64,000 bases of DNA. Source: Maribacter sp. 4G9. Its GTDB lineage: Bacteria > Bacteroidota > Bacteroidia > Flavobacteriales > Flavobacteriaceae. The DNA is taken from the NCBI RefSeq assembly GCF_002742265.1, contig NZ_MDGL01000194.1, positions 1 through 64,000 on the forward strand, read 5' to 3'. Each line of letters starts with the position of its first letter. The first letter of the stretch is position 1. Positions 1 to 64,000 of this stretch are shown one piece after another. The position numbers and the translations under genes were made by a program. The notes under the pieces were generated by a model. The model had not been told where the DNA came from and did no database searches. It saw only the letters and a program-made list of their open reading frames with translations.

Positions 1-96
1 GGCCATGGGTACCGTAACGTTAAAGCCACGACTAGGTGAAGGAAGGTATGCGACTATTGATTCTTCTATCATATCTTTGTCAAGAATAAAGTACAT
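1..96 (-). CDS. Partial CDS at left edge, possible IS transposase N-terminus
   Basis: An open frame on the minus strand begins with ATG at 96, is preceded by an in-frame stop at 118-120, and runs off the left end after 32 codons. The visible product starts MYFILDKDMIEESIVAYLPS and continues with an Arg-Gly-Phe and a Val-Pro-Met-Ala segment. The style resembles the N-terminus of IS5-type (DUF4096-like) transposases of Bacteroidota, but this is only an impression from 32 residues. If it is right, the element's terminal inverted repeat should lie between about 100 and 300. It could also be an unrelated gene or a chance frame. Confidence 0.35.
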   Translation of the reverse strand, partial: MYFILDKDMIEESIVAYLPSPSRGFNVTVPMA

Positions 97-348
97 AAAG
101 GGTTGTTTTGGTTTGACTTATGTTTCACAACACAAATCTCTGCAACCCTGTCTTTCGATCCAAAAAAAGTTTAAACCACTTCATATTTTATATCTCATTG
201 TACACATTTGGTATTCTAAAAGCGTATAATTGTTAAATTATTGTTAAAAAGGTGTCCCTTTCGGTGTCAGTACAAATTCCTTACCCCTTACACCCCCTAA
301 AAACAGTGGTTTTTTAAATTTAAAGAAGACCCTCTTCCTCCGCAAAAG

Positions 349-382
349 AAACCCGCAACTTTCGTTGCGGGTTTTGTGTTTT
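349..382. terminator. Intrinsic terminator-like hairpin
   Basis: A perfect 11-bp stem (349-359 pairing with 364-374) with loop TTTC is followed by TGTGTTTT on the plus strand, and a short A-rich run precedes it. It could end a transcript in either direction. No gene ends directly beside it on the plus strand. Confidence 0.6.
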
Positions 383-390
383 AAGAAGTA

Positions 391-457
391 TCAAAAGTAT
401 GCTTTTGAAACCGGACTAAAATACAAAACCCAACAAACGCAGTTTGTGAAGGGTTTT
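391..457. repeat. Two consecutive inverted repeats
   Basis: The first is TCAAAAG (391-397) with CTTTTGA (402-408) around a 4-nt loop. The second is a two-part stem: AAAACCC (425-431) with GGGTTTT (451-457) outside, and ACAAAC (433-438) with GTTTGT (442-447) inside, around loop GCA. They sit directly behind the 349-374 hairpin. They could be RNA structure, a small non-coding RNA, or relics of a mobile element; nothing decides between these. Confidence 0.45.
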
Positions 458-601
458 ATGATTGCCCGGGACTACCATTTGGGATACACGGAGTGAATCC
501 TATGTCGTTGAAATTCTGCTATCGTAAACGATTACCGACGAACGTTGATTATTGAAGCAAACTTATTTTAAACGCATCTCGACTTCGCTCGATGTGACAC
601 A

Positions 602-609
602 TATATTTG
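602..609 (+). promoter_or_regulatory. Bacteroidota -7 box (TATATTTG)
   Basis: TATATTTG matches the TAnnTTTG element of Bacteroidota vegetative promoters and lies 48 nt before the ATG at 658. No clear TTG was found at the -33 distance. The box overlaps the upstream TTG codon at 607, which argues against that codon as the glycosyltransferase start. Confidence 0.45.
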
Positions 610-657
610 ATTCTTACTTTTAGACAGCTTTTTTTTAATTTTCCTAACTTACCTCCC

Positions 658-1665
658 ATGGTACACCCGTTGGTTAGCATCATCATCCCCTTTAAGAATA
701 CGTCCGCCTATCTGGAGGAATGCCTGAATTCCGTTCTGGCCCAAAGCTATTCCCATTGGGAAATAATTGCGGTGGACGATCACTCTACGGATGCAAGCCT
801 TAATTTGGTGCAAGATTTCGCCCAAAGGGATACGAGAATCGACGTATATCCAAATACCGGCAAGGGCGTCATACAGGCCTTACAAACGGCCTATGCCCAT
901 TGCCGCGGCTCCTTTGTTACCCGAATGGATTCCGACGATATCATGACCCCGGACCGACTGCAGGTCATGACAAATTTGTTGCTGGAACATGGTGAGGGAC
1001 ATGTTGCCGTAGGACAGGTGAAGTATTTTTCTGACCGAGGCATCAGCGATGGCTATGACCGGTACGAAAAATGGCTGAACGTTTTAACCGAAAAAGGAAG
1101 GAATTTTACCGAAATCTACAAGGAATGTGTCATCCCCTCCCCTTGCTGGATGGTCTACCGTACCGATTTTGAGGCCTGTGACGGTTTTAACCCATATCGA
1201 TATCCAGAGGATTACGACCTTACCTTTCGCTTCTATGAAGCCGGACTCAAAATAATTCCCTGCGATAAAACCTTGCTGTATTGGAGGGACTATGACCACA
1301 GAACCTCCCGTACCAGCGAACATTACGCCCAAAACTATTTTTTGGGCATAAAACTTCATTACTTCTTAAAGCTAGATCATGATCCAAACCGACCACTTGT
1401 TGTCTGGGGTGCCGGATTCAAGGGGAAAAAAATTGCCCAATCGCTCATGGAAAAGAATGTTGAATTCTCATGGATCTGCGATAATCCCAAAAAAATTGGA
1501 AAGGAAATCTATGGCCATACCCTGCTTCCCTTCCAGGAGCTTGACCACATTGAACACCCCCAAAGCATTGTTACCGTTGCCAATGAGGAGGCACAAAAGG
1601 AAATCAGGGCATTTTTTAAGCACAGGACGATGCGCAATATGTTAGATTACTTCTTTTTTTGCTGA
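658..1665 (+). CDS. Glycosyltransferase family 2 with C-terminal Rossmann-like segment
   Basis: The product is about 335 residues and probably transfers a sugar from a nucleotide donor during surface polysaccharide or glycoconjugate assembly on the cytoplasmic face of the membrane. The N-terminal 220 residues form a GT-A fold: VSIIIPFKN start strand, VDDHSTD, and the DxD-like RMDSDD metal motif. The last ~95 residues contain VVWGAGFKGKKIA, a nucleotide-binding-type glycine loop like that in PglD-type proteins or short Rossmann domains, so this looks like a fusion. The ATG at 658 was preferred over the in-frame TTG at 607, which falls inside the -7 box. The specific sugar and acceptor cannot be told. 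Confidence 0.85.
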   Translation: MVHPLVSIIIPFKNTSAYLEECLNSVLAQSYSHWEIIAVDDHSTDASLNLVQDFAQRDTRIDVYPNTGKGVIQALQTAYAHCRGSFVTRMDSDDIMTPDRLQVMTNLLLEHGEGHVAVGQVKYFSDRGISDGYDRYEKWLNVLTEKGRNFTEIYKECVIPSPCWMVYRTDFEACDGFNPYRYPEDYDLTFRFYEAGLKIIPCDKTLLYWRDYDHRTSRTSEHYAQNYFLGIKLHYFLKLDHDPNRPLVVWGAGFKGKKIAQSLMEKNVEFSWICDNPKKIGKEIYGHTLLPFQELDHIEHPQSIVTVANEEAQKEIRAFFKHRTMRNMLDYFFFC

Positions 1666-1822
1666 TACAGAGAGATTCCGGGCATTGCTCAATGCATCCG
1701 GATTTTGCATTTACAAACCGTACGCCCACCGAAAAATTCCAAGGGAAAATCAATTACACCCCACCCTGATGATTTGAACCTTTACGGGGAACATAAAATG
1801 GGGAATATCAAGTCAAAATAAG

Positions 1823-1830
1823 TATCTTTG
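1823..1830 (+). promoter_or_regulatory. Bacteroidota -7 box (TATCTTTG)
   Basis: TATCTTTG fits the TAnnTTTG consensus exactly and lies 17 nt before the ATG at 1848. No obvious TTG stands at the -33 spacing. It probably drives the BatA-like/dihydroorotase-like cluster. Confidence 0.5.
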
Positions 1831-1847
1831 ACCAATCACTTAAAGGA

Positions 1848-3767
1848 ATGCAGTTTAAATATCCAGAACTTGTTTGGGCCCTTTTGTTACTGGCCATTCC
1901 CATAATCATTCACCTTTTTCAGCTTCGCCGTTTTAAGAAAACCCCCTTTACCAATGTAAAATTGCTCAAAAAGGTCGTATCCGAATCCAGAAAGAGCAGT
2001 GTTCTGAAAAAGTGGCTTATCCTTCTGACAAGAATGGGCATTTTTACAGGTTTGATCCTAGCTTTTGCCCAGCCCTTTAGTGCCAATGAGAATGCCCTTA
2101 AACATCAGGAAACGGTCATTTATCTGGACAATTCCTTTAGCATGCAGGCAAAATTGGATAACGGTACCCTATTGCAAAATATGGTGCAGGAACTTATTAG
2201 GACCGTACCCAAAAACAGCCCGTTTAGCCTATTCACCAATGATAAGGTTTTTGAGGACGTTGAAATTGCGGATATACAGAACGAGTTGATCGACCTCTCC
2301 CCTAGTATGAACCAATTGTCGCTGGACCAGGTACTTTTAAGAAGCACTTCCATGTACGATACCGATCCGGCCTCCCTAAAAAGAACGGTACTTATTTCGG
2401 ATTTTCAGGAACGGATGGGACCCTTGCCAAAATTGGATGAAAACCCCAACGTCTATCTAATTCAACAGGTCCCTGAGGATTTGGTGAACGTTTCCATAGA
2501 TTCCGTTTACATTTCGGATTCGGACACTGAGGTCATTGAACTCACCACCTTACTATCTTCCAACACAAGCCTTGAAACGCACGCTGTTTCCCTTTATAAC
2601 GGCGATGATCTAATCGCGAAAACATCGGCTGCATTTAACGATTCAAGAAATGCATCTGTGACCTTTTCCGTTCCTGCGAACGAACCTATCGCCGGAAGGA
2701 TCGTGATTTCGGATACGGGACTCCCCTACGATAACGAATTCTTTTTTAATTTGGAACGTCCAAAAAAAATCAAGGTGCTGGCCATTTCCAATGGGGATAT
2801 CGACTTTTTAACAAGGATATACAATGCAACCGAATTCGATTTGACTTCCACCCCATTGGGCCAGGTAAACTATGGGGCCATAGAAGATTATGACCTGATA
2901 GTTTTAAACGAATTGGAAGAAATACCCACGGGTCTGGAAAATACGCTACGCACGTTCGTTGCCCAAGGCGGAACTTTTGTGGTAATCCCGGCGACTGTTA
3001 TTGACCTTGCATCCTATAATAGGTTCGCTACCTCTTTTGCCAACACCAACTATGGGGCGTATGTAGTACAGAAAGCGGCCATTTCCACTATTGCTTTTGA
3101 GCACCCAATCTTTAGGAATGTCTTCAATAAACGGGTAACCAATTTTCAATATCCAGAGGTCAACAGTTATTTCGGCCTACGTTCAGAGGGGCAAAACGTC
3201 CTGACTTTTCAAGACGGGAACCCATTTCTAATAGGCGGTGAGAATTCCTATTTCTTCTCGGCCGCATTGGATGGGGAAAATTCAAATTTCAAGAATTCCC
3301 CCCTCATTGTGCCTACCTTTTATAACATGGCCCGCAACAGTCTAAAATTGCCCAAGCTATATCACACCTTGGACAGGTACGAAGAACTGGAAATTCCTGT
3401 TTCCTTGCCCAAGGACCATATCCTAAAAATTGCGACCAATGCCTATGAATTCATCCCGCAGCAAATTTCCCTACCCAAAAAAGTTCAATTGACCTTTGAT
3501 GAAAACCCAACGGAGGATGGTATTTTTCAAATTATGAACGGGGATGAAGTGTTGGGAAAAATCAGTTTTAACTATGATCGCAAGGAGAGTGGGCTTAGGT
3601 ATCAGGATATTGGCAATATGGAAAGTGACAGGGTTTTTGATTCAATTTTCAAATTTTTCGACGAGGTCCAAAAAACCAACAGCGTCAACGAATTTTGGAA
3701 ATGGTTTGCTATTTTAGCACTGGTTTTTGTACTAACGGAATCCGCACTTCAAAGGTTCTTAAAATAA
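1848..3767 (+). CDS. BatA-domain membrane protein with vWA-type motif
   Basis: The 639-residue product is an inner-membrane protein of the BatA (aerotolerance regulator N-terminal) family. Hydrophobic segments lie at about 9-25 and 57-76, followed by a periplasmic or cytosolic body and a last membrane helix near the C-terminus (about 616-634). DNSFSM at 94-99 is the DxSxS part of a vWA metal-ion-dependent adhesion site. Members are widespread in Bacteroidota and their molecular role is not settled. The gene is first of four co-directional genes (gaps of 7, 4 and 3 nt to the following ones), so it is likely the head of an operon read from the TATCTTTG box just upstream. Confidence 0.85.
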   Translation: MQFKYPELVWALLLLAIPIIIHLFQLRRFKKTPFTNVKLLKKVVSESRKSSVLKKWLILLTRMGIFTGLILAFAQPFSANENALKHQETVIYLDNSFSMQAKLDNGTLLQNMVQELIRTVPKNSPFSLFTNDKVFEDVEIADIQNELIDLSPSMNQLSLDQVLLRSTSMYDTDPASLKRTVLISDFQERMGPLPKLDENPNVYLIQQVPEDLVNVSIDSVYISDSDTEVIELTTLLSSNTSLETHAVSLYNGDDLIAKTSAAFNDSRNASVTFSVPANEPIAGRIVISDTGLPYDNEFFFNLERPKKIKVLAISNGDIDFLTRIYNATEFDLTSTPLGQVNYGAIEDYDLIVLNELEEIPTGLENTLRTFVAQGGTFVVIPATVIDLASYNRFATSFANTNYGAYVVQKAAISTIAFEHPIFRNVFNKRVTNFQYPEVNSYFGLRSEGQNVLTFQDGNPFLIGGENSYFFSAALDGENSNFKNSPLIVPTFYNMARNSLKLPKLYHTLDRYEELEIPVSLPKDHILKIATNAYEFIPQQISLPKKVQLTFDENPTEDGIFQIMNGDEVLGKISFNYDRKESGLRYQDIGNMESDRVFDSIFKFFDEVQKTNSVNEFWKWFAILALVFVLTESALQRFLK

Positions 3768-3774
3768 CTCTTAG

Positions 3775-5034
3775 ATGAACATACTTCTAAAATCAGTAAA
3801 GATCATACATGGAAAATCCAAGGAATTCCACCTTAAGAAAAGAGATATTTTAATCAAGAACGGCATCATAGTAATAATTGGGACCGATATTGATGCACCG
3901 TCCAAAACAAAAATAATCGACCATAAAAATCTACATGTCTCCCTAGGATGGATAGATACCGGGGCAAGTTTTGGCGAACCGGGGTATGAGGAAAGGGAAA
4001 CTATTACAAATGGTCTAGATACGGCAGCGAGGAGCGGGTTTACGGATGTAATTTTGAATCCCAACAGTTTTCCCCTCCCCGATAGTAGTTCAGATATTGT
4101 TTTCCTGAAAAATGCCGGAAAAGGCCATCTCACCACAATACACCCCTTGGGCAACCTTACGGTAAACGGCAACGGGGAAACCCTGGCGGAACTGTTTGAC
4201 ATGAAAAATGCCGGGGCCGTGGGGTTCTATGACTTCAAACATGCCGTCTCCAACCCCAACCTACTGAAAATCGCCCTGCAATACGCACAAAATTTTAACG
4301 GCATGGTGCTATCCTTTCCTATGGACACCCATATAGCCGGTAAGGGAAACGTGAACGAAGGGGCCGTTAGCACCAAACTTGGGTTAAAGGGAATTCCGGC
4401 AATGGCCGAAGAGCTTCAGGTTTCCAGGGACCTGTTCATTCTGGAATATACAGGAGGGAAACTGCATATCCCCACCATCAGTACCGCAGACTCCGTAAAA
4501 CTAATAGCAGCAGCGAAGAAAAAGGGACTCCAGGTTACCTGCAGCGTGGCCGTTCACAACCTATTCCAAACGGACGAAGTGCTGGAGGATTTTGAGAGCA
4601 ACTACAAGGTCTTGCCTCCTTTACGGACTTCCAAGGATTGCAAAGAACTCATAAAAGCCGTCAAAAATGGCACCATCGATTTTGTGACCGCTGACCATAC
4701 CCCCCTGAACATTGAGTTGAAAAAGGTGGAATTTGATAATGCCGATTATGGCACCATAGGCCTGGAAAGTAGTTTTGGGGCCTTGAACCAGCTATTTACC
4801 TTGGAGGAAACGATTGATATACTCACCCGGGGCAGGGAACTATTCGGGATTGCAATTCCCGAATTTAAAGAAGGTGCCAAAGCAACCTTGACCCTATTCG
4901 ACCCAGACCCGGAATATACCTTTACCGAAGCCCACATTGCCAGTAGTTCAAAAAACAGTCTATTCTTGGGCCATACACTAAAGGGAACGGTACTAGGAAC
5001 AATTGCCAACGACCAAATCCACATAAATATCTAG
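3775..5034 (+). CDS. Dihydroorotase-like amidohydrolase lacking the metal-binding histidines
   Basis: The 419-residue protein has the length and order of motifs of class I dihydroorotase, which closes carbamoyl-aspartate in pyrimidine synthesis. The active-site residues are mostly absent: the DxHxH segment reads GWIDTGASFGEPG (58-70); the HCED-type site reads SFPMD (180-184); the HxSTxES-type site reads LHIPTISTADS (230-240), missing the ligand histidine. The Asp of TADHTP (305-310) is retained. This suggests a non-catalytic homologue (PyrX-like, known to stabilise aspartate carbamoyltransferase in other bacteria) or a changed activity. It is 7 nt behind the BatA-like gene, probably co-transcribed. 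Annotation pipelines would simply call it PyrC. Confidence 0.8.
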   Translation: MNILLKSVKIIHGKSKEFHLKKRDILIKNGIIVIIGTDIDAPSKTKIIDHKNLHVSLGWIDTGASFGEPGYEERETITNGLDTAARSGFTDVILNPNSFPLPDSSSDIVFLKNAGKGHLTTIHPLGNLTVNGNGETLAELFDMKNAGAVGFYDFKHAVSNPNLLKIALQYAQNFNGMVLSFPMDTHIAGKGNVNEGAVSTKLGLKGIPAMAEELQVSRDLFILEYTGGKLHIPTISTADSVKLIAAAKKKGLQVTCSVAVHNLFQTDEVLEDFESNYKVLPPLRTSKDCKELIKAVKNGTIDFVTADHTPLNIELKKVEFDNADYGTIGLESSFGALNQLFTLEETIDILTRGRELFGIAIPEFKEGAKATLTLFDPDPEYTFTEAHIASSSKNSLFLGHTLKGTVLGTIANDQIHINI

Positions 5035-5038
5035 AAGT

Positions 5039-5365
5039 ATGGCAGAAAATGTAGTTGAAGGTAAAAATACGGCCATTATTTCCTATTTGACCCTCATTGG
5101 GGCCCTCATAGCCATTACCATGAATATGGAGCCCAAACATGACTTTGCAAGATTTCATATTAGGCAGGCCTTTGGCATCCACCTTTTGTTCCACGCTTTT
5201 GCCCTTTTTTCTAGTGTTTGGTACAATCAGTATGGGTTATACGGACTTTACATCTGCTATTTGGCACTTTGGTTTTATGGGTTTCTGGGCGCCCTCAACA
5301 ATAAAAAGCAAGATGTACCTTTGTTAGGAACCTATTTTCAAAAATGGTTTACCTTTATTCAGTAG
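5039..5365 (+). CDS. Small membrane protein, DUF4870-like
   Basis: A 108-residue protein with about three hydrophobic segments (around 13-27, 44-63 and 67-86). The pattern of an N-terminal helix, a polar FARFHIRQAFGIH stretch and two further helices resembles the DUF4870/Tic20-like family of small integral membrane proteins of unknown function. It lies 4 nt after the dihydroorotase-like gene and 3 nt before the esterase gene, so it belongs to the same operon. Function not known. Confidence 0.75.
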   Translation: MAENVVEGKNTAIISYLTLIGALIAITMNMEPKHDFARFHIRQAFGIHLLFHAFALFSSVWYNQYGLYGLYICYLALWFYGFLGALNNKKQDVPLLGTYFQKWFTFIQ

Positions 5366-5368
5366 CAC

Positions 5369-6028
5369 ATGACCACAGCTCCCTTATCTTTAGAACACAT
5401 CATTAAACCTTCCTCCATAAAACAGGGCAAGGCTCCCGTATTGTTTATGTTACATGGGTACGGAAGCAATGAAGAAGACCTGTTTTCCTTTGCCGAGGAA
5501 TTGCCCGGCGAGTATTGCATTATTTCCATTAGGGCACCGTATACATTACAACCCTTTGGATACGCCTGGTATGCCATTCATTTTGATAATGAGCAAGGTA
5601 AATGGAGCGACGATGCACAAGCCATAGCATCCAGGGATAAAATTGTCGCCTTTATCGAAGAGGCCTGTAATGCCTATCAGCTGGATCAAGAGGATGTTAC
5701 CTTACTTGGTTTTAGCCAAGGGACCATTCTCAGTTATGCAGTTGCACTCTCCTACCCTGAAAAAATAAAAAGGGTCGTAGCCCTAAGCGGCTATATAAAC
5801 GAGCGGATTCTTAAAGAAGGTTATGCCGAAAAGGATTTTCAATCGTTAAAAATCTATGCCTCCCACGGGCAGGTAGACCAAGTGATTCCTATAGCTTGGG
5901 CCCAAAAGGCTCCTGAACTTCTGAAAGAGCTTGGTATCGCCCATGTATTTGAAGAATTTCCGGTGGGACACGGAGTGGCACCTCAAAATTTTTATTCCCT
6001 TAAAAAGTGGTTGGAAGAAAACCGCTAG
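5369..6028 (+). CDS. Alpha/beta hydrolase, phospholipase/carboxylesterase family
   Basis: A 219-residue alpha/beta hydrolase. LHGYGSNEEDLFSF (28-41) is the oxyanion-hole segment, GFSQG (114-118) the nucleophile elbow with Ser116, HGQVDQVIP supplies the acid Asp, and GHGV near residue 200 the catalytic His. Length and motifs fit the carboxylesterase/acyl-protein thioesterase group, acting on short esters or lysophospholipids in the cytosol; there is no signal peptide. Last gene of the 1848-6028 run; its stop overlaps the convergent gene end by 4 nt. Confidence 0.85.
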   Translation: MTTAPLSLEHIIKPSSIKQGKAPVLFMLHGYGSNEEDLFSFAEELPGEYCIISIRAPYTLQPFGYAWYAIHFDNEQGKWSDDAQAIASRDKIVAFIEEACNAYQLDQEDVTLLGFSQGTILSYAVALSYPEKIKRVVALSGYINERILKEGYAEKDFQSLKIYASHGQVDQVIPIAWAQKAPELLKELGIAHVFEEFPVGHGVAPQNFYSLKKWLEENR

Positions 6029-6519
6029 TTGCTCCTGGTATACAAAAGATGGTCCATTAGGGTGAAATCAACGCCCAAATCATCCTTTAGTTCATACCTG
6101 ATAAGGATTTCGCCCCAGTATTTTCCATCTGAAAAATCGGCCAAAATCCATTTGTGGTTCAGCACCTTGATCTTATTGATCTTAAAATCGTTCTGCATGC
6201 CCTCATAGGGTACCAACGGGTTATCCCCCTTGGACTCATTGGTTTCCAATAATTTATCGGAAATATATCGGGTAGGGTTTTCCAGTTCCAAATGGTCATA
6301 GTACGCCAAGGCATCATCGTTATTTTCCAACGAGAAGTACTGCAGCTCCAGAGCTCGCAGTTCCTTTTCCTGCAAGGAATCTTTCAAAGCGTCCACCTTG
6401 GTCTCCAAAGTTTGAATCCTATTCGTGTTCACTTTGGACATTTTACTACCACTGACCGCTAGATAAAGGCAAATTAATGCGGCAAAAAGAAATAGGTATA
6501 AATAAATATTCTTCTTCAT
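6025..6519 (-). CDS. Membrane-anchored coiled-coil protein of unknown function
   Basis: A 164-residue protein with an N-terminal hydrophobic anchor (about 4-24), followed by a heptad-rich segment (about 35-62, IQTLETKVDALKDSLQEKEL) and a mixed C-terminal domain. No catalytic motif was recognised. It probably sits in the cytoplasmic membrane with the bulk outside the cytosol. It lies 3 nt downstream of the metallo-hydrolase gene on the same strand, so the two are likely co-transcribed, and it converges with the esterase gene. Pipelines sometimes label such proteins hydrolase, which the sequence does not support. Confidence 0.7.
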   Translation of the reverse strand: MKKNIYLYLFLFAALICLYLAVSGSKMSKVNTNRIQTLETKVDALKDSLQEKELRALELQYFSLENNDDALAYYDHLELENPTRYISDKLLETNESKGDNPLVPYEGMQNDFKINKIKVLNHKWILADFSDGKYWGEILIRYELKDDLGVDFTLMDHLLYTRSN

Positions 6520-6522
6520 ATT

Positions 6523-7308
6523 TTATATCTCAATAGTAAGATTGTCATAGGCCAAATGTACATTTTCTGGAAGACTCTTTTCAACTTCGGCATGAAAACC
6601 CAACAAATGGCTTATATGCGTAAAATATGCCTTCTGTGGCCTCACTTTCTCCACAAAGGCCAGTGCCTCCTCCAAATTAAAATGGGAATGATGGGGTTCT
6701 ATACGCAAGGCGTTCACGACCAATACCTTGGTGCCGAGAATCTTTTCGAATTCTTCCTTTTCCACTGATTTTACATCGGTCAAATACGTAAAACCACCAA
6801 TGCGATAGCCAAAAACCTTTAGCCTGTTGTGCATTACCTGAATGGGAGTTACCAACCGGTCGCCCACCTCAAATTCCTCGTCCTTTTGAATATAATTGAT
6901 TTCCACCGATGGTGCCCCCGGATATCTATCCTTGTCCTGAAATATATAATCGAATCGCTTTTTTAAGGATTTCACGACGCGCTTATGGGCGAAAATGGGA
7001 ATATCCCCTTGTCTAAAAAAATAAGGCCGAATATCATCGATACCCGCCGTATGGTCCGAATGTTCATGGGTGAAAAGAATCCCGTCCAATCTATTTACTT
7101 GATTGACCAACATCTGCTGTCTAAAATCCGGACCACAATCAATCACATAGTTATAGTCACCCCACGAAAGCAAAACCGAAACCCTGAGCCTCTTGTCCCT
7201 GGTATCCTTACTCAAACAAACAGGGTGTGCACTACCTATGACAGGAACACCTTGCGAAGTACCCGTTCCAAGAAAAGTAACCTTTAAGCCTTCTTTCATA
7301 TTCTCCAA
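6523..7308 (-). CDS. Metallo-beta-lactamase fold hydrolase, PhnP-like
   Basis: A 261-residue protein of the metallo-beta-lactamase superfamily. The glycine-rich start FLGTGTSQGVP (12-22), the dinuclear metal motif THEHSDH (80-86) and later HSHFNLEEAL and THISH segments resemble PhnP and its relatives, phosphodiesterases acting on cyclic ribose phosphates or nucleotides. The substrate here cannot be assigned; no phn operon is nearby. The protein is cytosolic. It precedes the coiled-coil gene by 3 nt. Methionine 4 is an alternative start. Confidence 0.85.
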   Translation of the reverse strand: MENMKEGLKVTFLGTGTSQGVPVIGSAHPVCLSKDTRDKRLRVSVLLSWGDYNYVIDCGPDFRQQMLVNQVNRLDGILFTHEHSDHTAGIDDIRPYFFRQGDIPIFAHKRVVKSLKKRFDYIFQDKDRYPGAPSVEINYIQKDEEFEVGDRLVTPIQVMHNRLKVFGYRIGGFTYLTDVKSVEKEEFEKILGTKVLVVNALRIEPHHSHFNLEEALAFVEKVRPQKAYFTHISHLLGFHAEVEKSLPENVHLAYDNLTIEI

Positions 7309-7439
7309 ATTTAGTCCTTATTTAAGAAAAGAGAGGCCCAAATTGGATTAAGCTTGTGCCAAAATGTATCGCCCATGGGTAATTTAATAATAAGCGGTAT
7401 TTTTTTGATTGGTTTGGCCATTAGGTTGCCCATTCTTTA

Positions 7440-7447
7440 TAACTTTG
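7440..7447 (+). promoter_or_regulatory. Bacteroidota -7 box (TAACTTTG)
   Basis: TAACTTTG matches TAnnTTTG and lies 18 nt before ATG 7466. A TTTG at 7413-7416 could be the -33 part at slightly long spacing (23 nt). The position favours translation from 7466 over the in-frame ATG at 7409, which would lie upstream of the transcript start. Confidence 0.5.
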
Positions 7448-7465
7448 TTGAAACAAATTAAAAGA

Positions 7466-8944
7466 ATGGCCTCAGTTTTAAAGAGAGAAAGTGTTTTCGA
7501 GAATATACCCTCGATCAAAGCCAAAACTTTAAGAATAAACCTTAATCTGGATATCTACGGAACCTTTGCCGAGATTGGGGCCGGACAGGAAACAGCCCGC
7601 CATTTCTTTAGGTCGGGAGGTGCATCGGGTACCATAGCAAAGGCCATGAGTGCCTATGACAAGGACTTTAGTGATGCCATTTATGGCATAGAGGAAGACG
7701 GCCGGTATGTGACACAGGCCCGATTGAAGACCATGCTCCAATACGAAATGCAGTTGATGGAGGAAAGGATCAGCCGGGAGAAACACCCCAACAGGGTTTT
7801 CTTTTCCTATGCCAACACGGTTGCCACCATTGACTTTTCCAAACGCTATAAAGGCCATGGTTGGGTAGGTATCCGATATCAATTGGATCCAACGCAGAAG
7901 GAATACGACGAAATAGTATTGCACGTTCGTTTTAAGCAAAACGAGGCCAGACTTCAACAAGAGACACTTGGTATTTTGGGCGTAAACTTGATTTATGGTG
8001 CCTTTTATAAGTACCACAAGCCCAAAAAAATGCTGAAATATCTATACGATCATATAGATAAGGATACCTTGGAAATAGACATGATCAATTTTTCAGGTCC
8101 CAATTTCAAGGAAGTGGACAACCGTTTGATGAGCCTTCAATTGATCCGAAACGACATGACCGATGCCGTAATGTTCGGTCCGGACGGAAACAATCTATTA
8201 CCGGCGGCCGTACTTTACAAAAAAAATATTTTGGCGTTGCGGGGGAGTTTTAGACCCGTTACCAAGGTGAATATGGACATGTTCCAAAAATCCTATGATA
8301 TTTTTGTACGCGATCCACAGGTAGATCCAGAGAATAGTATCGTAATCTTTGAAATTACCCTTTCAAACTTAAAGGCATCAGGGGAAATTGACGAGGAGGA
8401 TTTTATGGACCGTGCGGAATTACTATGTTCCCTGGGGCACTGCGTAATGATTTCCAAATTTCAGGAATATTACAAACTGGTGGAATATTTCAACAATTAC
8501 ACCAAAAACAGGATAGGTCTTACCATGGGGGTCAATAACCTAGTAGATATTTTTGATGAAAAATACTATCGCCATTTAAGCGGTGGCATTTTGGAGGCCT
8601 TTGGAAAACTGTTCTTCAAGGATTTACAGGTCTATCTCTATCCCATGAAGAACCCGGATACCGGCCAAGTGATGACCAGTAACAACGTGAAGGTACATCC
8701 AAGGATGAAGGAGCTCTACAAGTTCTTCAAATACAATGGCAAGGTCATGGACATAATAGACTATGAACCGGATATCATGGATATTTTCTCCAGGGATGTA
8801 CTGAGAAAAATTATGAACGGGGAAGATGGATGGGAAGAAATGCTTCCAGAAGGTATTGCCGAAATCATCAAGGAAAAAAACCTGTTCAATAAAAAGGAAC
8901 TTTCCAAACCGGAAGAAATTGAGAAGGAGATAGAAAAAAAGTAG
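7466..8944 (+). CDS. Conserved cytosolic protein of unknown function (492 aa)
   Basis: The protein has no signal peptide and no membrane segment, so the name TonB-dependent receptor that homologues sometimes carry in databases does not fit. It starts MASVLKRESVFENIPSIKAK and is well conserved in style across Bacteroidota as far as I recall, but I do not recognise a catalytic motif. A charged tail rich in Glu and Lys (last 25 residues) looks disordered. The start at 7466 is preferred because a -7 promoter box lies at 7440-7447. It stands alone on the plus strand with its own promoter and a weak hairpin downstream. Function not assigned. Confidence 0.8.
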   Translation: MASVLKRESVFENIPSIKAKTLRINLNLDIYGTFAEIGAGQETARHFFRSGGASGTIAKAMSAYDKDFSDAIYGIEEDGRYVTQARLKTMLQYEMQLMEERISREKHPNRVFFSYANTVATIDFSKRYKGHGWVGIRYQLDPTQKEYDEIVLHVRFKQNEARLQQETLGILGVNLIYGAFYKYHKPKKMLKYLYDHIDKDTLEIDMINFSGPNFKEVDNRLMSLQLIRNDMTDAVMFGPDGNNLLPAAVLYKKNILALRGSFRPVTKVNMDMFQKSYDIFVRDPQVDPENSIVIFEITLSNLKASGEIDEEDFMDRAELLCSLGHCVMISKFQEYYKLVEYFNNYTKNRIGLTMGVNNLVDIFDEKYYRHLSGGILEAFGKLFFKDLQVYLYPMKNPDTGQVMTSNNVKVHPRMKELYKFFKYNGKVMDIIDYEPDIMDIFSRDVLRKIMNGEDGWEEMLPEGIAEIIKEKNLFNKKELSKPEEIEKEIEKK

Positions 8945-9105
8945 CCCCATAGAAAGGCGGATATTTTAAATAGTTTCGGGGACATGGAAGGACTTGTAAT
9001 AGTTCCATTTTAATACCTCACAAGTAGCAAATCCCAAAATGATAACTTTGTAAAACGCCTACTTCTTACATCATCCAAGTTTTCAATAAATACCCAAAAA
9101 AAGAA

Positions 9106-9139
9106 CCCCGTTTTTAGGAAAAAAGCCTTAAAAACGAGG
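9106..9139. terminator. Imperfect hairpin, weak terminator candidate
   Basis: CCCCGTTTTTAGG (9106-9118) pairs with CCTTAAAAACGAGG (9126-9139) with one mismatch. There is no clean T-run behind it on either strand, so it may be a poor terminator shared by the convergent genes on each side. Confidence 0.35.
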
Positions 9140-9209
9140 TACTTATTTTAGAACCGGAATGTTGGCCCCGATTTATTTTGGGTTGGACCTATTTTTGAAA
9201 GCCCCAATT

Positions 9210-9662
9210 CTAATACAATAATTGGGCGGCGTGGTCCTTGGTCTTTACTTTGTCTATGACCTTGGAAACTTTACCTTCCTCATTTATAACAAAGGTCATT
9301 CTATGGATTCCATCGTATTCCCTTCCCATGAACTTTTTTGGTCCCCAAACACCAAAAACATTAAGGACGGTATGGTCCTCATCTGCCAGTAAAGGAAATG
9401 GAAAGTCATATTTGCTTTTGAAATTCGATTGTTGCTTTTGTGAATCGGCACTCACACCAAGAAGCTCATAGCCAGCATCTTGCAAGGATTTATAGTTATC
9501 CCTTAAGTTACAAGCCTCTGCGGTACAACCAGGAGTATTTGCCTTTGGATAGAAAAAAACGATCAATTTCTTTCCACTATAATCGGATAAATTAATAGTA
9601 TTGCCATCCTGATCTTTGGCTGAAAATTCTGGGACCTTATCCCCTTCCTTTAGTGTTTTCAT
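9210..9662 (-). CDS. bcp: Thioredoxin-dependent peroxiredoxin, BCP/PrxQ type
   Basis: A 150-residue atypical 2-Cys peroxiredoxin that reduces hydroperoxides in the cytosol using thioredoxin. The peroxidatic cysteine is C46 in PKANTPGCTAEAC and the resolving cysteine C51 is five residues on, the PrxQ arrangement. FFYPKANTPGCT and the downstream VWGPKKFMGREYDG are family hallmarks. The ATG at 9662 gives the usual N-terminus; the in-frame Met at 9713 would add 17 unusual residues. It is divergent from nth, with 53 bp between them. Confidence 0.93.
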   Translation of the reverse strand: MKTLKEGDKVPEFSAKDQDGNTINLSDYSGKKLIVFFYPKANTPGCTAEACNLRDNYKSLQDAGYELLGVSADSQKQQSNFKSKYDFPFPLLADEDHTVLNVFGVWGPKKFMGREYDGIHRMTFVINEEGKVSKVIDKVKTKDHAAQLLY

Positions 9663-9715
9663 AGTCAATTTTCTTATTATTTTGTTCACTATTATTTTTA
9701 TAAAATTAAACAAAA

Positions 9716-10378
9716 ATGACGAAGACAGAAAAGGTATCGTTCACAATTTCCACATTACGGGAACTTTATCCCACCATCCCTATTCCCCTAGAACATAAGG
9801 ATCCGTACACCCTATTGATTGCTGTGCTGATGTCCGCCCAAAGTACGGATGTGAGGGTCAATCAAATAACCCCCCTACTCTTTGAAAAAGCTGACAATCC
9901 CTTTGACATGGTAAAAATGAGCATTGCCGAAATTAGGGAGATCATAAAGCCAGTAGGGTTATCACCCATGAAATCCAAAGGAATTCACGGACTTTCAGAA
10001 ATTTTAATCAAAAAATATAATGGTGAGGTTCCCCAGGAAATCGAGCTACTGAAAGAACTACCCGCCGTTGGCCACAAGACCGCCAGTGTGGTGGTTTCAC
10101 AGGCATTTGGGATTCCCGCATTCCCTGTGGATACGCATATCCATAGATTAATGTACCGGTGGGGGTTTTCAAACGGAAAAAACGTGGTTCAAACTGAAAA
10201 AGATGCCAAAAGACTATTTCCCAAAGAGTTATGGAACGATTTGCATCTACAGATAATATGGTATGGCAGGGATTATTCGCCTGCCAGAGGTTGGGATTTG
10301 GACAAGGACATTATCACCAGGACCATTGGAAGAAAATCGGTCATCGATGAATACCTAAGAAAAAAAAAGACCCGCTAG
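9716..10378 (+). CDS. nth: Endonuclease III-like DNA glycosylase without Fe-S cysteines
   Basis: A 220-residue bifunctional DNA glycosylase/AP lyase of base excision repair. The helix-hairpin-helix and catalytic lysine are in LPAVGHKTASVV (K121), and the catalytic aspartate is D139 in FPVDTHIHR. The C-terminal four-cysteine loop that holds the [4Fe-4S] cluster in E. coli Nth is gone: the equivalent region reads YGRDYSPARGWDLDKDIITR and contains no cysteine. The last codons (AAA-AAA-AAG-ACC-CGC-TAG) form part of a hairpin that acts as terminator for the opposite strand. Start ATG at 9716 gives a normal N-terminus. Confidence 0.92.
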   Translation: MTKTEKVSFTISTLRELYPTIPIPLEHKDPYTLLIAVLMSAQSTDVRVNQITPLLFEKADNPFDMVKMSIAEIREIIKPVGLSPMKSKGIHGLSEILIKKYNGEVPQEIELLKELPAVGHKTASVVVSQAFGIPAFPVDTHIHRLMYRWGFSNGKNVVQTEKDAKRLFPKELWNDLHLQIIWYGRDYSPARGWDLDKDIITRTIGRKSVIDEYLRKKKTR

Positions 10379-10385
10379 GCGGGTC
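10360..10385 (-). terminator. Intrinsic terminator for the sigma/small-protein unit, inside the 3' end of nth
   Basis: GACCCGC (10369-10375) and GCGGGTC (10379-10385) form a perfect 7-bp stem with TAG, the nth stop codon, as the loop. Read on the minus strand the stem is followed by nine T residues, which on the plus strand are the lysine codons of nth. It lies 7 nt beyond the stop of the small gene at 10392. Confidence 0.75.
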
Positions 10386-10391
10386 AGTATT

Positions 10392-10535
10392 TTAGTTTAA
10401 ATAGGTTTCGAACTCCATGTCCTTGTACTTTACATCGTACAGTGCCTTTGAAAAACTTAAGAGAAAGTTGATTGTTTTTGGGCAAACTTTTTTAAACTCA
10501 GTTCTTTCCTGATAATTAGAGTAAATTTTTTCCAT
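10392..10535 (-). CDS. 47-residue small protein, paralogue of the one at 11513
   Basis: The frame encodes MEKIYSNYQERTEFKKVCPK followed by a TINFLLSFSKAL stretch and ends FETYLN. It matches the 47-residue protein at 11513-11656 residue for residue without gaps: 19 of 47 identical, including MEKIY, P-x-T-I-x-F-L-L, SK and FE-xx-LN. The gene follows the sigma factor gene by 71 nt and a perfect terminator follows it, so it is probably the second gene of a two-gene transcript. Size and duplication with the sigma factor suggest a regulator or adaptor of that sigma factor, but this is inference. No known family was recognised. Confidence 0.7.
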   Translation of the reverse strand: MEKIYSNYQERTEFKKVCPKTINFLLSFSKALYDVKYKDMEFETYLN

Positions 10536-10606
10536 ATTTCCATTGTTGTTACATTAAATTAACGCAACTAAAATGGAAATATTGTTTATCTATTTATTCT
10601 GACGTA

Positions 10607-11203
10607 TCAATTCGTTAAAACGATATTGTGTTTTTCAATTATTTTTCTTAGGTTGATAAGCGCATATCGCATTCTTCCAAGGGCGGTATTGATACTTACA
10701 CCGGTATTTTCAGAAATTTCCTTGAAGCTCATATCCTTATAGATGCGCATGATCAAGACTTCCTTTTGGTCATCGGGCAATTCTTCGATCAATTCCCTTA
10801 AATCCGTATCAATCTGATCTTTGATCAATTGTTTTTCGGCATTCAATTTGTCATCACCAATTACAGAAAAAATATTAAAGTCATCGCTCCCCTCGAACAT
10901 TGGCATCCTTTTGTTCTTCCTAAAGTGGTCAATGATCAGGTTGTGCGCAATTCGCATTACCCATGGCAAAAACTTGCCTTCTTCACTATAGTTACCTTTC
11001 TTCAGGGTTTTAATAACCTTAATAAAGGTATCCTGAAAAATATCCTCGGTGACATCCCTATCCAAAACTTTGGAATAGATAAAGCTCGTAATACGTTGAT
11101 TATGTCTATGGATAAGAATCTCCAATGCTTTCTCATCTCCGCTGATGTAATCTCTTACTAGTTCTGAATCTTCAATCTGTAATTCCATATTAGTTACTTT
11201 CAT
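10607..11203 (-). CDS. Sigma-70 family RNA polymerase sigma factor (copy 1)
   Basis: A 198-residue sigma factor with only regions 2 and 4, as in extracytoplasmic-function-type sigma factors. Region 2 includes DIFQDTFIKVIKTLKKG and FLPWVMRIAHNLIIDHFRK; region 4 has the helix-turn-helix MSFKEISENTGVSINTALGR. It is about 75 percent identical by eye to the protein at 11731-12312, and both end in IVLTN, so they are tandem duplicates. No anti-sigma membrane gene lies next to it; instead a 47-residue gene follows. ATG at 11188 (MELQIEDSEL) is an alternative start that aligns better with copy 2. Confidence 0.92.
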   Translation of the reverse strand: MKVTNMELQIEDSELVRDYISGDEKALEILIHRHNQRITSFIYSKVLDRDVTEDIFQDTFIKVIKTLKKGNYSEEGKFLPWVMRIAHNLIIDHFRKNKRMPMFEGSDDFNIFSVIGDDKLNAEKQLIKDQIDTDLRELIEELPDDQKEVLIMRIYKDMSFKEISENTGVSINTALGRMRYALINLRKIIEKHNIVLTN

Positions 11204-11460
11204 TAGGTGACAGGGTGGGGATCCTGATTTTGGTTATTGATTAATTGTAATTAGTTGTTCAATTCTGATATAAAACTAGATAAATCGCACCCTGTAGGAA
11301 AAAGTATGTTGTAAAACCGCCCTTTTATGATGTGAAAGTCTAAAAACCTATTTTCTGTACAATAAATGCACATTTTTTTAGTTCGCCGGTACCTTTAAAA
11401 ACGGTCTTGAGAAAATGAAGATGGTTCGAACACCAGCGCTCTGGAAGGTTATCGATAAAA
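11204..11460. other. Leader region of sigma copy 1, no gene seen
   Basis: Together with the terminator at 11462-11488 this is a stretch of about 310 bases without a gene. An 8-bp inverted repeat, ACAGGGTG (11210-11217) and CACCCTGT (11288-11295), brackets most of the region just before the sigma gene and could fold in its mRNA leader or mark a binding site. No clear TAnnTTTG box was found for the sigma gene here. Confidence 0.4.
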
Positions 11461-11461
11461 A

Positions 11462-11488
11462 AACCCCGGAGAAAATTTCCCCGGGGTT
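11462..11488 (-). terminator. Intrinsic terminator behind second small-protein gene
   Basis: AACCCCGG (11462-11469) pairs with CCGGGGTT (11481-11488). On the minus strand the stem runs into a T-run (complement of the A-run 11457-11463). It lies 24 nt past the stop of the gene at 11513 and mirrors the terminator behind the paralogous unit. Confidence 0.75.
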
Positions 11489-11512
11489 CTTATTGTATGA
11501 TAGAAAACACGC

Positions 11513-11656
11513 TTAGTTCAAGATATTTTCAAATTTGATGCCTTTGGCTTCGGTTATATTGAGAGATTTGGAGTAATCCAATAAAAACTTGATTGTTTCT
11601 GGTTTTGCGGATACTACTTTAGAGTTGTTTACTTTAGTTTGGTAAATTTTTTCCAT
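11513..11656 (-). CDS. 47-residue small protein, paralogue of the one at 10392
   Basis: The product starts MEKIYQTKVNNSKVVSAKPE, continues TIKFLLDYSKSL and ends FENILN. The start at 11656 is chosen because it gives exactly 47 residues, aligning end to end with the paralogue at 10392-10535; a longer in-frame start at 11701 would add 15 unrelated residues. It follows sigma copy 2 by 74 nt and is closed by its own terminator, reproducing the layout of the first unit. Most likely it functions together with the sigma gene upstream; the mechanism is unknown. Confidence 0.75.
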   Translation of the reverse strand: MEKIYQTKVNNSKVVSAKPETIKFLLDYSKSLNITEAKGIKFENILN

Positions 11657-11730
11657 ATTACTTCCGTTTTGGTTTCGGTTAAAGAACGCCAACGGAACCA
11701 ATATAGTAGATCCACTCGACCTGTTACCAA

Positions 11731-12312
11731 TTAATTCGTTAAAACTATACTATTCGCCTCAACAAGCTTTCTTAGGTTTATCAAGGCGTAACGCATTCTT
11801 CCTAAAGCCGTATTGATACTTACGCCCGTGTTTTCAGAAATTTCCTTAAAGCTCATATCCTTGTAAAGGCGCATTTCCAAAACCTCTTGCTGGTCTTCTG
11901 GAAGTTCCTTTATCATCCTTGCCAAATCCGTATCAATTTGTTCCTTGATCAATTGTTTTTCCGCGTTTAGCTTTTCGTCCCCCATTAAGGAAAAAATACT
12001 GAAGGAATCCGTACCGTCGCACATGGGCATTCGATTGCTTTTTCTAAAGTGATCTATAATAAGGTTGTGTGCAATGCGCATCACCCAAGGCAAAAATTTA
12101 CCTTCTTCATTATAGGCACCTCGTTTGAGTGTACGTATAACCTTCATAAAGGTATCCTGAAAAATGTCTTCTGTCAATTCACGGTCTCCTACCTTGGAGT
12201 AGATGAAGCCCGTTAAACGTGCATTGTGACGGTTGATAAGAACCTCAATGGCCCTTTCGTTACCGTTCATGTAGTATTTTACTAGCTGGGAATCTTCAAG
12301 TTCCTGTATCAT
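11731..12312 (-). CDS. Sigma-70 family RNA polymerase sigma factor (copy 2)
   Basis: A 193-residue group 4-type sigma factor carrying regions 2 (DIFQDTFMKVIRTLKRG, FLPWVMRIAHNLIIDHFRK) and 4 (MSFKEISENTGVSINTALGR). It directs RNA polymerase to a specific promoter set. Regions 2 and 4 are nearly identical to copy 1, while the N-terminus and the linker differ more, which fits an old tandem duplication. It is transcribed away from uvrA, and its likely promoter lies at 12432-12459. The adjacent anti-sigma gene typical of ECF systems is absent. Confidence 0.92.
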   Translation of the reverse strand: MIQELEDSQLVKYYMNGNERAIEVLINRHNARLTGFIYSKVGDRELTEDIFQDTFMKVIRTLKRGAYNEEGKFLPWVMRIAHNLIIDHFRKSNRMPMCDGTDSFSIFSLMGDEKLNAEKQLIKEQIDTDLARMIKELPEDQQEVLEMRLYKDMSFKEISENTGVSINTALGRMRYALINLRKLVEANSIVLTN

Positions 12313-12431
12313 AAGCCTTACTTTTGTGGGTTAAATTGGGGGTCCAAGTACCAAAATGGTCATAGGACATTTAAAACTTTTTTAACTTCAAAAGTAATTT
12401 TAGGCTATAGGCTCTTGTTTTTATTGAAGCT

Positions 12432-12459
12432 CAAAGATATAAAAAAATAAATACTCCAA
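12432..12459 (-). promoter_or_regulatory. Promoter of sigma copy 2
   Basis: On the minus strand TTG (12457-12459) and TATCTTTG (12432-12439) are separated by 17 nt, matching the Bacteroidota TTG/TAnnTTTG promoter. The box is about 120 nt upstream of the sigma start. Confidence 0.55.
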
Positions 12460-12529
12460 AAAAAATGTGAAAAAGTACTCGACGAAATGAGATTTGGGGC
12501 AAATGGATTTTAACCTAACGGTCAAGTCG

Positions 12530-12537
12530 TATCTTTG
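12530..12537 (+). promoter_or_regulatory. Promoter -7 box of uvrA (TATCTTTG)
   Basis: A perfect TAnnTTTG element ends 17 nt before the uvrA ATG. The -33 region is T-rich but lacks a clean TTG. Confidence 0.55.
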
Positions 12538-12554
12538 CAACTTTAATAACTCAT

Positions 12555-15335
12555 ATGATTACGATATCCCAAGTTGACCCCAAAAAAAACATCATTATCA
12601 AGGGCGCAAAGTTGCACAACCTAAAAAATATTGATGTTGTCATTCCTAGAAACAAGTTGGTGGTCATTACGGGACTTTCCGGATCTGGAAAGTCAAGTTT
12701 GGCTTTCGATACGCTTTTTGCCGAAGGACAAAGAAGGTATGTAGAAAGTCTTTCTTCCTATGCCAGACAATTCCTTGGAAAATTGGACAAACCAAAAGTC
12801 GATTATATAAAAGGTATTGCCCCTGCCATTGCCATTGAGCAAAAAGTAAATTCGACCAATCCAAGATCTACGGTTGGCACTACTACTGAGATCTATGATT
12901 ATATAAAGCTACTTTACGCCCGCATTGGGAGAACATTCTCTCCCATAACAGGTAATGAGGTAAAAAAAAATACCGTATCCGATGTCATTGAACACGTAAG
13001 GCAATTTGATACGGATACCAAATTATTGCTACTCGCCCCCGTTACCATTCGCGATGACCGCGATGCTTTAAAATCGCTTCAGTTATTTTCAAAACAAGGC
13101 TATGCTAGGATAAAATACCAGGGGAAAGTTATCAGAATAGACCAGGCCCCAGAAGATATAGGCAAAGAATTTGAACTTGTGGTGGATAGGATTATCACCA
13201 AGGACGATGAAGATTTTTACAATCGATTAGCGAATGCCGTGGACAATGCCTTTTTTGAAGGCAAAGGGCAATGTATCATCGAAGAGCTCCCTACATCCAA
13301 CCAACGAATTTTCAGCAACAGATTTGATTTGGACGGAATGACATTTTTAGAACCTAACGTGCATCTCTTCAGTTTTAACAATCCGTACGGGGCCTGTCCC
13401 AAATGTGAAGGATACGGGGATGTAATTGGTATCGACGAGGATCTGGTAATCCCCAACACGACACTATCCATTTTTGAAAATGCCGTTTTTCCATGGAGGG
13501 GCGAAAGTATGGGGTGTTACCGCGACCAATTGGTCAATAGTGCCTATAAATTTGATTTTCCCATTCATAAACCCTGGTTTGAACTGTCTGAAGAACAAAA
13601 AAAATTGGTCTGGGACGGAAACAAACACTTCATCGGCCTGCATAAATTTTTTGAAACGCTAGAGGAAAAAAGCTATAAAATTCAAAATAGGGTAATGCTT
13701 TCCCGTTACAGAGGAAAGACAAAATGTAACATTTGTAATGGAAAAAGACTAAGACCGGAGACGGAATATGTAAAAATTGGCGGGAAATCCATTTCTGATT
13801 TAGTGGGTATTCCCATTGAGCGCCTGATTCCTTTTTTCAACGATTTGGAACTGACCAAGCACGATGCAAAAATAGCGGACAGACTTTTAAAGGAAATCAA
13901 TTCCCGTTTGGGTTTCTTGGACAAAGTGGGGCTCAGTTACCTAACCCTGAACAGAAAGTCCAATACCTTATCCGGAGGAGAAAGCCAGCGAATTAACCTG
14001 GCCACCTCTTTGGGGAGTAGCCTGGTAGGTTCCATGTACATTCTGGATGAACCAAGTATAGGACTTCACCCAAAGGATACCGAAAACTTGATCGAAGTAT
14101 TGCTTTCCCTAAGGGATTTGGGCAATACGGTCATTGTGGTGGAACATGACGAGGATATTATGAAAGCTGCGGACGAGGTTATCGATATTGGTCCGGAAGC
14201 CGGTACCCATGGAGGAAATATTGTTGCCCAGGGTACTCTGGAGGAAATCTTGAAATCCTCTTCACTTACAGCAAGCTATCTTAACGGAACCATGAATATT
14301 GAGATTCCCAAAGAGCGGCGTACTTCAAAGAATCATATAGAAATAATAGGTTGTAGGGCAAACAACCTCAAAAATATCAATGTTACTTTTCCATTGGATA
14401 TGCTAACCGTGGTAACGGGCGTATCGGGAAGTGGTAAAAGTACCTTGGTCAAAAAATTGTTATATCCCATAATTCTTAAGGAAACCGGGGGTTATGGGGA
14501 AAAAGCAGGGCAGTTTAGTTCGGTCAACGGAAAATACAAGCATATAAAACATGTAGAATTTGTGGATCAAAATCCCATAGGTCGCTCATCCCGTTCCAAC
14601 CCCGTTACCTATATAAAGGCCTATGACGATATACGGAATCTTTTCGCAAGTCAAAAGTTGAGTAAAATAAGGAATTATCAGGCCAAACACTTTTCATTCA
14701 ATGTAGACGGAGGTAGGTGTGAGAAATGCAAGGGCGAAGGAGAAATTACGGTAGAAATGCAGTTTATGGCCGATGTGCATCTGGAATGCGATACCTGTGG
14801 TGGAAAGCGATTTAAAAAGGATGTATTGGAAGTTGCTTTCAACCATAAGAACATCGATGATATCTTGAACATGACCATTGATGATGCCATATCCTTCTTT
14901 GAATCTGGTGAGCAGCTAAAAATTGTAAGTAAATTAAAGCCCTTACAGGATGTTGGATTGGGGTACGTAACGCTAGGGCAGTCTTCCTCTACCTTATCCG
15001 GCGGCGAGGCACAGCGCATAAAACTGGCATCCTTCCTGGTAAAAGGAGCTACTAAGGACAAGGCCCTTTTTATATTTGACGAGCCCACAACTGGACTTCA
15101 TTTTCATGACATCCAAAAATTATTAAAATCCTTTAATGCCTTGATAAAAAAAGGACACTCCATAGTAGTTATTGAGCACAACATTGAGCTCATCAAGTGT
15201 GCCGATTATATCATCGATCTGGGACCGGGCGGTGGCGAAAACGGGGGACAATTATTAGCCGAGGGCACCCCTGAGGAAGTGGCAAAAAACAAAAAATCGT
15301 ACACTGCAAACTACCTAAAAGAAAAATTGGTCTAA
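12555..15335 (+). CDS. uvrA: Excinuclease ABC subunit A
   Basis: The 926-residue damage-recognition ATPase of nucleotide excision repair, acting as a dimer with UvrB on DNA. Two ABC modules are visible: Walker A GLSGSGKSS (40-48) and GVSGSGKST in the second half, with signature motifs LSGGESQRINLA and LSGGEAQRIKLA. Zinc-binding cysteine pairs are present (CPKCEGYG, CNICNGKR, CEKCKGEG with CDTCGGKRF). Length matches the family. It is divergent from the duplicated sigma genes and has a -7 promoter box right upstream. No LexA-type operator was recognised. Confidence 0.97.
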   Translation: MITISQVDPKKNIIIKGAKLHNLKNIDVVIPRNKLVVITGLSGSGKSSLAFDTLFAEGQRRYVESLSSYARQFLGKLDKPKVDYIKGIAPAIAIEQKVNSTNPRSTVGTTTEIYDYIKLLYARIGRTFSPITGNEVKKNTVSDVIEHVRQFDTDTKLLLLAPVTIRDDRDALKSLQLFSKQGYARIKYQGKVIRIDQAPEDIGKEFELVVDRIITKDDEDFYNRLANAVDNAFFEGKGQCIIEELPTSNQRIFSNRFDLDGMTFLEPNVHLFSFNNPYGACPKCEGYGDVIGIDEDLVIPNTTLSIFENAVFPWRGESMGCYRDQLVNSAYKFDFPIHKPWFELSEEQKKLVWDGNKHFIGLHKFFETLEEKSYKIQNRVMLSRYRGKTKCNICNGKRLRPETEYVKIGGKSISDLVGIPIERLIPFFNDLELTKHDAKIADRLLKEINSRLGFLDKVGLSYLTLNRKSNTLSGGESQRINLATSLGSSLVGSMYILDEPSIGLHPKDTENLIEVLLSLRDLGNTVIVVEHDEDIMKAADEVIDIGPEAGTHGGNIVAQGTLEEILKSSSLTASYLNGTMNIEIPKERRTSKNHIEIIGCRANNLKNINVTFPLDMLTVVTGVSGSGKSTLVKKLLYPIILKETGGYGEKAGQFSSVNGKYKHIKHVEFVDQNPIGRSSRSNPVTYIKAYDDIRNLFASQKLSKIRNYQAKHFSFNVDGGRCEKCKGEGEITVEMQFMADVHLECDTCGGKRFKKDVLEVAFNHKNIDDILNMTIDDAISFFESGEQLKIVSKLKPLQDVGLGYVTLGQSSSTLSGGEAQRIKLASFLVKGATKDKALFIFDEPTTGLHFHDIQKLLKSFNALIKKGHSIVVIEHNIELIKCADYIIDLGPGGGENGGQLLAEGTPEEVAKNKKSYTANYLKEKLV

Positions 15336-15413
15336 TTTAAAATTTTATTTTCTTTAGAAATATATTTTATTAAATAATTGTTTTTCAATTACTTAAATAT
15401 ATTATTTCATTTC

Positions 15414-15428
15414 TGGCACGCTCTTTGT
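15414..15428 (+). promoter_or_regulatory. Sigma-54-like promoter (-24/-12)
   Basis: TGGCACG-N4-TTGT at 15414-15428 matches the sigma-54 consensus TGGCACG-N4-TTGCW in 10 of its defined positions, with T in place of C at the -12 end. It lies 52 nt before the ATG at 15481. No TAnnTTTG box stands in the same place. No enhancer-binding activator gene was seen nearby. Confidence 0.5.
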
Positions 15429-15480
15429 TTTATGTAAGTCGAGTGTAAATAGTTGCACTTGGAATTTAAAACCTTATATC

Positions 15481-16680
15481 ATGAAAAATTTAGTACTCCT
15501 TTTTACGGCGATGATTTTAGGCACTACAGGTGTCTTGGCCAACGGTACAGTAGAAGATAAGGTTGCAACGCGCAATGCTTATAGGTACAACAACTCCTTT
15601 ATTTTTGTTGAGAATGGCATTACGTTTTCAGTATACCCAGATGGGGAGTTCGACTTTTACATTGAGGATTATGTAACTGGAAGAAGAAACGGAATTACCT
15701 TCAACTCAGGATATGACTACAGTCCATATGCACAGTATGATGATTACGGCGCGGTGATTCAAGTAGAGAACGTTCCTATTTATTACGACTTCTATGGAAG
15801 GGTTACCCAAATAGGTGATGTGGACATCAGATACAGAAACAATAGGGTTCGTAGCGTAGGTGGCATGTATGTGTTCTATAACAATAGAGGTTTCTATGAT
15901 TACCATACAGGTTTCATAAACATTTATAACAGACATTATGTATATCGCCCATTTCACGGGTTTTTCGTAAGACCCGCCATAGGATTCGCATTGGTTTTCA
16001 ATAGACCTTACAGAAGGTTTTACACGCCAATAAGGTACACCTATTACACACCTTATAGATTCAATACCCGTAGGGCGTATGTAAACATTGGAAGAGAACA
16101 TAGATACAATCAAGTGCGACGTGAAAGGGCGAGTATCTATAGAAATGATAATCGGGTAGCCGTAAGGGAGAATTCCTATAGAGGTAACAAAAGTACGGCT
16201 TACAGAAACAATGACGGTGTTCGTTCCAACAATAACACGGCGAGAAGAAGTGATGATTTTAAGTCTGGAAGAAGTGTGGCCTCAAGCAACAATGGACGAA
16301 AAACGGATAATTCCGTAAGAAGATCGTCAACTGTGAACAGAAGCAGTTCAACAACGGTAAGGCGCGGTAGTGATAATAATACAGTTAGAAGTAACGAAAA
16401 AAGAAATGTGGTATCTACAAGGGAGGTAACCAAAACTCCAAGAAGTACTACGGTAAAAAGAAGTACTACTACGTATTCATCACCTACTAACAGAAGTACG
16501 GCAAGCCGTAGTAACGATAGTAGGACCGTCACCCAAAGAAGCGTAAAAAGGACCGTTACACCTTCCAACAATAGAAGTACTACGGTCAGTAAATCGACAA
16601 GATCGGTCAGTAAAGCTCCATCTAGAGGTACTACCCGAAGCAGTAATACAAGATCCGCTTCTAGAAGGAATTATGAATAA
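15481..16680 (+). CDS. Secreted protein with Arg/Ser/Thr-rich disordered C-terminus
   Basis: A 399-residue protein with a signal peptide (MKNLVLLFTAMILGTTGVLA, 1-20). Residues 35-180 are rich in Tyr, Phe and Gly with short beta-like repeats of the YRNNRVRSVGGMYVFYNNRG kind. From about residue 200 the chain is low-complexity Arg, Ser, Thr and Asn, strongly basic, with no cysteines. It may sit at the cell surface and bind polyanions, but this is only inferred from charge. It has its own transcript, with a sigma-54-like promoter upstream and a strong terminator downstream. No characterised family was recognised. Confidence 0.8.
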   Translation: MKNLVLLFTAMILGTTGVLANGTVEDKVATRNAYRYNNSFIFVENGITFSVYPDGEFDFYIEDYVTGRRNGITFNSGYDYSPYAQYDDYGAVIQVENVPIYYDFYGRVTQIGDVDIRYRNNRVRSVGGMYVFYNNRGFYDYHTGFINIYNRHYVYRPFHGFFVRPAIGFALVFNRPYRRFYTPIRYTYYTPYRFNTRRAYVNIGREHRYNQVRRERASIYRNDNRVAVRENSYRGNKSTAYRNNDGVRSNNNTARRSDDFKSGRSVASSNNGRKTDNSVRRSSTVNRSSSTTVRRGSDNNTVRSNEKRNVVSTREVTKTPRSTTVKRSTTTYSSPTNRSTASRSNDSRTVTQRSVKRTVTPSNNRSTTVSKSTRSVSKAPSRGTTRSSNTRSASRRNYE

Positions 16681-16711
16681 TTAAGATAGTTTTTAGGTTG
16701 GTTAGTTGTTT

Positions 16712-16750
16712 AGCCCTGTAGCAGATACGTTTGCTACAGGGCTTTTTTTT
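16712..16750 (+). terminator. Strong intrinsic terminator
   Basis: AGCCCTGTAGCA (16712-16723) pairs perfectly with TGCTACAGGGCT (16732-16743) and is followed by eight T. It closes the transcript of the Arg/Ser-rich secreted protein. Confidence 0.9.
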
Positions 16751-16926
16751 GAGGGTCTTATTGTAGGAATTTTAAAAACTCCCTTTTGTTGAATGGAATT
16801 GAGCCATCCTTATTTACATAGTGTCCATTAGGATACTTATTGCAATTCGATTACATTTTTATTCGTGTGGATCAATCCATCTGCAGGAAACCTAGTAGAT
16901 TTCCAAACATCCAATTTACAGGCAAA

Positions 16927-17958
16927 TTGAAAAAAATACATCCAAAATTAATCAAACAATTATTACTATTAATATTGATACTATTTTTTGGCGGATTGAT
17001 ATTCGACTCCATGTTACCCTATATTTCCGGGGTTTTGGGGGCGCTTACGCTATATGTCATCCTTAAAAAATGGATGAAAAAACTACATAAAACAGGGTTG
17101 GGAAAAAGGTGGTCCGCGATTACACTAATACTATTGGCTACCATTAGTATATGCATTCCCTTGTCCGGTGCCGTATACATGTTGGGATTCAAGATAGGAA
17201 ACTTGGCCGATAAGTCAGAACAGGTAATCAGCGCATTCAAGGAACAGGTCTTTGTATTGGAAAAGCATTTGGATTATGACGTTTCCAACGCCATAGACCC
17301 CCAACAGGCATCAGGTTGGGTGACCGAAAACCTTTCTGGATTTGCAAGTAGTACCTTGAACGTAGTTATTTCTCTAGGGGTCCTCCTAATAATCCTTTAT
17401 TACATGTTAATAAGCCCAAAGGAAATGAGGGATTCCTTGATGGAATATATTCCGCTAAGTAACAAAACCCTGGTTACCTTGGGCAATGAAATCGACAAGG
17501 TAGTACGCTCCAATGCCATTGCGATACCCCTAGTAGCCCTGGCACAGGGAATCATCGCGCTTATTGGGTTTTATATATTTGATATAGATAACCCTTGGTT
17601 TTGGTTCGTGATAGTTACCATTGGTTCCATGATTCCCTTTATTGGAACGTTTATAGGTATATTTCCCGTTTTTGTTTTAAGTCTTGCCAGCGGAAACGAT
17701 TTTCAGGCATGGGGTATACTCATCTATGGGTTGGTCGTAGTTGGCTCTACGGACAATCTTATTAGACTATTGCTACTTCAAAAACTGGATAGTATTCATC
17801 CGTTGATAACATTGATCGGGGTGCTATTGGGTATACCCCTATTTGGATTTGTAGGATTAATATTCGGACCCTTGATCGTAAACCTTTTCTTGATTTTGTT
17901 GAAAGTCTATAAAGGACAATACGGCGTACAAAAAGCTGAAAAAGCTCGGCAAATATGA
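16927..17958 (+). CDS. AI-2E family transporter (PerM/UPF0118)
   Basis: A polytopic inner-membrane protein of about 343 residues with hydrophobic segments spread over the chain, including pairs near the N-terminus, and a C-terminal block with LIGVLLGIPLFGFVGLIFGP. These match the AI-2E/PerM family, some members of which export autoinducer-2 while most have unknown cargo or act as Na+/H+ antiporters. The TTG at 16927 (giving MKKIHPKLIKQLL) is preferred; a longer in-frame TTG start at 16840 adds 29 residues that do not look like this family. Convergent with the flippase gene, one base apart. Confidence 0.82.
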   Translation: MKKIHPKLIKQLLLLILILFFGGLIFDSMLPYISGVLGALTLYVILKKWMKKLHKTGLGKRWSAITLILLATISICIPLSGAVYMLGFKIGNLADKSEQVISAFKEQVFVLEKHLDYDVSNAIDPQQASGWVTENLSGFASSTLNVVISLGVLLIILYYMLISPKEMRDSLMEYIPLSNKTLVTLGNEIDKVVRSNAIAIPLVALAQGIIALIGFYIFDIDNPWFWFVIVTIGSMIPFIGTFIGIFPVFVLSLASGNDFQAWGILIYGLVVVGSTDNLIRLLLLQKLDSIHPLITLIGVLLGIPLFGFVGLIFGPLIVNLFLILLKVYKGQYGVQKAEKARQI

Positions 17959-17959
17959 A

Positions 17960-19417
17960 TTATTTTCTGCCTAGGTATTTATCAAGTATTGAATGAATAT
18001 CCTCTGAAATCCGGAACTTATAAAGTACCATAAAATAAACCACAGTAATTAAAATACTCTTGACCCCAATTTTTACGATGGGGTGAAATGAAAACGGTAT
18101 TGAAGAAAAGACAATCGCCAAACCTAGTACCAACAAAAAGACTTTTAAGGTCTCCATTGTAAACGGTTGTAGACCAAACTTGGATTTCACGTAATACAAC
18201 TTTAAGGAATTGTAGATGAAAAATGCCGAAAAGCTGGCTATTGCAGCTCCCTGTAGCCCAAATTTTGGAATCAACCATAGATTGAAACCAACGGCCAATA
18301 GGGCCAACATAACGCCAAAGAACAAAACCGATGTGTAGTATTTTGAATTGAACAAAATCGAATTGTTGTTGCCCAATAAGGAGTCATATACCTTTACTAG
18401 GCCAATCCAAAACACAATGATATAACCTTCACTATAATCCGATGGTAAAAGTCGATACAAGTCGTGCAAATTAAGCAGTATCAAAACCAATAACAGGGCC
18501 GAAACGATAAACAGGGTCAAAGAGCTTTTCCGATACAATCCGCCCAAAGACTTCAAATCATTTTTATTGATATACTCCGCCGTCATGGGATAGGTTATCT
18601 GATGCATCGCCCTACTGGGCACGGCAATCACCGTGGCCATAAATCCTGCAACGGCATAAAAGGCAACGTTTTCTATGGGCAAATAATTATTGAGCATCAC
18701 CTTGTCCACCTCCATAAGTACAATGGCGGTAGAGCCACCCAAGATAATCAAGGCACTATATTGAAGGATTTCCCTCCAATTAGGGGGTAGTACGGTCGTC
18801 AATTTTGGAAAACGAAGACGATAGGCATACAGTTTCATGATACCCACCCTAAGGATATAAAAACCCACCAGGGCATTGATGAATTGGGGAACATCCAGAA
18901 CCTTCAACCACAACAGAATCAATAATATGCTCTGCCCCACCCTACAGAAAATCTCTTTCATGAAATTTCCAAAGACCGATTTCATCCTGATTCTGGCCCA
19001 GGCATAGAATACCTCAAAATATGCCATGGAAATCCCGATCAGGAATATTTGCCATAAATAATCCCGTACTATGGGGTTTTCCCTGGAAAGCAACCCCCCA
19101 ATGGTCTCATTGGCCAAAAAACTGATGAAACCTATGGGTATGATGAACAGCAGCGGTAAAAAGAGCATCATCCCCAAAAAGCGGTCCTGTTCCCGTTCCG
19201 TTTTAAAACTGCTATAAAACTTGACCAAACTGTTGGGGACACCAAAGGCTAGAATGGGCATGAGAACACCGGAAACGGATAGAATCAATTGTACCAGCCC
19301 ATAATGGTCCGGTTGCATAAAATTTGTATAGAGAAATAGCGTATTTAGCGCGCCAATGGCAAAACCAACGTAGGTTACGATGGTATTGTTCAAGGACTGT
19401 TTTAGTACGATACCCAT
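17960..19417 (-). CDS. Polysaccharide flippase (Wzx/MATE-like oligosaccharide transporter)
   Basis: A 485-residue protein with 12-14 predicted membrane helices beginning MGIVLKQSLNNTIVTYVGFA. The pattern, including an N-terminal helix pair and a charged middle loop, matches lipopolysaccharide/O-antigen flippases of the MOP superfamily, which flip lipid-linked glycans across the inner membrane. It lies 1 nt after the GT4 gene, so translation is likely coupled. With GT4 and the YfhO protein it forms a surface-glycan block. Confidence 0.85.
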   Translation of the reverse strand: MGIVLKQSLNNTIVTYVGFAIGALNTLFLYTNFMQPDHYGLVQLILSVSGVLMPILAFGVPNSLVKFYSSFKTEREQDRFLGMMLFLPLLFIIPIGFISFLANETIGGLLSRENPIVRDYLWQIFLIGISMAYFEVFYAWARIRMKSVFGNFMKEIFCRVGQSILLILLWLKVLDVPQFINALVGFYILRVGIMKLYAYRLRFPKLTTVLPPNWREILQYSALIILGGSTAIVLMEVDKVMLNNYLPIENVAFYAVAGFMATVIAVPSRAMHQITYPMTAEYINKNDLKSLGGLYRKSSLTLFIVSALLLVLILLNLHDLYRLLPSDYSEGYIIVFWIGLVKVYDSLLGNNNSILFNSKYYTSVLFFGVMLALLAVGFNLWLIPKFGLQGAAIASFSAFFIYNSLKLYYVKSKFGLQPFTMETLKVFLLVLGLAIVFSSIPFSFHPIVKIGVKSILITVVYFMVLYKFRISEDIHSILDKYLGRK

Positions 19418-19418
19418 C

Positions 19419-20690
19419 TTATATGTAATCCGCGAATTGCCTTGTTAGTTCCTGCCTACTGTAACGTTCAATGTTGATCGCCGAAACCTTTAAGGAATTA
19501 TTTTTATAGCGTTGAAACCAGTTCAAAAGTACACTTTTAAGCTCGTATTCATTGGCATAATCAAAAAACTGTCCTGATGCCGTTTCGGAAATCATTTCGG
19601 CTACTTCCCAATGGGCCGGACCAATCCCCAGAATAGGTCTTTTGGCCCTCAAATATTCAAAAAACTTACCCGGAATGATTCCAATGGTCTCCTTTGAATC
19701 GATTTCCACCAACAATAAAACCTGTGATCTATGTTGAAAGGAAACCGCTTCTTCATGTGGTACGTACCCAAGGATACGTGCATATTCGCGTATCCCGAAT
19801 TCGGTCAGGGAATCCAAGATATCCTGACCCACGACCCCCACAAAATTAAGCTGTAAGGAGTCTTTAAAGTCGGCATGTTCCTGAACCAATTCGCCCAATA
19901 CCTTCCATAAATTAAGTGGGTTTCGTTTGGTAAGCATGGAGCCAATATGGGCGATGGTGAACTTTTCATCCAAGGTAACAGGCTTTCTTTCCCCCATTTC
20001 AAAACCATTGGTGATTACTTTGATGGGTTTTGAGGTTAGGCTCTGGAATTCTTGTTTTGTGGTCTTGCTCGTGACCACGATTTTATCGGCGGTATTCAAT
20101 ACCTTTTGCTCGAGTTGCTTATGCTTTTTTTTTGCCGATGCCGTTAACTTCAACTTTTTGTGATAGCCAATGGAAGTCCACGGATCCCTAAAATCAGCTA
20201 TCCACTGAAGGCCCGATCGTTCTTTCAATTTTAGACCGATTAAATGCACGCTATGCGGGGGGCCCGTGGTAATTATGGTTTCTATAGCTTCCTTCTTCAA
20301 AAGGGGAGCTAAAAATTCCACCGATGGATTCACCCAAAATTTACGGGCATCGGGGATAAAAAAATTGCCCCGTACCCAAAGCATGATACGTTCCAATACA
20401 GACTGATTTTTTTCTGTAATGACGCCAGAACTAATACGTTCGGTCTTCTTCCCCGATACCCATTTTGATAGGCCATAGGGTTCAAAAATTATATGTTCCA
20501 GTATCTTTACATCCTTGGATACGTCCTTGAACAAGGAAGCATCCTTTAAAGGATAATGGGGATTTTTTGGAATATACACGATAGGCTCCACACCAAAACC
20601 CCTAAAATATTTTACAAATTTCAGCCATCGTTGTACTCCAGGACCCCCTGCCGGAGGCCAGTAATACGTAATGACCAAAACCTTCTTCAT
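19419..20690 (-). CDS. Glycosyltransferase family 4
   Basis: A 423-residue GT-B fold glycosyltransferase. The N-terminal half has VITYYWPPAGGPGVQRW near the start, typical of GT4 nucleotide-binding loops, and the C-terminal half has FEYLRAKRPILGIG, the donor-binding region with the E-x7-E-like signature. It probably adds a sugar to a lipid-linked oligosaccharide in the cytosol. It lies 125 nt behind the YfhO gene and 1 nt ahead of the flippase gene. Confidence 0.87.
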   Translation of the reverse strand: MKKVLVITYYWPPAGGPGVQRWLKFVKYFRGFGVEPIVYIPKNPHYPLKDASLFKDVSKDVKILEHIIFEPYGLSKWVSGKKTERISSGVITEKNQSVLERIMLWVRGNFFIPDARKFWVNPSVEFLAPLLKKEAIETIITTGPPHSVHLIGLKLKERSGLQWIADFRDPWTSIGYHKKLKLTASAKKKHKQLEQKVLNTADKIVVTSKTTKQEFQSLTSKPIKVITNGFEMGERKPVTLDEKFTIAHIGSMLTKRNPLNLWKVLGELVQEHADFKDSLQLNFVGVVGQDILDSLTEFGIREYARILGYVPHEEAVSFQHRSQVLLLVEIDSKETIGIIPGKFFEYLRAKRPILGIGPAHWEVAEMISETASGQFFDYANEYELKSVLLNWFQRYKNNSLKVSAINIERYSRQELTRQFADYI

Positions 20691-20815
20691 CTACTTAATG
20701 TTTTTCGTTCAAATGAAAATCTGGGGAATAAATGGTTCTAGCATGGATCGAACGCCGTGCATTCGCGTACTCCTGATAACTATCGGGATAATTATGTTGG
20801 TGGGTATGCGAGAAC

Positions 20816-23275
20816 TTAATTTGATGTATGTACATTTTCTTCGGTCCCTGCTTCTTTTTTTGTTCGCCAAAAAGAGTACCCAATGCCTCCCAAAAGTACC
20901 AAGCCCAACATAATTGTACTTGCTAAGCTAATCGTGCTTCCCTGCTTAACGACTTCGGGTTCAAACTTGAACTCGACGGTATGGCCTCCTTGGGGCACTC
21001 GCATGGCCCTTAACACGTAGTTTACCTTAAAATGATCCGTACGTTCGCCATCCAAATAGGCATTCCAACCATGAGGATAATACATCTCACTGAACACCGC
21101 GATACCGGCATTTGGGTTGCTCGATGTATAGGTCAGATGATTGGGTTCATAATCCGTTAATTGAATCGTGGCGGTAGAATCCACTTGATAATCAAATCTA
21201 TTGATATTGCTAAGTTTTTCCGCATTGAAGACGGCCACATGCTTGGTGTCCAAACTGTCCAAGGCAAGAATTTCCTCATTGGCGGACTTCACAGGCCTCA
21301 ATTCCTTTACGAACCAAGCGTTTCCGTTGGCATCAGGGTTTTGAATGGGAAAAATAGTTCCGTCCTGATCTTGCCGAATCACATATTTTATGTTCAACAT
21401 ATTGAATACGGAAAGGTTACCCTTGTATATATGGAACTCATAAAGGTCACGCATCCCGGCGGGTTTGGCGGCATGATACCCGGTGATACTTTGATGGAAA
21501 TAAGCTGTTTTAGCCGAGTCAAAACCATCGGTCTGGTCAAAAACCCTATACACCCCATCGTCTTCCATGATGAGTTTGTCCGCTTCCGAAGCTTGAAAAG
21601 GTTCCAGCATTCTTCGCTTCGAAACAAAATTATCGGCATTCACATATCTAAGGTTCACTCCTACCAAATCGAAAACCACAAGGAGCCCAACTCCCAAAAT
21701 AACCAGGTTTTCCTTGAGTTTACCCTTAAGGTAAAACCAGATCAATCCCACCGTTATCAATACATACAACATGGATCTAATAAGATCGTTCGTATACACG
21801 GCCTTACGGTCCAGACGCAACATTTCCGGGAGTTCCTCCAATCCGGTCATTCGCAAACGCTCATCTGAGGGCCCTGTAAAATCAAACATTCCCTTTATCA
21901 TAAACAATAAAATTCCTAGACCCAACACCACCGCTCCGGCGTATTTTAGGGAATTCAACTTATCCAATGGAGGGACTTTAGGTGAGAATATCTTTTTTAA
22001 TGCCAAGATGGCCAAGATCGGCGCACACAATTCCAACACGACCTGTATGGAAGAAACCGCCCTGAATTTATCGTACAACGGAAAATAATCGATCATAAAA
22101 TCCGTGAGACCACTAAAATTCTTTCCCCATGAAAGTAAAAGTGACAACAGTACGCCAAACAGCAACCACCATTTATGTTTGCCCTTTACCAAGAACAATC
22201 CCAGTACGAACAAGAAAAATATGATGGCACCAATATAAGCAGGACCGGATGTGCCGGGTTGTTGACCCCAATAAAGCGGAATTCCGCTCACAAAATCCAG
22301 GGCACTGGACCGTGGCAAGCCTTTGTCTATTAAGTAGTTGAAGGATTTAGAGTCTTCACCCAGATTTTCTTGGCTAGCCCCGCCAAAAAGTCTGGGAACG
22401 AATAAATTTAGGGATTCCGCGATCCCATAACTCCATTGGGTTATATACTCTTTACTTAAGCCGTTAGTACTTTCCTTTGGGGAACCATCTGGGTTGATGG
22501 TCAATTCACTTTTGCCGCGGGTACTCCAATCCGCATATTCCTTCGTGGCCAAAAGACTGGTAGCATTCGCCGCAATGCCAAGGGCTACCGCAGCGACCAA
22601 AATTCCAACAGAGATAAAATAGTGTTTTATTTCCTTTCGCTTTATGGCATCGACCAAATAAGCTATGCCCAAAACCAACACCAACAGCATAAAGTAATAG
22701 GTCATTTGGTAGTGGTTGGCCACTATTTCCAGGGCCATTCCCAATGCCGCCACCAAAAACCCGGATAGATATTTTTTTCTGAACACCAATATAATACCGG
22801 CCAAAAGGATGGGCAAGTATGCCAATGCATGGGCCTTTGCGTTATGACCCGCTCCAATGATAATGATTAAATATGTGGAAAAACCAAAGGCCAATGCACC
22901 TAAGATCGCGAGTTTATAATCGACCTTTAAACAACAGAGCAGGATATAGAAACCTATAAAGTAAAGAAATAAATAATCCGCGGGCCTAGGCAAAAATCGA
23001 ATAAGCCTATCCAATTTCTTGACGTAGTTGTGTGGATAATTTGCCCCTAATTGATAGGTGGGCATGCCACCAAAAGCACTATTGGTCCAATAAGGCTCCG
23101 TATCATTTCTTTTTCTAAAGTCATTTTGCTCTTTGGCCATGCCCGTATATTGGGCAATATCATTTTGAAAAATAACCTTTCCTTGAAGTACAGGGTGGAA
23201 GTAAGCTAGGGCTATTACTGTAAAAAATACGGTTACAAAAAAATGGGTGAAAAAGAATTTTAGACCTTTCTTCAT
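20816..23275 (-). CDS. YfhO family integral membrane protein
   Basis: An 819-residue protein with about twelve membrane helices in the first 550 residues, followed by a periplasmic beta-rich region and a last helix near the C-terminus (SLASTIMLGLVLLGGIGYSF). This matches the YfhO family, predicted GT-C-like glycosyltransferases that act on lipid-linked sugars outside the membrane, known in Gram-positives for teichoic acid glycosylation. It is the longest gene in the glycan block and lies 28 nt after the DUF4834 gene, from which it may be co-transcribed. The substrate is unknown. Confidence 0.87.
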   Translation of the reverse strand: MKKGLKFFFTHFFVTVFFTVIALAYFHPVLQGKVIFQNDIAQYTGMAKEQNDFRKRNDTEPYWTNSAFGGMPTYQLGANYPHNYVKKLDRLIRFLPRPADYLFLYFIGFYILLCCLKVDYKLAILGALAFGFSTYLIIIIGAGHNAKAHALAYLPILLAGIILVFRKKYLSGFLVAALGMALEIVANHYQMTYYFMLLVLVLGIAYLVDAIKRKEIKHYFISVGILVAAVALGIAANATSLLATKEYADWSTRGKSELTINPDGSPKESTNGLSKEYITQWSYGIAESLNLFVPRLFGGASQENLGEDSKSFNYLIDKGLPRSSALDFVSGIPLYWGQQPGTSGPAYIGAIIFFLFVLGLFLVKGKHKWWLLFGVLLSLLLSWGKNFSGLTDFMIDYFPLYDKFRAVSSIQVVLELCAPILAILALKKIFSPKVPPLDKLNSLKYAGAVVLGLGILLFMIKGMFDFTGPSDERLRMTGLEELPEMLRLDRKAVYTNDLIRSMLYVLITVGLIWFYLKGKLKENLVILGVGLLVVFDLVGVNLRYVNADNFVSKRRMLEPFQASEADKLIMEDDGVYRVFDQTDGFDSAKTAYFHQSITGYHAAKPAGMRDLYEFHIYKGNLSVFNMLNIKYVIRQDQDGTIFPIQNPDANGNAWFVKELRPVKSANEEILALDSLDTKHVAVFNAEKLSNINRFDYQVDSTATIQLTDYEPNHLTYTSSNPNAGIAVFSEMYYPHGWNAYLDGERTDHFKVNYVLRAMRVPQGGHTVEFKFEPEVVKQGSTISLASTIMLGLVLLGGIGYSFWRTKKEAGTEENVHTSN

Positions 23276-23303
23276 GTTCCGGTGGTTGGTTAAACAAAGA
23301 TAG

Positions 23304-23567
23304 CTAGTCTATTTCTTCAAAATCGATATATTCCCCAACTTTTTCGGAATTGTTATTTTTCTTGGTCGATTTCTTATTGATAATAACATCACCTACCTTT
23401 TCCTCCTTTTGATTGGAATCCATAGGGAATCCCTCAAACGTCTTTCGAAAATGTGATTCCGTCTTTTTGGCCGCGTAATTCAATATTTGTGGCGCAAACA
23501 TCCTTACCAAAATTTTTAGCAGGTAGTACACCAAAAGAATTACCAATATTGCCTTTAAAAATGCCAT
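23304..23567 (-). CDS. DUF4834 family small membrane protein
   Basis: An 87-residue protein with one N-terminal membrane helix (MAFLKAILVILLVYYLLKIL) and a charged, Lys-rich cytosolic tail ending EYIDFEEID, the terminal motif of the DUF4834 family that is restricted to Bacteroidota. Function is not known. It is the first gene of the minus-strand glycan block, 28 nt ahead of the YfhO gene. Confidence 0.85.
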   Translation of the reverse strand: MAFLKAILVILLVYYLLKILVRMFAPQILNYAAKKTESHFRKTFEGFPMDSNQKEEKVGDVIINKKSTKKNNNSEKVGEYIDFEEID

Positions 23568-23653
23568 TTATTTGGATTACGATATATCAAAAATACAATT
23601 CTCACGTTGTATAACTAGATTCAAAGTATTAAAATAATTATAAAGTCGTTTCC

Positions 23654-24739
23654 ATGGGTAAGCCCTTTATTACCAAAAGAATCCTATTTCAATTTATAAT
23701 TCTGTTGATCGCACCACTATCGGTCATGTCTCAATATACGGATGTAATCAATTCCAACAGGCCAGGACTCTCCGTTAGTGCCTATGCCGTTGGTAAAAAT
23801 GTGGTGCAAGTGGAAATGGGTCTTTTTTACGAACAGAGCGACCATACCCTTTTGAATACACAATCCGATCTTTGGGGAACCAACTTTTCGTTACGATACG
23901 GGCTTCTTTTTGAACGATTGGAGCTCAATTATGAAGGTACTTTTCAAGATCAGGATATTATCTATGATTTCTTTGACCTAAAGGCCAAAAGGAGGGATTT
24001 CTCCAGAAACAGATTGGGATTGAAATATTTACTCTACGACCCTTATAAAAATCCAGAGCGCAATAAACCCAATCTTTATAGTTGGCGCGCCAACCACAAA
24101 TTTCAATTAAAGAACCTTTTGCCCGCGGTCTCCCTGTATGCCGGTGCCAATTTCGTTTTGGGAGACAATCCATATTATCCGGGTGAACCAACGATTTCAC
24201 CTAGGGTTATGTTGGCCACTCAAAGTAGGATGACCCCAAGAATGGTAATGATTACAAATACAGCTTATGACAGAATTGGTACGGATGATCCCGAGCTGAG
24301 TTACATAATATCCGTTTCCCATGCCTTTAGAAATCCCAAATGGAGTGCTTTTTTAGAGCATCAAGGGATACAAAGCGATAGATATTCCGATTTATTGTTA
24401 AGGGGAGGTGTTGCGTACTTGTTGAATGAGCGAATGCAAGTGGACCTTGGACTTGGCGCTAGTTTTAAAAATACACCATCCAGGGTTTTTGTAAGTGCCG
24501 GCGGATCCTATAGATTCGATTTTCACAAAGACACCCTTGTTCCCATAGATGATCAAAAAGCAAATGAAAATGGCGGTGCAATTAAGAAAAACTCCATGAA
24601 TAAAGAGCAGCGTAAAAATAGAAAGACCAAGGGAAGGGGTGCGGAAGATATAGATTTAGGCCCTTCCAAAAAGCAATTGAGAAAACTCAAAAAGGCCCAA
24701 AAACAAGGAAATGGGAATTACAGTGAAATAGACTTCTAA
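23654..24739 (+). CDS. Outer-membrane transporter-like beta-barrel protein
   Basis: A 361-residue protein with an N-terminal signal peptide (about 1-27, ending SVMSQ) and alternating beta-strand pattern through residue 300, beginning with the INSNRPGLSVSAYAVGKNVVQ segment seen in the family named transporter (DUF3187/MetA-pathway-like). The last ~60 residues are charged (Lys, Glu, Arg), possibly periplasmic. It probably sits in the outer membrane. The gene stands alone, divergent from DUF4834. Confidence 0.75.
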   Translation: MGKPFITKRILFQFIILLIAPLSVMSQYTDVINSNRPGLSVSAYAVGKNVVQVEMGLFYEQSDHTLLNTQSDLWGTNFSLRYGLLFERLELNYEGTFQDQDIIYDFFDLKAKRRDFSRNRLGLKYLLYDPYKNPERNKPNLYSWRANHKFQLKNLLPAVSLYAGANFVLGDNPYYPGEPTISPRVMLATQSRMTPRMVMITNTAYDRIGTDDPELSYIISVSHAFRNPKWSAFLEHQGIQSDRYSDLLLRGGVAYLLNERMQVDLGLGASFKNTPSRVFVSAGGSYRFDFHKDTLVPIDDQKANENGGAIKKNSMNKEQRKNRKTKGRGAEDIDLGPSKKQLRKLKKAQKQGNGNYSEIDF

Positions 24740-24827
24740 GGAAAAATCCTCACGGTTCACTTTTAACTGCTCCCTATTTTTCGGTATTGATTAATATTCC
24801 TAATATTGATGGTTCTAAGAAGCATCA

Positions 24828-25946
24828 ATGATCACACTAAAAGAGGTTGCCAATACGAAGGAGCTCAAGCAATTCGTTACCTTTCCTTTTTCACTTTATA
24901 AGGATTCGAAATATTGGGTACCCCCCATAATCAAAGACGAACTTGACTCGTTCAACAAGGATATAAATCCGGTGTTTATAGATGCGGATGCCCGTTTTTT
25001 TCTGGCCTACAAGGAACAAACCTTGGTGGGCAGGGTGGCCGCAATTATCAACAGATTGGAAATTGGCCAGCAAAACATCAAGAAAATGCGATTTGGCTGG
25101 TTCGATTTTATTGATGACCCCAATGTTTCAAAAGTTTTATTGGATAAAGTAGCGGAAATAGGAAGGGAAAATGACCTAGAATTCATGGAAGGCCCAGTAG
25201 GCTTTTCCAATCTGGACAAAGTAGGCGTGCTAGTAGATGGTTTTGACCATATAGGCTCCATGGTTACTTGGTATAACCATCCATATTATGAAAAGCACTA
25301 TACCGATTTTGGATTTGTTAAGGAGAAAGAATACCTGGAAAATAAGTTTCCTGCAAGTAACGCAGACCCTTCCCTTTTTACCAAACTAAACGATATTGTC
25401 AAAAGAAGGTATGGCTTAAGGGAAAAGAACTTTACCAATACCAAGGAGGTAATGCCCTATGTGGACGAGATGTTCGACCTTTTTAATGCAACCTATGCCA
25501 AACTTTCGTCTTTTGTCCCCATTACCGAAATACAAAAGGCCTATTTCAAAAAAAAATATATCAGCTTTATAAATCCTGAGTATATAAAATTTATCCTGGA
25601 CAAAAACGACAAACTAATTTCCTTTGCGATCGTAATGCCTTCCTATTCAAAAGCGTTACAAAAGGCAAAAGGCAAATTGTTCCCACTAGGTATTTTTTAT
25701 CTATTGTCTGCAAAAAGGAATAACAAAGATGCCATCTTTTATTTAATAGGAATCCATCCTGAATTTCAAAACAAAGGCGTTACGGCCATTATATTCAATG
25801 AATACTATAAGATATTTAAGAAAAAAGGTGTGCAAATGTGCTATAGGACCCCAGAATTGGAGAATAATCTCGCCATAAAACAAATGTGGAAACATTTCAG
25901 CCCAACGGTCTACAAGAGAAGAAGGACTTATAGGAAAAATCTATAA
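24828..25946 (+). CDS. GNAT-like N-acetyltransferase family protein
   Basis: A 372-residue protein with two acetyltransferase-like halves: an N-terminal half with FFLAYKEQTLVGRVAAIIN and a C-terminal half with FYLIGIHPEFQNKGVTAII, which resembles the acetyl-CoA binding loop Q/R-x-x-G-x-G/A. The double-fold length is typical of a Bacteroidota family that databases call GNAT or GTP cyclohydrolase; the latter name is not supported by any motif. The substrate is unknown. A bidirectional terminator follows directly. Confidence 0.65.
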   Translation: MITLKEVANTKELKQFVTFPFSLYKDSKYWVPPIIKDELDSFNKDINPVFIDADARFFLAYKEQTLVGRVAAIINRLEIGQQNIKKMRFGWFDFIDDPNVSKVLLDKVAEIGRENDLEFMEGPVGFSNLDKVGVLVDGFDHIGSMVTWYNHPYYEKHYTDFGFVKEKEYLENKFPASNADPSLFTKLNDIVKRRYGLREKNFTNTKEVMPYVDEMFDLFNATYAKLSSFVPITEIQKAYFKKKYISFINPEYIKFILDKNDKLISFAIVMPSYSKALQKAKGKLFPLGIFYLLSAKRNNKDAIFYLIGIHPEFQNKGVTAIIFNEYYKIFKKKGVQMCYRTPELENNLAIKQMWKHFSPTVYKRRRTYRKNL

Positions 25947-25980
25947 AAAAAGGCTCAAACGATACGTTTGAGCCTTTTTT
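25946..25980. terminator. Bidirectional terminator
   Basis: AAAAAAGGCTCAAAC (25946-25960) pairs with GTTTGAGCCTTTTTT (25966-25980) around a 5-nt loop. It ends the GNAT-like gene on the plus strand and serves the convergent synthase gene on the minus strand. Confidence 0.9.
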
Positions 25981-26004
25981 TATATAGTAAAAGAAAATCC
26001 TAAA

Positions 26005-27264
26005 TTATTCTCCCATGGCAGCAGCAACGGCGGCCGATAATCTTTTATAGGTCCCATTTTCCAATCGATCCCTAATAGCCGAAAAAGCGTCCAAAGTCTC
26101 GTTAATATCCTCTATGGTATGGGTAGCAGTTGGAATCAATCGCAACAAAATCAAGCCCTTAGGAATAACCGGATATACCACGATAGAACAAAAAATTCCG
26201 TAATTCTCCCTCAAATCCTTTACAAGTGCCATGGCTTCAGGAATACTACCGTTTAAGTACACAGGGGTCACACAACTGGTGGTCGTTCCAATATCAAAAC
26301 CTCTCTCCTTAAGTCCATTTTGAAGTGCATTGACATTTTCCCAAAGCTTTGCTTTAAGTTCAGGCATGGTTCGCAGCATATCCAAACGTTTCAAAGCTCC
26401 TTTCACATACACCATGGGGAGTGATTTTGCAAACATCTGGGAACGCAAGTTGTATTTTAAGTAATCTATGATTTCCTGATCGGCCGCTACGAAAGCCCCT
26501 ATACTGGCCATTGACTTGGCAAACGTGGCCAAATACACATCGATATCATCCTGAATACCCTGTTCTTCACCGGCTCCAGCTCCAGTTTTACCCAGAGTCC
26601 CAAAACCATGGGCATCATCTACCAACAACCTAAAATTGAATTTCTTCTTTAATGCAACTATTTCTCTTAAAATACCTTGCTCTCCACGCATACCAAAAAC
26701 ACCTTCGGAAATCACCAAAATACCGCCCCCAGTCTGCTCTGCCAATTTGGTGGCACGCTCAAGGTTCTTTTCCAGACTCTCGGCGTTGTTATGGGTAAAC
26801 GTAAATCTTTTGCCCATATGCAACCTAACCCCATCAATAATACATGCATGGCAGTCCACATCATATACAATGATATCGTCTTTGGTCACCAATGCATCAA
26901 CAACGGACATAAATCCTTGGTACCCAAAATTAAGCAGGTAAGAAGCCTCTTTATTGACAAATGCGGCCAACTCCTTTTCCAATTGTTCATGGTAATCTGT
27001 ATGCCCGCTCATCATTCTTGCTCCCATGGGATATGCAGCTCCGTGTTCGGCCGCAGCTTCACCATCCACCTTTTTTATTTCGGGCAAATTGGCAAGACCT
27101 AAATAATCGTTTATACTCCAAGTGATAACATCCTTCCCTTGGAACTTCATCCTATTGGAAATGGGACCTTCCAACTTTGGAAATACAAAATATCCTTCTG
27201 CCTGTGAAGCCCATTTTCCCAAAGGGCCTTTATTCTCTATGATTCTTTCAAATAAGTCTCTCAT
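26005..27264 (-). CDS. Alpha-oxoamine synthase, probable cysteate fatty acyltransferase (capnine synthesis)
   Basis: A 419-residue pyridoxal-phosphate enzyme of the alpha-oxoamine synthase family (relatives: serine palmitoyltransferase, KBL, BioF). The PLP lysine is K250 in ATFAKSMAS, with the cofactor-binding DDAHG at 216-220. In Flavobacterium johnsoniae and Capnocytophaga the enzyme of this type condenses L-cysteate with a fatty acyl thioester to make the sulfonolipid base capnine. The neighbour at 27382 looks like the cysteate-forming enzyme, which supports that assignment over KBL or serine palmitoyltransferase. The ATG at 27264 is preferred: a -7 box lies at 27287-27294, inside a longer in-frame extension. 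Confidence 0.75.
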   Translation of the reverse strand: MRDLFERIIENKGPLGKWASQAEGYFVFPKLEGPISNRMKFQGKDVITWSINDYLGLANLPEIKKVDGEAAAEHGAAYPMGARMMSGHTDYHEQLEKELAAFVNKEASYLLNFGYQGFMSVVDALVTKDDIIVYDVDCHACIIDGVRLHMGKRFTFTHNNAESLEKNLERATKLAEQTGGGILVISEGVFGMRGEQGILREIVALKKKFNFRLLVDDAHGFGTLGKTGAGAGEEQGIQDDIDVYLATFAKSMASIGAFVAADQEIIDYLKYNLRSQMFAKSLPMVYVKGALKRLDMLRTMPELKAKLWENVNALQNGLKERGFDIGTTTSCVTPVYLNGSIPEAMALVKDLRENYGIFCSIVVYPVIPKGLILLRLIPTATHTIEDINETLDAFSAIRDRLENGTYKRLSAAVAAAMGE

Positions 27265-27286
27265 TGCCAAATTTTGATTCTGCCTG

Positions 27287-27294
27287 CAAAAGTA
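27287..27294 (-). promoter_or_regulatory. Promoter -7 box (TACTTTTG) of the synthase
   Basis: On the minus strand TACTTTTG fits TAnnTTTG and lies 22 nt upstream of ATG 27264. No TTG was found at the usual -33 spacing. Confidence 0.45.
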
Positions 27295-27338
27295 AAAATT
27301 TTTGGACAGCATTCATAAATTATTTATAGACACAAAAA

Positions 27339-27357
27339 AGCGGGCTTAAAGCCCGCT
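27339..27357 (-). terminator. Terminator of the cysteine-synthase-fold gene
   Basis: AGCGGGCT (27339-27346) pairs with AGCCCGCT (27350-27357). Read on the minus strand the stem is followed by a T-run. It separates the two sulfonolipid-type genes into distinct transcripts. Confidence 0.8.
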
Positions 27358-27381
27358 TCTATATTTTCCTTAAAGGTATTT

Positions 27382-28422
27382 CTATTTTATAAATTGAATC
27401 TCCTGTTTTGCCTCAACGGGATTCGTTTCCAAAAATCCTTGATCGTCCATCCATTGATCACTATATATTTTGCTCATATATCTTGAACCATGGTCTGGGA
27501 ATATGACTACTACTTTACTATCCTTGTCAAACTTACCCAATTCATCCAACTGTTTCACTGCCTGCATGGCGGCTCCACTGGTGTAGCCTACAAAAATGCC
27601 TTCTGTCCTTGAAATTTCCCTTGCAGTATGAGCACTTTCGGCATCGGTTACTTTGATAAACTCATCGATAATTTGAAAGTCGGTCGCAGATGGTATCAAA
27701 TTTTTACCCAATCCTTCAATTCGGTATGGGTAGATTTCATTGGTATCCAAGTTACCTGTTTCATGATATTTTTTCAATACAGAGCCATAGGCATCCACAC
27801 CGATAATCTTAATATTCGGATTTTGCTCCTTTAAGAAACGTGCGGTTCCGGATATGGTTCCACCCGTTCCGCTACAAGCCACCAAATGGGTAATCTGCCC
27901 AGCGGTCTGCTCCCAAATTTCTGGACCTGTGGACCTGTAATGCGCATCCATATTCAGTTCATTGAAGTACTGATTTATATAGATAGAATTTTTAGTTTCA
28001 TTATGCAATCGCTTGGCAACCTGATAATAGGATCTTGGGTCATCCGCACTTACATGGGCCGGACATACATAAACCTCAGCACCCATGGAACGAAGCATAT
28101 CTATTTTATCTGCGGAGGATTTTGAACTGACCGCCAATATGCACTTGTAACCTTTTATGATACTTACCATAGCAATACTAAAACCTGTATTACCTGAGGT
28201 AGTTTCAATGATGGTACTGCCTTCCTTTAAGAGACCCTTTTTCTCGGCTTCTTCTATAATGTGTATCGCGATACGGTCTTTGGAGGAATGTCCCGGATTA
28301 AATGCCTCTACTTTGGCATAAAAGTCACCTGTAAAGTTTTCGGTAATCTTGTTAAGTTTTACCAGCGGTGTTTTCCCAATTAATTCTAAGATATTGTTGT
28401 TAGCCTTTATCTTATTTTCCAT
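27382..28422 (-). CDS. Cysteine-synthase-fold PLP enzyme, possible cysteate synthase
   Basis: A 346-residue fold-type II PLP enzyme. K48 in HSSKDRIA is the Schiff-base lysine, TSGNTG (75-80) the substrate loop, and GTGGTISG a phosphate-binding loop for PLP. General members make cysteine from O-acetylserine; a divergent branch makes L-cysteate from O-phosphoserine and sulfite. The position directly before the alpha-oxoamine synthase suggests the latter, giving the first two steps of capnine synthesis side by side. O-acetylserine sulfhydrylase or cystathionine beta-synthase remains possible, since no experiment distinguishes them here. Confidence 0.72.
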
Positions 28423-28497
28423 AGGGGGGATAAGTTTTGTTTATTTTTAGCAAATCATGGATTTGTTAAAATTTGCTACAAATCTACTATTTTTTTT

Positions 28498-30558
28498 CTA
28501 CAGTACTATTTTTCCTTCCAAATCCAACAAAAAAGCATACTCCTTCACGGCTTCCCTTAGTGCCTCAAACCTTCCGGAAGCCCCGCCATGACCTGCTTCC
28601 ATGTTTATATCAAAGTAAAGTAGTTTGTCATTTTTTTTCAGTTCCCTTAATTTTGCCACCCATTTTGCAGGTTCAAAATATTGAACTTGCGAATCGTGCA
28701 ATCCCGTCGTAATATATAAATTGGGGTAATCCTGTGCCTTTACATTATCATAGGGAGAATAGGACTTCATGTAATTGTAATATTCCAATTCATTTGGATT
28801 GCCCCATTCGTCGTATTCCCCTGTGGTAAGAGGAATGGAATCATCCAGCATTGTGGTCACCACATCCACAAAAGGAACAGAGGCTATGACCCCATTATAC
28901 AATTCCGGGGCCATATTGATAACGACTCCCATCAAAAGCCCACCTGCGGAACCTCCCATGGCATACAAATGTTCCGCACTGGTCAAATGCTGGTCAATAA
29001 GGTATTTGGAACAATCGATAAAGTCCGTGAACGTGTTCATCTTGCTTAAAAGCTTACCATCCTCATACCATTGTCTGCCCAAATATTCACCTCCCCGAAT
29101 ATGGGCAATAGCATAGGCAAACCCTCTATCCAAGAGGCTCAACCGTACCGTTGAAAAATAGGGGTCGATGGTGTACCCATAAGAACCATAGGCATATTGT
29201 AACAACGGAGTGTTCTTGGAAAGATTCGTATCCTTGTGATGAACCAAGGAAATGGGAATTTTTGATCCGTCCCTCGCCGGCGCACAAAGGCGCATTTCAA
29301 CATACTTATCCTTGTCAAAATTGCCCCCCAATACCTCTTGCACCTTCATGACGGTTTCTTCCTTGGTCGCCATATTAAAATCGATCACAGAACTTGGAGT
29401 GGTCAATGAATTGTAAGAATATCTGAGAATATGCGTGTCAAAATCCCGATTGTTCCCCACGTGGGCCGTGTAGGTTTCGCTCGAAAAAGGTAGGTAATAC
29501 GCATCCGAACCATCCCATCTTACAATCTTGATTTGGTTAAGTCCGTTTTCCCGTTCGGAAAGCACGTAGTATTCCTTAAAAATATCCACATCCTCCAACA
29601 ACACATCCTCCCGGTGGGGAATGAATTCTTCCCAATAGGCGGCATGTGTAAGGTTCTCCCCTACCTTCATCAACTTAAAATTGGTAGCTCCATCCTTATT
29701 GGTGAGAATATAAAACGAGTCATCAAAATGGAAAATAGAATACTCCACCCCTCTTTCCCTTGGAGAAAACATTTTAAAGCCCTCTCCTGGGCTTTCAAGA
29801 GATAGCATCTGAAACTCGGAGGTCATGGTACTATGGGACCCAATTACAATGTACTTTTTAGACTTGGTCTTGTAGACGAAGGTGCTAAATGTATCGTCCT
29901 CCTCATGAAACACCAGGATATCATCCGTCACTGGGGTTCCCAAAATATGTTTATAAATTTTATCGGAACGTAAGGTTACAGGGTCTTTCTTGGTGTAATA
30001 AAAGGTTTTATTGTCGTTGGACCAAACACCGCCTCCTGTGGTGTTCTCTATTTTCTCCGGATATATTTCACCCGTCCCCAAGTTTTTAACCTGAAGTGTG
30101 TATTGTCTCCTGGAAACCGTATCCACGCCAAATATGGCCAACGAATTATCCGGACTAACGGCAATTCCGCCCAAACTAAAATAATCGGTTCCCTTGGCCA
30201 TCTCATTTCCATCGAACATAATTTCCTCTTCGGAATCCAAGGTTTCCCTAAAACGAGAATAAATTGGGTACTCGCTTCCTATTTCATACCTAGTTTTGTA
30301 CCAATAGCCATCCAATTTATAGGGAACCGAAGCGTCATCTTCCTTTATCCTTGATTTCATTTCCTTGAAAAGTTCCTCTTGAAAAGCCTTGGTGTGCTCG
30401 GTGCCTTTATCGTAAAAGTCATTTTCACTTTGTAGATAGGCCAGGACCTCTTGATTTTCCCTTTGATTGAGCCAATAGTAATTATCGATTCTAACATCGT
30501 TATGGGCAATCAATTCCTTTGGTTCTTTTCTAGCTTTAGGGGCTTTCCATGTTGTCAT
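28498..30558 (-). CDS. S9 family prolyl oligopeptidase (oligopeptidase B-like)
   Basis: A 686-residue serine peptidase with an N-terminal beta-propeller and a C-terminal alpha/beta hydrolase domain. The catalytic serine is in MGGSAGGLLMG, the aspartate in TGLHDSQVQY and the histidine in EAGHGGASGRF, all in the last third. The N-terminal DNYYWL motif is usual for oligopeptidase B, which cleaves short peptides after basic residues. No signal peptide with the ATG at 30558; a longer in-frame start at 30615 adds 19 unusual residues. Confidence 0.9.
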   Translation of the reverse strand: MTTWKAPKARKEPKELIAHNDVRIDNYYWLNQRENQEVLAYLQSENDFYDKGTEHTKAFQEELFKEMKSRIKEDDASVPYKLDGYWYKTRYEIGSEYPIYSRFRETLDSEEEIMFDGNEMAKGTDYFSLGGIAVSPDNSLAIFGVDTVSRRQYTLQVKNLGTGEIYPEKIENTTGGGVWSNDNKTFYYTKKDPVTLRSDKIYKHILGTPVTDDILVFHEEDDTFSTFVYKTKSKKYIVIGSHSTMTSEFQMLSLESPGEGFKMFSPRERGVEYSIFHFDDSFYILTNKDGATNFKLMKVGENLTHAAYWEEFIPHREDVLLEDVDIFKEYYVLSERENGLNQIKIVRWDGSDAYYLPFSSETYTAHVGNNRDFDTHILRYSYNSLTTPSSVIDFNMATKEETVMKVQEVLGGNFDKDKYVEMRLCAPARDGSKIPISLVHHKDTNLSKNTPLLQYAYGSYGYTIDPYFSTVRLSLLDRGFAYAIAHIRGGEYLGRQWYEDGKLLSKMNTFTDFIDCSKYLIDQHLTSAEHLYAMGGSAGGLLMGVVINMAPELYNGVIASVPFVDVVTTMLDDSIPLTTGEYDEWGNPNELEYYNYMKSYSPYDNVKAQDYPNLYITTGLHDSQVQYFEPAKWVAKLRELKKNDKLLYFDINMEAGHGGASGRFEALREAVKEYAFLLDLEGKIVL

Positions 30559-30666
30559 GCGTTCCACTTTTCCAATTTCAGATGGTCGCAAAAATAAACT
30601 TATTCTTTGGAGCAACGAATGATAGTTTTACTGAAATTGTTACAAGCAGGAATGTGAACATTTCAT

Positions 30667-30674
30667 TAACTTTG
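30667..30674 (+). promoter_or_regulatory. Promoter -7 box (TAACTTTG)
   Basis: TAACTTTG lies 25 nt before the ATG of the EbfC-type gene. No TTG stands at the preferred -33 spacing. Confidence 0.45.
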
Positions 30675-30699
30675 AAATGTAAACAAAAAACAGTCGGCT

Positions 30700-31026
30700 A
30701 TGTTTGGAGATATGATGGGCATGATGGGAAAACTCAAAGAGACCCAGAAAAAAGTGGAAGAAACCAAAAAAAGAATGGACACGGTCCTGATCGATGAAAA
30801 ATCTGCGGACGGTTCCCTTTCGGTTACCTTAACCGCCAATAGGGAAATCAAAAAAATCGATATTTCCAATGAACTACTATCGGACAAGGAACAGTTGGAA
30901 GATTATCTTATCCTAACATTGAACAAGGCCATACAAAGGGCGACCAGCGTACAGGAAACGGAATTGGCAGCCGTTGCCAAGGAAGGAATGCCCAATATTC
31001 CCGGTATGGATTCCCTGTTCAAATAA
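30700..31026 (+). CDS. YbaB/EbfC family nucleoid-associated protein
   Basis: A 108-residue small DNA-binding protein. The N-terminal half is a coiled-coil-prone helix ([20 protein letters not shown]) and the rest forms the tweezer-like fold of the YbaB family. It binds DNA broadly as a dimer and may influence nucleoid structure or transcription. It is usually next to dnaX/recR in other bacteria; here it stands near a peptidase and yegP instead. Confidence 0.87.
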
Positions 31027-31175
31027 TAAAAATGCAGCGCAAGCCCTTGGGGTATCCCAAAGAAATTAAATTTTGATTTTAAAGGAAGCATCGGGGTATT
31101 TCCTAACCCGACTATCAAATCAACTATTCCAATAGCATACGTTCAAATTACCTATCTTTAAAGGAAAGAATTGGT

Positions 31176-31478
31176 ATGATCGAGGTAAAAAACAAGGAGG
31201 ATAAATATTATCAGTTCGTGGTAAAATCGGCCACCGGAAAGATATTGTTGGAAAGTGTGGAATTCGCAGATTCCCAATCCTTGGAGAACGCCCTTAACGA
31301 ACTCAAGGACACCAATCTTCCCATCAAGCGATTTGAGCGAAAAACAAACTTTGAAGGGAAATTTCTTTTTCACCTTAAAAACGGGCAAGGCACGGTAGTA
31401 GGTAACAGTGGTCTTTATAATTCCGAGGCCGGTATGGAAAATGGAATAAAAAACCTGAAGAATATCTTGATCCAGTGA
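31176..31478 (+). CDS. YegP family (DUF1508) protein
   Basis: A 100-residue protein with two DUF1508-type repeats (about 8-50 and 55-98), each built around a Phe-x-Val/His-x-Lys strand and an A/G-Ser-x-x-(G/A) helix start (YYQFVVKSATGKILL, FLFHLKNGQGTVVG). Members are small cytosolic proteins of unknown function. A near-consensus -7 box TATCTTTA lies at 31153-31160, about 16 nt upstream. Confidence 0.75.
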   Translation: MIEVKNKEDKYYQFVVKSATGKILLESVEFADSQSLENALNELKDTNLPIKRFERKTNFEGKFLFHLKNGQGTVVGNSGLYNSEAGMENGIKNLKNILIQ

Positions 31479-31498
31479 AGGTCACCTAGCGTCCTTAA

Positions 31499-32521
31499 TT
31501 ATAATCGTTTTAATGTCCCCAAAAAATAAGCGTGCATTTCATCCGTATAGTCCATGTGGGTTACCATACGCAGTTTTCCTTGACCCATGCTAATGATATG
31601 GATATCCTTCTCTACCAATCTTGAATTAAAGTCGGCACTGGACATATAGTCCTCGTCTATTTCAAAAATGACGATGTTGGTTTCAATGGGCTCCACTTTT
31701 TTTATAAAAGACAAGGTGTTGAGTTCCCTACCAATTTCAGTGGCTTTTGAATGGTCTTCCGCCAATCTTTCAATATGATGGTCCAGGGCATAAATCCCCG
31801 CAGCCGCCAAGAACCCAGATTGTCGCATGCCCCCACCCAAAATTTTTCGTATCCTTAATGCATTATGAATGTGCTCCTTACGGCCCAAGAGTATGGAACC
31901 TACCGGGCAGCCCAAACCCTTGCTCAAGCAAACACTGATGGTTTCAAAGAGTTTACCGTATTGTTCAGGAGTTTCATTTTTTGTCACCAAGGCATTCCAC
32001 AATCTAGCGCCGTCCAAATGATAGTGCAGCCCATGCTTTTCACAGACCCCTTTGATCCGTTGCAGCTCCTCAATATCCCAACAGGCCCCTCCCCCTTTGT
32101 TCGTGGTATTTTCAATACATACCAAGGAGGTCAAAGGGCTGTGATAAAAATCGGGCGGATTGATAGCCTCCTCCACCTGTTTGGCCGTTACCATACCGCG
32201 ATGGCCATCCAAAAGCCTGCAGGAAACTCCACTGTTAAAGCTTACGCCACCACCCTCATAGTTGAAAACATGGGCATACTTATCGCATATCAATTGTTCT
32301 CCAGGCTGGGTATGCAGTTTAATGGCGGTTTGATTGGTCATCGTCCCGCTTGGAAAAAAAAGTGCTGCCTCCATCCCGAACATCTGTGCAACTTTTTCCT
32401 CCAAAGCATTCACTGAGGGGTCATTTTTAAATACGTCGTCACCAACATTGGCGGACATCATCGCATCCAACATTCCTGGGGTGGGTTTTGTGACCGTATC
32501 ACTTATCAAATTAATTTTCAT
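31499..32521 (-). CDS. Low-specificity L-threonine aldolase family
   Basis: A 340-residue PLP enzyme that splits threonine or allo-threonine to glycine and acetaldehyde. It has the fold-type I N-terminal [12 protein letters not shown] start, the PLP aspartate-containing [13 protein letters not shown], and the PLP lysine in [14 protein letters not shown]. Length is normal. The gene is followed downstream on the same strand by nothing in the operon, and converges with the YegP gene. It lies 19 nt after the metalloprotease gene. Confidence 0.9.
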
Positions 32522-32540
32522 GAAATGCTAATGCTGATGA

Positions 32541-34940
32541 TTAATGAAAACAATCCATTCCTATGGGCGAACCATCAGGAAGCTTGGGTGCGGGAACCAC
32601 CTTGAAATTACTGGGATGCTCATAATAATTTGTAATCCTACGGTTTATTTCACCTTTGATCGCCGCATTCTCCATATTTACCGAATTTAAACTTTTAAGT
32701 TGCATATTGGCTATCGCATTTACTTGAGGATGGACGGCATCACTGGCCGCCAAGTTCATCAGATGAAAAAGTACCCTAAAATTTATGTTTTGCTGCACTT
32801 CATGTAGATAGGAATCTTTTTGATTCTTTCCGAAGGTATTGGAAACCACTTCGGCCATTACCTCTTCCAACCCAATATTGTTGGGGTCTAAAGCTTTTTG
32901 TTGTATTAACCTAGAGGCCCTTTCCGGATGCAGTAATAATCCAAGGGTCATATCTGCCGCGGTTTCCGGAGCGGATAGCGCATCAAATGAGACACCAGTC
33001 TTTCCGTTAAAGGATTCCCTTGTACTTCCAAAACCTATCGCCCGTGGAGGAAAAAGAGTCAATTTGTCCTTTGGTATTGCAATTTCATCAGCGTCCAAAG
33101 TCCTTAAAACTGCCTTTAAAGTTTGCTCCTGAATTTTCTTGTCTATGGGTGCCACGGTTAATTGGCCATCCCCCTTGACCGTATAGTTATAATCCAAACC
33201 TCCTATAATCTTTGTAGCTGCCTCGGTTTGATACCGATGGAAAAAGTACAACGGAGCAAAAACGTCCTCCAAAACGGAATTTGCCTCATTGGTACGGATA
33301 TTATCGATAGAGAAGTTGGATATGGCCGTCTCCCTGATCTTTAACATATCCAGTAATTCATCCCCAATGGATTTTCCATTGTCCCAAAGGTGGGCATATA
33401 AGTGGGCGCCGCCCTGTGGTCGTGCATCTTGATCGGATATGTAACGTAAGCCATCTGAAGTGGCCTTTTCCAAAATTTGGTTCAATGCCTTCCTTTCATC
33501 GGTACCATCAGGAAAATCGCTGTAGGCATAGGCTACGATCACTTTATCCCATTCCCCTATACCCGTATCATAGGCATTTGAAAAATCGACCTGGCCATTT
33601 TTAACGGAAAATTGCGGGTGTGGATAATCCATAACCGAAGCCCTGCCATTGGTGCTGGCTGCAAAGTTGTGTGAAAAGCCCAATGTATGTCCTATTTCAT
33701 GGGCCGATAATTGACGGATTCTGGCCAAGGCCAAATCCAACATGGGCCGGTAATTGTCATCCCTTTCTTCAAAGGGCTTGTTCATAAGGGCCTGGGCGAT
33801 CAAGAAATCCTGACGGATACGTAAACTTCCCAAACTCACATGCCCCTTGATGATTTCCCCGGTTCTTGGGTCGGATACACTGGAACCATAGCTCCACCCC
33901 CTTGTGGATCGGTGTACCCATTGTATCACATTGTACCGTACATCCAAGGGATCTGCATCGTCCGGCAACATTTTTACCTGAAAGGCATCCTTATAGCCAA
34001 TGGCCTCAAAGGCCTGGTTCCACCATTTCCCGCCTTCCAAAAGGGCACTTCGCACGGGTTCCGGTGTACCGTTATCCAAATAATAAATGATGGGCTCGAC
34101 AGCTTCACTAATTTCGGCATCGGGGTTTTTCTTTTTCAATCGGTGTCTGGGTATAAACCTTTTGACCAGGGATTCCTCCACTGGAGTTGCATAATCGTAG
34201 TAAGCAAAGGGATAGGCCCCGGACCGTGGGTCGAAATCCCTTTTTTCAAAACCATCGTCCGGAAGTTCCACAAAGGAATGATGTTGGGCCACGGTGATAA
34301 GCTCTGGGTTTGGCACCACACTTCGTACATAACTTCCTTTTGGACTTCCCTTAAAAGTCAATGTTACGTCAAATTCTATATTCTTGGGAAAAGCTTTGGT
34401 CCTATCCATGGCCATGGCACTCTTTTCCTTGTCCAAACTATAGTTTCCCTGATCGGTTCTTTGCAGTCTTTGAATTACACCATGGGTATCCTGCATTAAA
34501 AATCCGGATATATCTATAACATACGTTCCATTTTTTTCCTCTTCTATAGGAAAACCATATAATATGGATTTGGCGAATGCCTGCTCTACGGATTTCTTTT
34601 CGAGGGCATTATCCGTCAGGGCCCTAAACTTTAAATTAGGCTGAACCAACATAAGTTTGTTCCCCGCTTTTCTAAAGAAAACTACCTGCTCATTTCCCAA
34701 TTGACCCCTATCCAAGCCAATATCATTACTTCCTATACCACTGCTCAGGGAAGAAACATAGAGAAATTCCTTTTCCAAATCAGAAACCTCTAGATAGATT
34801 TTGTCCGTCTTGGAATCATAGTAAAAATCAAAAAGACCTTCGAACTTTTCATAATTCTTTTTATTCTCTGAAAACTGACCATAAGCTTGTGAGAAACAGC
34901 AAAGGAGCAATAATAACCAAAATGGGCTTGAATTTTTCAT
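32541..34940 (-). CDS. Secreted zinc-dependent metalloprotease (DUF5117/DUF4953 type)
   Basis: A 799-residue exported zinc peptidase. It starts with a signal peptide (about 1-20, cleavage near AYGQ) and contains the extended zinc motif SAHEIGHTLGFSHNFA, where the two His and the downstream His bind Zn and the Glu is catalytic, about halfway along. The N-terminal beta-rich region matches DUF5117 and the C-terminal region DUF4953, the combination usual in Bacteroidota. It probably acts in the periplasm or outside the cell on proteins. It is 19 nt upstream of the threonine aldolase gene on the same strand. Confidence 0.9.
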   Translation of the reverse strand: MKNSSPFWLLLLLCCFSQAYGQFSENKKNYEKFEGLFDFYYDSKTDKIYLEVSDLEKEFLYVSSLSSGIGSNDIGLDRGQLGNEQVVFFRKAGNKLMLVQPNLKFRALTDNALEKKSVEQAFAKSILYGFPIEEEKNGTYVIDISGFLMQDTHGVIQRLQRTDQGNYSLDKEKSAMAMDRTKAFPKNIEFDVTLTFKGSPKGSYVRSVVPNPELITVAQHHSFVELPDDGFEKRDFDPRSGAYPFAYYDYATPVEESLVKRFIPRHRLKKKNPDAEISEAVEPIIYYLDNGTPEPVRSALLEGGKWWNQAFEAIGYKDAFQVKMLPDDADPLDVRYNVIQWVHRSTRGWSYGSSVSDPRTGEIIKGHVSLGSLRIRQDFLIAQALMNKPFEERDDNYRPMLDLALARIRQLSAHEIGHTLGFSHNFAASTNGRASVMDYPHPQFSVKNGQVDFSNAYDTGIGEWDKVIVAYAYSDFPDGTDERKALNQILEKATSDGLRYISDQDARPQGGAHLYAHLWDNGKSIGDELLDMLKIRETAISNFSIDNIRTNEANSVLEDVFAPLYFFHRYQTEAATKIIGGLDYNYTVKGDGQLTVAPIDKKIQEQTLKAVLRTLDADEIAIPKDKLTLFPPRAIGFGSTRESFNGKTGVSFDALSAPETAADMTLGLLLHPERASRLIQQKALDPNNIGLEEVMAEVVSNTFGKNQKDSYLHEVQQNINFRVLFHLMNLAASDAVHPQVNAIANMQLKSLNSVNMENAAIKGEINRRITNYYEHPSNFKVVPAPKLPDGSPIGMDCFH

Positions 34941-35138
34941 TTTCTAAATTAGTTTGGAGTTAAAAATAGATAATTTAAAACTAAAATATGAACTGGTAAT
35001 GGCATAAACGGAGAAACATAGAGTTATCTAAAAAAGACACTGGATTTTTGTTGAAAAGAAAATTATTACACCCAATTAATATTGAAATGCCAAGGGGACT
35101 TTCTGTAAAATTTTATACCTTTTAACAAAACATAATGT

Positions 35139-36602
35139 ATGTCTAACATTGAGAATCAAATTTTTTCTTCATATCAGAGAAACCCCGATTTATTTGATGA
35201 AATCTACGATAGCAACGGAAACATAAAGGACGTATACCAAAAACTTTTTGATATTTATGGAGGTCATTCCATCCAAGATTATATCAATCTTAATTCCAAG
35301 GCGAAAGCCTCCTTTTTCAATCAAGGCATCACCTTTCAAGTATATGGGGAAGATAATGTACAAGAAAAGATTTTTCCCTTTGATTTATTTCCAAGAATCA
35401 TCGACCAGGATGAATGGGATGTGATCGAAAGGGGGTCCATTCAACGGGCCAAGGCTTTGAACCTATTTTTATGGGATATTTATCACGATAAAAAAATACT
35501 TAAGGACAAGGTAGTACCTTTGGAACTGATTACCTCCTCGGCCAACTATTTAGATCAGATGAACGGATTGAATCCGCCTGGCGGCATTTACAATCACATA
35601 TCTGGAACGGACATTATAAAACACAAGGACGGTCAATACTATGTTTTGGAGGACAATATTAGATGTCCGTCCGGTGTAAGTTATGTAATTTGTAACAGGA
35701 CGGCTTTAAAAAGGGCCTTATTTGGTGTTTTTAACCATTATCAGACCTATACCGTTACGGATTATGCGGAAAACCTTTTGGAGCAGTTGGAATCTGTTAA
35801 ACCCAAGGGTGTGGATATTCCAAACTGCGTGGTAATTACACCGGGCATGTATAATTCCGCTTTTTATGAGCATTCCTATTTGGCCAAGACCATGGGCGTT
35901 GAACTGGTAGAAGGTAGGGATTTGTTCGTAGAGAACGATTTTGTATATATGAAAACGATAAAAGGACCGGAAAAGGTAGATGTGATCTATCGAAGAATAG
36001 ACGATGCCTTCTTGGATCCCTTGGAGTTTAGGCCGGATTCCGCTTTGGGTGTTCCCGGATTATTTGCTGCCTACAAAAAAGGCAATGTCACCCTGGCCAA
36101 TGCCCCTGGTACCGGCGTAGCCGATGACAAGGCCGTTTACACCTATATGCCTGAAATCATAAAATACTATTTAAAAGAAGAACCCATCCTTAATAATGTA
36201 CACACCTATCATTGCAGTAGACCGGACGAATTGAACTATGTATTGGAAAACATATCGGAATTGGTCGTAAAACCCGTGGACGAAGCGGGCGGTTATGGTA
36301 TCTCCATAGGAAATCGCCTAACTCCAAAAGAAATTGAGGAAGTACGCAAACAAGTGAAGGAAAATCCCAGAAAATATGTCGCACAGCCCATCATGTCACT
36401 ATCGGTGCATCCTACCTATATAGATGATACCGAATCCTTTGAACAGCGCCATGTAGATTTAAGAACTTTTACCATATTGGGCAAGGACAAGGAATTTGTA
36501 TTAAAAGGCGGTTTAACGCGAGTAGCCCTTAAAAAAGGGAATTTAATTGTCAACTCCTCCCAAGGTGGTGGTTCCAAAGATACCTGGGTTCTAAAAAAAT
36601 AA
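35139..36602 (+). CDS. Circularly permuted type 2 ATP-grasp protein
   Basis: A 487-residue protein of the circularly permuted ATP-grasp family (formerly DUF404/DUF407). ATP-grasp enzymes form amide-type bonds using ATP. LVVKPVDEAGGYGISIG contains the Lys and Gly-rich ATP loop, followed by RHVDLRTFTILG, the metal-binding strand. The gene begins a trio with alpha-E and transglutaminase genes (gaps 7 and 31 nt). Such clusters have been proposed to synthesise and attach peptides, but no substrate is established. Confidence 0.92.
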   Translation: MSNIENQIFSSYQRNPDLFDEIYDSNGNIKDVYQKLFDIYGGHSIQDYINLNSKAKASFFNQGITFQVYGEDNVQEKIFPFDLFPRIIDQDEWDVIERGSIQRAKALNLFLWDIYHDKKILKDKVVPLELITSSANYLDQMNGLNPPGGIYNHISGTDIIKHKDGQYYVLEDNIRCPSGVSYVICNRTALKRALFGVFNHYQTYTVTDYAENLLEQLESVKPKGVDIPNCVVITPGMYNSAFYEHSYLAKTMGVELVEGRDLFVENDFVYMKTIKGPEKVDVIYRRIDDAFLDPLEFRPDSALGVPGLFAAYKKGNVTLANAPGTGVADDKAVYTYMPEIIKYYLKEEPILNNVHTYHCSRPDELNYVLENISELVVKPVDEAGGYGISIGNRLTPKEIEEVRKQVKENPRKYVAQPIMSLSVHPTYIDDTESFEQRHVDLRTFTILGKDKEFVLKGGLTRVALKKGNLIVNSSQGGGSKDTWVLKK

Positions 36603-36609
36603 ATTACAC

Positions 36610-37557
36610 ATGCTAGCAAGAGTAGCCAACAATCTTTTTTGGATGGGACGATACATAGAGCGTTCTGAACATATTGCACGTTACATGAACGTGAACTATT
36701 TTTCTTCTTTGGATGCACCCAACCATATTTCACAGGACAGACAATTTGTACTTAGATCCATGTTATTCATGGTTGGGGAACCCGTAAAAGACTCCCATAT
36801 TATCCTCAATGAGGAAAATGTCCTGTTTAAGATAGGAGTAGACACCAATTTTGTTACCTCTATTCTGAACAACGTTAGATATGCAAGGGAAAATGCCAAT
36901 AGTGCCCGGGATTTAATATCTACGGAACTCTATGAATCCATCAATAAATTCTACCACTTTGTGCTCAATTACCCAAAGGAAGTCTTCGTTAAAAGTGGAC
37001 TCCATGATTTTACAACCAACGTTACGGAAATGAGCGCCATTCTAAGGGGAAAGATAAGGGGAACCCTATTGCACGACTCTGTTTATGCCATAATTATGAT
37101 GGGCGTAAATATCGAAAGGGCCACACAGATTACTAGAATGATAAACTCCAAATATAATGATGCCATTTTGGCCCAGGGAAGTTATGAGGACGCATTTACA
37201 AAAAGTTTTGAGTGGACTACGCTGCTAAAATGTGCGGAATCCTACGATATGATGCGGAGGTATTACAAAAAAACGCCTACCAGCATTTCCACCTTGGAAT
37301 TTTTGATACTAAACCCCAATTGTCCAAGATCGGTCATGAATTCCTTGAATCAATTTTATGAACATGTAAAAATCCTAAACCCGGAGAGACGCTATAATAA
37401 GGAATCCACGGCCTTCCTTATTGGAAGGGTACGGGCCGAGTATGAGTACAAGTATATTGAAGAAATTGAACAGGATATTAAATCCTTTATCGAAAATATC
37501 CTTAGCAGTCTTGACAAAATTAGCAATAAGGTAGACGAGGAGTTTTTTAGCTACTAG
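36610..37557 (+). CDS. Alpha-E domain protein
   Basis: A 315-residue all-helical protein of the alpha-E family. The start MLARVANNLFWMGRYIERSEH and the repeated helix pattern with WTTLLKCAESYDMMRRYY are typical. These proteins always occur with the circularly permuted ATP-grasp protein and are thought to work with it, either as a partner or as the acceptor-binding component; no enzymatic motif was seen. Middle gene of the trio, 7 nt after the ATP-grasp gene. Confidence 0.92.
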   Translation: MLARVANNLFWMGRYIERSEHIARYMNVNYFSSLDAPNHISQDRQFVLRSMLFMVGEPVKDSHIILNEENVLFKIGVDTNFVTSILNNVRYARENANSARDLISTELYESINKFYHFVLNYPKEVFVKSGLHDFTTNVTEMSAILRGKIRGTLLHDSVYAIIMMGVNIERATQITRMINSKYNDAILAQGSYEDAFTKSFEWTTLLKCAESYDMMRRYYKKTPTSISTLEFLILNPNCPRSVMNSLNQFYEHVKILNPERRYNKESTAFLIGRVRAEYEYKYIEEIEQDIKSFIENILSSLDKISNKVDEEFFSY

Positions 37558-37588
37558 TGTTTACAAATAAGCTACTTTTACATTCCAG

Positions 37589-38455
37589 ATGCGCAAAGAA
37601 TATACGGTTACCTACAAATCTGAAAATATCTATGATAATTGGGTCCATGACGCGTATTGGCAATTTTTAATCATTCCCCTTGAAAATAAAACCCAAAAAT
37701 TAAAGGAATTCGATTTTTCCAATTCCTTACATTGTATCAACCAATTTTCGATTAATGGATTTGGCTTCAATACCATTAAGATACATCCCCAAAATAAGTT
37801 CAAGCATATTTGCTTTGAAGCCACGTTTAAAGTACTTAAATCAAAGAAAAACCTACCGGAACAAACTAGTTTTGCCCAGGTTGAATCTTCATGGAAGGAA
37901 ATTGGTTCGCTTGAATTCAAAATCGATTTTGAGCAGTATTTAAAAGTAACTTCCTTGACCAAGATACCCAAAGAAAAGCAGGGCCTTTTCCAATTTGGAA
38001 GCAACAGGGGAATTTTTGAGAACCTAAAAGATTTAAACCATTGGACACATTCCCATATTGCGTATAGGTCTGGGGTAACGGACACAACCTCCACATTGGA
38101 GACCATCTTGAAACAGCGAACAGGGGTGTGTCAGGACTTTGCCCATCTATTTTGCGCCATTTGCCGTCAAAATAATATACCGTGTAGATACGTTGCAGGT
38201 TATCTTAACCATGAAAGTGGGTATTTGGGAGATTCACAAATGCATGCATGGGTAGAGGCTTATGTACCCAGTTACGGTTGGCTAGGCCTTGATCCTACCA
38301 ACGATGTACTTGCCAATATGGACCACATTAAAGTCTGCCATGGCAAGGATTATAATGATTGTTCCCCTCTAAAGGGCATCGTTCATTCCTTGGGCAACCA
38401 TACAACGACACATTCCGTTGTGGTAAAAAATCATCAAAGGCAAATACAGCAATAA
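37589..38455 (+). CDS. Transglutaminase-like protease family
   Basis: A 288-residue protein with an N-terminal beta-rich Bact_transglu_N domain and a C-terminal papain-like transglutaminase core. The catalytic Cys is in TGVCQDFAHLF, His in QMHAWVEAYVPS and Asp in LGLDPTND. Third member of the ATP-grasp/alpha-E/transglutaminase group and probably co-transcribed. Members may cleave or transfer peptides made by the ATP-grasp partner; this is inference. No signal peptide, so the system is likely cytosolic. Confidence 0.92.
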   Translation: MRKEYTVTYKSENIYDNWVHDAYWQFLIIPLENKTQKLKEFDFSNSLHCINQFSINGFGFNTIKIHPQNKFKHICFEATFKVLKSKKNLPEQTSFAQVESSWKEIGSLEFKIDFEQYLKVTSLTKIPKEKQGLFQFGSNRGIFENLKDLNHWTHSHIAYRSGVTDTTSTLETILKQRTGVCQDFAHLFCAICRQNNIPCRYVAGYLNHESGYLGDSQMHAWVEAYVPSYGWLGLDPTNDVLANMDHIKVCHGKDYNDCSPLKGIVHSLGNHTTTHSVVVKNHQRQIQQ

Positions 38456-38517
38456 TCCCAACAAACTAATTCAAAATTGGTCAAAAAGAATAGTACTTTT
38501 ACCAAAAAATATCACAG

Positions 38518-39619
38518 ATGATAATTACTACGGACCACTATAAAGGTCTTATTGATCGCCTTGGTGCGTTAAGGAGGTATCTTTGACATTGATGCCAAAC
38601 TTATTGAAATAGAGAACGAGCAGGAAAAGACCTTGGCACCCAATTTTTGGGACAACCCACAGGAAGCTCAGGCTCATATGAAATACATCCAATCCAAAAA
38701 GCAATGGGTTGACGACTTCAATGCTGCCAAGACGCTGGTAACCGACTTGGAAGTCCTTATCGAGTTTCTACAGGAAGGTGAAGTTTCCGAAGAAGAAGTA
38801 GAAGCCCAATATGAAAGGGCCTTGAATTCCTTAGAAAAAATGGAATTCAAGAATATGCTTTCCGAAGAAGGGGATGAACTGCCTGCCGTTCTTCAGATTA
38901 CTGCAGGAGCCGGAGGTACGGAGAGTTGCGACTGGGCCTCCATGTTAATGCGGATGTACATGATGTGGGCCGAAAAAAACGGCTATAAAGTAAAAGAGCT
39001 TAACTTTCAAGAGGGCGATGTTGCCGGCATAAAAACCGTCACATTAGAGATTGATGGAGAATATGCCTTTGGTTGGTTGAAAGGTGAGAACGGTGTGCAT
39101 AGATTGGTACGGATTTCCCCTTTTGACAGTAATGCCAAAAGGCATACATCTTTTGTTTCTGTTTATGTATACCCTTTGGTCGACGACAGTATTGAGATAG
39201 ATGTTAATCCAGCTGATATTACCATTACCACGGCCAGGTCAAGCGGCGCGGGAGGTCAGAACGTGAACAAAGTGGAAACCAAAGTGCAGTTGGTACACCA
39301 TCCAACGGGTATACAAATATCGTGTTCAGATTCCAGAAGTCAGCATGACAACAGGGCCACTGCTATGAAGATGTTGAAATCGCAACTTTATGAAATAGAG
39401 CTGCGTAAAAAAATGGAAGCACGCCAAGAAATAGAGTCCTCCAAAATGAAGATAGAATGGGGTTCCCAAATAAGGAATTATGTCATGCACCCATATAAGC
39501 TCGTAAAGGACGTGCGTACGAGTGAGGAAACGGGGAATGTAGATGCGGTCATGGACGGGGAGATAGATGCTTTTTTAAAGGCTTACCTCATGGTGATGGG
39601 ACAGAAAGAGGAAGAGTAA
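38518..39619 (+). CDS. prfB: Peptide chain release factor 2 with programmed +1 frameshift
   Basis: Release factor 2, which ends translation at UGA and UAA. The first 22 codons (38518-38583) lead to an in-frame TGA (38584-38586), after which reading moves forward one base to GAC at 38585 and continues to the stop at 39619, giving 366 residues. Two RF2 hallmarks are present: SPF, the anticodon-like tripeptide, in [11 protein letters not shown], and GGQ in [13 protein letters not shown]. The frameshift is the known autoregulation: low RF2 slows UGA decoding and favours the shift. A frame beginning at 38633 is only the downstream part. Confidence 0.95.
38572..38587 (+). promoter_or_regulatory. 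Programmed +1 frameshift site of prfB
   Basis: AGGAGG (38572-38577), an internal Shine-Dalgarno-like sequence, precedes TAT-CTT-TGA-C (38578-38587). CTT-TGA-C is the conserved slippery stop of bacterial prfB. Confidence 0.95.
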
Positions 39620-39637
39620 TATAAATATGATTAAACA

Positions 39638-39982
39638 ATGATTAAAATTTACCACAACCCTAGATGTAGAAAATCGAGGGAGGGTCTGGAAATTTTGGAA
39701 AAATCTGGCAAGGAGTTTGAAGTACGGAAATATTTGGAAGATGTTCCCACTAAAGATGAGTTACGGGATATACTGAGGTACTTGGGGATATCAGCTGAAA
39801 ATTTAGTCCGAAAAAATGAGTCGGTCTGGAAGGAAAAGTATAAAAGCCGCAAATTGACCCATGAGGAAATTTTGGATGCCTTGGTCGAAAACCCTAAACT
39901 AATTGAGAGACCGATAGTTATAAAAAATCAATTGGCGGTAATAGGTAGACCACCGGAAAACATTAAGAAACTTATTTACTAA
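39638..39982 (+). CDS. ArsC/Spx-like thioredoxin-fold protein
   Basis: A 114-residue protein of the ArsC family. The single active-site cysteine is C10 in HNPRCRKSRE. The C-terminal ERPIVIKNQLAVIGRP strand with Arg residues matches the arsenate-binding region of glutaredoxin-coupled ArsC (arsenate reductase). Many chromosomal copies of this type act in other redox roles, and no ars operon is present, so arsenate resistance should not be assumed. It lies 18 nt behind prfB and may be co-transcribed. Confidence 0.82.
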   Translation: MIKIYHNPRCRKSREGLEILEKSGKEFEVRKYLEDVPTKDELRDILRYLGISAENLVRKNESVWKEKYKSRKLTHEEILDALVENPKLIERPIVIKNQLAVIGRPPENIKKLIY

Positions 39983-40066
39983 AGTTATCCTAATAGAAGG
40001 CCCAACCATTAACAAATAATTAACCAAAGCCGCTTAAACCTTAGTCAAATTAAACAATCTAACGTT

Positions 40067-40567
40067 ATGAAAAGTACAATAAAATTGAATTGTTTTAGTG
40101 TAACAATAATCGCCTTATTGCTCTTCGTGGGAGCTGAAGCTTATAGCCAATATGGTTACGGGTATGGGGGTTATGGGGGTGCTTATGGCTACGGAAGACA
40201 GCGTAGTGCCATACCTCAAGCCCAAGAAGCACCAGAGGAAGTGAAACCTAAAACAGCCGAAGAATTGGTAGATGGTGAGATGCCTTCAATCAAGGAAGCA
40301 TTGCAACTCAACGATTTTGAAACTGCGATTTTAAGTTCAATATTAAAGAAGTACGTTCAGGAGAGAATAGAGGCTCAAATCTTAAAACTTCCGCCAGAAA
40401 AAATGCGCGAGGTATATGATAAGATTACGCTTAGGCAGGATGAGGAGCTAAAGGCTAGCCTCCCTATGGAAAAATACGAGGCGTTTGTGGAACTTCAAAA
40501 AAATGGAGTTGAAAAAACTATAAAAAAGAATAAAAAACAAAAAAAGAAACAAAAAAAGAAGAACTAA
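40067..40567 (+). CDS. Secreted GY-rich and Lys-rich small protein
   Basis: A 166-residue exported protein with a signal peptide (about 1-27, ending AEAYSQ), then a Gly/Tyr repeat region (YGYGYGGYGGAYGYG, about 29-43), a helical middle with QEAPEEVKPKTAEEL and ALQLNDFETAILSSI, and a very basic tail of KN/KK repeats (last 17 residues). The middle resembles small periplasmic sensor proteins, though no family was recognised. It lies 10 nt ahead of the TonB-dependent receptor gene and is likely in one transcript with it. Confidence 0.7.
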   Translation: MKSTIKLNCFSVTIIALLLFVGAEAYSQYGYGYGGYGGAYGYGRQRSAIPQAQEAPEEVKPKTAEELVDGEMPSIKEALQLNDFETAILSSILKKYVQERIEAQILKLPPEKMREVYDKITLRQDEELKASLPMEKYEAFVELQKNGVEKTIKKNKKQKKKQKKKN

Positions 40568-40577
40568 AACTAGACCT

Positions 40578-43067
40578 ATGAGAAGACTTTTTCCTTTGCT
40601 CCTACTATTATTTACTTTACAACCTATTTTAAGTCAAAGACCAGAAGGAGGCCCAGGGAACGGTCAACCTCCTGTAACCATTACAGGAACAGTTTTGGAT
40701 CAAGAAAACAACCAACCCCTTGAATATGCGACCTTGGTACTGCAAAGTATCGATAATCCAGAAAAGGTAACTGGCGGAATTACAGATATCAAGGGTAAAT
40801 TTTCCGTTGAGGTAAGCCCTGGAAGATATAACGCCAGAATCGAGTATATTTCCTATAAAACAAAACAATTCCCCAATCAAAACTTCACCCAATCCACTAA
40901 TTTGGGTACAATAAAACTTGCACTTGATGTTGCACAGTTGAATGAAGTGGACGTTGTTGGCGAACGTACTACCGTAGAAGTACGATTGGATAAAAAAGTC
41001 TATAACGTTGGAAAAGATCTAACCAATAGTGGCGCAACAATTAGTGATGCCTTGGATAATATCCCGTCCGTTACGGTGGATGTTGATGGAGCTATAGCGC
41101 TGCGAGGCAATGGTAACGTAAGGATTTTGATAAATGGAAGACCATCCGCTCTGGCAGGTTTTGGTTCTACCGATGCCTTGAGACAATTGCCTGCCGATGC
41201 CATTGAAAAAGTAGAGGTAATCACGAGTCCATCAGCTAGATACGATGCGGAAGGAACGGCGGGTATTTTGAACATCGTACTAAAGAAAGAAAAAACAAGG
41301 GGGTTTAATGGTACAATTAATACCACGGTGGGTTATCCCGGAGCTTTTTCAATTACCCCTAACCTTAACCTTCGTACGGACAACTTTAACATTTTTACTA
41401 CAATAGGTTACCGATATAGGGAAGGCCCGGGAAATGGATTTTTCGATAATACCTACTTTAACGGGGCATTTGATAGAATCATTGAGGATAGGGATATCAA
41501 TAGAAACAATAGCGGATTCAATGCCAATTTTGGAATCGAATATTTCCTAACTGAAAGTTCATCACTTACAGCAAGTGCGTTTGGTCGTTTAAACGACGGG
41601 GAAGATATAACGGATAACAATACCACGCGTTTTATTTCTACAAATGTTGATAGCAGGACGCTAAGACGTGAAATTGAGATAGAGGATGAAAAAAGTTATC
41701 AATTGGCCCTTAATTACAATAATGATTTCAATGATGAAGGTCACAAACTGACGGCAGATTTCCAATATTCCTACGATGAAGAAATAAAACCTATACAAAT
41801 TGAGGAAAACGAGACTTTTCCAAGTACTACCATATTGGATGCACAAAATATTGACCAGATAGAATTACAGAACGAAGTATTGTTACAGGTGGATTATGTT
41901 TTGCCTATGGGAGATGCTCAATTTGAAGCAGGTTATAGGGGTAATTTTGAAGAAAATGATAATGACTTCGCCTTAGAACAAATAAATTTGGCAACGGGAC
42001 AGTTTGAACCCAATGCAGGACTTACCAATCGTTTTGTCTTTAACCAAAACGTAAATGCCCTTTATACCCAATATGGCAACAAATACGGTAAATTCTCATT
42101 TCTTGCCGGTCTTCGATTGGAAAACACCCAATTAAAAGGCGAAGTAACTGGTGTTGATATTCAAACACTACAGGATATCTTGGGTCCGGAAATCGATTTG
42201 GATTTCAACAAGAATTATTTGGGTCTCTTCCCTACGTTAAACCTAATTTATGAACTGGCGGAAAACGAAAATATTTCCTTAGGATATAATAGGCGTATCA
42301 ATAGACCCCGTGGATTCTTTATAAACCCTTTTCCATCCTTTTCAAGTAGAACCAATGTTTTTCAGGGAAATCCAGATTTAGATCCTGCCTTTGCGAATGC
42401 ATATGACGTGGGTTATCTTAAAAGATGGGAAAAATTGACCCTTACATCCTCCGTATATTATCAAAAAGAAACAAACTCTTTTGAACGTATACAGGAAGAG
42501 ACAGGGGAATTGACAACTGACGGAATTGCCATCATACGGTCCCTACCCATCAACCTTTCAACAAATGAACGCGTTGGAGCGGAAGTGGGCATACTTTATA
42601 ATCCGTTCAAATGGTGGAGAATCAATGGTAGCTTCAACTTTTTTCAATTTAATTCAAGTGGCTTTTTTAACGGTGTAGATTTTGGCGCCAAGAACACAAG
42701 TTGGTTTTCAAGGTTCAGTTCCAAGGTTACCCTACCAGGAAAAATTGATTGGCAGACCAATGCTTTTTATAGAGGTCCCACCCAAAATGCACAAACGGAA
42801 AACAAAGGTATTTTCTCCATAAATCTAGCATTTAGTAAAGATATCCTTAAAGATAATGGTACCATTGCCTTTAATGTTAGCGATTTATTGAACTCAAGAA
42901 AGAGATTATCCTTCACACAAACCCCTACGTTTACATCGGATAGTGAATTCCAATGGCGCGTAAGACAGTTCAATCTTTCATTCGTATATCGTATTAACCA
43001 AAAGAAACAGCGAGAAAGAAGACAAGAAAGGGACGACTCTGGCGACGATGAAGAGTTTAGTGGTTAG
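40578..43067 (+). CDS. TonB-dependent receptor with carboxypeptidase-D-like domain
   Basis: An 829-residue outer-membrane protein with a signal peptide (about 1-19). Residues 33-110 form the CarboxypepD_reg-like domain (VTITGTVLDQENNQPLEYAT), then the plug (about 130-230, with ALRGNGNVRILINGRPSAL) and a 22-strand barrel to the C-terminus. The type is common in Bacteroidota for uptake of peptides, siderophores or glycans; no SusD-type partner is present here, and the ligand is unknown. Cotranscribed with the upstream GY-rich gene and ended by a hairpin at 43091-43117. Confidence 0.9.
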   Translation: MRRLFPLLLLLFTLQPILSQRPEGGPGNGQPPVTITGTVLDQENNQPLEYATLVLQSIDNPEKVTGGITDIKGKFSVEVSPGRYNARIEYISYKTKQFPNQNFTQSTNLGTIKLALDVAQLNEVDVVGERTTVEVRLDKKVYNVGKDLTNSGATISDALDNIPSVTVDVDGAIALRGNGNVRILINGRPSALAGFGSTDALRQLPADAIEKVEVITSPSARYDAEGTAGILNIVLKKEKTRGFNGTINTTVGYPGAFSITPNLNLRTDNFNIFTTIGYRYREGPGNGFFDNTYFNGAFDRIIEDRDINRNNSGFNANFGIEYFLTESSSLTASAFGRLNDGEDITDNNTTRFISTNVDSRTLRREIEIEDEKSYQLALNYNNDFNDEGHKLTADFQYSYDEEIKPIQIEENETFPSTTILDAQNIDQIELQNEVLLQVDYVLPMGDAQFEAGYRGNFEENDNDFALEQINLATGQFEPNAGLTNRFVFNQNVNALYTQYGNKYGKFSFLAGLRLENTQLKGEVTGVDIQTLQDILGPEIDLDFNKNYLGLFPTLNLIYELAENENISLGYNRRINRPRGFFINPFPSFSSRTNVFQGNPDLDPAFANAYDVGYLKRWEKLTLTSSVYYQKETNSFERIQEETGELTTDGIAIIRSLPINLSTNERVGAEVGILYNPFKWWRINGSFNFFQFNSSGFFNGVDFGAKNTSWFSRFSSKVTLPGKIDWQTNAFYRGPTQNAQTENKGIFSINLAFSKDILKDNGTIAFNVSDLLNSRKRLSFTQTPTFTSDSEFQWRVRQFNLSFVYRINQKKQRERRQERDDSGDDEEFSG

Positions 43068-43090
43068 AAAACGGGAAACCAAAACAATAA

Positions 43091-43120
43091 AAAAGGGAAG
43101 CTAAACGCTTCCCTTTTTTA
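43091..43120. terminator. Bidirectional terminator
   Basis: AAAAGGGAAGC (43091-43101) pairs with GCTTCCCTTTT (43107-43117), with T-runs on both strands. It ends the TonB-dependent receptor gene and the opposite small membrane gene. Confidence 0.85.
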
Positions 43121-43131
43121 TCAATTATATT

Positions 43132-43305
43132 TTAAGCCTGTCTCGCAGCTCTTTTCTTTTCTCGCCTTTCCTTTAAAAGTTCTCTAATGTTTCCAAACAA
43201 CCAATAGGGGACAACGAAAGTCAATAAGAAAATCATTAACCAAAAGCCTATTGTAAGAATGGTCAAAAAAGCTAAAAATCCAAGATATTGGTCGAATTCA
43301 AACAT
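43132..43305 (-). CDS. Small membrane protein (57 aa)
   Basis: A frame encoding MFEFDQYLGFLAFLTILTIG, a second hydrophobic part to about residue 37 (FWLMIFLLTFVVPYWLFG), and a positively charged C-terminal tail rich in Arg, Lys and Glu. This makes one or two membrane helices with the tail in the cytosol. It is below the usual gene-caller size and is not assigned to a family. It is transcribed toward the TonB receptor and shares its terminator. Confidence 0.6.
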   Translation of the reverse strand: MFEFDQYLGFLAFLTILTIGFWLMIFLLTFVVPYWLFGNIRELLKERREKKRAARQA

Positions 43306-43412
43306 ACTCTACATTTTACTTTCCAAAGATACTTTGAAAATGATACAATTTGCAAGTCAAAATTAAAAAAATATTTAATTAGCATTGAAGTCCAAATAAT
43401 TGGGCAAACCCC

Positions 43413-43420
43413 TAAATTTG
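43413..43420 (+). promoter_or_regulatory. Promoter -7 box (TAAATTTG) of fumC
   Basis: TAAATTTG matches TAnnTTTG, 21 nt before the fumC ATG. Candidate -33 TTG elements lie at off-consensus spacing. Confidence 0.45.
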
Positions 43421-43441
43421 TTATCCTAAATATTTAACATC

Positions 43442-44839
43442 ATGAGTTACAGAATAGAAAAAGACACCATGGGCGAGGTAAAGGTGCCCAAGGAGAAGTA
43501 TTGGGGTGCCCAAACGGAACGCTCCAGAAACAATTTTAAAATTGGTCCTTCGGCATCCATGCCGTTAGATATAGTTTATGGATTTGCCTATTTAAAGAAG
43601 TCGGCCGCCTATGCAAATTGTGAGCTTGGGGTTCTATCGGAAGAAAAAAGAGACCTTATTTCCCAAGTCTGTGATGAAATTCTGACAGGAAAACATGACA
43701 ATCAATTTCCTTTGGTCATTTGGCAAACAGGTTCTGGAACCCAAAGTAACATGAATGTTAATGAAGTGATTGCCAACAGGGCCCATGAAATTGCCGGAAA
43801 GGTAATTGGCGAAGGAGAAAAAACGATTCAACCGAATGACGATGTGAACAAATCCCAATCTTCGAACGATACGTTTCCAACGGGCATGCATATTGCCGCA
43901 TATAAAAAAATTGTAGAAACGACCATCCCAGGCGTTAAGCAACTTAGGGATACCTTGGATAAAAAAGCAAAGGCGTTTAAAGATGTGGTTAAAATAGGTA
44001 GAACCCATCTGATGGATGCCACTCCCCTGACCCTTGGCCAAGAATTTTCAGGATATGTTTCCCAATTAAATCACGGGATAAAAGCGTTGCAAAATACCTT
44101 GGACCATTTGAGTGAATTGGCATTGGGCGGAACTGCTGTGGGAACCGGACTGAACACACCAGAAGGTTATGATGTGCTAGTAGCCAAATACATTGCAGAT
44201 TTTACCGGATTGCCCTTTAAAACGGCCGAAAACAAATTTGAGGCCCTTGCCGCCCATGATGCTATAGTAGAAAGCCACGGGGCATTGAAACAATTGGCCG
44301 TTTCCTTGAATAAAATTGCCAATGACATTCGTATGATGGCCTCGGGGCCACGTTCCGGTATCGGCGAAATCATTATTCCGGCCAATGAGCCAGGAAGTTC
44401 GATCATGCCCGGCAAAGTAAACCCTACACAATGTGAGGCCTTGACCATGGTCTGCGCACAAGTGATGGGCAACGATGTTGCCATTACCGTGGGGGGTACC
44501 CAAGGACATTATGAATTGAACGTATTCAAACCCATGATGGCGGCGAATATTCTACAGTCGGCCCAACTATTGGGGGATGCATGTGCCAGTTTTGACGAGC
44601 ACTGTGCCGTTGGTATTGAACCAAACCATGGGGTTATCAAACAACTCTTGAACAACTCCCTAATGTTGGTAACGGCCCTAAACACAAAGATAGGATACTA
44701 TAAAGCGGCAGAAATTGCGAACACAGCGCATAAAAACGGAACAACACTAAAAGAGGAAGCCGTTAATCTAGGCTACGTAACCGCTGAAGAATATGACGAA
44801 TGGGTCAAGCCAGAAAATATGGTTGGCAGCTTAAAATAA
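43442..44839 (+). CDS. fumC: Class II fumarate hydratase
   Basis: A 465-residue enzyme of the TCA cycle that interconverts fumarate and malate, iron-independent and tetrameric. The family signature [15 protein letters not shown] is intact and contains the catalytic serine loop; [15 protein letters not shown] and [12 protein letters not shown], two active-site regions, are also present. The length is standard. It has its own -7 box upstream and a terminator downstream, so it is a single-gene transcript. Confidence 0.97.
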
Positions 44840-44856
44840 AAAATGGGGACATAAAT

Positions 44857-44889
44857 AAAAAGGGCGGTCTCAATTGGACCGCCCTTTTT
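44857..44889. terminator. Bidirectional terminator
   Basis: GGGCGGTC (44862-44869) pairs with GACCGCCC (44877-44884), flanked by A-run and T-run. It ends fumC and the convergent coiled-coil gene. Confidence 0.9.
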
Positions 44890-44909
44890 GTGCTTAATGG
44901 ATAGTGTTC

Positions 44910-45797
44910 TTATTTCAAAGTGAACTTGGAAGTTCCCAATAATTTAAGTTTGTCATCATATACATTTACCATGTAATTACCATCTTGGAAATCACTTGCT
45001 GGTTTGTTGATGTAATCACAAACATCCAAAGCCTTGTTTTCATAATAGAATTCCGTGGCCTTGCTGTAGGTAATAGAAGCACCCTCATCATTGGATTTAG
45101 AAAAACTTTCGCCCATTACATTCCCTTGTGGGTCCAATACTTCCAAATAAAACTCCCTGTCACCGGCTTGAGCGATTACGTTGTCAGCTACCGTAAAACA
45201 GATTTTAAATTTATCCGTAGCTCTTGCTCTTTGGGTGGAAACCAATTTTCCACTATTACGCTCCCTTACGGCATCAACATTGAATTTAGACAAATTCAAG
45301 GCAGAACCTTTTGCAACGGCATCGGCCAATTGAGTGTTTTGAACAACCAATGAATCGTTGAAAACTGTTTGTTTTTCCAACTCAACATACGTGCTGTCCC
45401 TTTGCATGGCTATCATGGTGTTGGAACGTGTCAAGGAATCCACTTGTTTCAACAACTGCTCTCTTTCGGCCTTAAGTACATCGACTTGTCTTCTGTATCT
45501 TGACAAGGCGGAAATATCGGCCTTCATCGTTTTTACGGAATCGATATATTTTGCAATATTGTCCCTTGCCGATACCAATTCCTCATTGGTAGCATTGCTC
45601 TCTAAAATAGCTTTGTCGTATTCAGATTTTAAGCTATTCAAATCTTCAACAACCAATTCCTTTTCTTTTGTAAGAACGGTTTCCGTCTTTTTCTTATCCT
45701 GATAAAGACTAACAGTGTAGATAATAGTACCCAATAGCACCACGCCAAGTAACGCTGCTAGGACCTTCAAACCATTGTTATTTTTTGTTTCGGTCAT
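44910..45797 (-). CDS. Membrane-anchored coiled-coil protein
   Basis: A 295-residue protein with a membrane helix at about 9-31 (GLKVLAALLGVVLLGTIIYT), a long coiled coil from about 45 to 160 (rich in Leu, Lys, Glu heptads), and a C-terminal beta-rich domain (about 185-295) with FYLEVLDPQGNVMGESF. Databases sometimes call it a chromosome partitioning ATPase, but no ATPase motif exists. It is probably a periplasmic-facing structural or scaffold protein. Two Cys in the C-terminal domain may pair. Confidence 0.75.
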   Translation of the reverse strand: MTETKNNNGLKVLAALLGVVLLGTIIYTVSLYQDKKKTETVLTKEKELVVEDLNSLKSEYDKAILESNATNEELVSARDNIAKYIDSVKTMKADISALSRYRRQVDVLKAEREQLLKQVDSLTRSNTMIAMQRDSTYVELEKQTVFNDSLVVQNTQLADAVAKGSALNLSKFNVDAVRERNSGKLVSTQRARATDKFKICFTVADNVIAQAGDREFYLEVLDPQGNVMGESFSKSNDEGASITYSKATEFYYENKALDVCDYINKPASDFQDGNYMVNVYDDKLKLLGTSKFTLK

Positions 45798-45965
45798 AAT
45801 GTAATAATTAATTAATCTTGTTGATTTTCAACTAAAGTGTTTGTTTGTATCACTCTATATACGTAGGGAAGTTGTTTTTAGATTTTTTAATGTTAAATAA
45901 TTTTAAATCCGTTTTCAAAGCCTAACTTGTATTAATAATTTTAAAAGCCGACAAACTTTCCTTAC

Positions 45966-46424
45966 ATGCTAAAGATTGTGCCATTTGAAGAAGAATACAA
46001 GAATGTATTTAGGGACTTGAACTTACTATGGTTAGAACGCTTTTTTTATGTGGAAGAAAAAGATCATGAACTTCTAAACGATTGCCAGAAACATGTCCTT
46101 ACCCGCGGGGGGCTCATTTTTATAGGACTATTGAACCAAATACCTGTGGGCTGTTATTCCCTGTTGAAAAAGTCCGATGGAATCTTTGAGTTGGGAAAAA
46201 TGGCCGTGGATGAAAATTTCCAAGGCTTAAAAATCGGTCAACAAATGCTTGCCCATGCTATTGATTTTGGCAAAAGAAATCAATGGGAAAAAATCGAATT
46301 GTACTCAAGCACCAAATTAAATACGGCTTTGCACATTTACAGAAAATTTGGATTTAAGGAAGTTGTTCTAGAAGACAGTGCGCCTTATGCCCGATCTGAT
46401 ATTAAAATGGAATTAATACTCTAA
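45966..46424 (+). CDS. GNAT family N-acetyltransferase
   Basis: A 152-residue acetyltransferase. The acetyl-CoA pyrophosphate loop FQGLKIGQQMLAHAI has the Q-x-x-G-x-G/A pattern, preceded by a beta4 strand (LGKMAVDENF), and followed by a KLNTALHIYRKFGF segment typical of the C-terminal helix and strand. The substrate is unknown. It lies 14 nt before the metallo-hydrolase gene and may share its transcript. Confidence 0.87.
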   Translation: MLKIVPFEEEYKNVFRDLNLLWLERFFYVEEKDHELLNDCQKHVLTRGGLIFIGLLNQIPVGCYSLLKKSDGIFELGKMAVDENFQGLKIGQQMLAHAIDFGKRNQWEKIELYSSTKLNTALHIYRKFGFKEVVLEDSAPYARSDIKMELIL

Positions 46425-46438
46425 ACTATACTTTAAAA

Positions 46439-47248
46439 ATGAGAAATTTACTTTTGATACTTTTTACAACAATACTTTTCTATTCCTGCAAAAACGGAGA
46501 GAAAAAGACCAATGACAAGGAAGCCGTTGAAATGGAAACGGCCGAATTCAATGATTTAGGGACCACTACGATTTCCAATTCCATTGAGGTGATTCCCATT
46601 GAGCACGCCACAACCGTTTTAAAATGGAACGATGTCACCATTTATATTGACCCTACGGGAGGTGCCAAAGCCTTTGAAGGTCAAAATGAACCGGATTTAA
46701 TACTTATAACAGATATACACGGAGACCACCTCAATGTGGAAACCCTTCAAGAGCTTACTACCTCCAATATTTCCTTTGTTGTTCCCCAAGCGGTCGCAGA
46801 TCAACTTCCTGAGGAATTCAATTCGCAAATAGAAGTTTTGAACAACGGGGAAAATATTGAAATCAAGGGCATAAGGATAGAAGCGATTCCTATGTACAAC
46901 TTACGAGAGGAAGCTAAGGATTTTCATGTAAAGGGAAGAGGAAATGGATACGTGCTTAACTTGGGAGACCAACGGATTTATTTCTCCGGTGACACCGAAG
47001 ACATTCCAGAAATGCGGAACTTGGAGAACATAGACAAAGCCTTTGTGTGCATGAATCTGCCATATACCATGACCGTTGAAAGTGCGGCATCGGCCGTTTT
47101 GGATTTTAAACCCGCCCAAGTGTATCCCTATCACTACAGAGGCAGACCGGATGTTGGTGATGTTTCAAAATTCAAGGAACTGGTCAACGCCGGTAACCCA
47201 AAAATTGAGGTAATCCAATTGGATTGGTACCCAAATGAAGAATACTAG
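46439..47248 (+). CDS. Lipoprotein metallo-beta-lactamase fold hydrolase
   Basis: A 269-residue protein with a lipoprotein signal (lipobox FYSC, Cys at about 17) and a UlaG-like metallo-beta-lactamase domain. The metal motif HGDH in DIHGDHL and the later GDTED, which contributes an Asp ligand, are present. UlaG relatives cleave lactone or phosphoester substrates; which one is not determinable. The lipobox indicates a periplasmic or outer-membrane-anchored location. Confidence 0.82.
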   Translation: MRNLLLILFTTILFYSCKNGEKKTNDKEAVEMETAEFNDLGTTTISNSIEVIPIEHATTVLKWNDVTIYIDPTGGAKAFEGQNEPDLILITDIHGDHLNVETLQELTTSNISFVVPQAVADQLPEEFNSQIEVLNNGENIEIKGIRIEAIPMYNLREEAKDFHVKGRGNGYVLNLGDQRIYFSGDTEDIPEMRNLENIDKAFVCMNLPYTMTVESAASAVLDFKPAQVYPYHYRGRPDVGDVSKFKELVNAGNPKIEVIQLDWYPNEEY

Positions 47249-47320
47249 AAATTATGTAACATTACCTTTAAAATGTAGTCTTACAGCATAGAAACATTTA
47301 ATCACTTAAAAAAATACTAC

Positions 47321-47884
47321 ATGAAATTAATGTCTTTACTTCCATTATTATTTCTATTCATATTTGGTTGTCAAAACCAAAATGAAAAAAAGAATACCAA
47401 TTCTAAGGAAGTAGCGCAGTTCAAGGTACCTGTGGAATATTATACCTTGGACAATGGACTCAAGGTAATCCTTTCGCAGGATAAAACTTCCCCAACGGCC
47501 ATCGTTGCCGTATACTATAATATAGGTTTTAGAATTGAGCCTAAGGATAGAACTGGTTTTGCACACCTTTTTGAACATATGATGTTCCAGGGATCCAAGA
47601 ACTTGGGCAAGATGGAGTTCATTAAACTCGTACAGGAAAATGGAGGTGTCCTCAATGGTTCAACCAGGTTTGATTTTACGAATTATTTTGAAATTGTACC
47701 CTCCCATAAATTAGAAACCATGCTCTGGGCAGAAGCGGACCGTATGCGAGGTTTGGACATCACCCAGGAAAACCTGACCAACCAACAGGGTGTGGTAAAA
47801 AACGAGGTGAAGGTGAACGTTCTCAATCAGCCGTATGGCGGATTCCCATGGTTGGACATGCCACAGTATGCGAATACAAATTGA
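47321..47884 (+). pseudogene. M16 zinc peptidase, N-terminal part up to in-frame TGA
   Basis: Residues 1-187 of an M16 (pitrilysin) peptidase. A lipoprotein signal with lipobox FGCQ lies at the N-terminus. The zinc motif HLFEH (HxxEH) is intact in GFAHLFEHMMFQGS. The frame is cut at TGA 47882-47884, exactly where relatives read a Trp in a conserved NWYNAHNF segment (here N-stop-YNAHNFYGD); the same frame continues at 47885. It could be a nonsense mutation of TGG, a sequence error, or, less likely, readthrough. Confidence 0.85.
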
Positions 47885-48718
47885 TATAACGCCCACAACT
47901 TTTATGGTGACCTAGAAGATTTGGATGCGGCAAATCTGGAAGATGTTTCGAGCTTCTTTAAAACCTATTATGCCCCAAATAATGCCGCACTTTCTATTGT
48001 AGGGGATTTTGAAATGGAGGAGACCAAGGCGTGGATCCAAAAATATTTTGGAGATATTCCTGCGTCGGATTTACCAGCAAAACCGGACATTTCGGAGCCA
48101 AAACAAACCGAGGAAAAAACCTTTGTAAAAGACGACGCACTCGCCAATAAACCGGCCATTGCCCTCGCATATCATATGCCGCAAAGAAATTCCCCAGAAT
48201 ACTTTGCCATGGGCCTTTTGGATCAAATTTTGGTGCAGGGGGACAATAGCCTTTTGGCCCAAAAACTGGAAAAGGAAAAAGGATTTACTTCCAACGTAAG
48301 TGGAGGAATCAACTATTTGGGCAATATGTTCAATTACCAAGGCCCCATGCTATGGATGTACGATTTGACCTATGATAACGACACTTCCAAAGAAGATATT
48401 CTTACAGCTATTGACGAGGTGATGAACGGCCTAAAGGATTCGATAGACCAAGCTATGATCGATCAGGCTATTATAAAAATCAGGTCACAATTGTACGATG
48501 ATATCGGCGGAACCTTTGGCTTGGGCAGGGCAGATTTACTATGTGCGTTTGCCCTGTTCGATAACAATCCAGAAAGAATCAATACCCTGGAGGATTCCTT
48601 TAAGGAGATAACCCCAAAAGTTGTCAAAAAAACTATCGACACGTACTTAATAAAAACAAACAGAACCGTTTTAACGGTGAATCCACTTTTGGCAGAAAAC
48701 GATAAAACCCAATCCTAA
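47885..48718 (+). pseudogene. M16 zinc peptidase, remainder after in-frame TGA
   Basis: The frame continues without shift from the TGA to the stop TAA at 48716-48718. It carries the middle of the first M16 domain and the second, inactive-site domain, with YYAPNNAALSIVGDFE and RSQLYDDIGGTFGLGR. The whole gene would give about 465 residues, normal for the family. The stop overlaps the ATG of the next M16 gene (TAATG), so the two genes are coupled. No start codon with a plausible ribosome-binding site exists for separate translation of this part. Confidence 0.85.
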
Positions 48719-49656
48719 TGAAGCATTCCATTCTATATATCATTGCCCTAGCTTTTTCCATTGGAACAGTTGCCCAAGAAAAAGAAGTGCCTCCTAAAGG
48801 AGGAGCACCAAAGAACTTCACCCTGCCAAAGAAGGAAATCGTTTCCTTTGACAATGGATTAGATTTGGTCCTAATTCCTTATGGATCAATTCCAAAAGCG
48901 ACGATTCGTTTCAGCATAAAGACAGGGAATATCGACGAAAACGAGAACCAAGTCTGGTTAAGCGATCTTCTGGCCGATTTGTTGGAGGAAGGAAGTACTA
49001 CGAAAACGAGCAAACAAATTGCAGATGAGATGGCCGGTATGGGTGGAAACCTGAACATTGGCGTTGGTCTTCACACCTCCTCCATTAGCAGTTCAGTACT
49101 ATATGAATTCGCTCCGGAGGCTATTAAGGTAATGGCCGATGTCCTTAAAAACCCAAAATTCCCTGAAAGTGAATTGTCTAGATTGAAGGATAATATGAAG
49201 CGGGACCTTTCAGTACAATTATCACGCCCGCAAGCTCAGGCCAGCAGGGATTTTTATGCAACCATTTATCCGGACCATCCCTATGGAAGGGTCTATCCTA
49301 CGGATGAGATGATAGATTCCTATACCGTTGCCGATATAAAATCCTTTTATGAAAATCACTTTGGTGCTTTAAGAACCACGGTATACATAGCGGGAAATTT
49401 TAATGCCGATGAAGTCAAGGCGGCGGTTAAAAGTGCTTTGGGCGATTGGAAAAAAGGTACTGAAGCAACCTATAATGTAGCTGAGCCCGTAACTTCCAAT
49501 GAAATAAAGATCATCGATAGGCCCGATGCTCCCCAATCTACCATATACTACGGACTCCCCACAGTGGGTCCTGAAGATGAGGATTTTATAGCACTTGATG
49601 TTACCAACTCTATTCTTGGTGGTTCCTTTGCATCGCGGATTACCAGTAATATCTGA
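48718..49656 (+). pseudogene. Second M16 peptidase-like gene, N-terminal part up to in-frame TGA
   Basis: Residues 1-312 of the partner M16 protein. It has a signal peptide (about 1-20) and no HxxEH motif: the corresponding region reads SDLLADLLEEGSTTKTSKQ. This makes it the non-catalytic partner in a typical M16 pair. The frame stops at TGA 49654-49656, where family members read Arg in SNIREDKGYTYSP; here it is SNI-stop-EDKGYTYSP, consistent with CGA to TGA. ATG overlaps the stop of the upstream gene. Confidence 0.85.
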
Positions 49657-50103
49657 GAGGACAAAGGGTATACCTATTCACCCTACAGTAGTTTGGATAC
49701 AAATTACAAAAGCGAGGTTTGGTATGAATCCGCAGATGTTACCACGGAACACACGGGTGCATCCTTGGCCGAAATCCAAAAGGAAATCAATCGCTTACAG
49801 GAAGAACCTCCTACCCAAGAGGAATTGGATGGTATCATTAATTATGAATCGGGAATATACGTGCTACAAAACTCAACCCCAAATGGCATCATAGGTCAAT
49901 TGGTATTTTTGGACACCCACGATTTGGATGAGTCCTTCTTAACCAATAAGGTGCAGAAAATGCATGCCATTACCCCTGAAAAAGTCCAGGAAATGACACG
50001 AAAGTATATCAAGCCGGAAAACATGACCTTAATTGTCGTGGGAGATAAGGCCAAGATACAGGACCAAGTCATGGAAACGGTTCAAAAACCTTTGAAACAG
50101 TAA
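49657..50103 (+). pseudogene. Second M16 peptidase-like gene, remainder after in-frame TGA
   Basis: The same frame runs on from EDKGYTYSPYSS to the TAA at 50101-50103, with VGDKAKIQ and a Gln/Lys end. With the part before the TGA it makes about 461 residues, the expected length. A perfect terminator follows. The break therefore looks like a single base change, not decay with frameshifts. Confidence 0.82.
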
Positions 50104-50113
50104 AAAGACAATT

Positions 50114-50146
50114 AAAAAAGGGGCGAAAAATTTCGCCCCTTTTTTA
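50114..50146. terminator. Bidirectional terminator behind the M16 pair
   Basis: AAAAAAGGGGCGAAA (50114-50128) pairs with TTTCGCCCCTTTTTT (50131-50145). It ends the M16 pair and also precedes the convergent ettA end. Confidence 0.9.
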
Positions 50147-50228
50147 ATCACAATGTTTAGTTGAAGTAGTTATTTCCAAATATTGCACAGCCAATTAGGC
50201 GGCCCTTCAAATTCCCCTGAGGAGGGTT

Positions 50229-51920
50229 TTATCGGATCAACTTCTTATACTTGATTCGTTTCGGCATCAAATCGCCTCCTAAGCGTTTCTTTTTGTTTTC
50301 CTCGTAATCCGAGAAAGAACCTTCAAAGAAATATACCTGTGAGTTTCCTTCAAAAGCCAAGATGTGTGTACAGATACGGTCCAAGAACCATCTATCGTGT
50401 GAAATCACAACGGCACAACCGGCAAAATTCTCCAAACCTTCCTCCAAGGCCCGGAGTGTATTTACATCTAAATCGTTCGTTGGCTCATCCAACAACAACA
50501 CGTTTCCTTCCTCTTTGAGGGTCATCGCCAAATGGAGTCGGTTTCGTTCCCCACCGGACAACATGCTAACCTTTTTGTTCTGCTCACTTCCGGAAAAGTT
50601 GAACCGACTTAAATAGGCCCTCGAATTCACCTGCCTTCCCCCCATCATGATCAATTCCTGCTCGTCACTGAAATTTTGCCAAATGGACTTTTCCGGATCT
50701 ATATTGGAATGGCTCTGATCCACATAGGCAATCTTTGCCGTGTCGCCTACTACAAATTCCCCCTTATCGGGATTTTCCTCACCCATGATCATCCTAAAGA
50801 TGGTTGTTTTACCTGCTCCGTTTGGACCAATAATACCAACAATACCCGCTTGTGGCAGCTTAAAGTTTAAATCTTCATACAACAGTTTGTCTCCATATGC
50901 TTTGCTTACCCCTTTTGCCTCGATGACATTGGTTCCCAAACGTGGTCCGTTGGGAATATAGATTTCCAGCTTTTCGTCCAATTGCTTTTGGTCCTGGCTC
51001 ATCAACTTGTCGTAATTATTAAGACGGGCCTTTTGTTTGGTCTGTCTTCCCTTAACGCCTTGTCTCACCCACTCCAACTCTCGTTCCAAGGTCTTTTGAC
51101 GCTTGGATGCCGTTTTGCTTTCCTGGGCCAGTCGTTTTGATTTTTGATCCAACCATGAAGAATAATTTCCCTTCCAAGGAATACCTTCCCCCCTGTCCAA
51201 TTCCAAGATCCAACCTGCAACATTGTCCAAGAAATAGCGATCGTGCGTAACCGCTATAACCGTACCCTTGTACTGTGCCAAATGATGTTCCAACCAGTGT
51301 ACGGATTCCGCATCTAGGTGGTTTGTTGGCTCATCCAGCAAAAGGATTTCAGGCTCCTGCAATAATAAGCGACATAGGGCCACTCTTCGTCTTTCTCCTC
51401 CTGATAATACAGAGATCTTTTTATCACCTTCCGGAGTTCTTAAGGCATCCATGGCGATTTCCAGTTTGGTATCCAATTCCCAAGCGTTGGAAGCATCGAT
51501 TTTATCCTGAAGCGCGGCCTGCTTGTCCATCAACTTCTGCATCTTGTCCGCATCCTCATAAATTTCTGGCAGCCCGAACATATCGTTGATTTTATTATAC
51601 TCGTCCAGAATCGCCACAGTTTCGGCAACCCCTTCCTTTACAACTTCCAGAACGGTTTTGTTCTCGTCCAATTCAGGTTCCTGTTCCAAATACCCAACAT
51701 TATATCCCGGGGAAAAAACAACGTCCCCTTGAAAATTCTTGTCCTTGCCCGCTATAATTTTGAGCAAAGTGGATTTTCCAGAACCATTTAGCCCTAAAAT
51801 ACCAATTTTAGCACCATAAAAGAAACTGAGGTAAATATCCTTTAAAACAGGGGTGTTTGCCGTTTTAAATGTTTTGGTAACACCGGACATTGAAAAAATG
51901 ACCTTCTTATCGTCAGACAT
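50229..51920 (-). CDS. ettA: Energy-dependent translational throttle protein EttA (ABC-F)
   Basis: A 563-residue ABC-F ATPase without membrane domains. Walker A GLNGSGKST and GPNGAGKTT with signatures LSGGERRRVALC and LSGGERNRLHLA are present, and the arm/PtIM linker between the two ABC modules carries the charged ESKTASKRQKTLERELEWVR helix. EttA binds the ribosomal E site and slows elongation in low energy. The length matches E. coli EttA (555). The upstream DNA has the 17-copy heptanucleotide repeat. Confidence 0.95.
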   Translation of the reverse strand: MSDDKKVIFSMSGVTKTFKTANTPVLKDIYLSFFYGAKIGILGLNGSGKSTLLKIIAGKDKNFQGDVVFSPGYNVGYLEQEPELDENKTVLEVVKEGVAETVAILDEYNKINDMFGLPEIYEDADKMQKLMDKQAALQDKIDASNAWELDTKLEIAMDALRTPEGDKKISVLSGGERRRVALCRLLLQEPEILLLDEPTNHLDAESVHWLEHHLAQYKGTVIAVTHDRYFLDNVAGWILELDRGEGIPWKGNYSSWLDQKSKRLAQESKTASKRQKTLERELEWVRQGVKGRQTKQKARLNNYDKLMSQDQKQLDEKLEIYIPNGPRLGTNVIEAKGVSKAYGDKLLYEDLNFKLPQAGIVGIIGPNGAGKTTIFRMIMGEENPDKGEFVVGDTAKIAYVDQSHSNIDPEKSIWQNFSDEQELIMMGGRQVNSRAYLSRFNFSGSEQNKKVSMLSGGERNRLHLAMTLKEEGNVLLLDEPTNDLDVNTLRALEEGLENFAGCAVVISHDRWFLDRICTHILAFEGNSQVYFFEGSFSDYEENKKKRLGGDLMPKRIKYKKLIR

Positions 51921-51950
51921 AGAAAATAGTAATTAGTAGTTAGTATAAAG

Positions 51951-52070
51951 TGGTTGTTGGTTGTTGGTTGTTGGTTGTTGGTTGTTGGTTGTTGGTTGTT
52001 GGTTGTTGGTTGTTGGTTGTTGGTTGTTGGTTGTTGGTTGTTGGTTGTTGGTTGTTGGTTGTTGGTTGTT
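51951..52070. repeat. Heptanucleotide tandem repeat, TGGTTGT x17
   Basis: Seventeen head-to-tail copies of TGGTTGT, with no visible change, span 51951-52069, plus one extra T. It lies 30 bp upstream of the ettA start, in the leader or promoter region. Because 7 is not divisible by 3, a frame through it shows repeats of LLVVGCW after 21 bp; a frame at 51954 made of these is an artefact. Confidence 0.95.
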
Positions 52071-52150
52071 AAAGAAAAAAATCAGTTCTACATTTTAGCA
52101 AAAAAACTTGAAATTTTTCACTTTGAACTCTTAACTCTTAACTGGTAAAG

Positions 52151-52333
52151 CTACACCCTGCCTTTTAGCGCATTGAACACCCAGGCTATAGCGAAAAAAC
52201 CGATACCTACCGAGGCAAATCCCCATCCGGCTACATCGTCATATCGAAATGCTCCCAAGGCAATAAGAATTAACCCAACCAAAATCATTATAAATGTGGC
52301 CCAAGCCAAAACAGTGTTCTTATTCATTCCCAT
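52151..52333 (-). CDS. Small two-helix membrane protein (CAL67264-like)
   Basis: A 60-residue protein with two hydrophobic segments (about 9-28 and 34-54) joined by FRYDDVAGWGFAS. It resembles the CAL67264 family of small Bacteroidota membrane proteins, which has no known function. It lies between the heptanucleotide repeat and the oxidoreductase gene. Confidence 0.65.
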   Translation of the reverse strand: MGMNKNTVLAWATFIMILVGLILIALGAFRYDDVAGWGFASVGIGFFAIAWVFNALKGRV

Positions 52334-52405
52334 CTTTCCTGAAGTTTTAAGCGAACTTCAAATATCGTAATTTTTAAAATGTCCTTACAATTTTACCTCA
52401 GGTTA

Positions 52406-53380
52406 TTATTGCTCAAATGGAAATTTTATACCTGTTTTTGATCGGACTGTATCCAATAGATAAATTAAATCCAAACTATTTTGGTGACTCCATAGGTCGC
52501 TTTCCAATTTACCCGATTTCAAACAATGATGTACCTCCTCAATTTCATGGGCATATCCCTTTCCTGTTTTGGACAATTCAATAGTTTTTGTTTCCCCTTC
52601 CTTGACCAATGTGTAACTTGTGGCCTCATGCCACCTAGGGTTAATAAAGATACTTCCAGCACTTCCTGAAATCTCACTGCGCATATCCGTATTCGATGTA
52701 AGTCCGCTGTACAGCAGTGCTTGTGCTTTTGGATAATCAAAGATCATACTGCACTGTTTCTCCACCCCGGTCCGATGGAAATGTACTTTGGCAATCAAAT
52801 CCGTAGGCATTCCTAAAATCAAATAAGAAAGAAAAATTGGGTAAATCCCAATATCCAAAAGCGATCCCCCTGCAAGTTCCGAATTTAAAATTCGGCCCTC
52901 CTCCGCCCTATCCATTGCGTAAAAGGCAAAATCGGAATACAAGTGTCCCACTTCTCCAATTTCACCAGAATCTATGATTTTTTTTACTTCTCTTATTGTC
53001 GGGTTGAATCGTGACCAAAGGGCTTCCATCAAAAAAACCTTGTTCCTACTTGCCGCTGCCAGCATGCGTTCCACCTCGCCTTTATTGACACCTAAAGGCT
53101 TTTCGCACAATACGTGCTTCCCGGCCTCCAAGGCCATAATCGTCAATTCCGCATGCCGTGTATGTGGAGTGGCAATATACACGACATCTACGGTATCACT
53201 CTTGAACAAATCCCCATAACTTCCAAAAGCATGAGGAGCCCCATAAACATCAGCAAATTCCCTGGCCTTATCTATATTCCTAGAACCAACCGCCATTAGT
53301 TTTCCACTTGAAACCAATGCTAAATCCTTTGAAAAAGCGTGTGCTATTTTACCAGCTCCTACTATGCCCCATCTAATCAT
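52406..53380 (-). CDS. Gfo/Idh/MocA family oxidoreductase
   Basis: A 324-residue NAD(P)-dependent oxidoreductase acting on sugars or sugar derivatives. The Rossmann loop GIVGAGKIAHAF (5-16), the HxxxCEKPLGVN signature in HVLCEKPLGVN and the C-terminal alpha/beta domain are present. The substrate is unknown. The gene is divergent from the carboxyltransferase gene and apparently alone. Confidence 0.87.
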   Translation of the reverse strand: MIRWGIVGAGKIAHAFSKDLALVSSGKLMAVGSRNIDKAREFADVYGAPHAFGSYGDLFKSDTVDVVYIATPHTRHAELTIMALEAGKHVLCEKPLGVNKGEVERMLAAASRNKVFLMEALWSRFNPTIREVKKIIDSGEIGEVGHLYSDFAFYAMDRAEEGRILNSELAGGSLLDIGIYPIFLSYLILGMPTDLIAKVHFHRTGVEKQCSMIFDYPKAQALLYSGLTSNTDMRSEISGSAGSIFINPRWHEATSYTLVKEGETKTIELSKTGKGYAHEIEEVHHCLKSGKLESDLWSHQNSLDLIYLLDTVRSKTGIKFPFEQ

Positions 53381-53453
53381 ACTTTTATATATTGTTTACA
53401 ATTTACCCAAATTTAACTCCTTATCTTTAGCATAGGAAATGAAACCGGACAGA

Positions 53454-55082
53454 ATGGACTTAAAATTCAACCAGAACGAAGACAAAAACAAACTACTTTT
53501 ATCCGAATTACGCAGAAAACTCGCGCATGTACATCTTGGTGGAGGTAAGGAAAAAATTGCCAAACAGCACCATCAGGGAAAATTGACGGCCAGGGAACGT
53601 ATAGATTATCTTCTGGATCCAAAATCTGAACACATTGAAATAGGAGCTTTTGTGGGCGAGGGAATGTACGAGGAACACGGTGGTTGCCCGTCAGGTGGGG
53701 TGGTCGTTAAAATAGGGTATGTCAAAAAAAGGCTTTGTATCGTCGTAGTCAATGACGCCACTGTAAAAGCAGGCGCATGGTTTCCCATAACGGCTAAAAA
53801 GAATTTAAGGGCACAGGAGATCGCCATTGAAAATAAACTTCCAATTATCTACTTGGTGGATAGCGCAGGTGTCTATCTACCCATGCAGGATGAAATTTTC
53901 CCGGACAAGGAGCATTTTGGCCGAATTTTTAGGAACAATGCCATCATGAGCAGTATGGGCATTACCCAAATCGCCGCCGTCATGGGAAGCTGTGTGGCCG
54001 GTGGGGCCTATTTGCCCATCATGAGCGATGAGGCACTGATCGTTGATAAAACCGGAAGTATTTTTTTGGCGGGAAGCTATCTTGTCAAAGCCGCCATTGG
54101 GGAAAGTATCGATAATGAAACCTTGGGAGGCGCTACAACGCATTGTGAAATCAGCGGGGTAACCGATTATAAATCGAAGGATGACAAAGATGCTCTTGAT
54201 ACCATCAAGAATATTATGGATAAAATAGGGGAATTTCCAGTTGCCGGATTCAACCGTTCCAAAGCCATAAAACCAAAAGAGAATCCTGAAGATATTTATG
54301 GAATACTACCCGGTTCCAGAACCGAGCAATATGATATGATGGAAATCATCAAAAGGATGGTGGACGATTCTGAATTTGAACCTTACAAGGATGGTTACGG
54401 ACAGACCATTATTACGGGCTATGCCCGAATTGACGGGTGGGCCGTAGGTATTGTTGCCAACCAACGAAAAGTGGTAAAGACCAAAAAAGGTGAAATGCAA
54501 TTTGGTGGTGTTATTTATTCCGATTCGGCGGATAAGGCCACCCGATTCATTGCCAATTGTAATCAGAAAAAAATCCCTTTGGTCTTCCTACAGGATGTTA
54601 CAGGATTTATGGTGGGTAGTAAAAGCGAACATGGAGGGATTATTAAAGATGGGGCCAAAATGGTAAATGCCGTTAGTAATTCCGTCGTTCCCAAATTCAC
54701 GGTGGTTATTGGAAATAGTTACGGTGCCGGTAATTACGCTATGTGCGGCAAGGCCTATGACCCCAGATTGATTGTTGCTTGGCCCAGTGCAGAACTGGCC
54801 GTAATGAGTGGTAACTCGGCGGCCAAGGTACTGTTACAAATTGAGACGGCGTCCTTAAAAAAGAAAGGCGAAACCATCACCGATAAAAAGGAGAAAGCGC
54901 TCTTTGATAAAATAAAACAGCGATATGACAATCAGGTTTCACCATACTATGCAGCCTCCCGTCTCTGGACGGATGCCGTCATTGACCCAATGGATACAAG
55001 AAAATGGATTTCCATGGGTATTGAGGCAGCTAATCATGCGCCCATTGAAAAACCTTTTAATATGGGGGTGTTGCAGGTTTAA
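53454..55082 (+). CDS. Acyl-CoA carboxylase carboxyltransferase (beta) subunit
   Basis: A carboxyltransferase of about 542 residues that moves CO2 from carboxybiotin to an acyl-CoA, as in methylcrotonyl- or propionyl-CoA carboxylase. It contains GGGKEKIAKQHHQGKLTARE near the start, GSCVAGGAYLPIMSDE (first oxyanion region) and LQDVTGFMVGSKSEHGG with GAGNYAMCGKAY in the second. The DVTGFMVG style is typical of methylcrotonyl-CoA carboxylase, but the biotin-bearing partner is not in the window. Start at 53454 is preferred over ATG 53439, because a near -7 box (TATCTTTA, 53422-53429) leaves little room for the latter. Confidence 0.9.
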   Translation: MDLKFNQNEDKNKLLLSELRRKLAHVHLGGGKEKIAKQHHQGKLTARERIDYLLDPKSEHIEIGAFVGEGMYEEHGGCPSGGVVVKIGYVKKRLCIVVVNDATVKAGAWFPITAKKNLRAQEIAIENKLPIIYLVDSAGVYLPMQDEIFPDKEHFGRIFRNNAIMSSMGITQIAAVMGSCVAGGAYLPIMSDEALIVDKTGSIFLAGSYLVKAAIGESIDNETLGGATTHCEISGVTDYKSKDDKDALDTIKNIMDKIGEFPVAGFNRSKAIKPKENPEDIYGILPGSRTEQYDMMEIIKRMVDDSEFEPYKDGYGQTIITGYARIDGWAVGIVANQRKVVKTKKGEMQFGGVIYSDSADKATRFIANCNQKKIPLVFLQDVTGFMVGSKSEHGGIIKDGAKMVNAVSNSVVPKFTVVIGNSYGAGNYAMCGKAYDPRLIVAWPSAELAVMSGNSAAKVLLQIETASLKKKGETITDKKEKALFDKIKQRYDNQVSPYYAASRLWTDAVIDPMDTRKWISMGIEAANHAPIEKPFNMGVLQV

Positions 55083-55152
55083 TCTTCTTTGTTTAGTCAG
55101 CTGGATGAATTTTCATCTCATTTCTATCTGTCGTCAGACTTGATTTTATCAG

Positions 55153-56952
55153 CTAATTGACCTGTAAGGTCTTAAACATACGCTTTTCACCGTTTTTGTT
55201 AAAATGCAATAAAATCTCCTCTTTCTGCTGGCTGGGATAACCAAAATCAGTATAGATTGTGCATTTCAAAAGCAGGGGAACCGTTGATTTATCTGAAAGG
55301 TCCTCTAAGGATTGTGCGTTAAAAACCCATTTTCCAAGGACATCGCCAGCGAATTCAAATTCCTCTATCCTATAATTATCTTGGATTTCACTTCCTATTC
55401 TTTCGCCAAGATCGTTTGTAGTATGGCGCCATTTGAAAAATCTATTCTGAGGATTCACGAATTGAAGCTCGAACTCCGCTCCGGGGCGGTTCCATTCAAA
55501 AACCAGTCTCGCTTTGTATTTTATGTTTCCATGGAACTTAGAATCGACATTCGATATGTTCACTTTACCTGCGTGCCTGTATAGCAGGTTTTTTATTTCA
55601 CGATTCAAGGTTTTTGAAATTCCTGAAGTGCTCAGGGAAGCATTTTTAGTACCTTTTTCCATGGCAATAAGTGCATCCAGTCCTTTTTGCGGACCACCGG
55701 ATTCAACTAGCGCGAGTGCATTGTTCAAATGTGCGTTGACCTCATTGGGAACATTGGATAATAGCTGCTGGTTTACCTTAATTTCGGAATCATAATCGTT
55801 TACAGTGGCCAAAGCCATGGCTACCGTTCGTAACACTTCGATTGAATCTGGGTTCGACTCCAAAAGGTTCGAAATGATTCGGGAAGCAAGCTTTTTGTCC
55901 CTGTTCTGAAAGTATGAAAAAGCATCCAGATAGAAAGTGGGGTCTTCAGAATTATAGTTACGAAGTGTCAAGTAGGTATCATAGGCCTCTTCAATTGCAG
56001 TAGTAGAAGACAAGGCTTTTAAAATAGGTGAATCGTTTTCCCCGTTCCATTCCTCGCTTTCCTCATAAATATTGTTTTTGAGCCGGGCCCTATCTACTTT
56101 TTTATTACCTCCCGTATTTCCCGAAGTTCCTCCACCTGTCTTGGTGGTGATCAAAATCACCCCGTTTGCTCCCTCACTACCCCATTGATTGGTAGCTGCG
56201 AGTCCTTTTAGTACCGTTACATTTTTAATATTTCCTGGGTCAATCATACTAAAGTTTTCAATAGTTGATGATGTCGCTCCTGTAGTCATATTGGTTTCCG
56301 TACTACTTCTTTTCAATGGAATCCCATCTACGACTATCAAAGCATTTGAATCCATGTTAATGGAATTTCGCCCTCTAATCTCCGTTTTGGCCAAGCCCCC
56401 AGGAGCACCCGTATAACCCTGTCTGTCCACATTTACACCAGCTACTTTATTGCGAATAGCGTCGCCACCAGTAGTTTCTATGGCAGAGACATCATCATCG
56501 GATATCGTAGCCACTGCATAACCTAGTCTATTCCTATCATAACTTGCATAACCTGTATTGACCAGTTCCAAAGCTTCCTCCTGTCTTTTCTCCACTAAAA
56601 TCACCTCATCCAATTCGACTATGTTCCCTTCTAAAAGAACAGTGGTATACGATATCCTTTCTACGGGAACCATTTTCATGGTACGGCTTTCTACATTGGT
56701 CACCAACAACGTATCGCCCACCTCGGCTTTGATGGAGAATACACCATTGGAATCGGTAAGGAAACTATCCGAAATTCCTTTCACCGCTATTTTGGTCCCA
56801 GGTGCAGGTTTGTTGTCAATAAATACCGTTCCTTTCAAAAGTCCTTGAGCCTGATTTTGGGAGGTTTTGGAAATACTGTCACTGTTATTTTTTTGGGATG
56901 AATTCGATATATCCATCAAAGTTGCCCGGTTGAGCAATGTAGTACGCTCCAA
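55153..56952 (-). CDS. TonB-plug/TPR protein without a barrel (downstream part of a larger gene)
   Basis: A frame of 599 residues, with a carboxypeptidase-regulatory-like beta domain (LLKGTVFIDNKPAPGTKIAV, about 38-115), a TonB plug (about 125-270, with AIRNKVAGVNVDRQGYTGAP and IVVDGIPLKRS), a TPR-like helical region (about 335-465) and a C-terminal beta domain. No barrel is present. The frame continues upstream, through the in-frame TAG at 56989-56991, into the vWA region 56989-57390, so the two are most likely one gene of 745 codons. The TTG start at 56952 is therefore artificial. Not classed as a transporter: without a barrel it cannot form a channel. Confidence 0.75.
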   Translation of the reverse strand: MERTTLLNRATLMDISNSSQKNNSDSISKTSQNQAQGLLKGTVFIDNKPAPGTKIAVKGISDSFLTDSNGVFSIKAEVGDTLLVTNVESRTMKMVPVERISYTTVLLEGNIVELDEVILVEKRQEEALELVNTGYASYDRNRLGYAVATISDDDVSAIETTGGDAIRNKVAGVNVDRQGYTGAPGGLAKTEIRGRNSINMDSNALIVVDGIPLKRSSTETNMTTGATSSTIENFSMIDPGNIKNVTVLKGLAATNQWGSEGANGVILITTKTGGGTSGNTGGNKKVDRARLKNNIYEESEEWNGENDSPILKALSSTTAIEEAYDTYLTLRNYNSEDPTFYLDAFSYFQNRDKKLASRIISNLLESNPDSIEVLRTVAMALATVNDYDSEIKVNQQLLSNVPNEVNAHLNNALALVESGGPQKGLDALIAMEKGTKNASLSTSGISKTLNREIKNLLYRHAGKVNISNVDSKFHGNIKYKARLVFEWNRPGAEFELQFVNPQNRFFKWRHTTNDLGERIGSEIQDNYRIEEFEFAGDVLGKWVFNAQSLEDLSDKSTVPLLLKCTIYTDFGYPSQQKEEILLHFNKNGEKRMFKTLQVN

Positions 56953-56988
56953 GAATGTTCTGTTTCCCTCTGGGCTACTGTTTATAAC

Positions 56989-57390
56989 CTAACTATCATT
57001 GGGGAGGATCAAATTATCCCGTTCCAATAACTTTATACCATCTGTAAAGACATATACATTGGGATGTTTTATCATTTCCGTGAACTTTCCATAAAAGGTG
57101 GCCCCATCATAATCAGTGGCTATCAAATCACTTTTCAATTCATTCCAGTCACCATTGGATATCACATAGTCCTTTTGGGTTATATCAATGTTGAAATAAA
57201 TAAGTTGTACCTTAACATTTCGATTTTCTTCAAAATAGTCGTCCAGTACCAAAAGGTCCTTTTCCAAATCCCGCTGGGCCATAGAAAGGGAATTGTCCCA
57301 ACAAATGGTCAAATCACCATTAGTGGAAACTTGGGCGAAGCCTTTTAGGGAAAACAATATTGTTATCAATGCCAAAAGGTGCTTTATCAT
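56989..57390 (-). CDS. vWA domain with signal peptide, cut by in-frame TAG
   Basis: A 133-residue frame with a signal peptide (about 1-19, ending GFAQ) and a vWA domain with a complete metal site: DNSLS (32-36), Thr in DGATFYG and Asp in VFTDG. It ends LPNDS-TAG. The frame continues through the TAG without shift (VINSSPEGNRTF) into the 55153-56952 frame. The native product is therefore probably vWA plus plug plus TPR in one exported protein. The TAG may be a real mutation, an error, or an engineered regulation. Confidence 0.72.
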   Translation of the reverse strand: MIKHLLALITILFSLKGFAQVSTNGDLTICWDNSLSMAQRDLEKDLLVLDDYFEENRNVKVQLIYFNIDITQKDYVISNGDWNELKSDLIATDYDGATFYGKFTEMIKHPNVYVFTDGIKLLERDNLILPNDS

Positions 57391-57755
57391 TATTATCAGT
57401 TTAAAATTTATAAATCCTTATGCTTCCCAAAACACTTATTCCATTTTAAAAAGAATATTTGAATCATGCAATATCTCAAACAAGCTGAGTGGATACTTCA
57501 CCATGCCCTAAAAGTTGAATTTGGACAGCTTGTTCCATTAAAAATAAGGATTTTTTTAAGTTTGAAAATAAACTATTCCTGAGGTCGCATCAAAGCATTA
57601 GCAAATTGCTGGTCGCTTACCTCCAGAATCATATTTTTTTATAGCATTCTATGGAAAACAAAATACAAATCAAAAATGGTTTTTCTACTAGTGATCACCT
57701 CTTTGAATTGAACTATTAAAATTATCATTCCTCATTATTATGACCTACTAAAACC
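57391..57755. other. Intergenic, no gene seen
   Basis: AT-rich stretch between the two plug-protein genes. A plus-strand frame at 57651-57719 (22 codons) is too short to support. No TAnnTTTG box with good spacing was found on the minus strand for the vWA gene. Confidence 0.4.
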
Positions 57756-57848
57756 TCATCTGGATGCAATCCGAGAAGCAATACTCAAGGAGAACAGTTC
57801 CTGGTTCACGTCCCTTGTCGACAATTTAAACACCTTTGTTTCCATACG

Positions 57849-59492
57849 CTAGGAGGCGCTACCGTAATTATGGTATACCGTCGCCTTCATATAGGTAGGA
57901 GTCAGGCTCTTGTTGCCCAGATAGTTCAGGTTCACCCTCCAGGTGCCGGGCAACGAATCATCTATCAAATATTCCGTAACTGAGTAGCCTACCTTCTTTT
58001 CGTCCCTTATGCGATCGGCATCGTCCTTAAGACTATGTTGCCACTTGAAATATTGGTTCTCAGGGTTCACGAACTGAAGGTCGAACTCCGCTTCGCTATC
58101 AGCCCATTCAAAGACCAACCGCGTTCCCTTGAAATCGTCATCCAGGGCATACTTCCTTAAGTTTTTCTTGGACATCAAATCTCCGCCCTTAAGGGCGATG
58201 AGGTTGTTGAGCTCCCTGTCCATAAGACCCATAAATTCTCCACGCTCGTCGCTTATGAAGCCATTCTCAAGAAGATATGCATAGCGCGTGTGCAGACCTA
58301 CCGACTTTTGGTAGTCCCCGACCCGCCTGTAGCTATTAGCAAGATCTAGGTAGGACTGGGCATAATGGGGCCTTAGGATGAAAACCTCCTTGTACAACTC
58401 ATTGGCCTTCCCATATTCCTCGAAACTATCATAGACATAGGCTAGGGATTTTAGTGCCATGGGATTATCGTTGAAACGACCAAAATTCTCCCGGATTAAG
58501 GCTTCCGCAAAGTTTCCGTTACCACGTTCCGTGAAGAATCGGTAACTATCCACCAAAAAATAGTACGACCCGGAATATTTGGACAGGTAGTTCCCAAAAA
58601 CCGTTTCCGCTGCATCATCCGTCGTACTGGCATGGAGTTCCTTAAGGTATTCCGGTGCGTTTTTCATAAGACTCTGCTGGCTAACCGCTCCGTTGTCATA
58701 GAAGTTGTTGCGCAGCCTGGCCTGGTCTACTAGGGTTTTGGGATACTGTGTCCCGGAGACCGTGTTAATGACCACCACCCCGCCTGAGGCAAGTCCGCCA
58801 TATTTTGTGGCCGTGGCGAAATTGTTGAGGATTGCTAGCCTTTTTATGTTGTTCACGTCCACCCAAATTGGGGTGTTGGTGAAAATTTGCCCATCTATAT
58901 CATAGATTGCCGCCGCATCAAATGATATAGATCCCACACCCCGAATTATAATGTTCCCTCCATTAAAACAGTCTCCATCTACAAGTACGCTAGGAAATTC
59001 ATTTCTAACAACATCCAAAATACAGATCCCAATGGGCATGATATCCTCTTCATTAAGCATCATGACACGCCCTGGGGCCCTATCCGCGTCCAGGATTCCA
59101 TAAGCTGTCTTAATCAAGCGTTTGTTCGTAGCATATTCCTTTTGTAGGTCTTCTTGTGATTTCCGACTGCTTTTTGTGACGGTAACCTCCTCCAACTGTT
59201 CTATTTTGGGATACATGGTTATGTTCAGAATTCGCGTTACGTCCTCGACCATAATTTCAACAGGTTCCATGCCCGTGTAAGAAAAAGTTAATGTTTCACC
59301 CGAAACCGCCTGTATACTGTACTTACCTTCATTATCCGTGTAAACCGAGTTTTTACTAGCAGATGTGGTTATGGCAACGTTTGCCATTTGAGCGGAATTA
59401 TCTTTTACAATTCCCTTAATAATTTTAGAATCGACTTGTTGCGTAAAAGACATCAATGGAATAAGGCAGAAAAAAAGAAGCAATTTTTTCAT
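57849..59492 (-). CDS. Second TonB-plug/TPR protein, likely cut short by TAG
   Basis: A 547-residue paralogue of the protein at 55153, without the vWA part. It has a signal peptide (MKKLLLFFCLIPLMSFTQQ), a carboxypeptidase-regulatory-like beta domain (IKGIVKDNSAQMANVAITTS), a plug (about 125-260), TPR-like helices (about 320-430) and the C-terminal beta domain. Start at 59492 gives the signal peptide at residue 1; the in-frame start at 59558 adds 22 residues. It ends GSAS-TAG at the exact position where the paralogue reads GYPSQ; the next 30 codons (57759-57848) stay open and match the paralogue tail in length. So the gene probably once ended at 57756. Confidence 0.78.
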   Translation of the reverse strand: MKKLLLFFCLIPLMSFTQQVDSKIIKGIVKDNSAQMANVAITTSASKNSVYTDNEGKYSIQAVSGETLTFSYTGMEPVEIMVEDVTRILNITMYPKIEQLEEVTVTKSSRKSQEDLQKEYATNKRLIKTAYGILDADRAPGRVMMLNEEDIMPIGICILDVVRNEFPSVLVDGDCFNGGNIIIRGVGSISFDAAAIYDIDGQIFTNTPIWVDVNNIKRLAILNNFATATKYGGLASGGVVVINTVSGTQYPKTLVDQARLRNNFYDNGAVSQQSLMKNAPEYLKELHASTTDDAAETVFGNYLSKYSGSYYFLVDSYRFFTERGNGNFAEALIRENFGRFNDNPMALKSLAYVYDSFEEYGKANELYKEVFILRPHYAQSYLDLANSYRRVGDYQKSVGLHTRYAYLLENGFISDERGEFMGLMDRELNNLIALKGGDLMSKKNLRKYALDDDFKGTRLVFEWADSEAEFDLQFVNPENQYFKWQHSLKDDADRIRDEKKVGYSVTEYLIDDSLPGTWRVNLNYLGNKSLTPTYMKATVYHNYGSAS

Positions 59493-59654
59493 AACGTATT
59501 GATTTAGTGAATAAAAGTTACTTAATAAATCAATAAGCCTAGAGAAAAAGTTTAACAATTAACAGTAGTAATCCCAATATTAATAGTATTACTATCAAAT
59601 CAAACAATATTCTACCTTTTATATATGTTGTCCTTTGAAAACAGTAATGTAGCA

Positions 59655-61004
59655 TCAATTTCCCTGATGCCCTTTCACCCTGGGAATCAATAACAATTCG
59701 GTTTGCCTACCATTCACATACCTGAACCCTTTTTCACCATAAAAGCCAGCTTCCTCCAACATGATACGAATATCCCGGTTCCATTCTGGAATCGTAATAG
59801 TAGTATTCAATTCAATCGCATATACGGTATTGGGGTTTAAGGCATAATTTTCACCATCGTCCTTCATAACTCCTCCTTGACTATCCCACATTCCTATGGT
59901 CGTACCGGCAGAATGTCCGTACATTCCTAAGGGATGGGTATAAATAGAAGGCCTTAATCCGGCCGCCTTTGCTTCGGCAAGCGATTTCGCAAGGATTTCA
60001 TTTCCGGTTCTCCCGGCAATCATATTTTGGGTCAGGAAATCCTGAACCCTATTGCCATCCTTCAATCCATTGACCAAAAAATCGGGAGCCCGTTTCTCTT
60101 CCGGTTTTAGTACATAAGCCAATTCCTGACAATCCGTATTTAACCGTAAATAGGTGATTCCAAAGTCACAGTGTAATAAATCCCCTGGAAGGATGACCAT
60201 CTCGTCCGGCTTACTTGAAAACGAATAAAATTCAGAATTTTTACCTGTGTTATTGCTCCTTTGCACATCCACCGTAGGATGAAACCATGTTTCCAAACCT
60301 AAATCCGTAACCTTTTGGCGCATCCACCAGACAACATCGGAGGTCGTAGTTATGCCCGGAGTGATTACCTTTTCCGAAAAGGCTTCCGCAATGATATCGT
60401 GGGTAATATCCACCAACTGATTGTAAATGACCATTTCACGTTCAGTTCTAGTCTCTATCCACCGTACGGCCAATTGTTCCGCGGATACTACTTTTGAATG
60501 AAACTTCTTTGGCAAGTTGGCCATAAAGGCATCATAATCGGTTTTATCGAGTCCGTCCGCAATGTTATGGTCCTTAGAATAGTTGAGCCCAATTTGCTTC
60601 GGGTTTCTTTCCAATATCAATTCCATCAATCGTTTCCATTGGTCCGGTTGTTTTTCCTTTTCCCAAGCCGATTCAATATTCTTTCCCACATTGTAACGGG
60701 CAACTGCCAGTTTTTCTATCGTATTCTTTGCCTTGTCCCTATAAAACAATAAAATGGTTCTTCTTCTGGCATTAAGCCAAGTAGCCGGCAACATGGTACG
60801 AAGTACGGGGTCTTCATTATATTCCCTTGAGATGACCACCCACATATCAATGTTGGCATCGTCCATAAGCTTGGGCAAAAGATTATTAAATCGCTCATCC
60901 AACAATTCGTCGATTACGGTGGCCCTTTCTTTTTCGGATAAAATGTGTTGTGCATTGATAGTTGTACAAAAAGTCAACACTAGAAGGAACAGAATGCTTC
61001 TCAT
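59655..61004 (-). CDS. M24 family metallopeptidase (Xaa-Pro aminopeptidase-like)
   Basis: A 449-residue protein of the M24B family. A signal peptide covers about residues 1-18. The five metal ligands can be placed: Asp in LLHCDFGITY, Asp in LNTDCQEL, His in YTHPLGMYGH, Glu in YAIELNTTI and Glu in IMLEEAGFYG. Such enzymes cut dipeptides or release the N-terminal residue before proline; here the protein is exported. It is the last gene of the menC-CPBP-menE run, 10 nt behind menE, so it is likely co-transcribed though unrelated in role. Confidence 0.9.
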   Translation of the reverse strand: MRSILFLLVLTFCTTINAQHILSEKERATVIDELLDERFNNLLPKLMDDANIDMWVVISREYNEDPVLRTMLPATWLNARRRTILLFYRDKAKNTIEKLAVARYNVGKNIESAWEKEKQPDQWKRLMELILERNPKQIGLNYSKDHNIADGLDKTDYDAFMANLPKKFHSKVVSAEQLAVRWIETRTEREMVIYNQLVDITHDIIAEAFSEKVITPGITTTSDVVWWMRQKVTDLGLETWFHPTVDVQRSNNTGKNSEFYSFSSKPDEMVILPGDLLHCDFGITYLRLNTDCQELAYVLKPEEKRAPDFLVNGLKDGNRVQDFLTQNMIAGRTGNEILAKSLAEAKAAGLRPSIYTHPLGMYGHSAGTTIGMWDSQGGVMKDDGENYALNPNTVYAIELNTTITIPEWNRDIRIMLEEAGFYGEKGFRYVNGRQTELLLIPRVKGHQGN

Positions 61005-61014
61005 AAAAATTTGA

Positions 61015-62091
61015 TTATTGATTATTAATTGCTTTATGAAGGGTCAATTCTCTTTGAATCTTACCATTCTTGGTTCTTATAAAAGTAGGAAGATACAGGA
61101 TATCTTTAGGTCGCTCAAAAGGCTCAAGCGAATTAATTTCATGTAGATTGGGTACATGCCATTTGGACAGGGAATTGGATTCTATAATCAAAACCAATTT
61201 TTGTCCTAGGCGTTCATCGGGTATTCCCGCAATAATGAACGGATTTTCCAGAAAATCGCTTAATTTCTCTTCTATGGATTCCGGGAACAGCTTTACGCCG
61301 CCCGAATTTATGACATTGTCGTGTCTTCCCAGCCAAATAAATGCCGAATCAGACAATAACGTTACCCTATCATTGGTCACTATGCTTTCCGAAGCTATTC
61401 CAGGCGCTTTTACCACCAAGCATTCCCTTTCGTCCAATGAAAAATAAACATTTGGCAAAGCCCGAAAAGGTTGATCGGACTCTTCCGTTATTTCCTTGAT
61501 GGCCACATGGGTAATCGTCTCCGTCATGCCATAGGTCTCAAAACTCTTTGTTCGCTTTTGGGCCAAGATGCTTCCTGTTTCCTTGGATAGTGCTGCACCC
61601 CCTATAATCAAGGTATCGATTCGCTCAATGTCGTCTAACGAGGCTTGGACCTGCATGGGTACCATTGCACAGAAACGGAACGTTTTGGGTGTATGGATTT
61701 GTTCCAAGGGTGTGGTACTTGGTTGGGCTATATACATATCCAACCCCAATACAAACGCACGGACTAGCATCATTTTACCGGCAATATAATCACAGGGTAA
61801 GCATAGTAAACACGTTTCACCAGGTTTCAAATTGAAATAGACGCCCGTAGCCAAAGCACTATTTCGCATATGTTTCTTTAAAAGGGGGATTTTTTTTGGA
61901 TTTCCCGTAGAACCTGAAGTCTGTACCTTGATTTGGTCATCTGGCGATAACCAATCCAATATAAACCGACCGATACTTTCCTTAAAAGGTACCCCTTCCT
62001 TCAAAAAACTTTGGGCAAGATCCGATAGTCCATCTTTTGAAACAAGCTTTCCGTTGATTTTAAAATTAGGATGTACCATGATATCTGGCAT
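61015..62091 (-). CDS. menE: O-succinylbenzoate-CoA ligase (AMP-binding)
   Basis: A 358-residue AMP-forming ligase of menaquinone synthesis, which activates o-succinylbenzoate with CoA. The motif VQTSGSTGNPKKIPLLKKHM near residue 60 is the ATP-binding P-loop, TYGMTETITHVA the second core motif, and GGVKLFPESIE the C-terminal hinge region. The length is short relative to standard MenE (450) and typical of Bacteroidota versions. It lies 6 nt behind the CPBP protease gene and two genes behind menC. Confidence 0.9.
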   Translation of the reverse strand: MPDIMVHPNFKINGKLVSKDGLSDLAQSFLKEGVPFKESIGRFILDWLSPDDQIKVQTSGSTGNPKKIPLLKKHMRNSALATGVYFNLKPGETCLLCLPCDYIAGKMMLVRAFVLGLDMYIAQPSTTPLEQIHTPKTFRFCAMVPMQVQASLDDIERIDTLIIGGAALSKETGSILAQKRTKSFETYGMTETITHVAIKEITEESDQPFRALPNVYFSLDERECLVVKAPGIASESIVTNDRVTLLSDSAFIWLGRHDNVINSGGVKLFPESIEEKLSDFLENPFIIAGIPDERLGQKLVLIIESNSLSKWHVPNLHEINSLEPFERPKDILYLPTFIRTKNGKIQRELTLHKAINNQ

Positions 62092-62097
62092 GGGGAA

Positions 62098-63045
62098 TTA
62101 GCTATTTTCTTGGGACAGAAATTCCTCCTTGGTCAAAACCCTACCTGTCAATCGTTCCTTCCAATTGGTCCATTTGTATTTTTTTGAGAAAAACCAGAGC
62201 AACAATGGAAATACTACCAATACAGGGACCAATACATCCCATCCCAATACCGGATCAGAAATATCCCGATAGACGGAATCTGTCTGAAAGGCCGTCCAAT
62301 CCGCCGTTACCAATAAAGCTGCGGTAAGGTTATTGGCAGCATGAAAACCCAAGGCCAATTCCAAACCTTCGTCCATAAGAGTAAGAATACCAAGGAAAAA
62401 ACCTGTGCCTATGTAGAAAACTAGAATACCATATCCAAGTTTTTCGACCTCTGGATTCAAAATATGCAACATACCAAAAAGCAGGGAGGTAAAAACAAGG
62501 GGAAACCATCTATTCTTTGTCAGTATACCAAGCCCTTGCATCATATAGCCCCTCATAAAATATTCTTCCATACTGGTTTGTATCGGAATGAAAATAATTG
62601 AAATGACAGTCAATATTAAAAACGGAACCAAATTGAAATTTAAGGCATAGTCCTCCGGTGCCAACAAAATGTCCAGAAATAACAAGACCATGGATATGAA
62701 GGCCCAAAGACCAAAAGAGTAAAGAATTCGGTTCCAATCAATTTTTCTTCGCGAAGTTGTTAACGTCCGGACCGATTGTTTATGAACGAACGTGACATAC
62801 AAAAGCAGACAAGCCAAACCTATAGCAAAAGTGAGCAACATGAGGAAAAGAAAGGTATTGGAGCCCAAGGCTTCGGACATACTTCCTATATCACCCGTCG
62901 CTAAGGTACCTGTGGCACCGGACATGATTAAGGCTATTATCAAAGGTATCCCCCCAAAAAACTGCCATGCCCCAAAGACAACGAACACCCCAAGAATGAA
63001 CCTCCAACTATCACTTAACCCTTTATATGCTTGTTCTATATACAT
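62098..63045 (-). CDS. CPBP family intramembrane glutamic protease
   Basis: A 315-residue protein with about eight membrane helices and the ABI/CPBP core: EEYFMRG (the EExxxR-like catalytic Glu pair) , FGMLHILN (FxxxH) and FHAANN (HxxxN). Family members cleave CAAX-type or membrane proteins. Substrate unknown. It lies between menC (10-nt overlap) and menE (6-nt gap), a position seen in other Bacteroidota, which hints at co-regulation and perhaps a role in the same pathway; no direct evidence. Confidence 0.88.
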   Translation of the reverse strand: MYIEQAYKGLSDSWRFILGVFVVFGAWQFFGGIPLIIALIMSGATGTLATGDIGSMSEALGSNTFLFLMLLTFAIGLACLLLYVTFVHKQSVRTLTTSRRKIDWNRILYSFGLWAFISMVLLFLDILLAPEDYALNFNLVPFLILTVISIIFIPIQTSMEEYFMRGYMMQGLGILTKNRWFPLVFTSLLFGMLHILNPEVEKLGYGILVFYIGTGFFLGILTLMDEGLELALGFHAANNLTAALLVTADWTAFQTDSVYRDISDPVLGWDVLVPVLVVFPLLLWFFSKKYKWTNWKERLTGRVLTKEEFLSQENS

Positions 63046-64000
63046 AAACTTTCTATTAAATTATTTTCCCAACTATGTTGCCTGTTATAATATAACCCAC
63101 CCTTTTTTACCTCTAAAGGACTTTCAAAATTATTGGTGAACAACGCTCCTGTTCCCAATCCTTGTGGCATGTTATTCTGCAAAGTGGACGTCCATTGGGC
63201 AATGGCGTTCAAACCAATATTGCTTTCCAAGGCACTGGTTATCCACCATCCGATACCACTTTTTTCGGCCAAATCGATCCATTCCTTACTTCCCTCAAAT
63301 CCACCTACTAAACTAGGTTTTAAAATGATGTATTGGGGGGCAATAACGCGCAAGAGTTCCCTTTTTTTTGATTTATGGATCACTCCTATCAATTCCTCGT
63401 CCAAGGCAATGGGCAAGGGTGTTTTTTCACATAAATCCTTCATAGCTTGCCAATTACCCTGTTTAATAGGTTGTTCTATGGAATGCAGCTGAAATTGTGC
63501 GAGTTCTACCATTTGTTGGAGAGCCTGATTCGGTGTAAATGCCCCATTGGCATCGACCCTAAGTTCTATTTGATCTGAGGAAAAGTCCTTGCGTATCAAC
63601 TCCAACAAACGTAATTCCTCATTAAAATCTATGGCCCCGATCTTCATTTTAATACAAGAAAAACCTTGTTCCAATTTTTCGGCGATTTGGTCTTTAATGT
63701 ATTCCGCGTCGCCCATCCAAATAAGGCCATTGATCGGAATTGGTTTGTTTTCAAGAAGAAAGGAGGTTTGAAAAAGTTCGAACGGGTTTTCATTTTCCAA
63801 TGATATATACGCTTGCTCCAATCCAAATTGGATGCTGGGGTAATTCATCAATTCTCTCAACAGAACGGATTTGCCCCTCTGGATATTATCCTCGACCCAT
63901 CTGCATTTTTCCTCATAATGCGGTACATCATCATAACTAAGCCCCCTAAAAAGTCCGCACTCCCCTATTCCCAGCTTTCCCTCATTTTCCAAAATAACGA
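63036..64000 (-). CDS. menC: O-succinylbenzoate synthase, N-terminus cut by window edge
   Basis: Member of the enolase superfamily, which dehydrates SHCHC to o-succinylbenzoate in menaquinone synthesis. The catalytic parts are visible: CIKMKIG (KxK lysines), ELRVDANGAF (Asp/Asn metal site), LDEEL and YIILKPSLVGG with the second lysine. The frame stays open to the right edge (VILENEGKLGIGE), so the true start is beyond 64000 and the TTG at 63992 is not a genuine start. Its 3' end overlaps the CPBP gene by 10 nt, an operon with menE and the M24 gene. Confidence 0.88.
   Translation of the reverse strand, partial: VILENEGKLGIGECGLFRGLSYDDVPHYEEKCRWVEDNIQRGKSVLLRELMNYPSIQFGLEQAYISLENENPFELFQTSFLLENKPIPINGLIWMGDAEYIKDQIAEKLEQGFSCIKMKIGAIDFNEELRLLELIRKDFSSDQIELRVDANGAFTPNQALQQMVELAQFQLHSIEQPIKQGNWQAMKDLCEKTPLPIALDEELIGVIHKSKKRELLRVIAPQYIILKPSLVGGFEGSKEWIDLAEKSGIGWWITSALESNIGLNAIAQWTSTLQNNMPQGLGTGALFTNNFESPLEVKKGGLYYNRQHSWENNLIESLCI

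Follow-up and report, generated by a model that had tools for sequence, protein, structure and literature searches.

Fin and CsfB of Bacillus are soluble feedback inhibitors, made under the very sigma factor that they inhibit, and the small RNAs MicA and RybB of E. coli are sigmaE-dependent. The fourth helix of class I anti-sigma domains (ASDI; RseA, ChrR, RskA, RsiW) binds sigma regions 2.1 and 2.2, at the place where core RNA polymerase binds, as set out in a survey of ECF sigma factors (PMC7406223). Short anti-sigmas of classes II and III (CnrY; RsbN) are described there as having at least two helices, the last of which binds region 2. According to the same survey, just 6% of the ECF sigma factors in Bacteroidetes have a class I anti-sigma nearby, versus 32% on average; anti-sigma domains shorter than 50 residues were dropped, and the control of the remaining Bacteroidetes ECF sigma factors was left open. 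Among individual systems, SigP of Porphyromonas gingivalis is an ECF sigma factor under a two-component system, and the word anti-sigma is absent from the passages of PMC4800418 and PMC8265659 searched for it. The EcfO-Reo pair was set aside as a parallel; Reo spans the envelope. In Flavobacterium psychrophilum, the SM6 promoters have a CGT-type -10 box, and one of them transcribes the RNA Rfp11 (position 182564), which is reported to have conserved counterparts in other species (PMC9723704).

The window, a 64,000-nucleotide stretch of Maribacter sp. 4G9 DNA, carries two ECF sigma genes, each followed by a very small gene:

9716..10378, plus strand: nth (HhH-GPD, endonuclease III type), convergent neighbour; Pfam PF00730 at 3.1e-20, synteny in most named loci
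10360..10385, minus strand: intrinsic terminator of unit 1, hairpin and T-run read in the sequence
10392..10535, minus strand: 47-residue small protein of unit 1, proposed minimal anti-sigma (open reading frame, conservation, coding bias)
10560..10585, minus strand: predicted ECF-type promoter of small gene 1, ACAATA-N15-CGTTA (motif scan, 21.4)
10607..11203, minus strand: ECF sigma factor of unit 1 (nth-side copy), 198 residues, C-terminus IVLTN; Pfam Sigma70_r2 at 2.9e-14, Sigma70_r4_2 at 2.5e-11
11457..11488, minus strand: intrinsic terminator of unit 2, hairpin and T-run read in the sequence
11513..11656, minus strand: 47-residue small protein of unit 2 (open reading frame list, alignment to the unit 1 copy, AF2 model)
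11684..11708, minus strand: diverged promoter-like element of unit 2, TACTA-N15-CGTT (window scan score below 15)
11731..12312, minus strand: ECF sigma factor of unit 2 (uvrA-side copy), 193 residues; Pfam Sigma70_r2 at 1.1e-14, Sigma70_r4_2 at 3.4e-11
12555..15335, plus strand: uvrA, divergent neighbour on the sigma side; Pfam UvrA domains, synteny in most named loci

Both sigma proteins are of the ECF type, with Pfam regions 2 and 4 and TIGR02937 above cutoff. The initial annotation described them as paralogues about 75 percent identical, each with a 47-codon gene behind it and a terminator of its own. This description is borne out: 144 of 193 aligned residues are identical, the spacers measure 71 and 74 nt, and each unit ends in a hairpin with a T-run. 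The two small proteins align without gaps as described, with 19 of 47 residues identical (alignment score 86; the best of 2000 shuffles reaches 30), and the list of open reading frames holds no anti-sigma gene of the usual size in either unit. The claim of a tandem module stands for the window itself, which has two units, but the arrangement is confined to one clade, and two units occur in 17 of the 130 family loci read. Like a class I anti-sigma gene, the small gene adjoins an ECF sigma gene; unlike class I proteins, its product has no membrane or sensor part. The likeness to SigP is that of a Bacteroidota ECF sigma factor without mention of an anti-sigma.

The differences between the two window copies of the small gene (21/16/29 at codon positions 1/2/3) are saturated, so this pair alone is insufficient to prove coding. 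In 23 independent pairs of relatives, substitutions fall 95/52/204 on the three positions. Of 149 Flavobacteriaceae genomes, 144 contain a match to the unit 1 sigma factor at E<=1e-30. Homologues of the small frame follow its orthologue in every one of the 147 family units, read from 130 of these 144 genomes, and in 84 of 84 units of 80 named loci. Four units of the 147 and four of the 84 were taken by eye in the first count; a recount with a profile that holds many of the named sequences recovered all 147 and all 84 within 900 nt of the sigma gene. Thus the proposed conserved coding frame holds on both accounts, and conservation behind the sigma gene together with the coding bias rules out a chance open reading frame. 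Judged from these comparisons, the 47-codon gene is real, coding and under purifying selection. Its product belongs to no family that we could find in Pfam, NCBIfam or Rfam.

Within Flavobacteriaceae, the small gene is preceded by an ECF-type bipartite motif, CAATA-N15-CGTT, mostly 27-41 nt before the ATG. Anchored on CGTT, CAATA stands at a fixed distance in 187 of 212 spacers. The site at 10560-10585, absent from the initial annotation, scores highest of the whole 64-kb window (21.4), being also part of the matrix training set. CAATA is absent from the uvrA-side copies (0/16), and no promoter of this kind was found upstream of the sigma genes (0/78). In addition, 7 of the 22 loci with a gap of at least 85 nt have a terminator between sigma and small gene. 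Conserved promoter and terminators rule out, for most loci, a simple operon partner without its own promoter; the small gene can, from what its flanking sequences indicate, form a transcription unit of its own, which corrects an earlier reading. Own promoter and, at some loci, preceding terminator take the place of the operon and set the gene apart from class I. The CGT-type -10 box is shared with the SM6 promoters (PMC9723704).

The small gene recurs across the class, beyond Flavobacteriaceae. The sigma factor is matched at E<=1e-40 in 139 of 141 small-positive genomes, versus 114 of 154 small-negative ones (p 1e-10). Adjacency could be counted in 108 of the 141 small-positive genomes, the other 33 having no listed sigma position: among the matches listed, 84 genomes have the small gene downstream of sigma at no more than 1 kb, and in 24 the pair is not this close. 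Several of these 24 are draft assemblies with sigma and small gene on different contigs. Two others of the 24 (G382 and G390) have both genes on one contig and one strand, the small gene lying 2.7 and 1.6 kb downstream. Loci were also read from 38 sigma-positive genomes in which the small-gene profile had missed the gene (two further loci of 40, L519 and L520, were excluded, their genomes being already positive). No candidate was found downstream of sigma in 16 of these 38; the other 22 have candidates, several of them weak and three (L488, L490, L516) picked by eye or by NCBIfam match.

When the matrix trained on Flavobacteriaceae is carried to other families, it exceeds the 99th percentile of shuffles before 31 of 39 sigma-linked small genes, and before 21 of 25 without sigma within 900 nt upstream; this set excludes repeated proteins and one copy whose ATG is not usable, and it includes some close relatives. 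Transcription from CAATA-N15-CGTT by the neighbouring sigma factor is what we infer. It is highly improbable, in our estimate, that a different ECF sigma factor reads this promoter while the neighbour merely shares the locus. In its favour, F. psychrophilum has seven ECF sigma factors (PMC9723704), and in the window the region 4 recognition helix is identical between the two sigma copies, yet their -35 boxes differ. However, sigma and small gene co-occur class-wide, and the motif remains where the two lie apart.

A promoter of this type also stands before a small RNA, so far undescribed, in the clade of the window: 21 of 21 strong model hits have it. This RNA is short and terminator-ended, lies at about 956-1106 of contig C91 in the window's genome, and gave no Rfam match above gathering score in 11 loci. 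By description, it resembles MicA and RybB in having an ECF-type promoter before a short RNA that ends in a terminator. We set aside 16 weaker hits in the same genomes as further copies: they look like gene 3' ends sharing GAGTTAGTT and a terminator. At these 16 and at four hits from other genera the promoter is missing (0/20, highest score 9.7).

A strict version of the motif gives 39 hits in 13 congeneric genomes, own genome included, versus 25 for the reversed pattern. Twelve are small-gene promoters (eight by locus or coordinates, four by the matched string alone) and ten, their loci read, are at the small RNA; the remaining 17 do not exceed the 25 of the control, and therefore no larger regulon is seen. 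Over 149 genomes, 35 of 63 hits are at the small gene by coordinates and 28 elsewhere, with 67 in the control.

These results bear on the reading of the small protein as a sigma-dependent effector, acting for example on envelope, ribosome or RNA, with no contact to sigma. An effector would sit well with a gene that has its own promoter and, at some loci, a terminator before it, and that persists away from sigma; since the small RNA shares the promoter type, small effectors may make up the regulon, and the strict motif gives no larger one above control. Against it, lasting adjacency to sigma is needless for a pure effector, and some longer forms of the protein are anti-sigma-like. We regard this reading as unlikely, although less so than the one with a different ECF sigma factor.

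The longer forms, of 64-80 residues, occur outside Flavobacteriaceae. NCBIfam model NF052375, named only 'anti-sigma factor' and read by us as class I, finds 5 of the 18 tested forms of long or intermediate length (7.5e-6, 4.4e-4, 0.0015, 0.011 and 0.029). The matches are weak, the best reaching 26.1 bits where the cutoff is 100, and lie in the N-terminal part of the model. It is the only NCBIfam model that matches more than one of these forms; 13 of the 18, and all 34 members of A2, have no match to it at the thresholds used. Pfam searches gave no meaningful match, and there is no anti-sigma among the PDB matches.

Profile comparison by hhalign aligns long with short forms (E 6e-6, probability 85; E 4e-7, probability 93), each over about 25 columns that cover one helix, the last of the long forms. 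This conserved helix reads P-x-x-x-T-[IV]-x-x-[IL]-L-x-Y-S-K-x-L. By its place it would correspond to class I helix 4, which binds sigma region 2 (PMC7406223). Anti-sigmas of classes II and III are also short, with a last helix that binds region 2, but have at least two helices.

In the AF2 model of the unit 2 protein (mean pLDDT 79.3, pTM 0.44), a helix at 19-31 is followed by strands at 32-37 and 40-45. The 47-residue form is thus predicted to share the last helix of the long forms and to add a beta hairpin, without helices 1-3. With one predicted helix, a hairpin and an end that is mostly -LN, it differs from the four-helix class I domain and falls into no family at cutoff. Foldseek with this model found nothing useful (best E 3.2). 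A fused fold of sigma and small protein gave no confident interface (pLDDT 73.6, pTM 0.56, without an interface error estimate), with low confidence in the N-terminal part of the small protein.

More likely than not, in our view, the product of the small gene is a soluble anti-sigma of minimal size, induced by the neighbouring ECF sigma factor and acting back on it in negative feedback. Active sigma would transcribe the small gene from CAATA-N15-CGTT, some 35 nt upstream of the ATG. Through its one kept helix, which presumably corresponds to class I helix 4, the small protein would then grip sigma region 2 and keep sigma away from core RNA polymerase, closing a negative feedback loop; in the clade of the window, the small RNA behind the same promoter type would join the output. 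That the small protein binds and inhibits sigma is likewise what we infer. The initial suggestion that it controls sigma gains support from the five sub-cutoff anti-sigma matches, the helix shared between long and short profiles and the conserved promoter, all of which point that way. One helix and a hairpin would have to suffice for inhibition by the 47-residue form, and a sigma factor without co-transcribed inhibitor would need another resting-state switch. An induced small inhibitor would work similarly to Fin and CsfB, which come from another phylum.

The same linkage and promoter data would also suit a small protein that binds sigma or holoenzyme and helps it, as co-activator or stabiliser in positive feedback. 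Some long forms resemble an anti-sigma model instead, and the kept helix is read as the class I one that shields the side of sigma region 2 to which core RNA polymerase binds (PMC7406223); we give this variant very little credence. Beyond the minimal anti-sigma, a wider proposal is possible but more doubtful: a new class-wide ECF circuit, in which the most conserved target of a sigma factor is its own miniature inhibitor, expressed only when needed from a promoter of its own. In Flavobacteriaceae this inhibitor would have been reduced to one helix and a hairpin, and a clade-specific small RNA would be the second product of the circuit. If true, such a circuit could explain some of the Bacteroidota ECF sigma factors without a recognisable anti-sigma. 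Genes of about 44-80 codons, unnamed in the family libraries searched, could be an overlooked answer to this gap, and a small partner could explain the restraint of sigma factors with no recognised inhibitor. Should the 47-residue protein prove to inhibit, it would rank as a very small anti-sigma, of possible use in synthetic circuits. The promoter is ready for a reporter and the protein for a pull-down, and the analysis also yields a small RNA whose promoter is probably of the ECF type.

A hairpin before the ATG was also noted by eye in the window, as ATTTCCATT/AATGGAAAT and TTCCGTT/AACGGAA. Across genera it is the promoter that is conserved, and for this reason the hairpin was dropped as a candidate for the chief conserved element.

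Two units, each an ECF-type sigma gene with a 47-codon gene behind it, lie head-to-tail in the window, with uvrA on one side and nth, a gene of endonuclease III type, on the other:

11731-12312, minus strand: sigma gene of unit 2 (uvrA side), ECF type with regions 2 and 4
11513-11656, minus strand: small gene of unit 2, 47 aa, followed by a terminator
10607-11203, minus strand: sigma gene of unit 1 (nth side), ECF type with regions 2 and 4
10392-10535, minus strand: small gene of unit 1, 47 aa, followed by a terminator

The initial annotation described a duplicated module, and its elements stand: the sigma factors are paralogues, identical at 144 of 193 aligned residues; the 47-residue proteins are gapless homologues (19 of 47 identical, scoring far above shuffled sequence); and a terminator is present behind both small genes. 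Neither small protein of the window reaches the cutoff of any Pfam or NCBIfam family, and in a scan of 34 diverse relatives no family matched more than two members, all such matches being weak. By eye, inverted repeats precede both small ORFs (ATTTCCATT/AATGGAAAT and TTCCGTT/AACGGAA, window 10530-10600 and 11650-11700), and the repeats of the two units differ by a compensating change. Elsewhere in the window, Pfam gave no match at E ≤ 1 for a 399-aa protein (15481-16680) whose C-terminal part is basic and repetitive.

The small gene is a real, conserved gene. Among 149 Flavobacteriaceae genomes, the sigma factor has a match at E ≤ 1e-30 in 144, and a single small-protein query finds one at E ≤ 0.01 in 98. 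Sigma loci were fetched for 130 of the 144 sigma-positive genomes; a profile recount located a small frame on the same strand, within 900 nt, in all 147 of their sigma units; the frame is kept behind the sigma gene in other genomes. Across the 143 units measured, the protein is 45-53 aa long (commonest 47) and the commonest gap to the sigma gene is 57 nt. In 80 named loci, including Algibacter, Winogradskyella, Aquimarina, Kordia, Gramella, Salegentibacter, Polaribacter, Maribacter and Flagellimonas, 84 of 84 sigma units carry the small gene on recount, within 260 nt in 82 and at about 457 and 640 nt in two; most of the loci retain uvrA, nth and a peroxiredoxin gene as neighbours. Substitutions bear the coding bias of a translated frame, with 95, 52 and 204 differences at codon positions 1, 2 and 3 over 23 independent pairs of relatives and a median dN/dS of about 0.16. 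At these family loci the small proteins end in asparagine in 140 of 143 cases, mostly as -LN, and the C-terminal residue of the sigma factor is also asparagine in 126 of 147.

The small gene is predicted to have a promoter of its own. CGTT served as the anchor for 187 of 212 distinct Flavobacteriaceae spacers; most of the remaining 25 were skipped because the motif begins right at the sigma stop codon. The anchored spacers read (A)CAATA, exactly 15 nt, CGTT (fixed by the anchoring), then A or T, mostly 27-41 nt 5' of the ATG, an arrangement characteristic of ECF promoters. A matrix trained on Flavobacteriaceae only, applied to small genes from other families, scored above the 99th percentile of shuffles before 31 of 39 sigma-linked small genes and before 21 of 25 with no sigma gene within 900 nt upstream. 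In the 64-kb window the site preceding small gene 1, a member of the training set, scored highest. Upstream of the sigma genes, no site of score 13 was found in 78 (2 in shuffled sequence). Of the 22 loci whose gap is 85 nt or longer, 7 have a strong terminator between sigma gene and promoter, against a shuffled rate of 0. The 17 tandem loci have CAATA in every nth-side unit (17 of 17) and in no uvrA-side unit (0 of 16). All tandem copies belong to a single 38-leaf clade (support 0.87), in which the nth-side copies group only loosely (23 leaves including two uvrA-side copies, support 0.52). At one locus, L211 of genome G400, the sigma factor is diverged, with no match at 1e-40, and the small-gene promoter has CAATA but AGTT replacing CGTT; sigma factor and promoter are perhaps changing together.

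At E ≤ 0.01, small-protein profiles matched in 118 of the order's 196 genomes and in 137 of 295 at the level of the class, taken to be Bacteroidia from the named Flavobacteriaceae; the weakest of these matches include likely chance ones. A broader profile at E ≤ 0.001 matched in 141 of the 295. The sigma factor was detected at E ≤ 1e-40 in 139 of these 141 small-positive genomes versus 114 of the 154 others (Fisher p 1e-10). A sigma gene lies upstream of the small gene in 47 of 51 loci from the first two profile searches; each of the four other genomes has a sigma match elsewhere. Among the 108 genomes for which the place of the sigma gene was listed, 84 have the small gene at most 1 kb downstream of it; of the 24 others, two have it 1.6 and 2.7 kb downstream.

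Reading downstream of the sigma gene in 38 class-level genomes negative by the small-protein profile gave a candidate small gene, in some cases a weak one, in 22. The promoter exceeded the 99th percentile of shuffles in 13 of these 22 and in none of the 16 other genomes. Several of the candidate proteins, 64-80 aa long and with I-x-x-Y-x-Y-G-E-L, an acidic second helix and P-S-x-x-S-V-x-x-I-L-x-Y-S, resemble an anti-sigma domain to the eye. NCBIfam NF052375, 'anti-sigma factor', matches 5 of 18 long or intermediate forms, three downstream of the sigma gene (L516, 7.5e-6; L493, 4.4e-4; L506, 0.011) and two away from it behind the promoter (L384, 0.0015; L396, 0.029). It is the sole model with more than one match among the 18; it spans 217 positions, and all five matches are far under its cutoff of 100 bits. 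Four long-form loci (L499, L500, L501 and L506) show no good promoter in a gap of 55-121 nt, which suggests co-transcription with the sigma gene there.

AlphaFold2 predicts for the 47-aa protein a helix (19-31) and two strands (32-37 and 40-45) behind a loose N-terminus (mean pLDDT 79.3, pTM 0.44); solved structures compared by fold and by sequence gave no useful match. Profile comparison aligns only the last helix of the long and short forms (E 6e-6, probability 85; E 4e-7, probability 93). According to a published survey, class I anti-sigmas contact sigma region 4 through helices 1-3, and regions 2.1/2.2, the site of core RNAP binding, through helix 4 (PMC7406223). We therefore read the 47-aa protein as a probable anti-sigma worn down to helix 4 and a hairpin. 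The same survey finds a nearby class I anti-sigma for only 6% of Bacteroidetes ECFs; it discarded anti-sigma domains shorter than 50 aa (PMC7406223).

Beside the observed gene, promoter sequence, conservation and anti-sigma likeness, we infer that the sigma factor uses the motif promoter and that the small protein binds and inhibits it. Once switched on, the sigma factor would transcribe the small gene; its product would cap sigma region 2 and end the response. Such a sigma-induced anti-sigma with negative feedback is the explanation we somewhat favour. A fused sigma-small protein model (L297, 34 rows) had middling confidence and no usable interface.

Other exact motif matches in the window's genus lie 5' of an RNA-like unit in which the TTTTGAGTTAGT box occurs once or twice, closed in most cases by a CCGGTG-CACCGG terminator; in the window's own genome it occupies 956-1106 of contig C91. 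A covariance model of its 3' core, promoter excluded, gives a match at E ≤ 0.01 in 47 of the 149 genomes; in 21 of these the match is strong (E ≤ 3e-6), and three of the 21 had contributed to the model. The promoter lies 16-84 nt upstream of all 21 strong matches, scoring 15.9-25.1 (shuffled 99th percentile 14.1); the score does not exceed 13.0 for nine weaker matches from other genera, or 9.7 for 20 further weak ones. A sigma factor at least 82% identical to that of unit 1 occurs in 22 genomes, among them all 21 with a strong match. Rfam gave no match at gathering score for 11 loci of the putative RNA. This small RNA, if transcribed as we infer, would be a second target, beside the small gene, in the window's genus. 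In F. psychrophilum, SM6 is reported to be a CGT-type promoter motif before type IX secretion genes and the RNA Rfp11 (PMC9723704). The open-access literature searched yielded no description of the small protein or the small RNA.

In four other Flavobacteriaceae genera (L403, L417, L418 and L423, position 1501 onward), the motif lies beside the fabH 3' end and precedes a terminator-ended RNA-like unit containing TTAGAGTTAGTCGTCTACA; then comes another site resembling CAATA-N15-CGTC, followed by another unit that a terminator closes. These are perhaps tandem small RNAs, presumably transcribed. In the window's clade, GAGTTAGTT stands immediately 5' of intrinsic terminators at apparent gene 3' ends (L461-L476, around position 500) and looks like a shared 3'-end element. 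Two congeners carry the strict motif 40-41 nt 5' of a 488-aa protein (MKKV..SGVNSVISNPANIAD; L374 and L377, position 1501), a possible protein-coding target.
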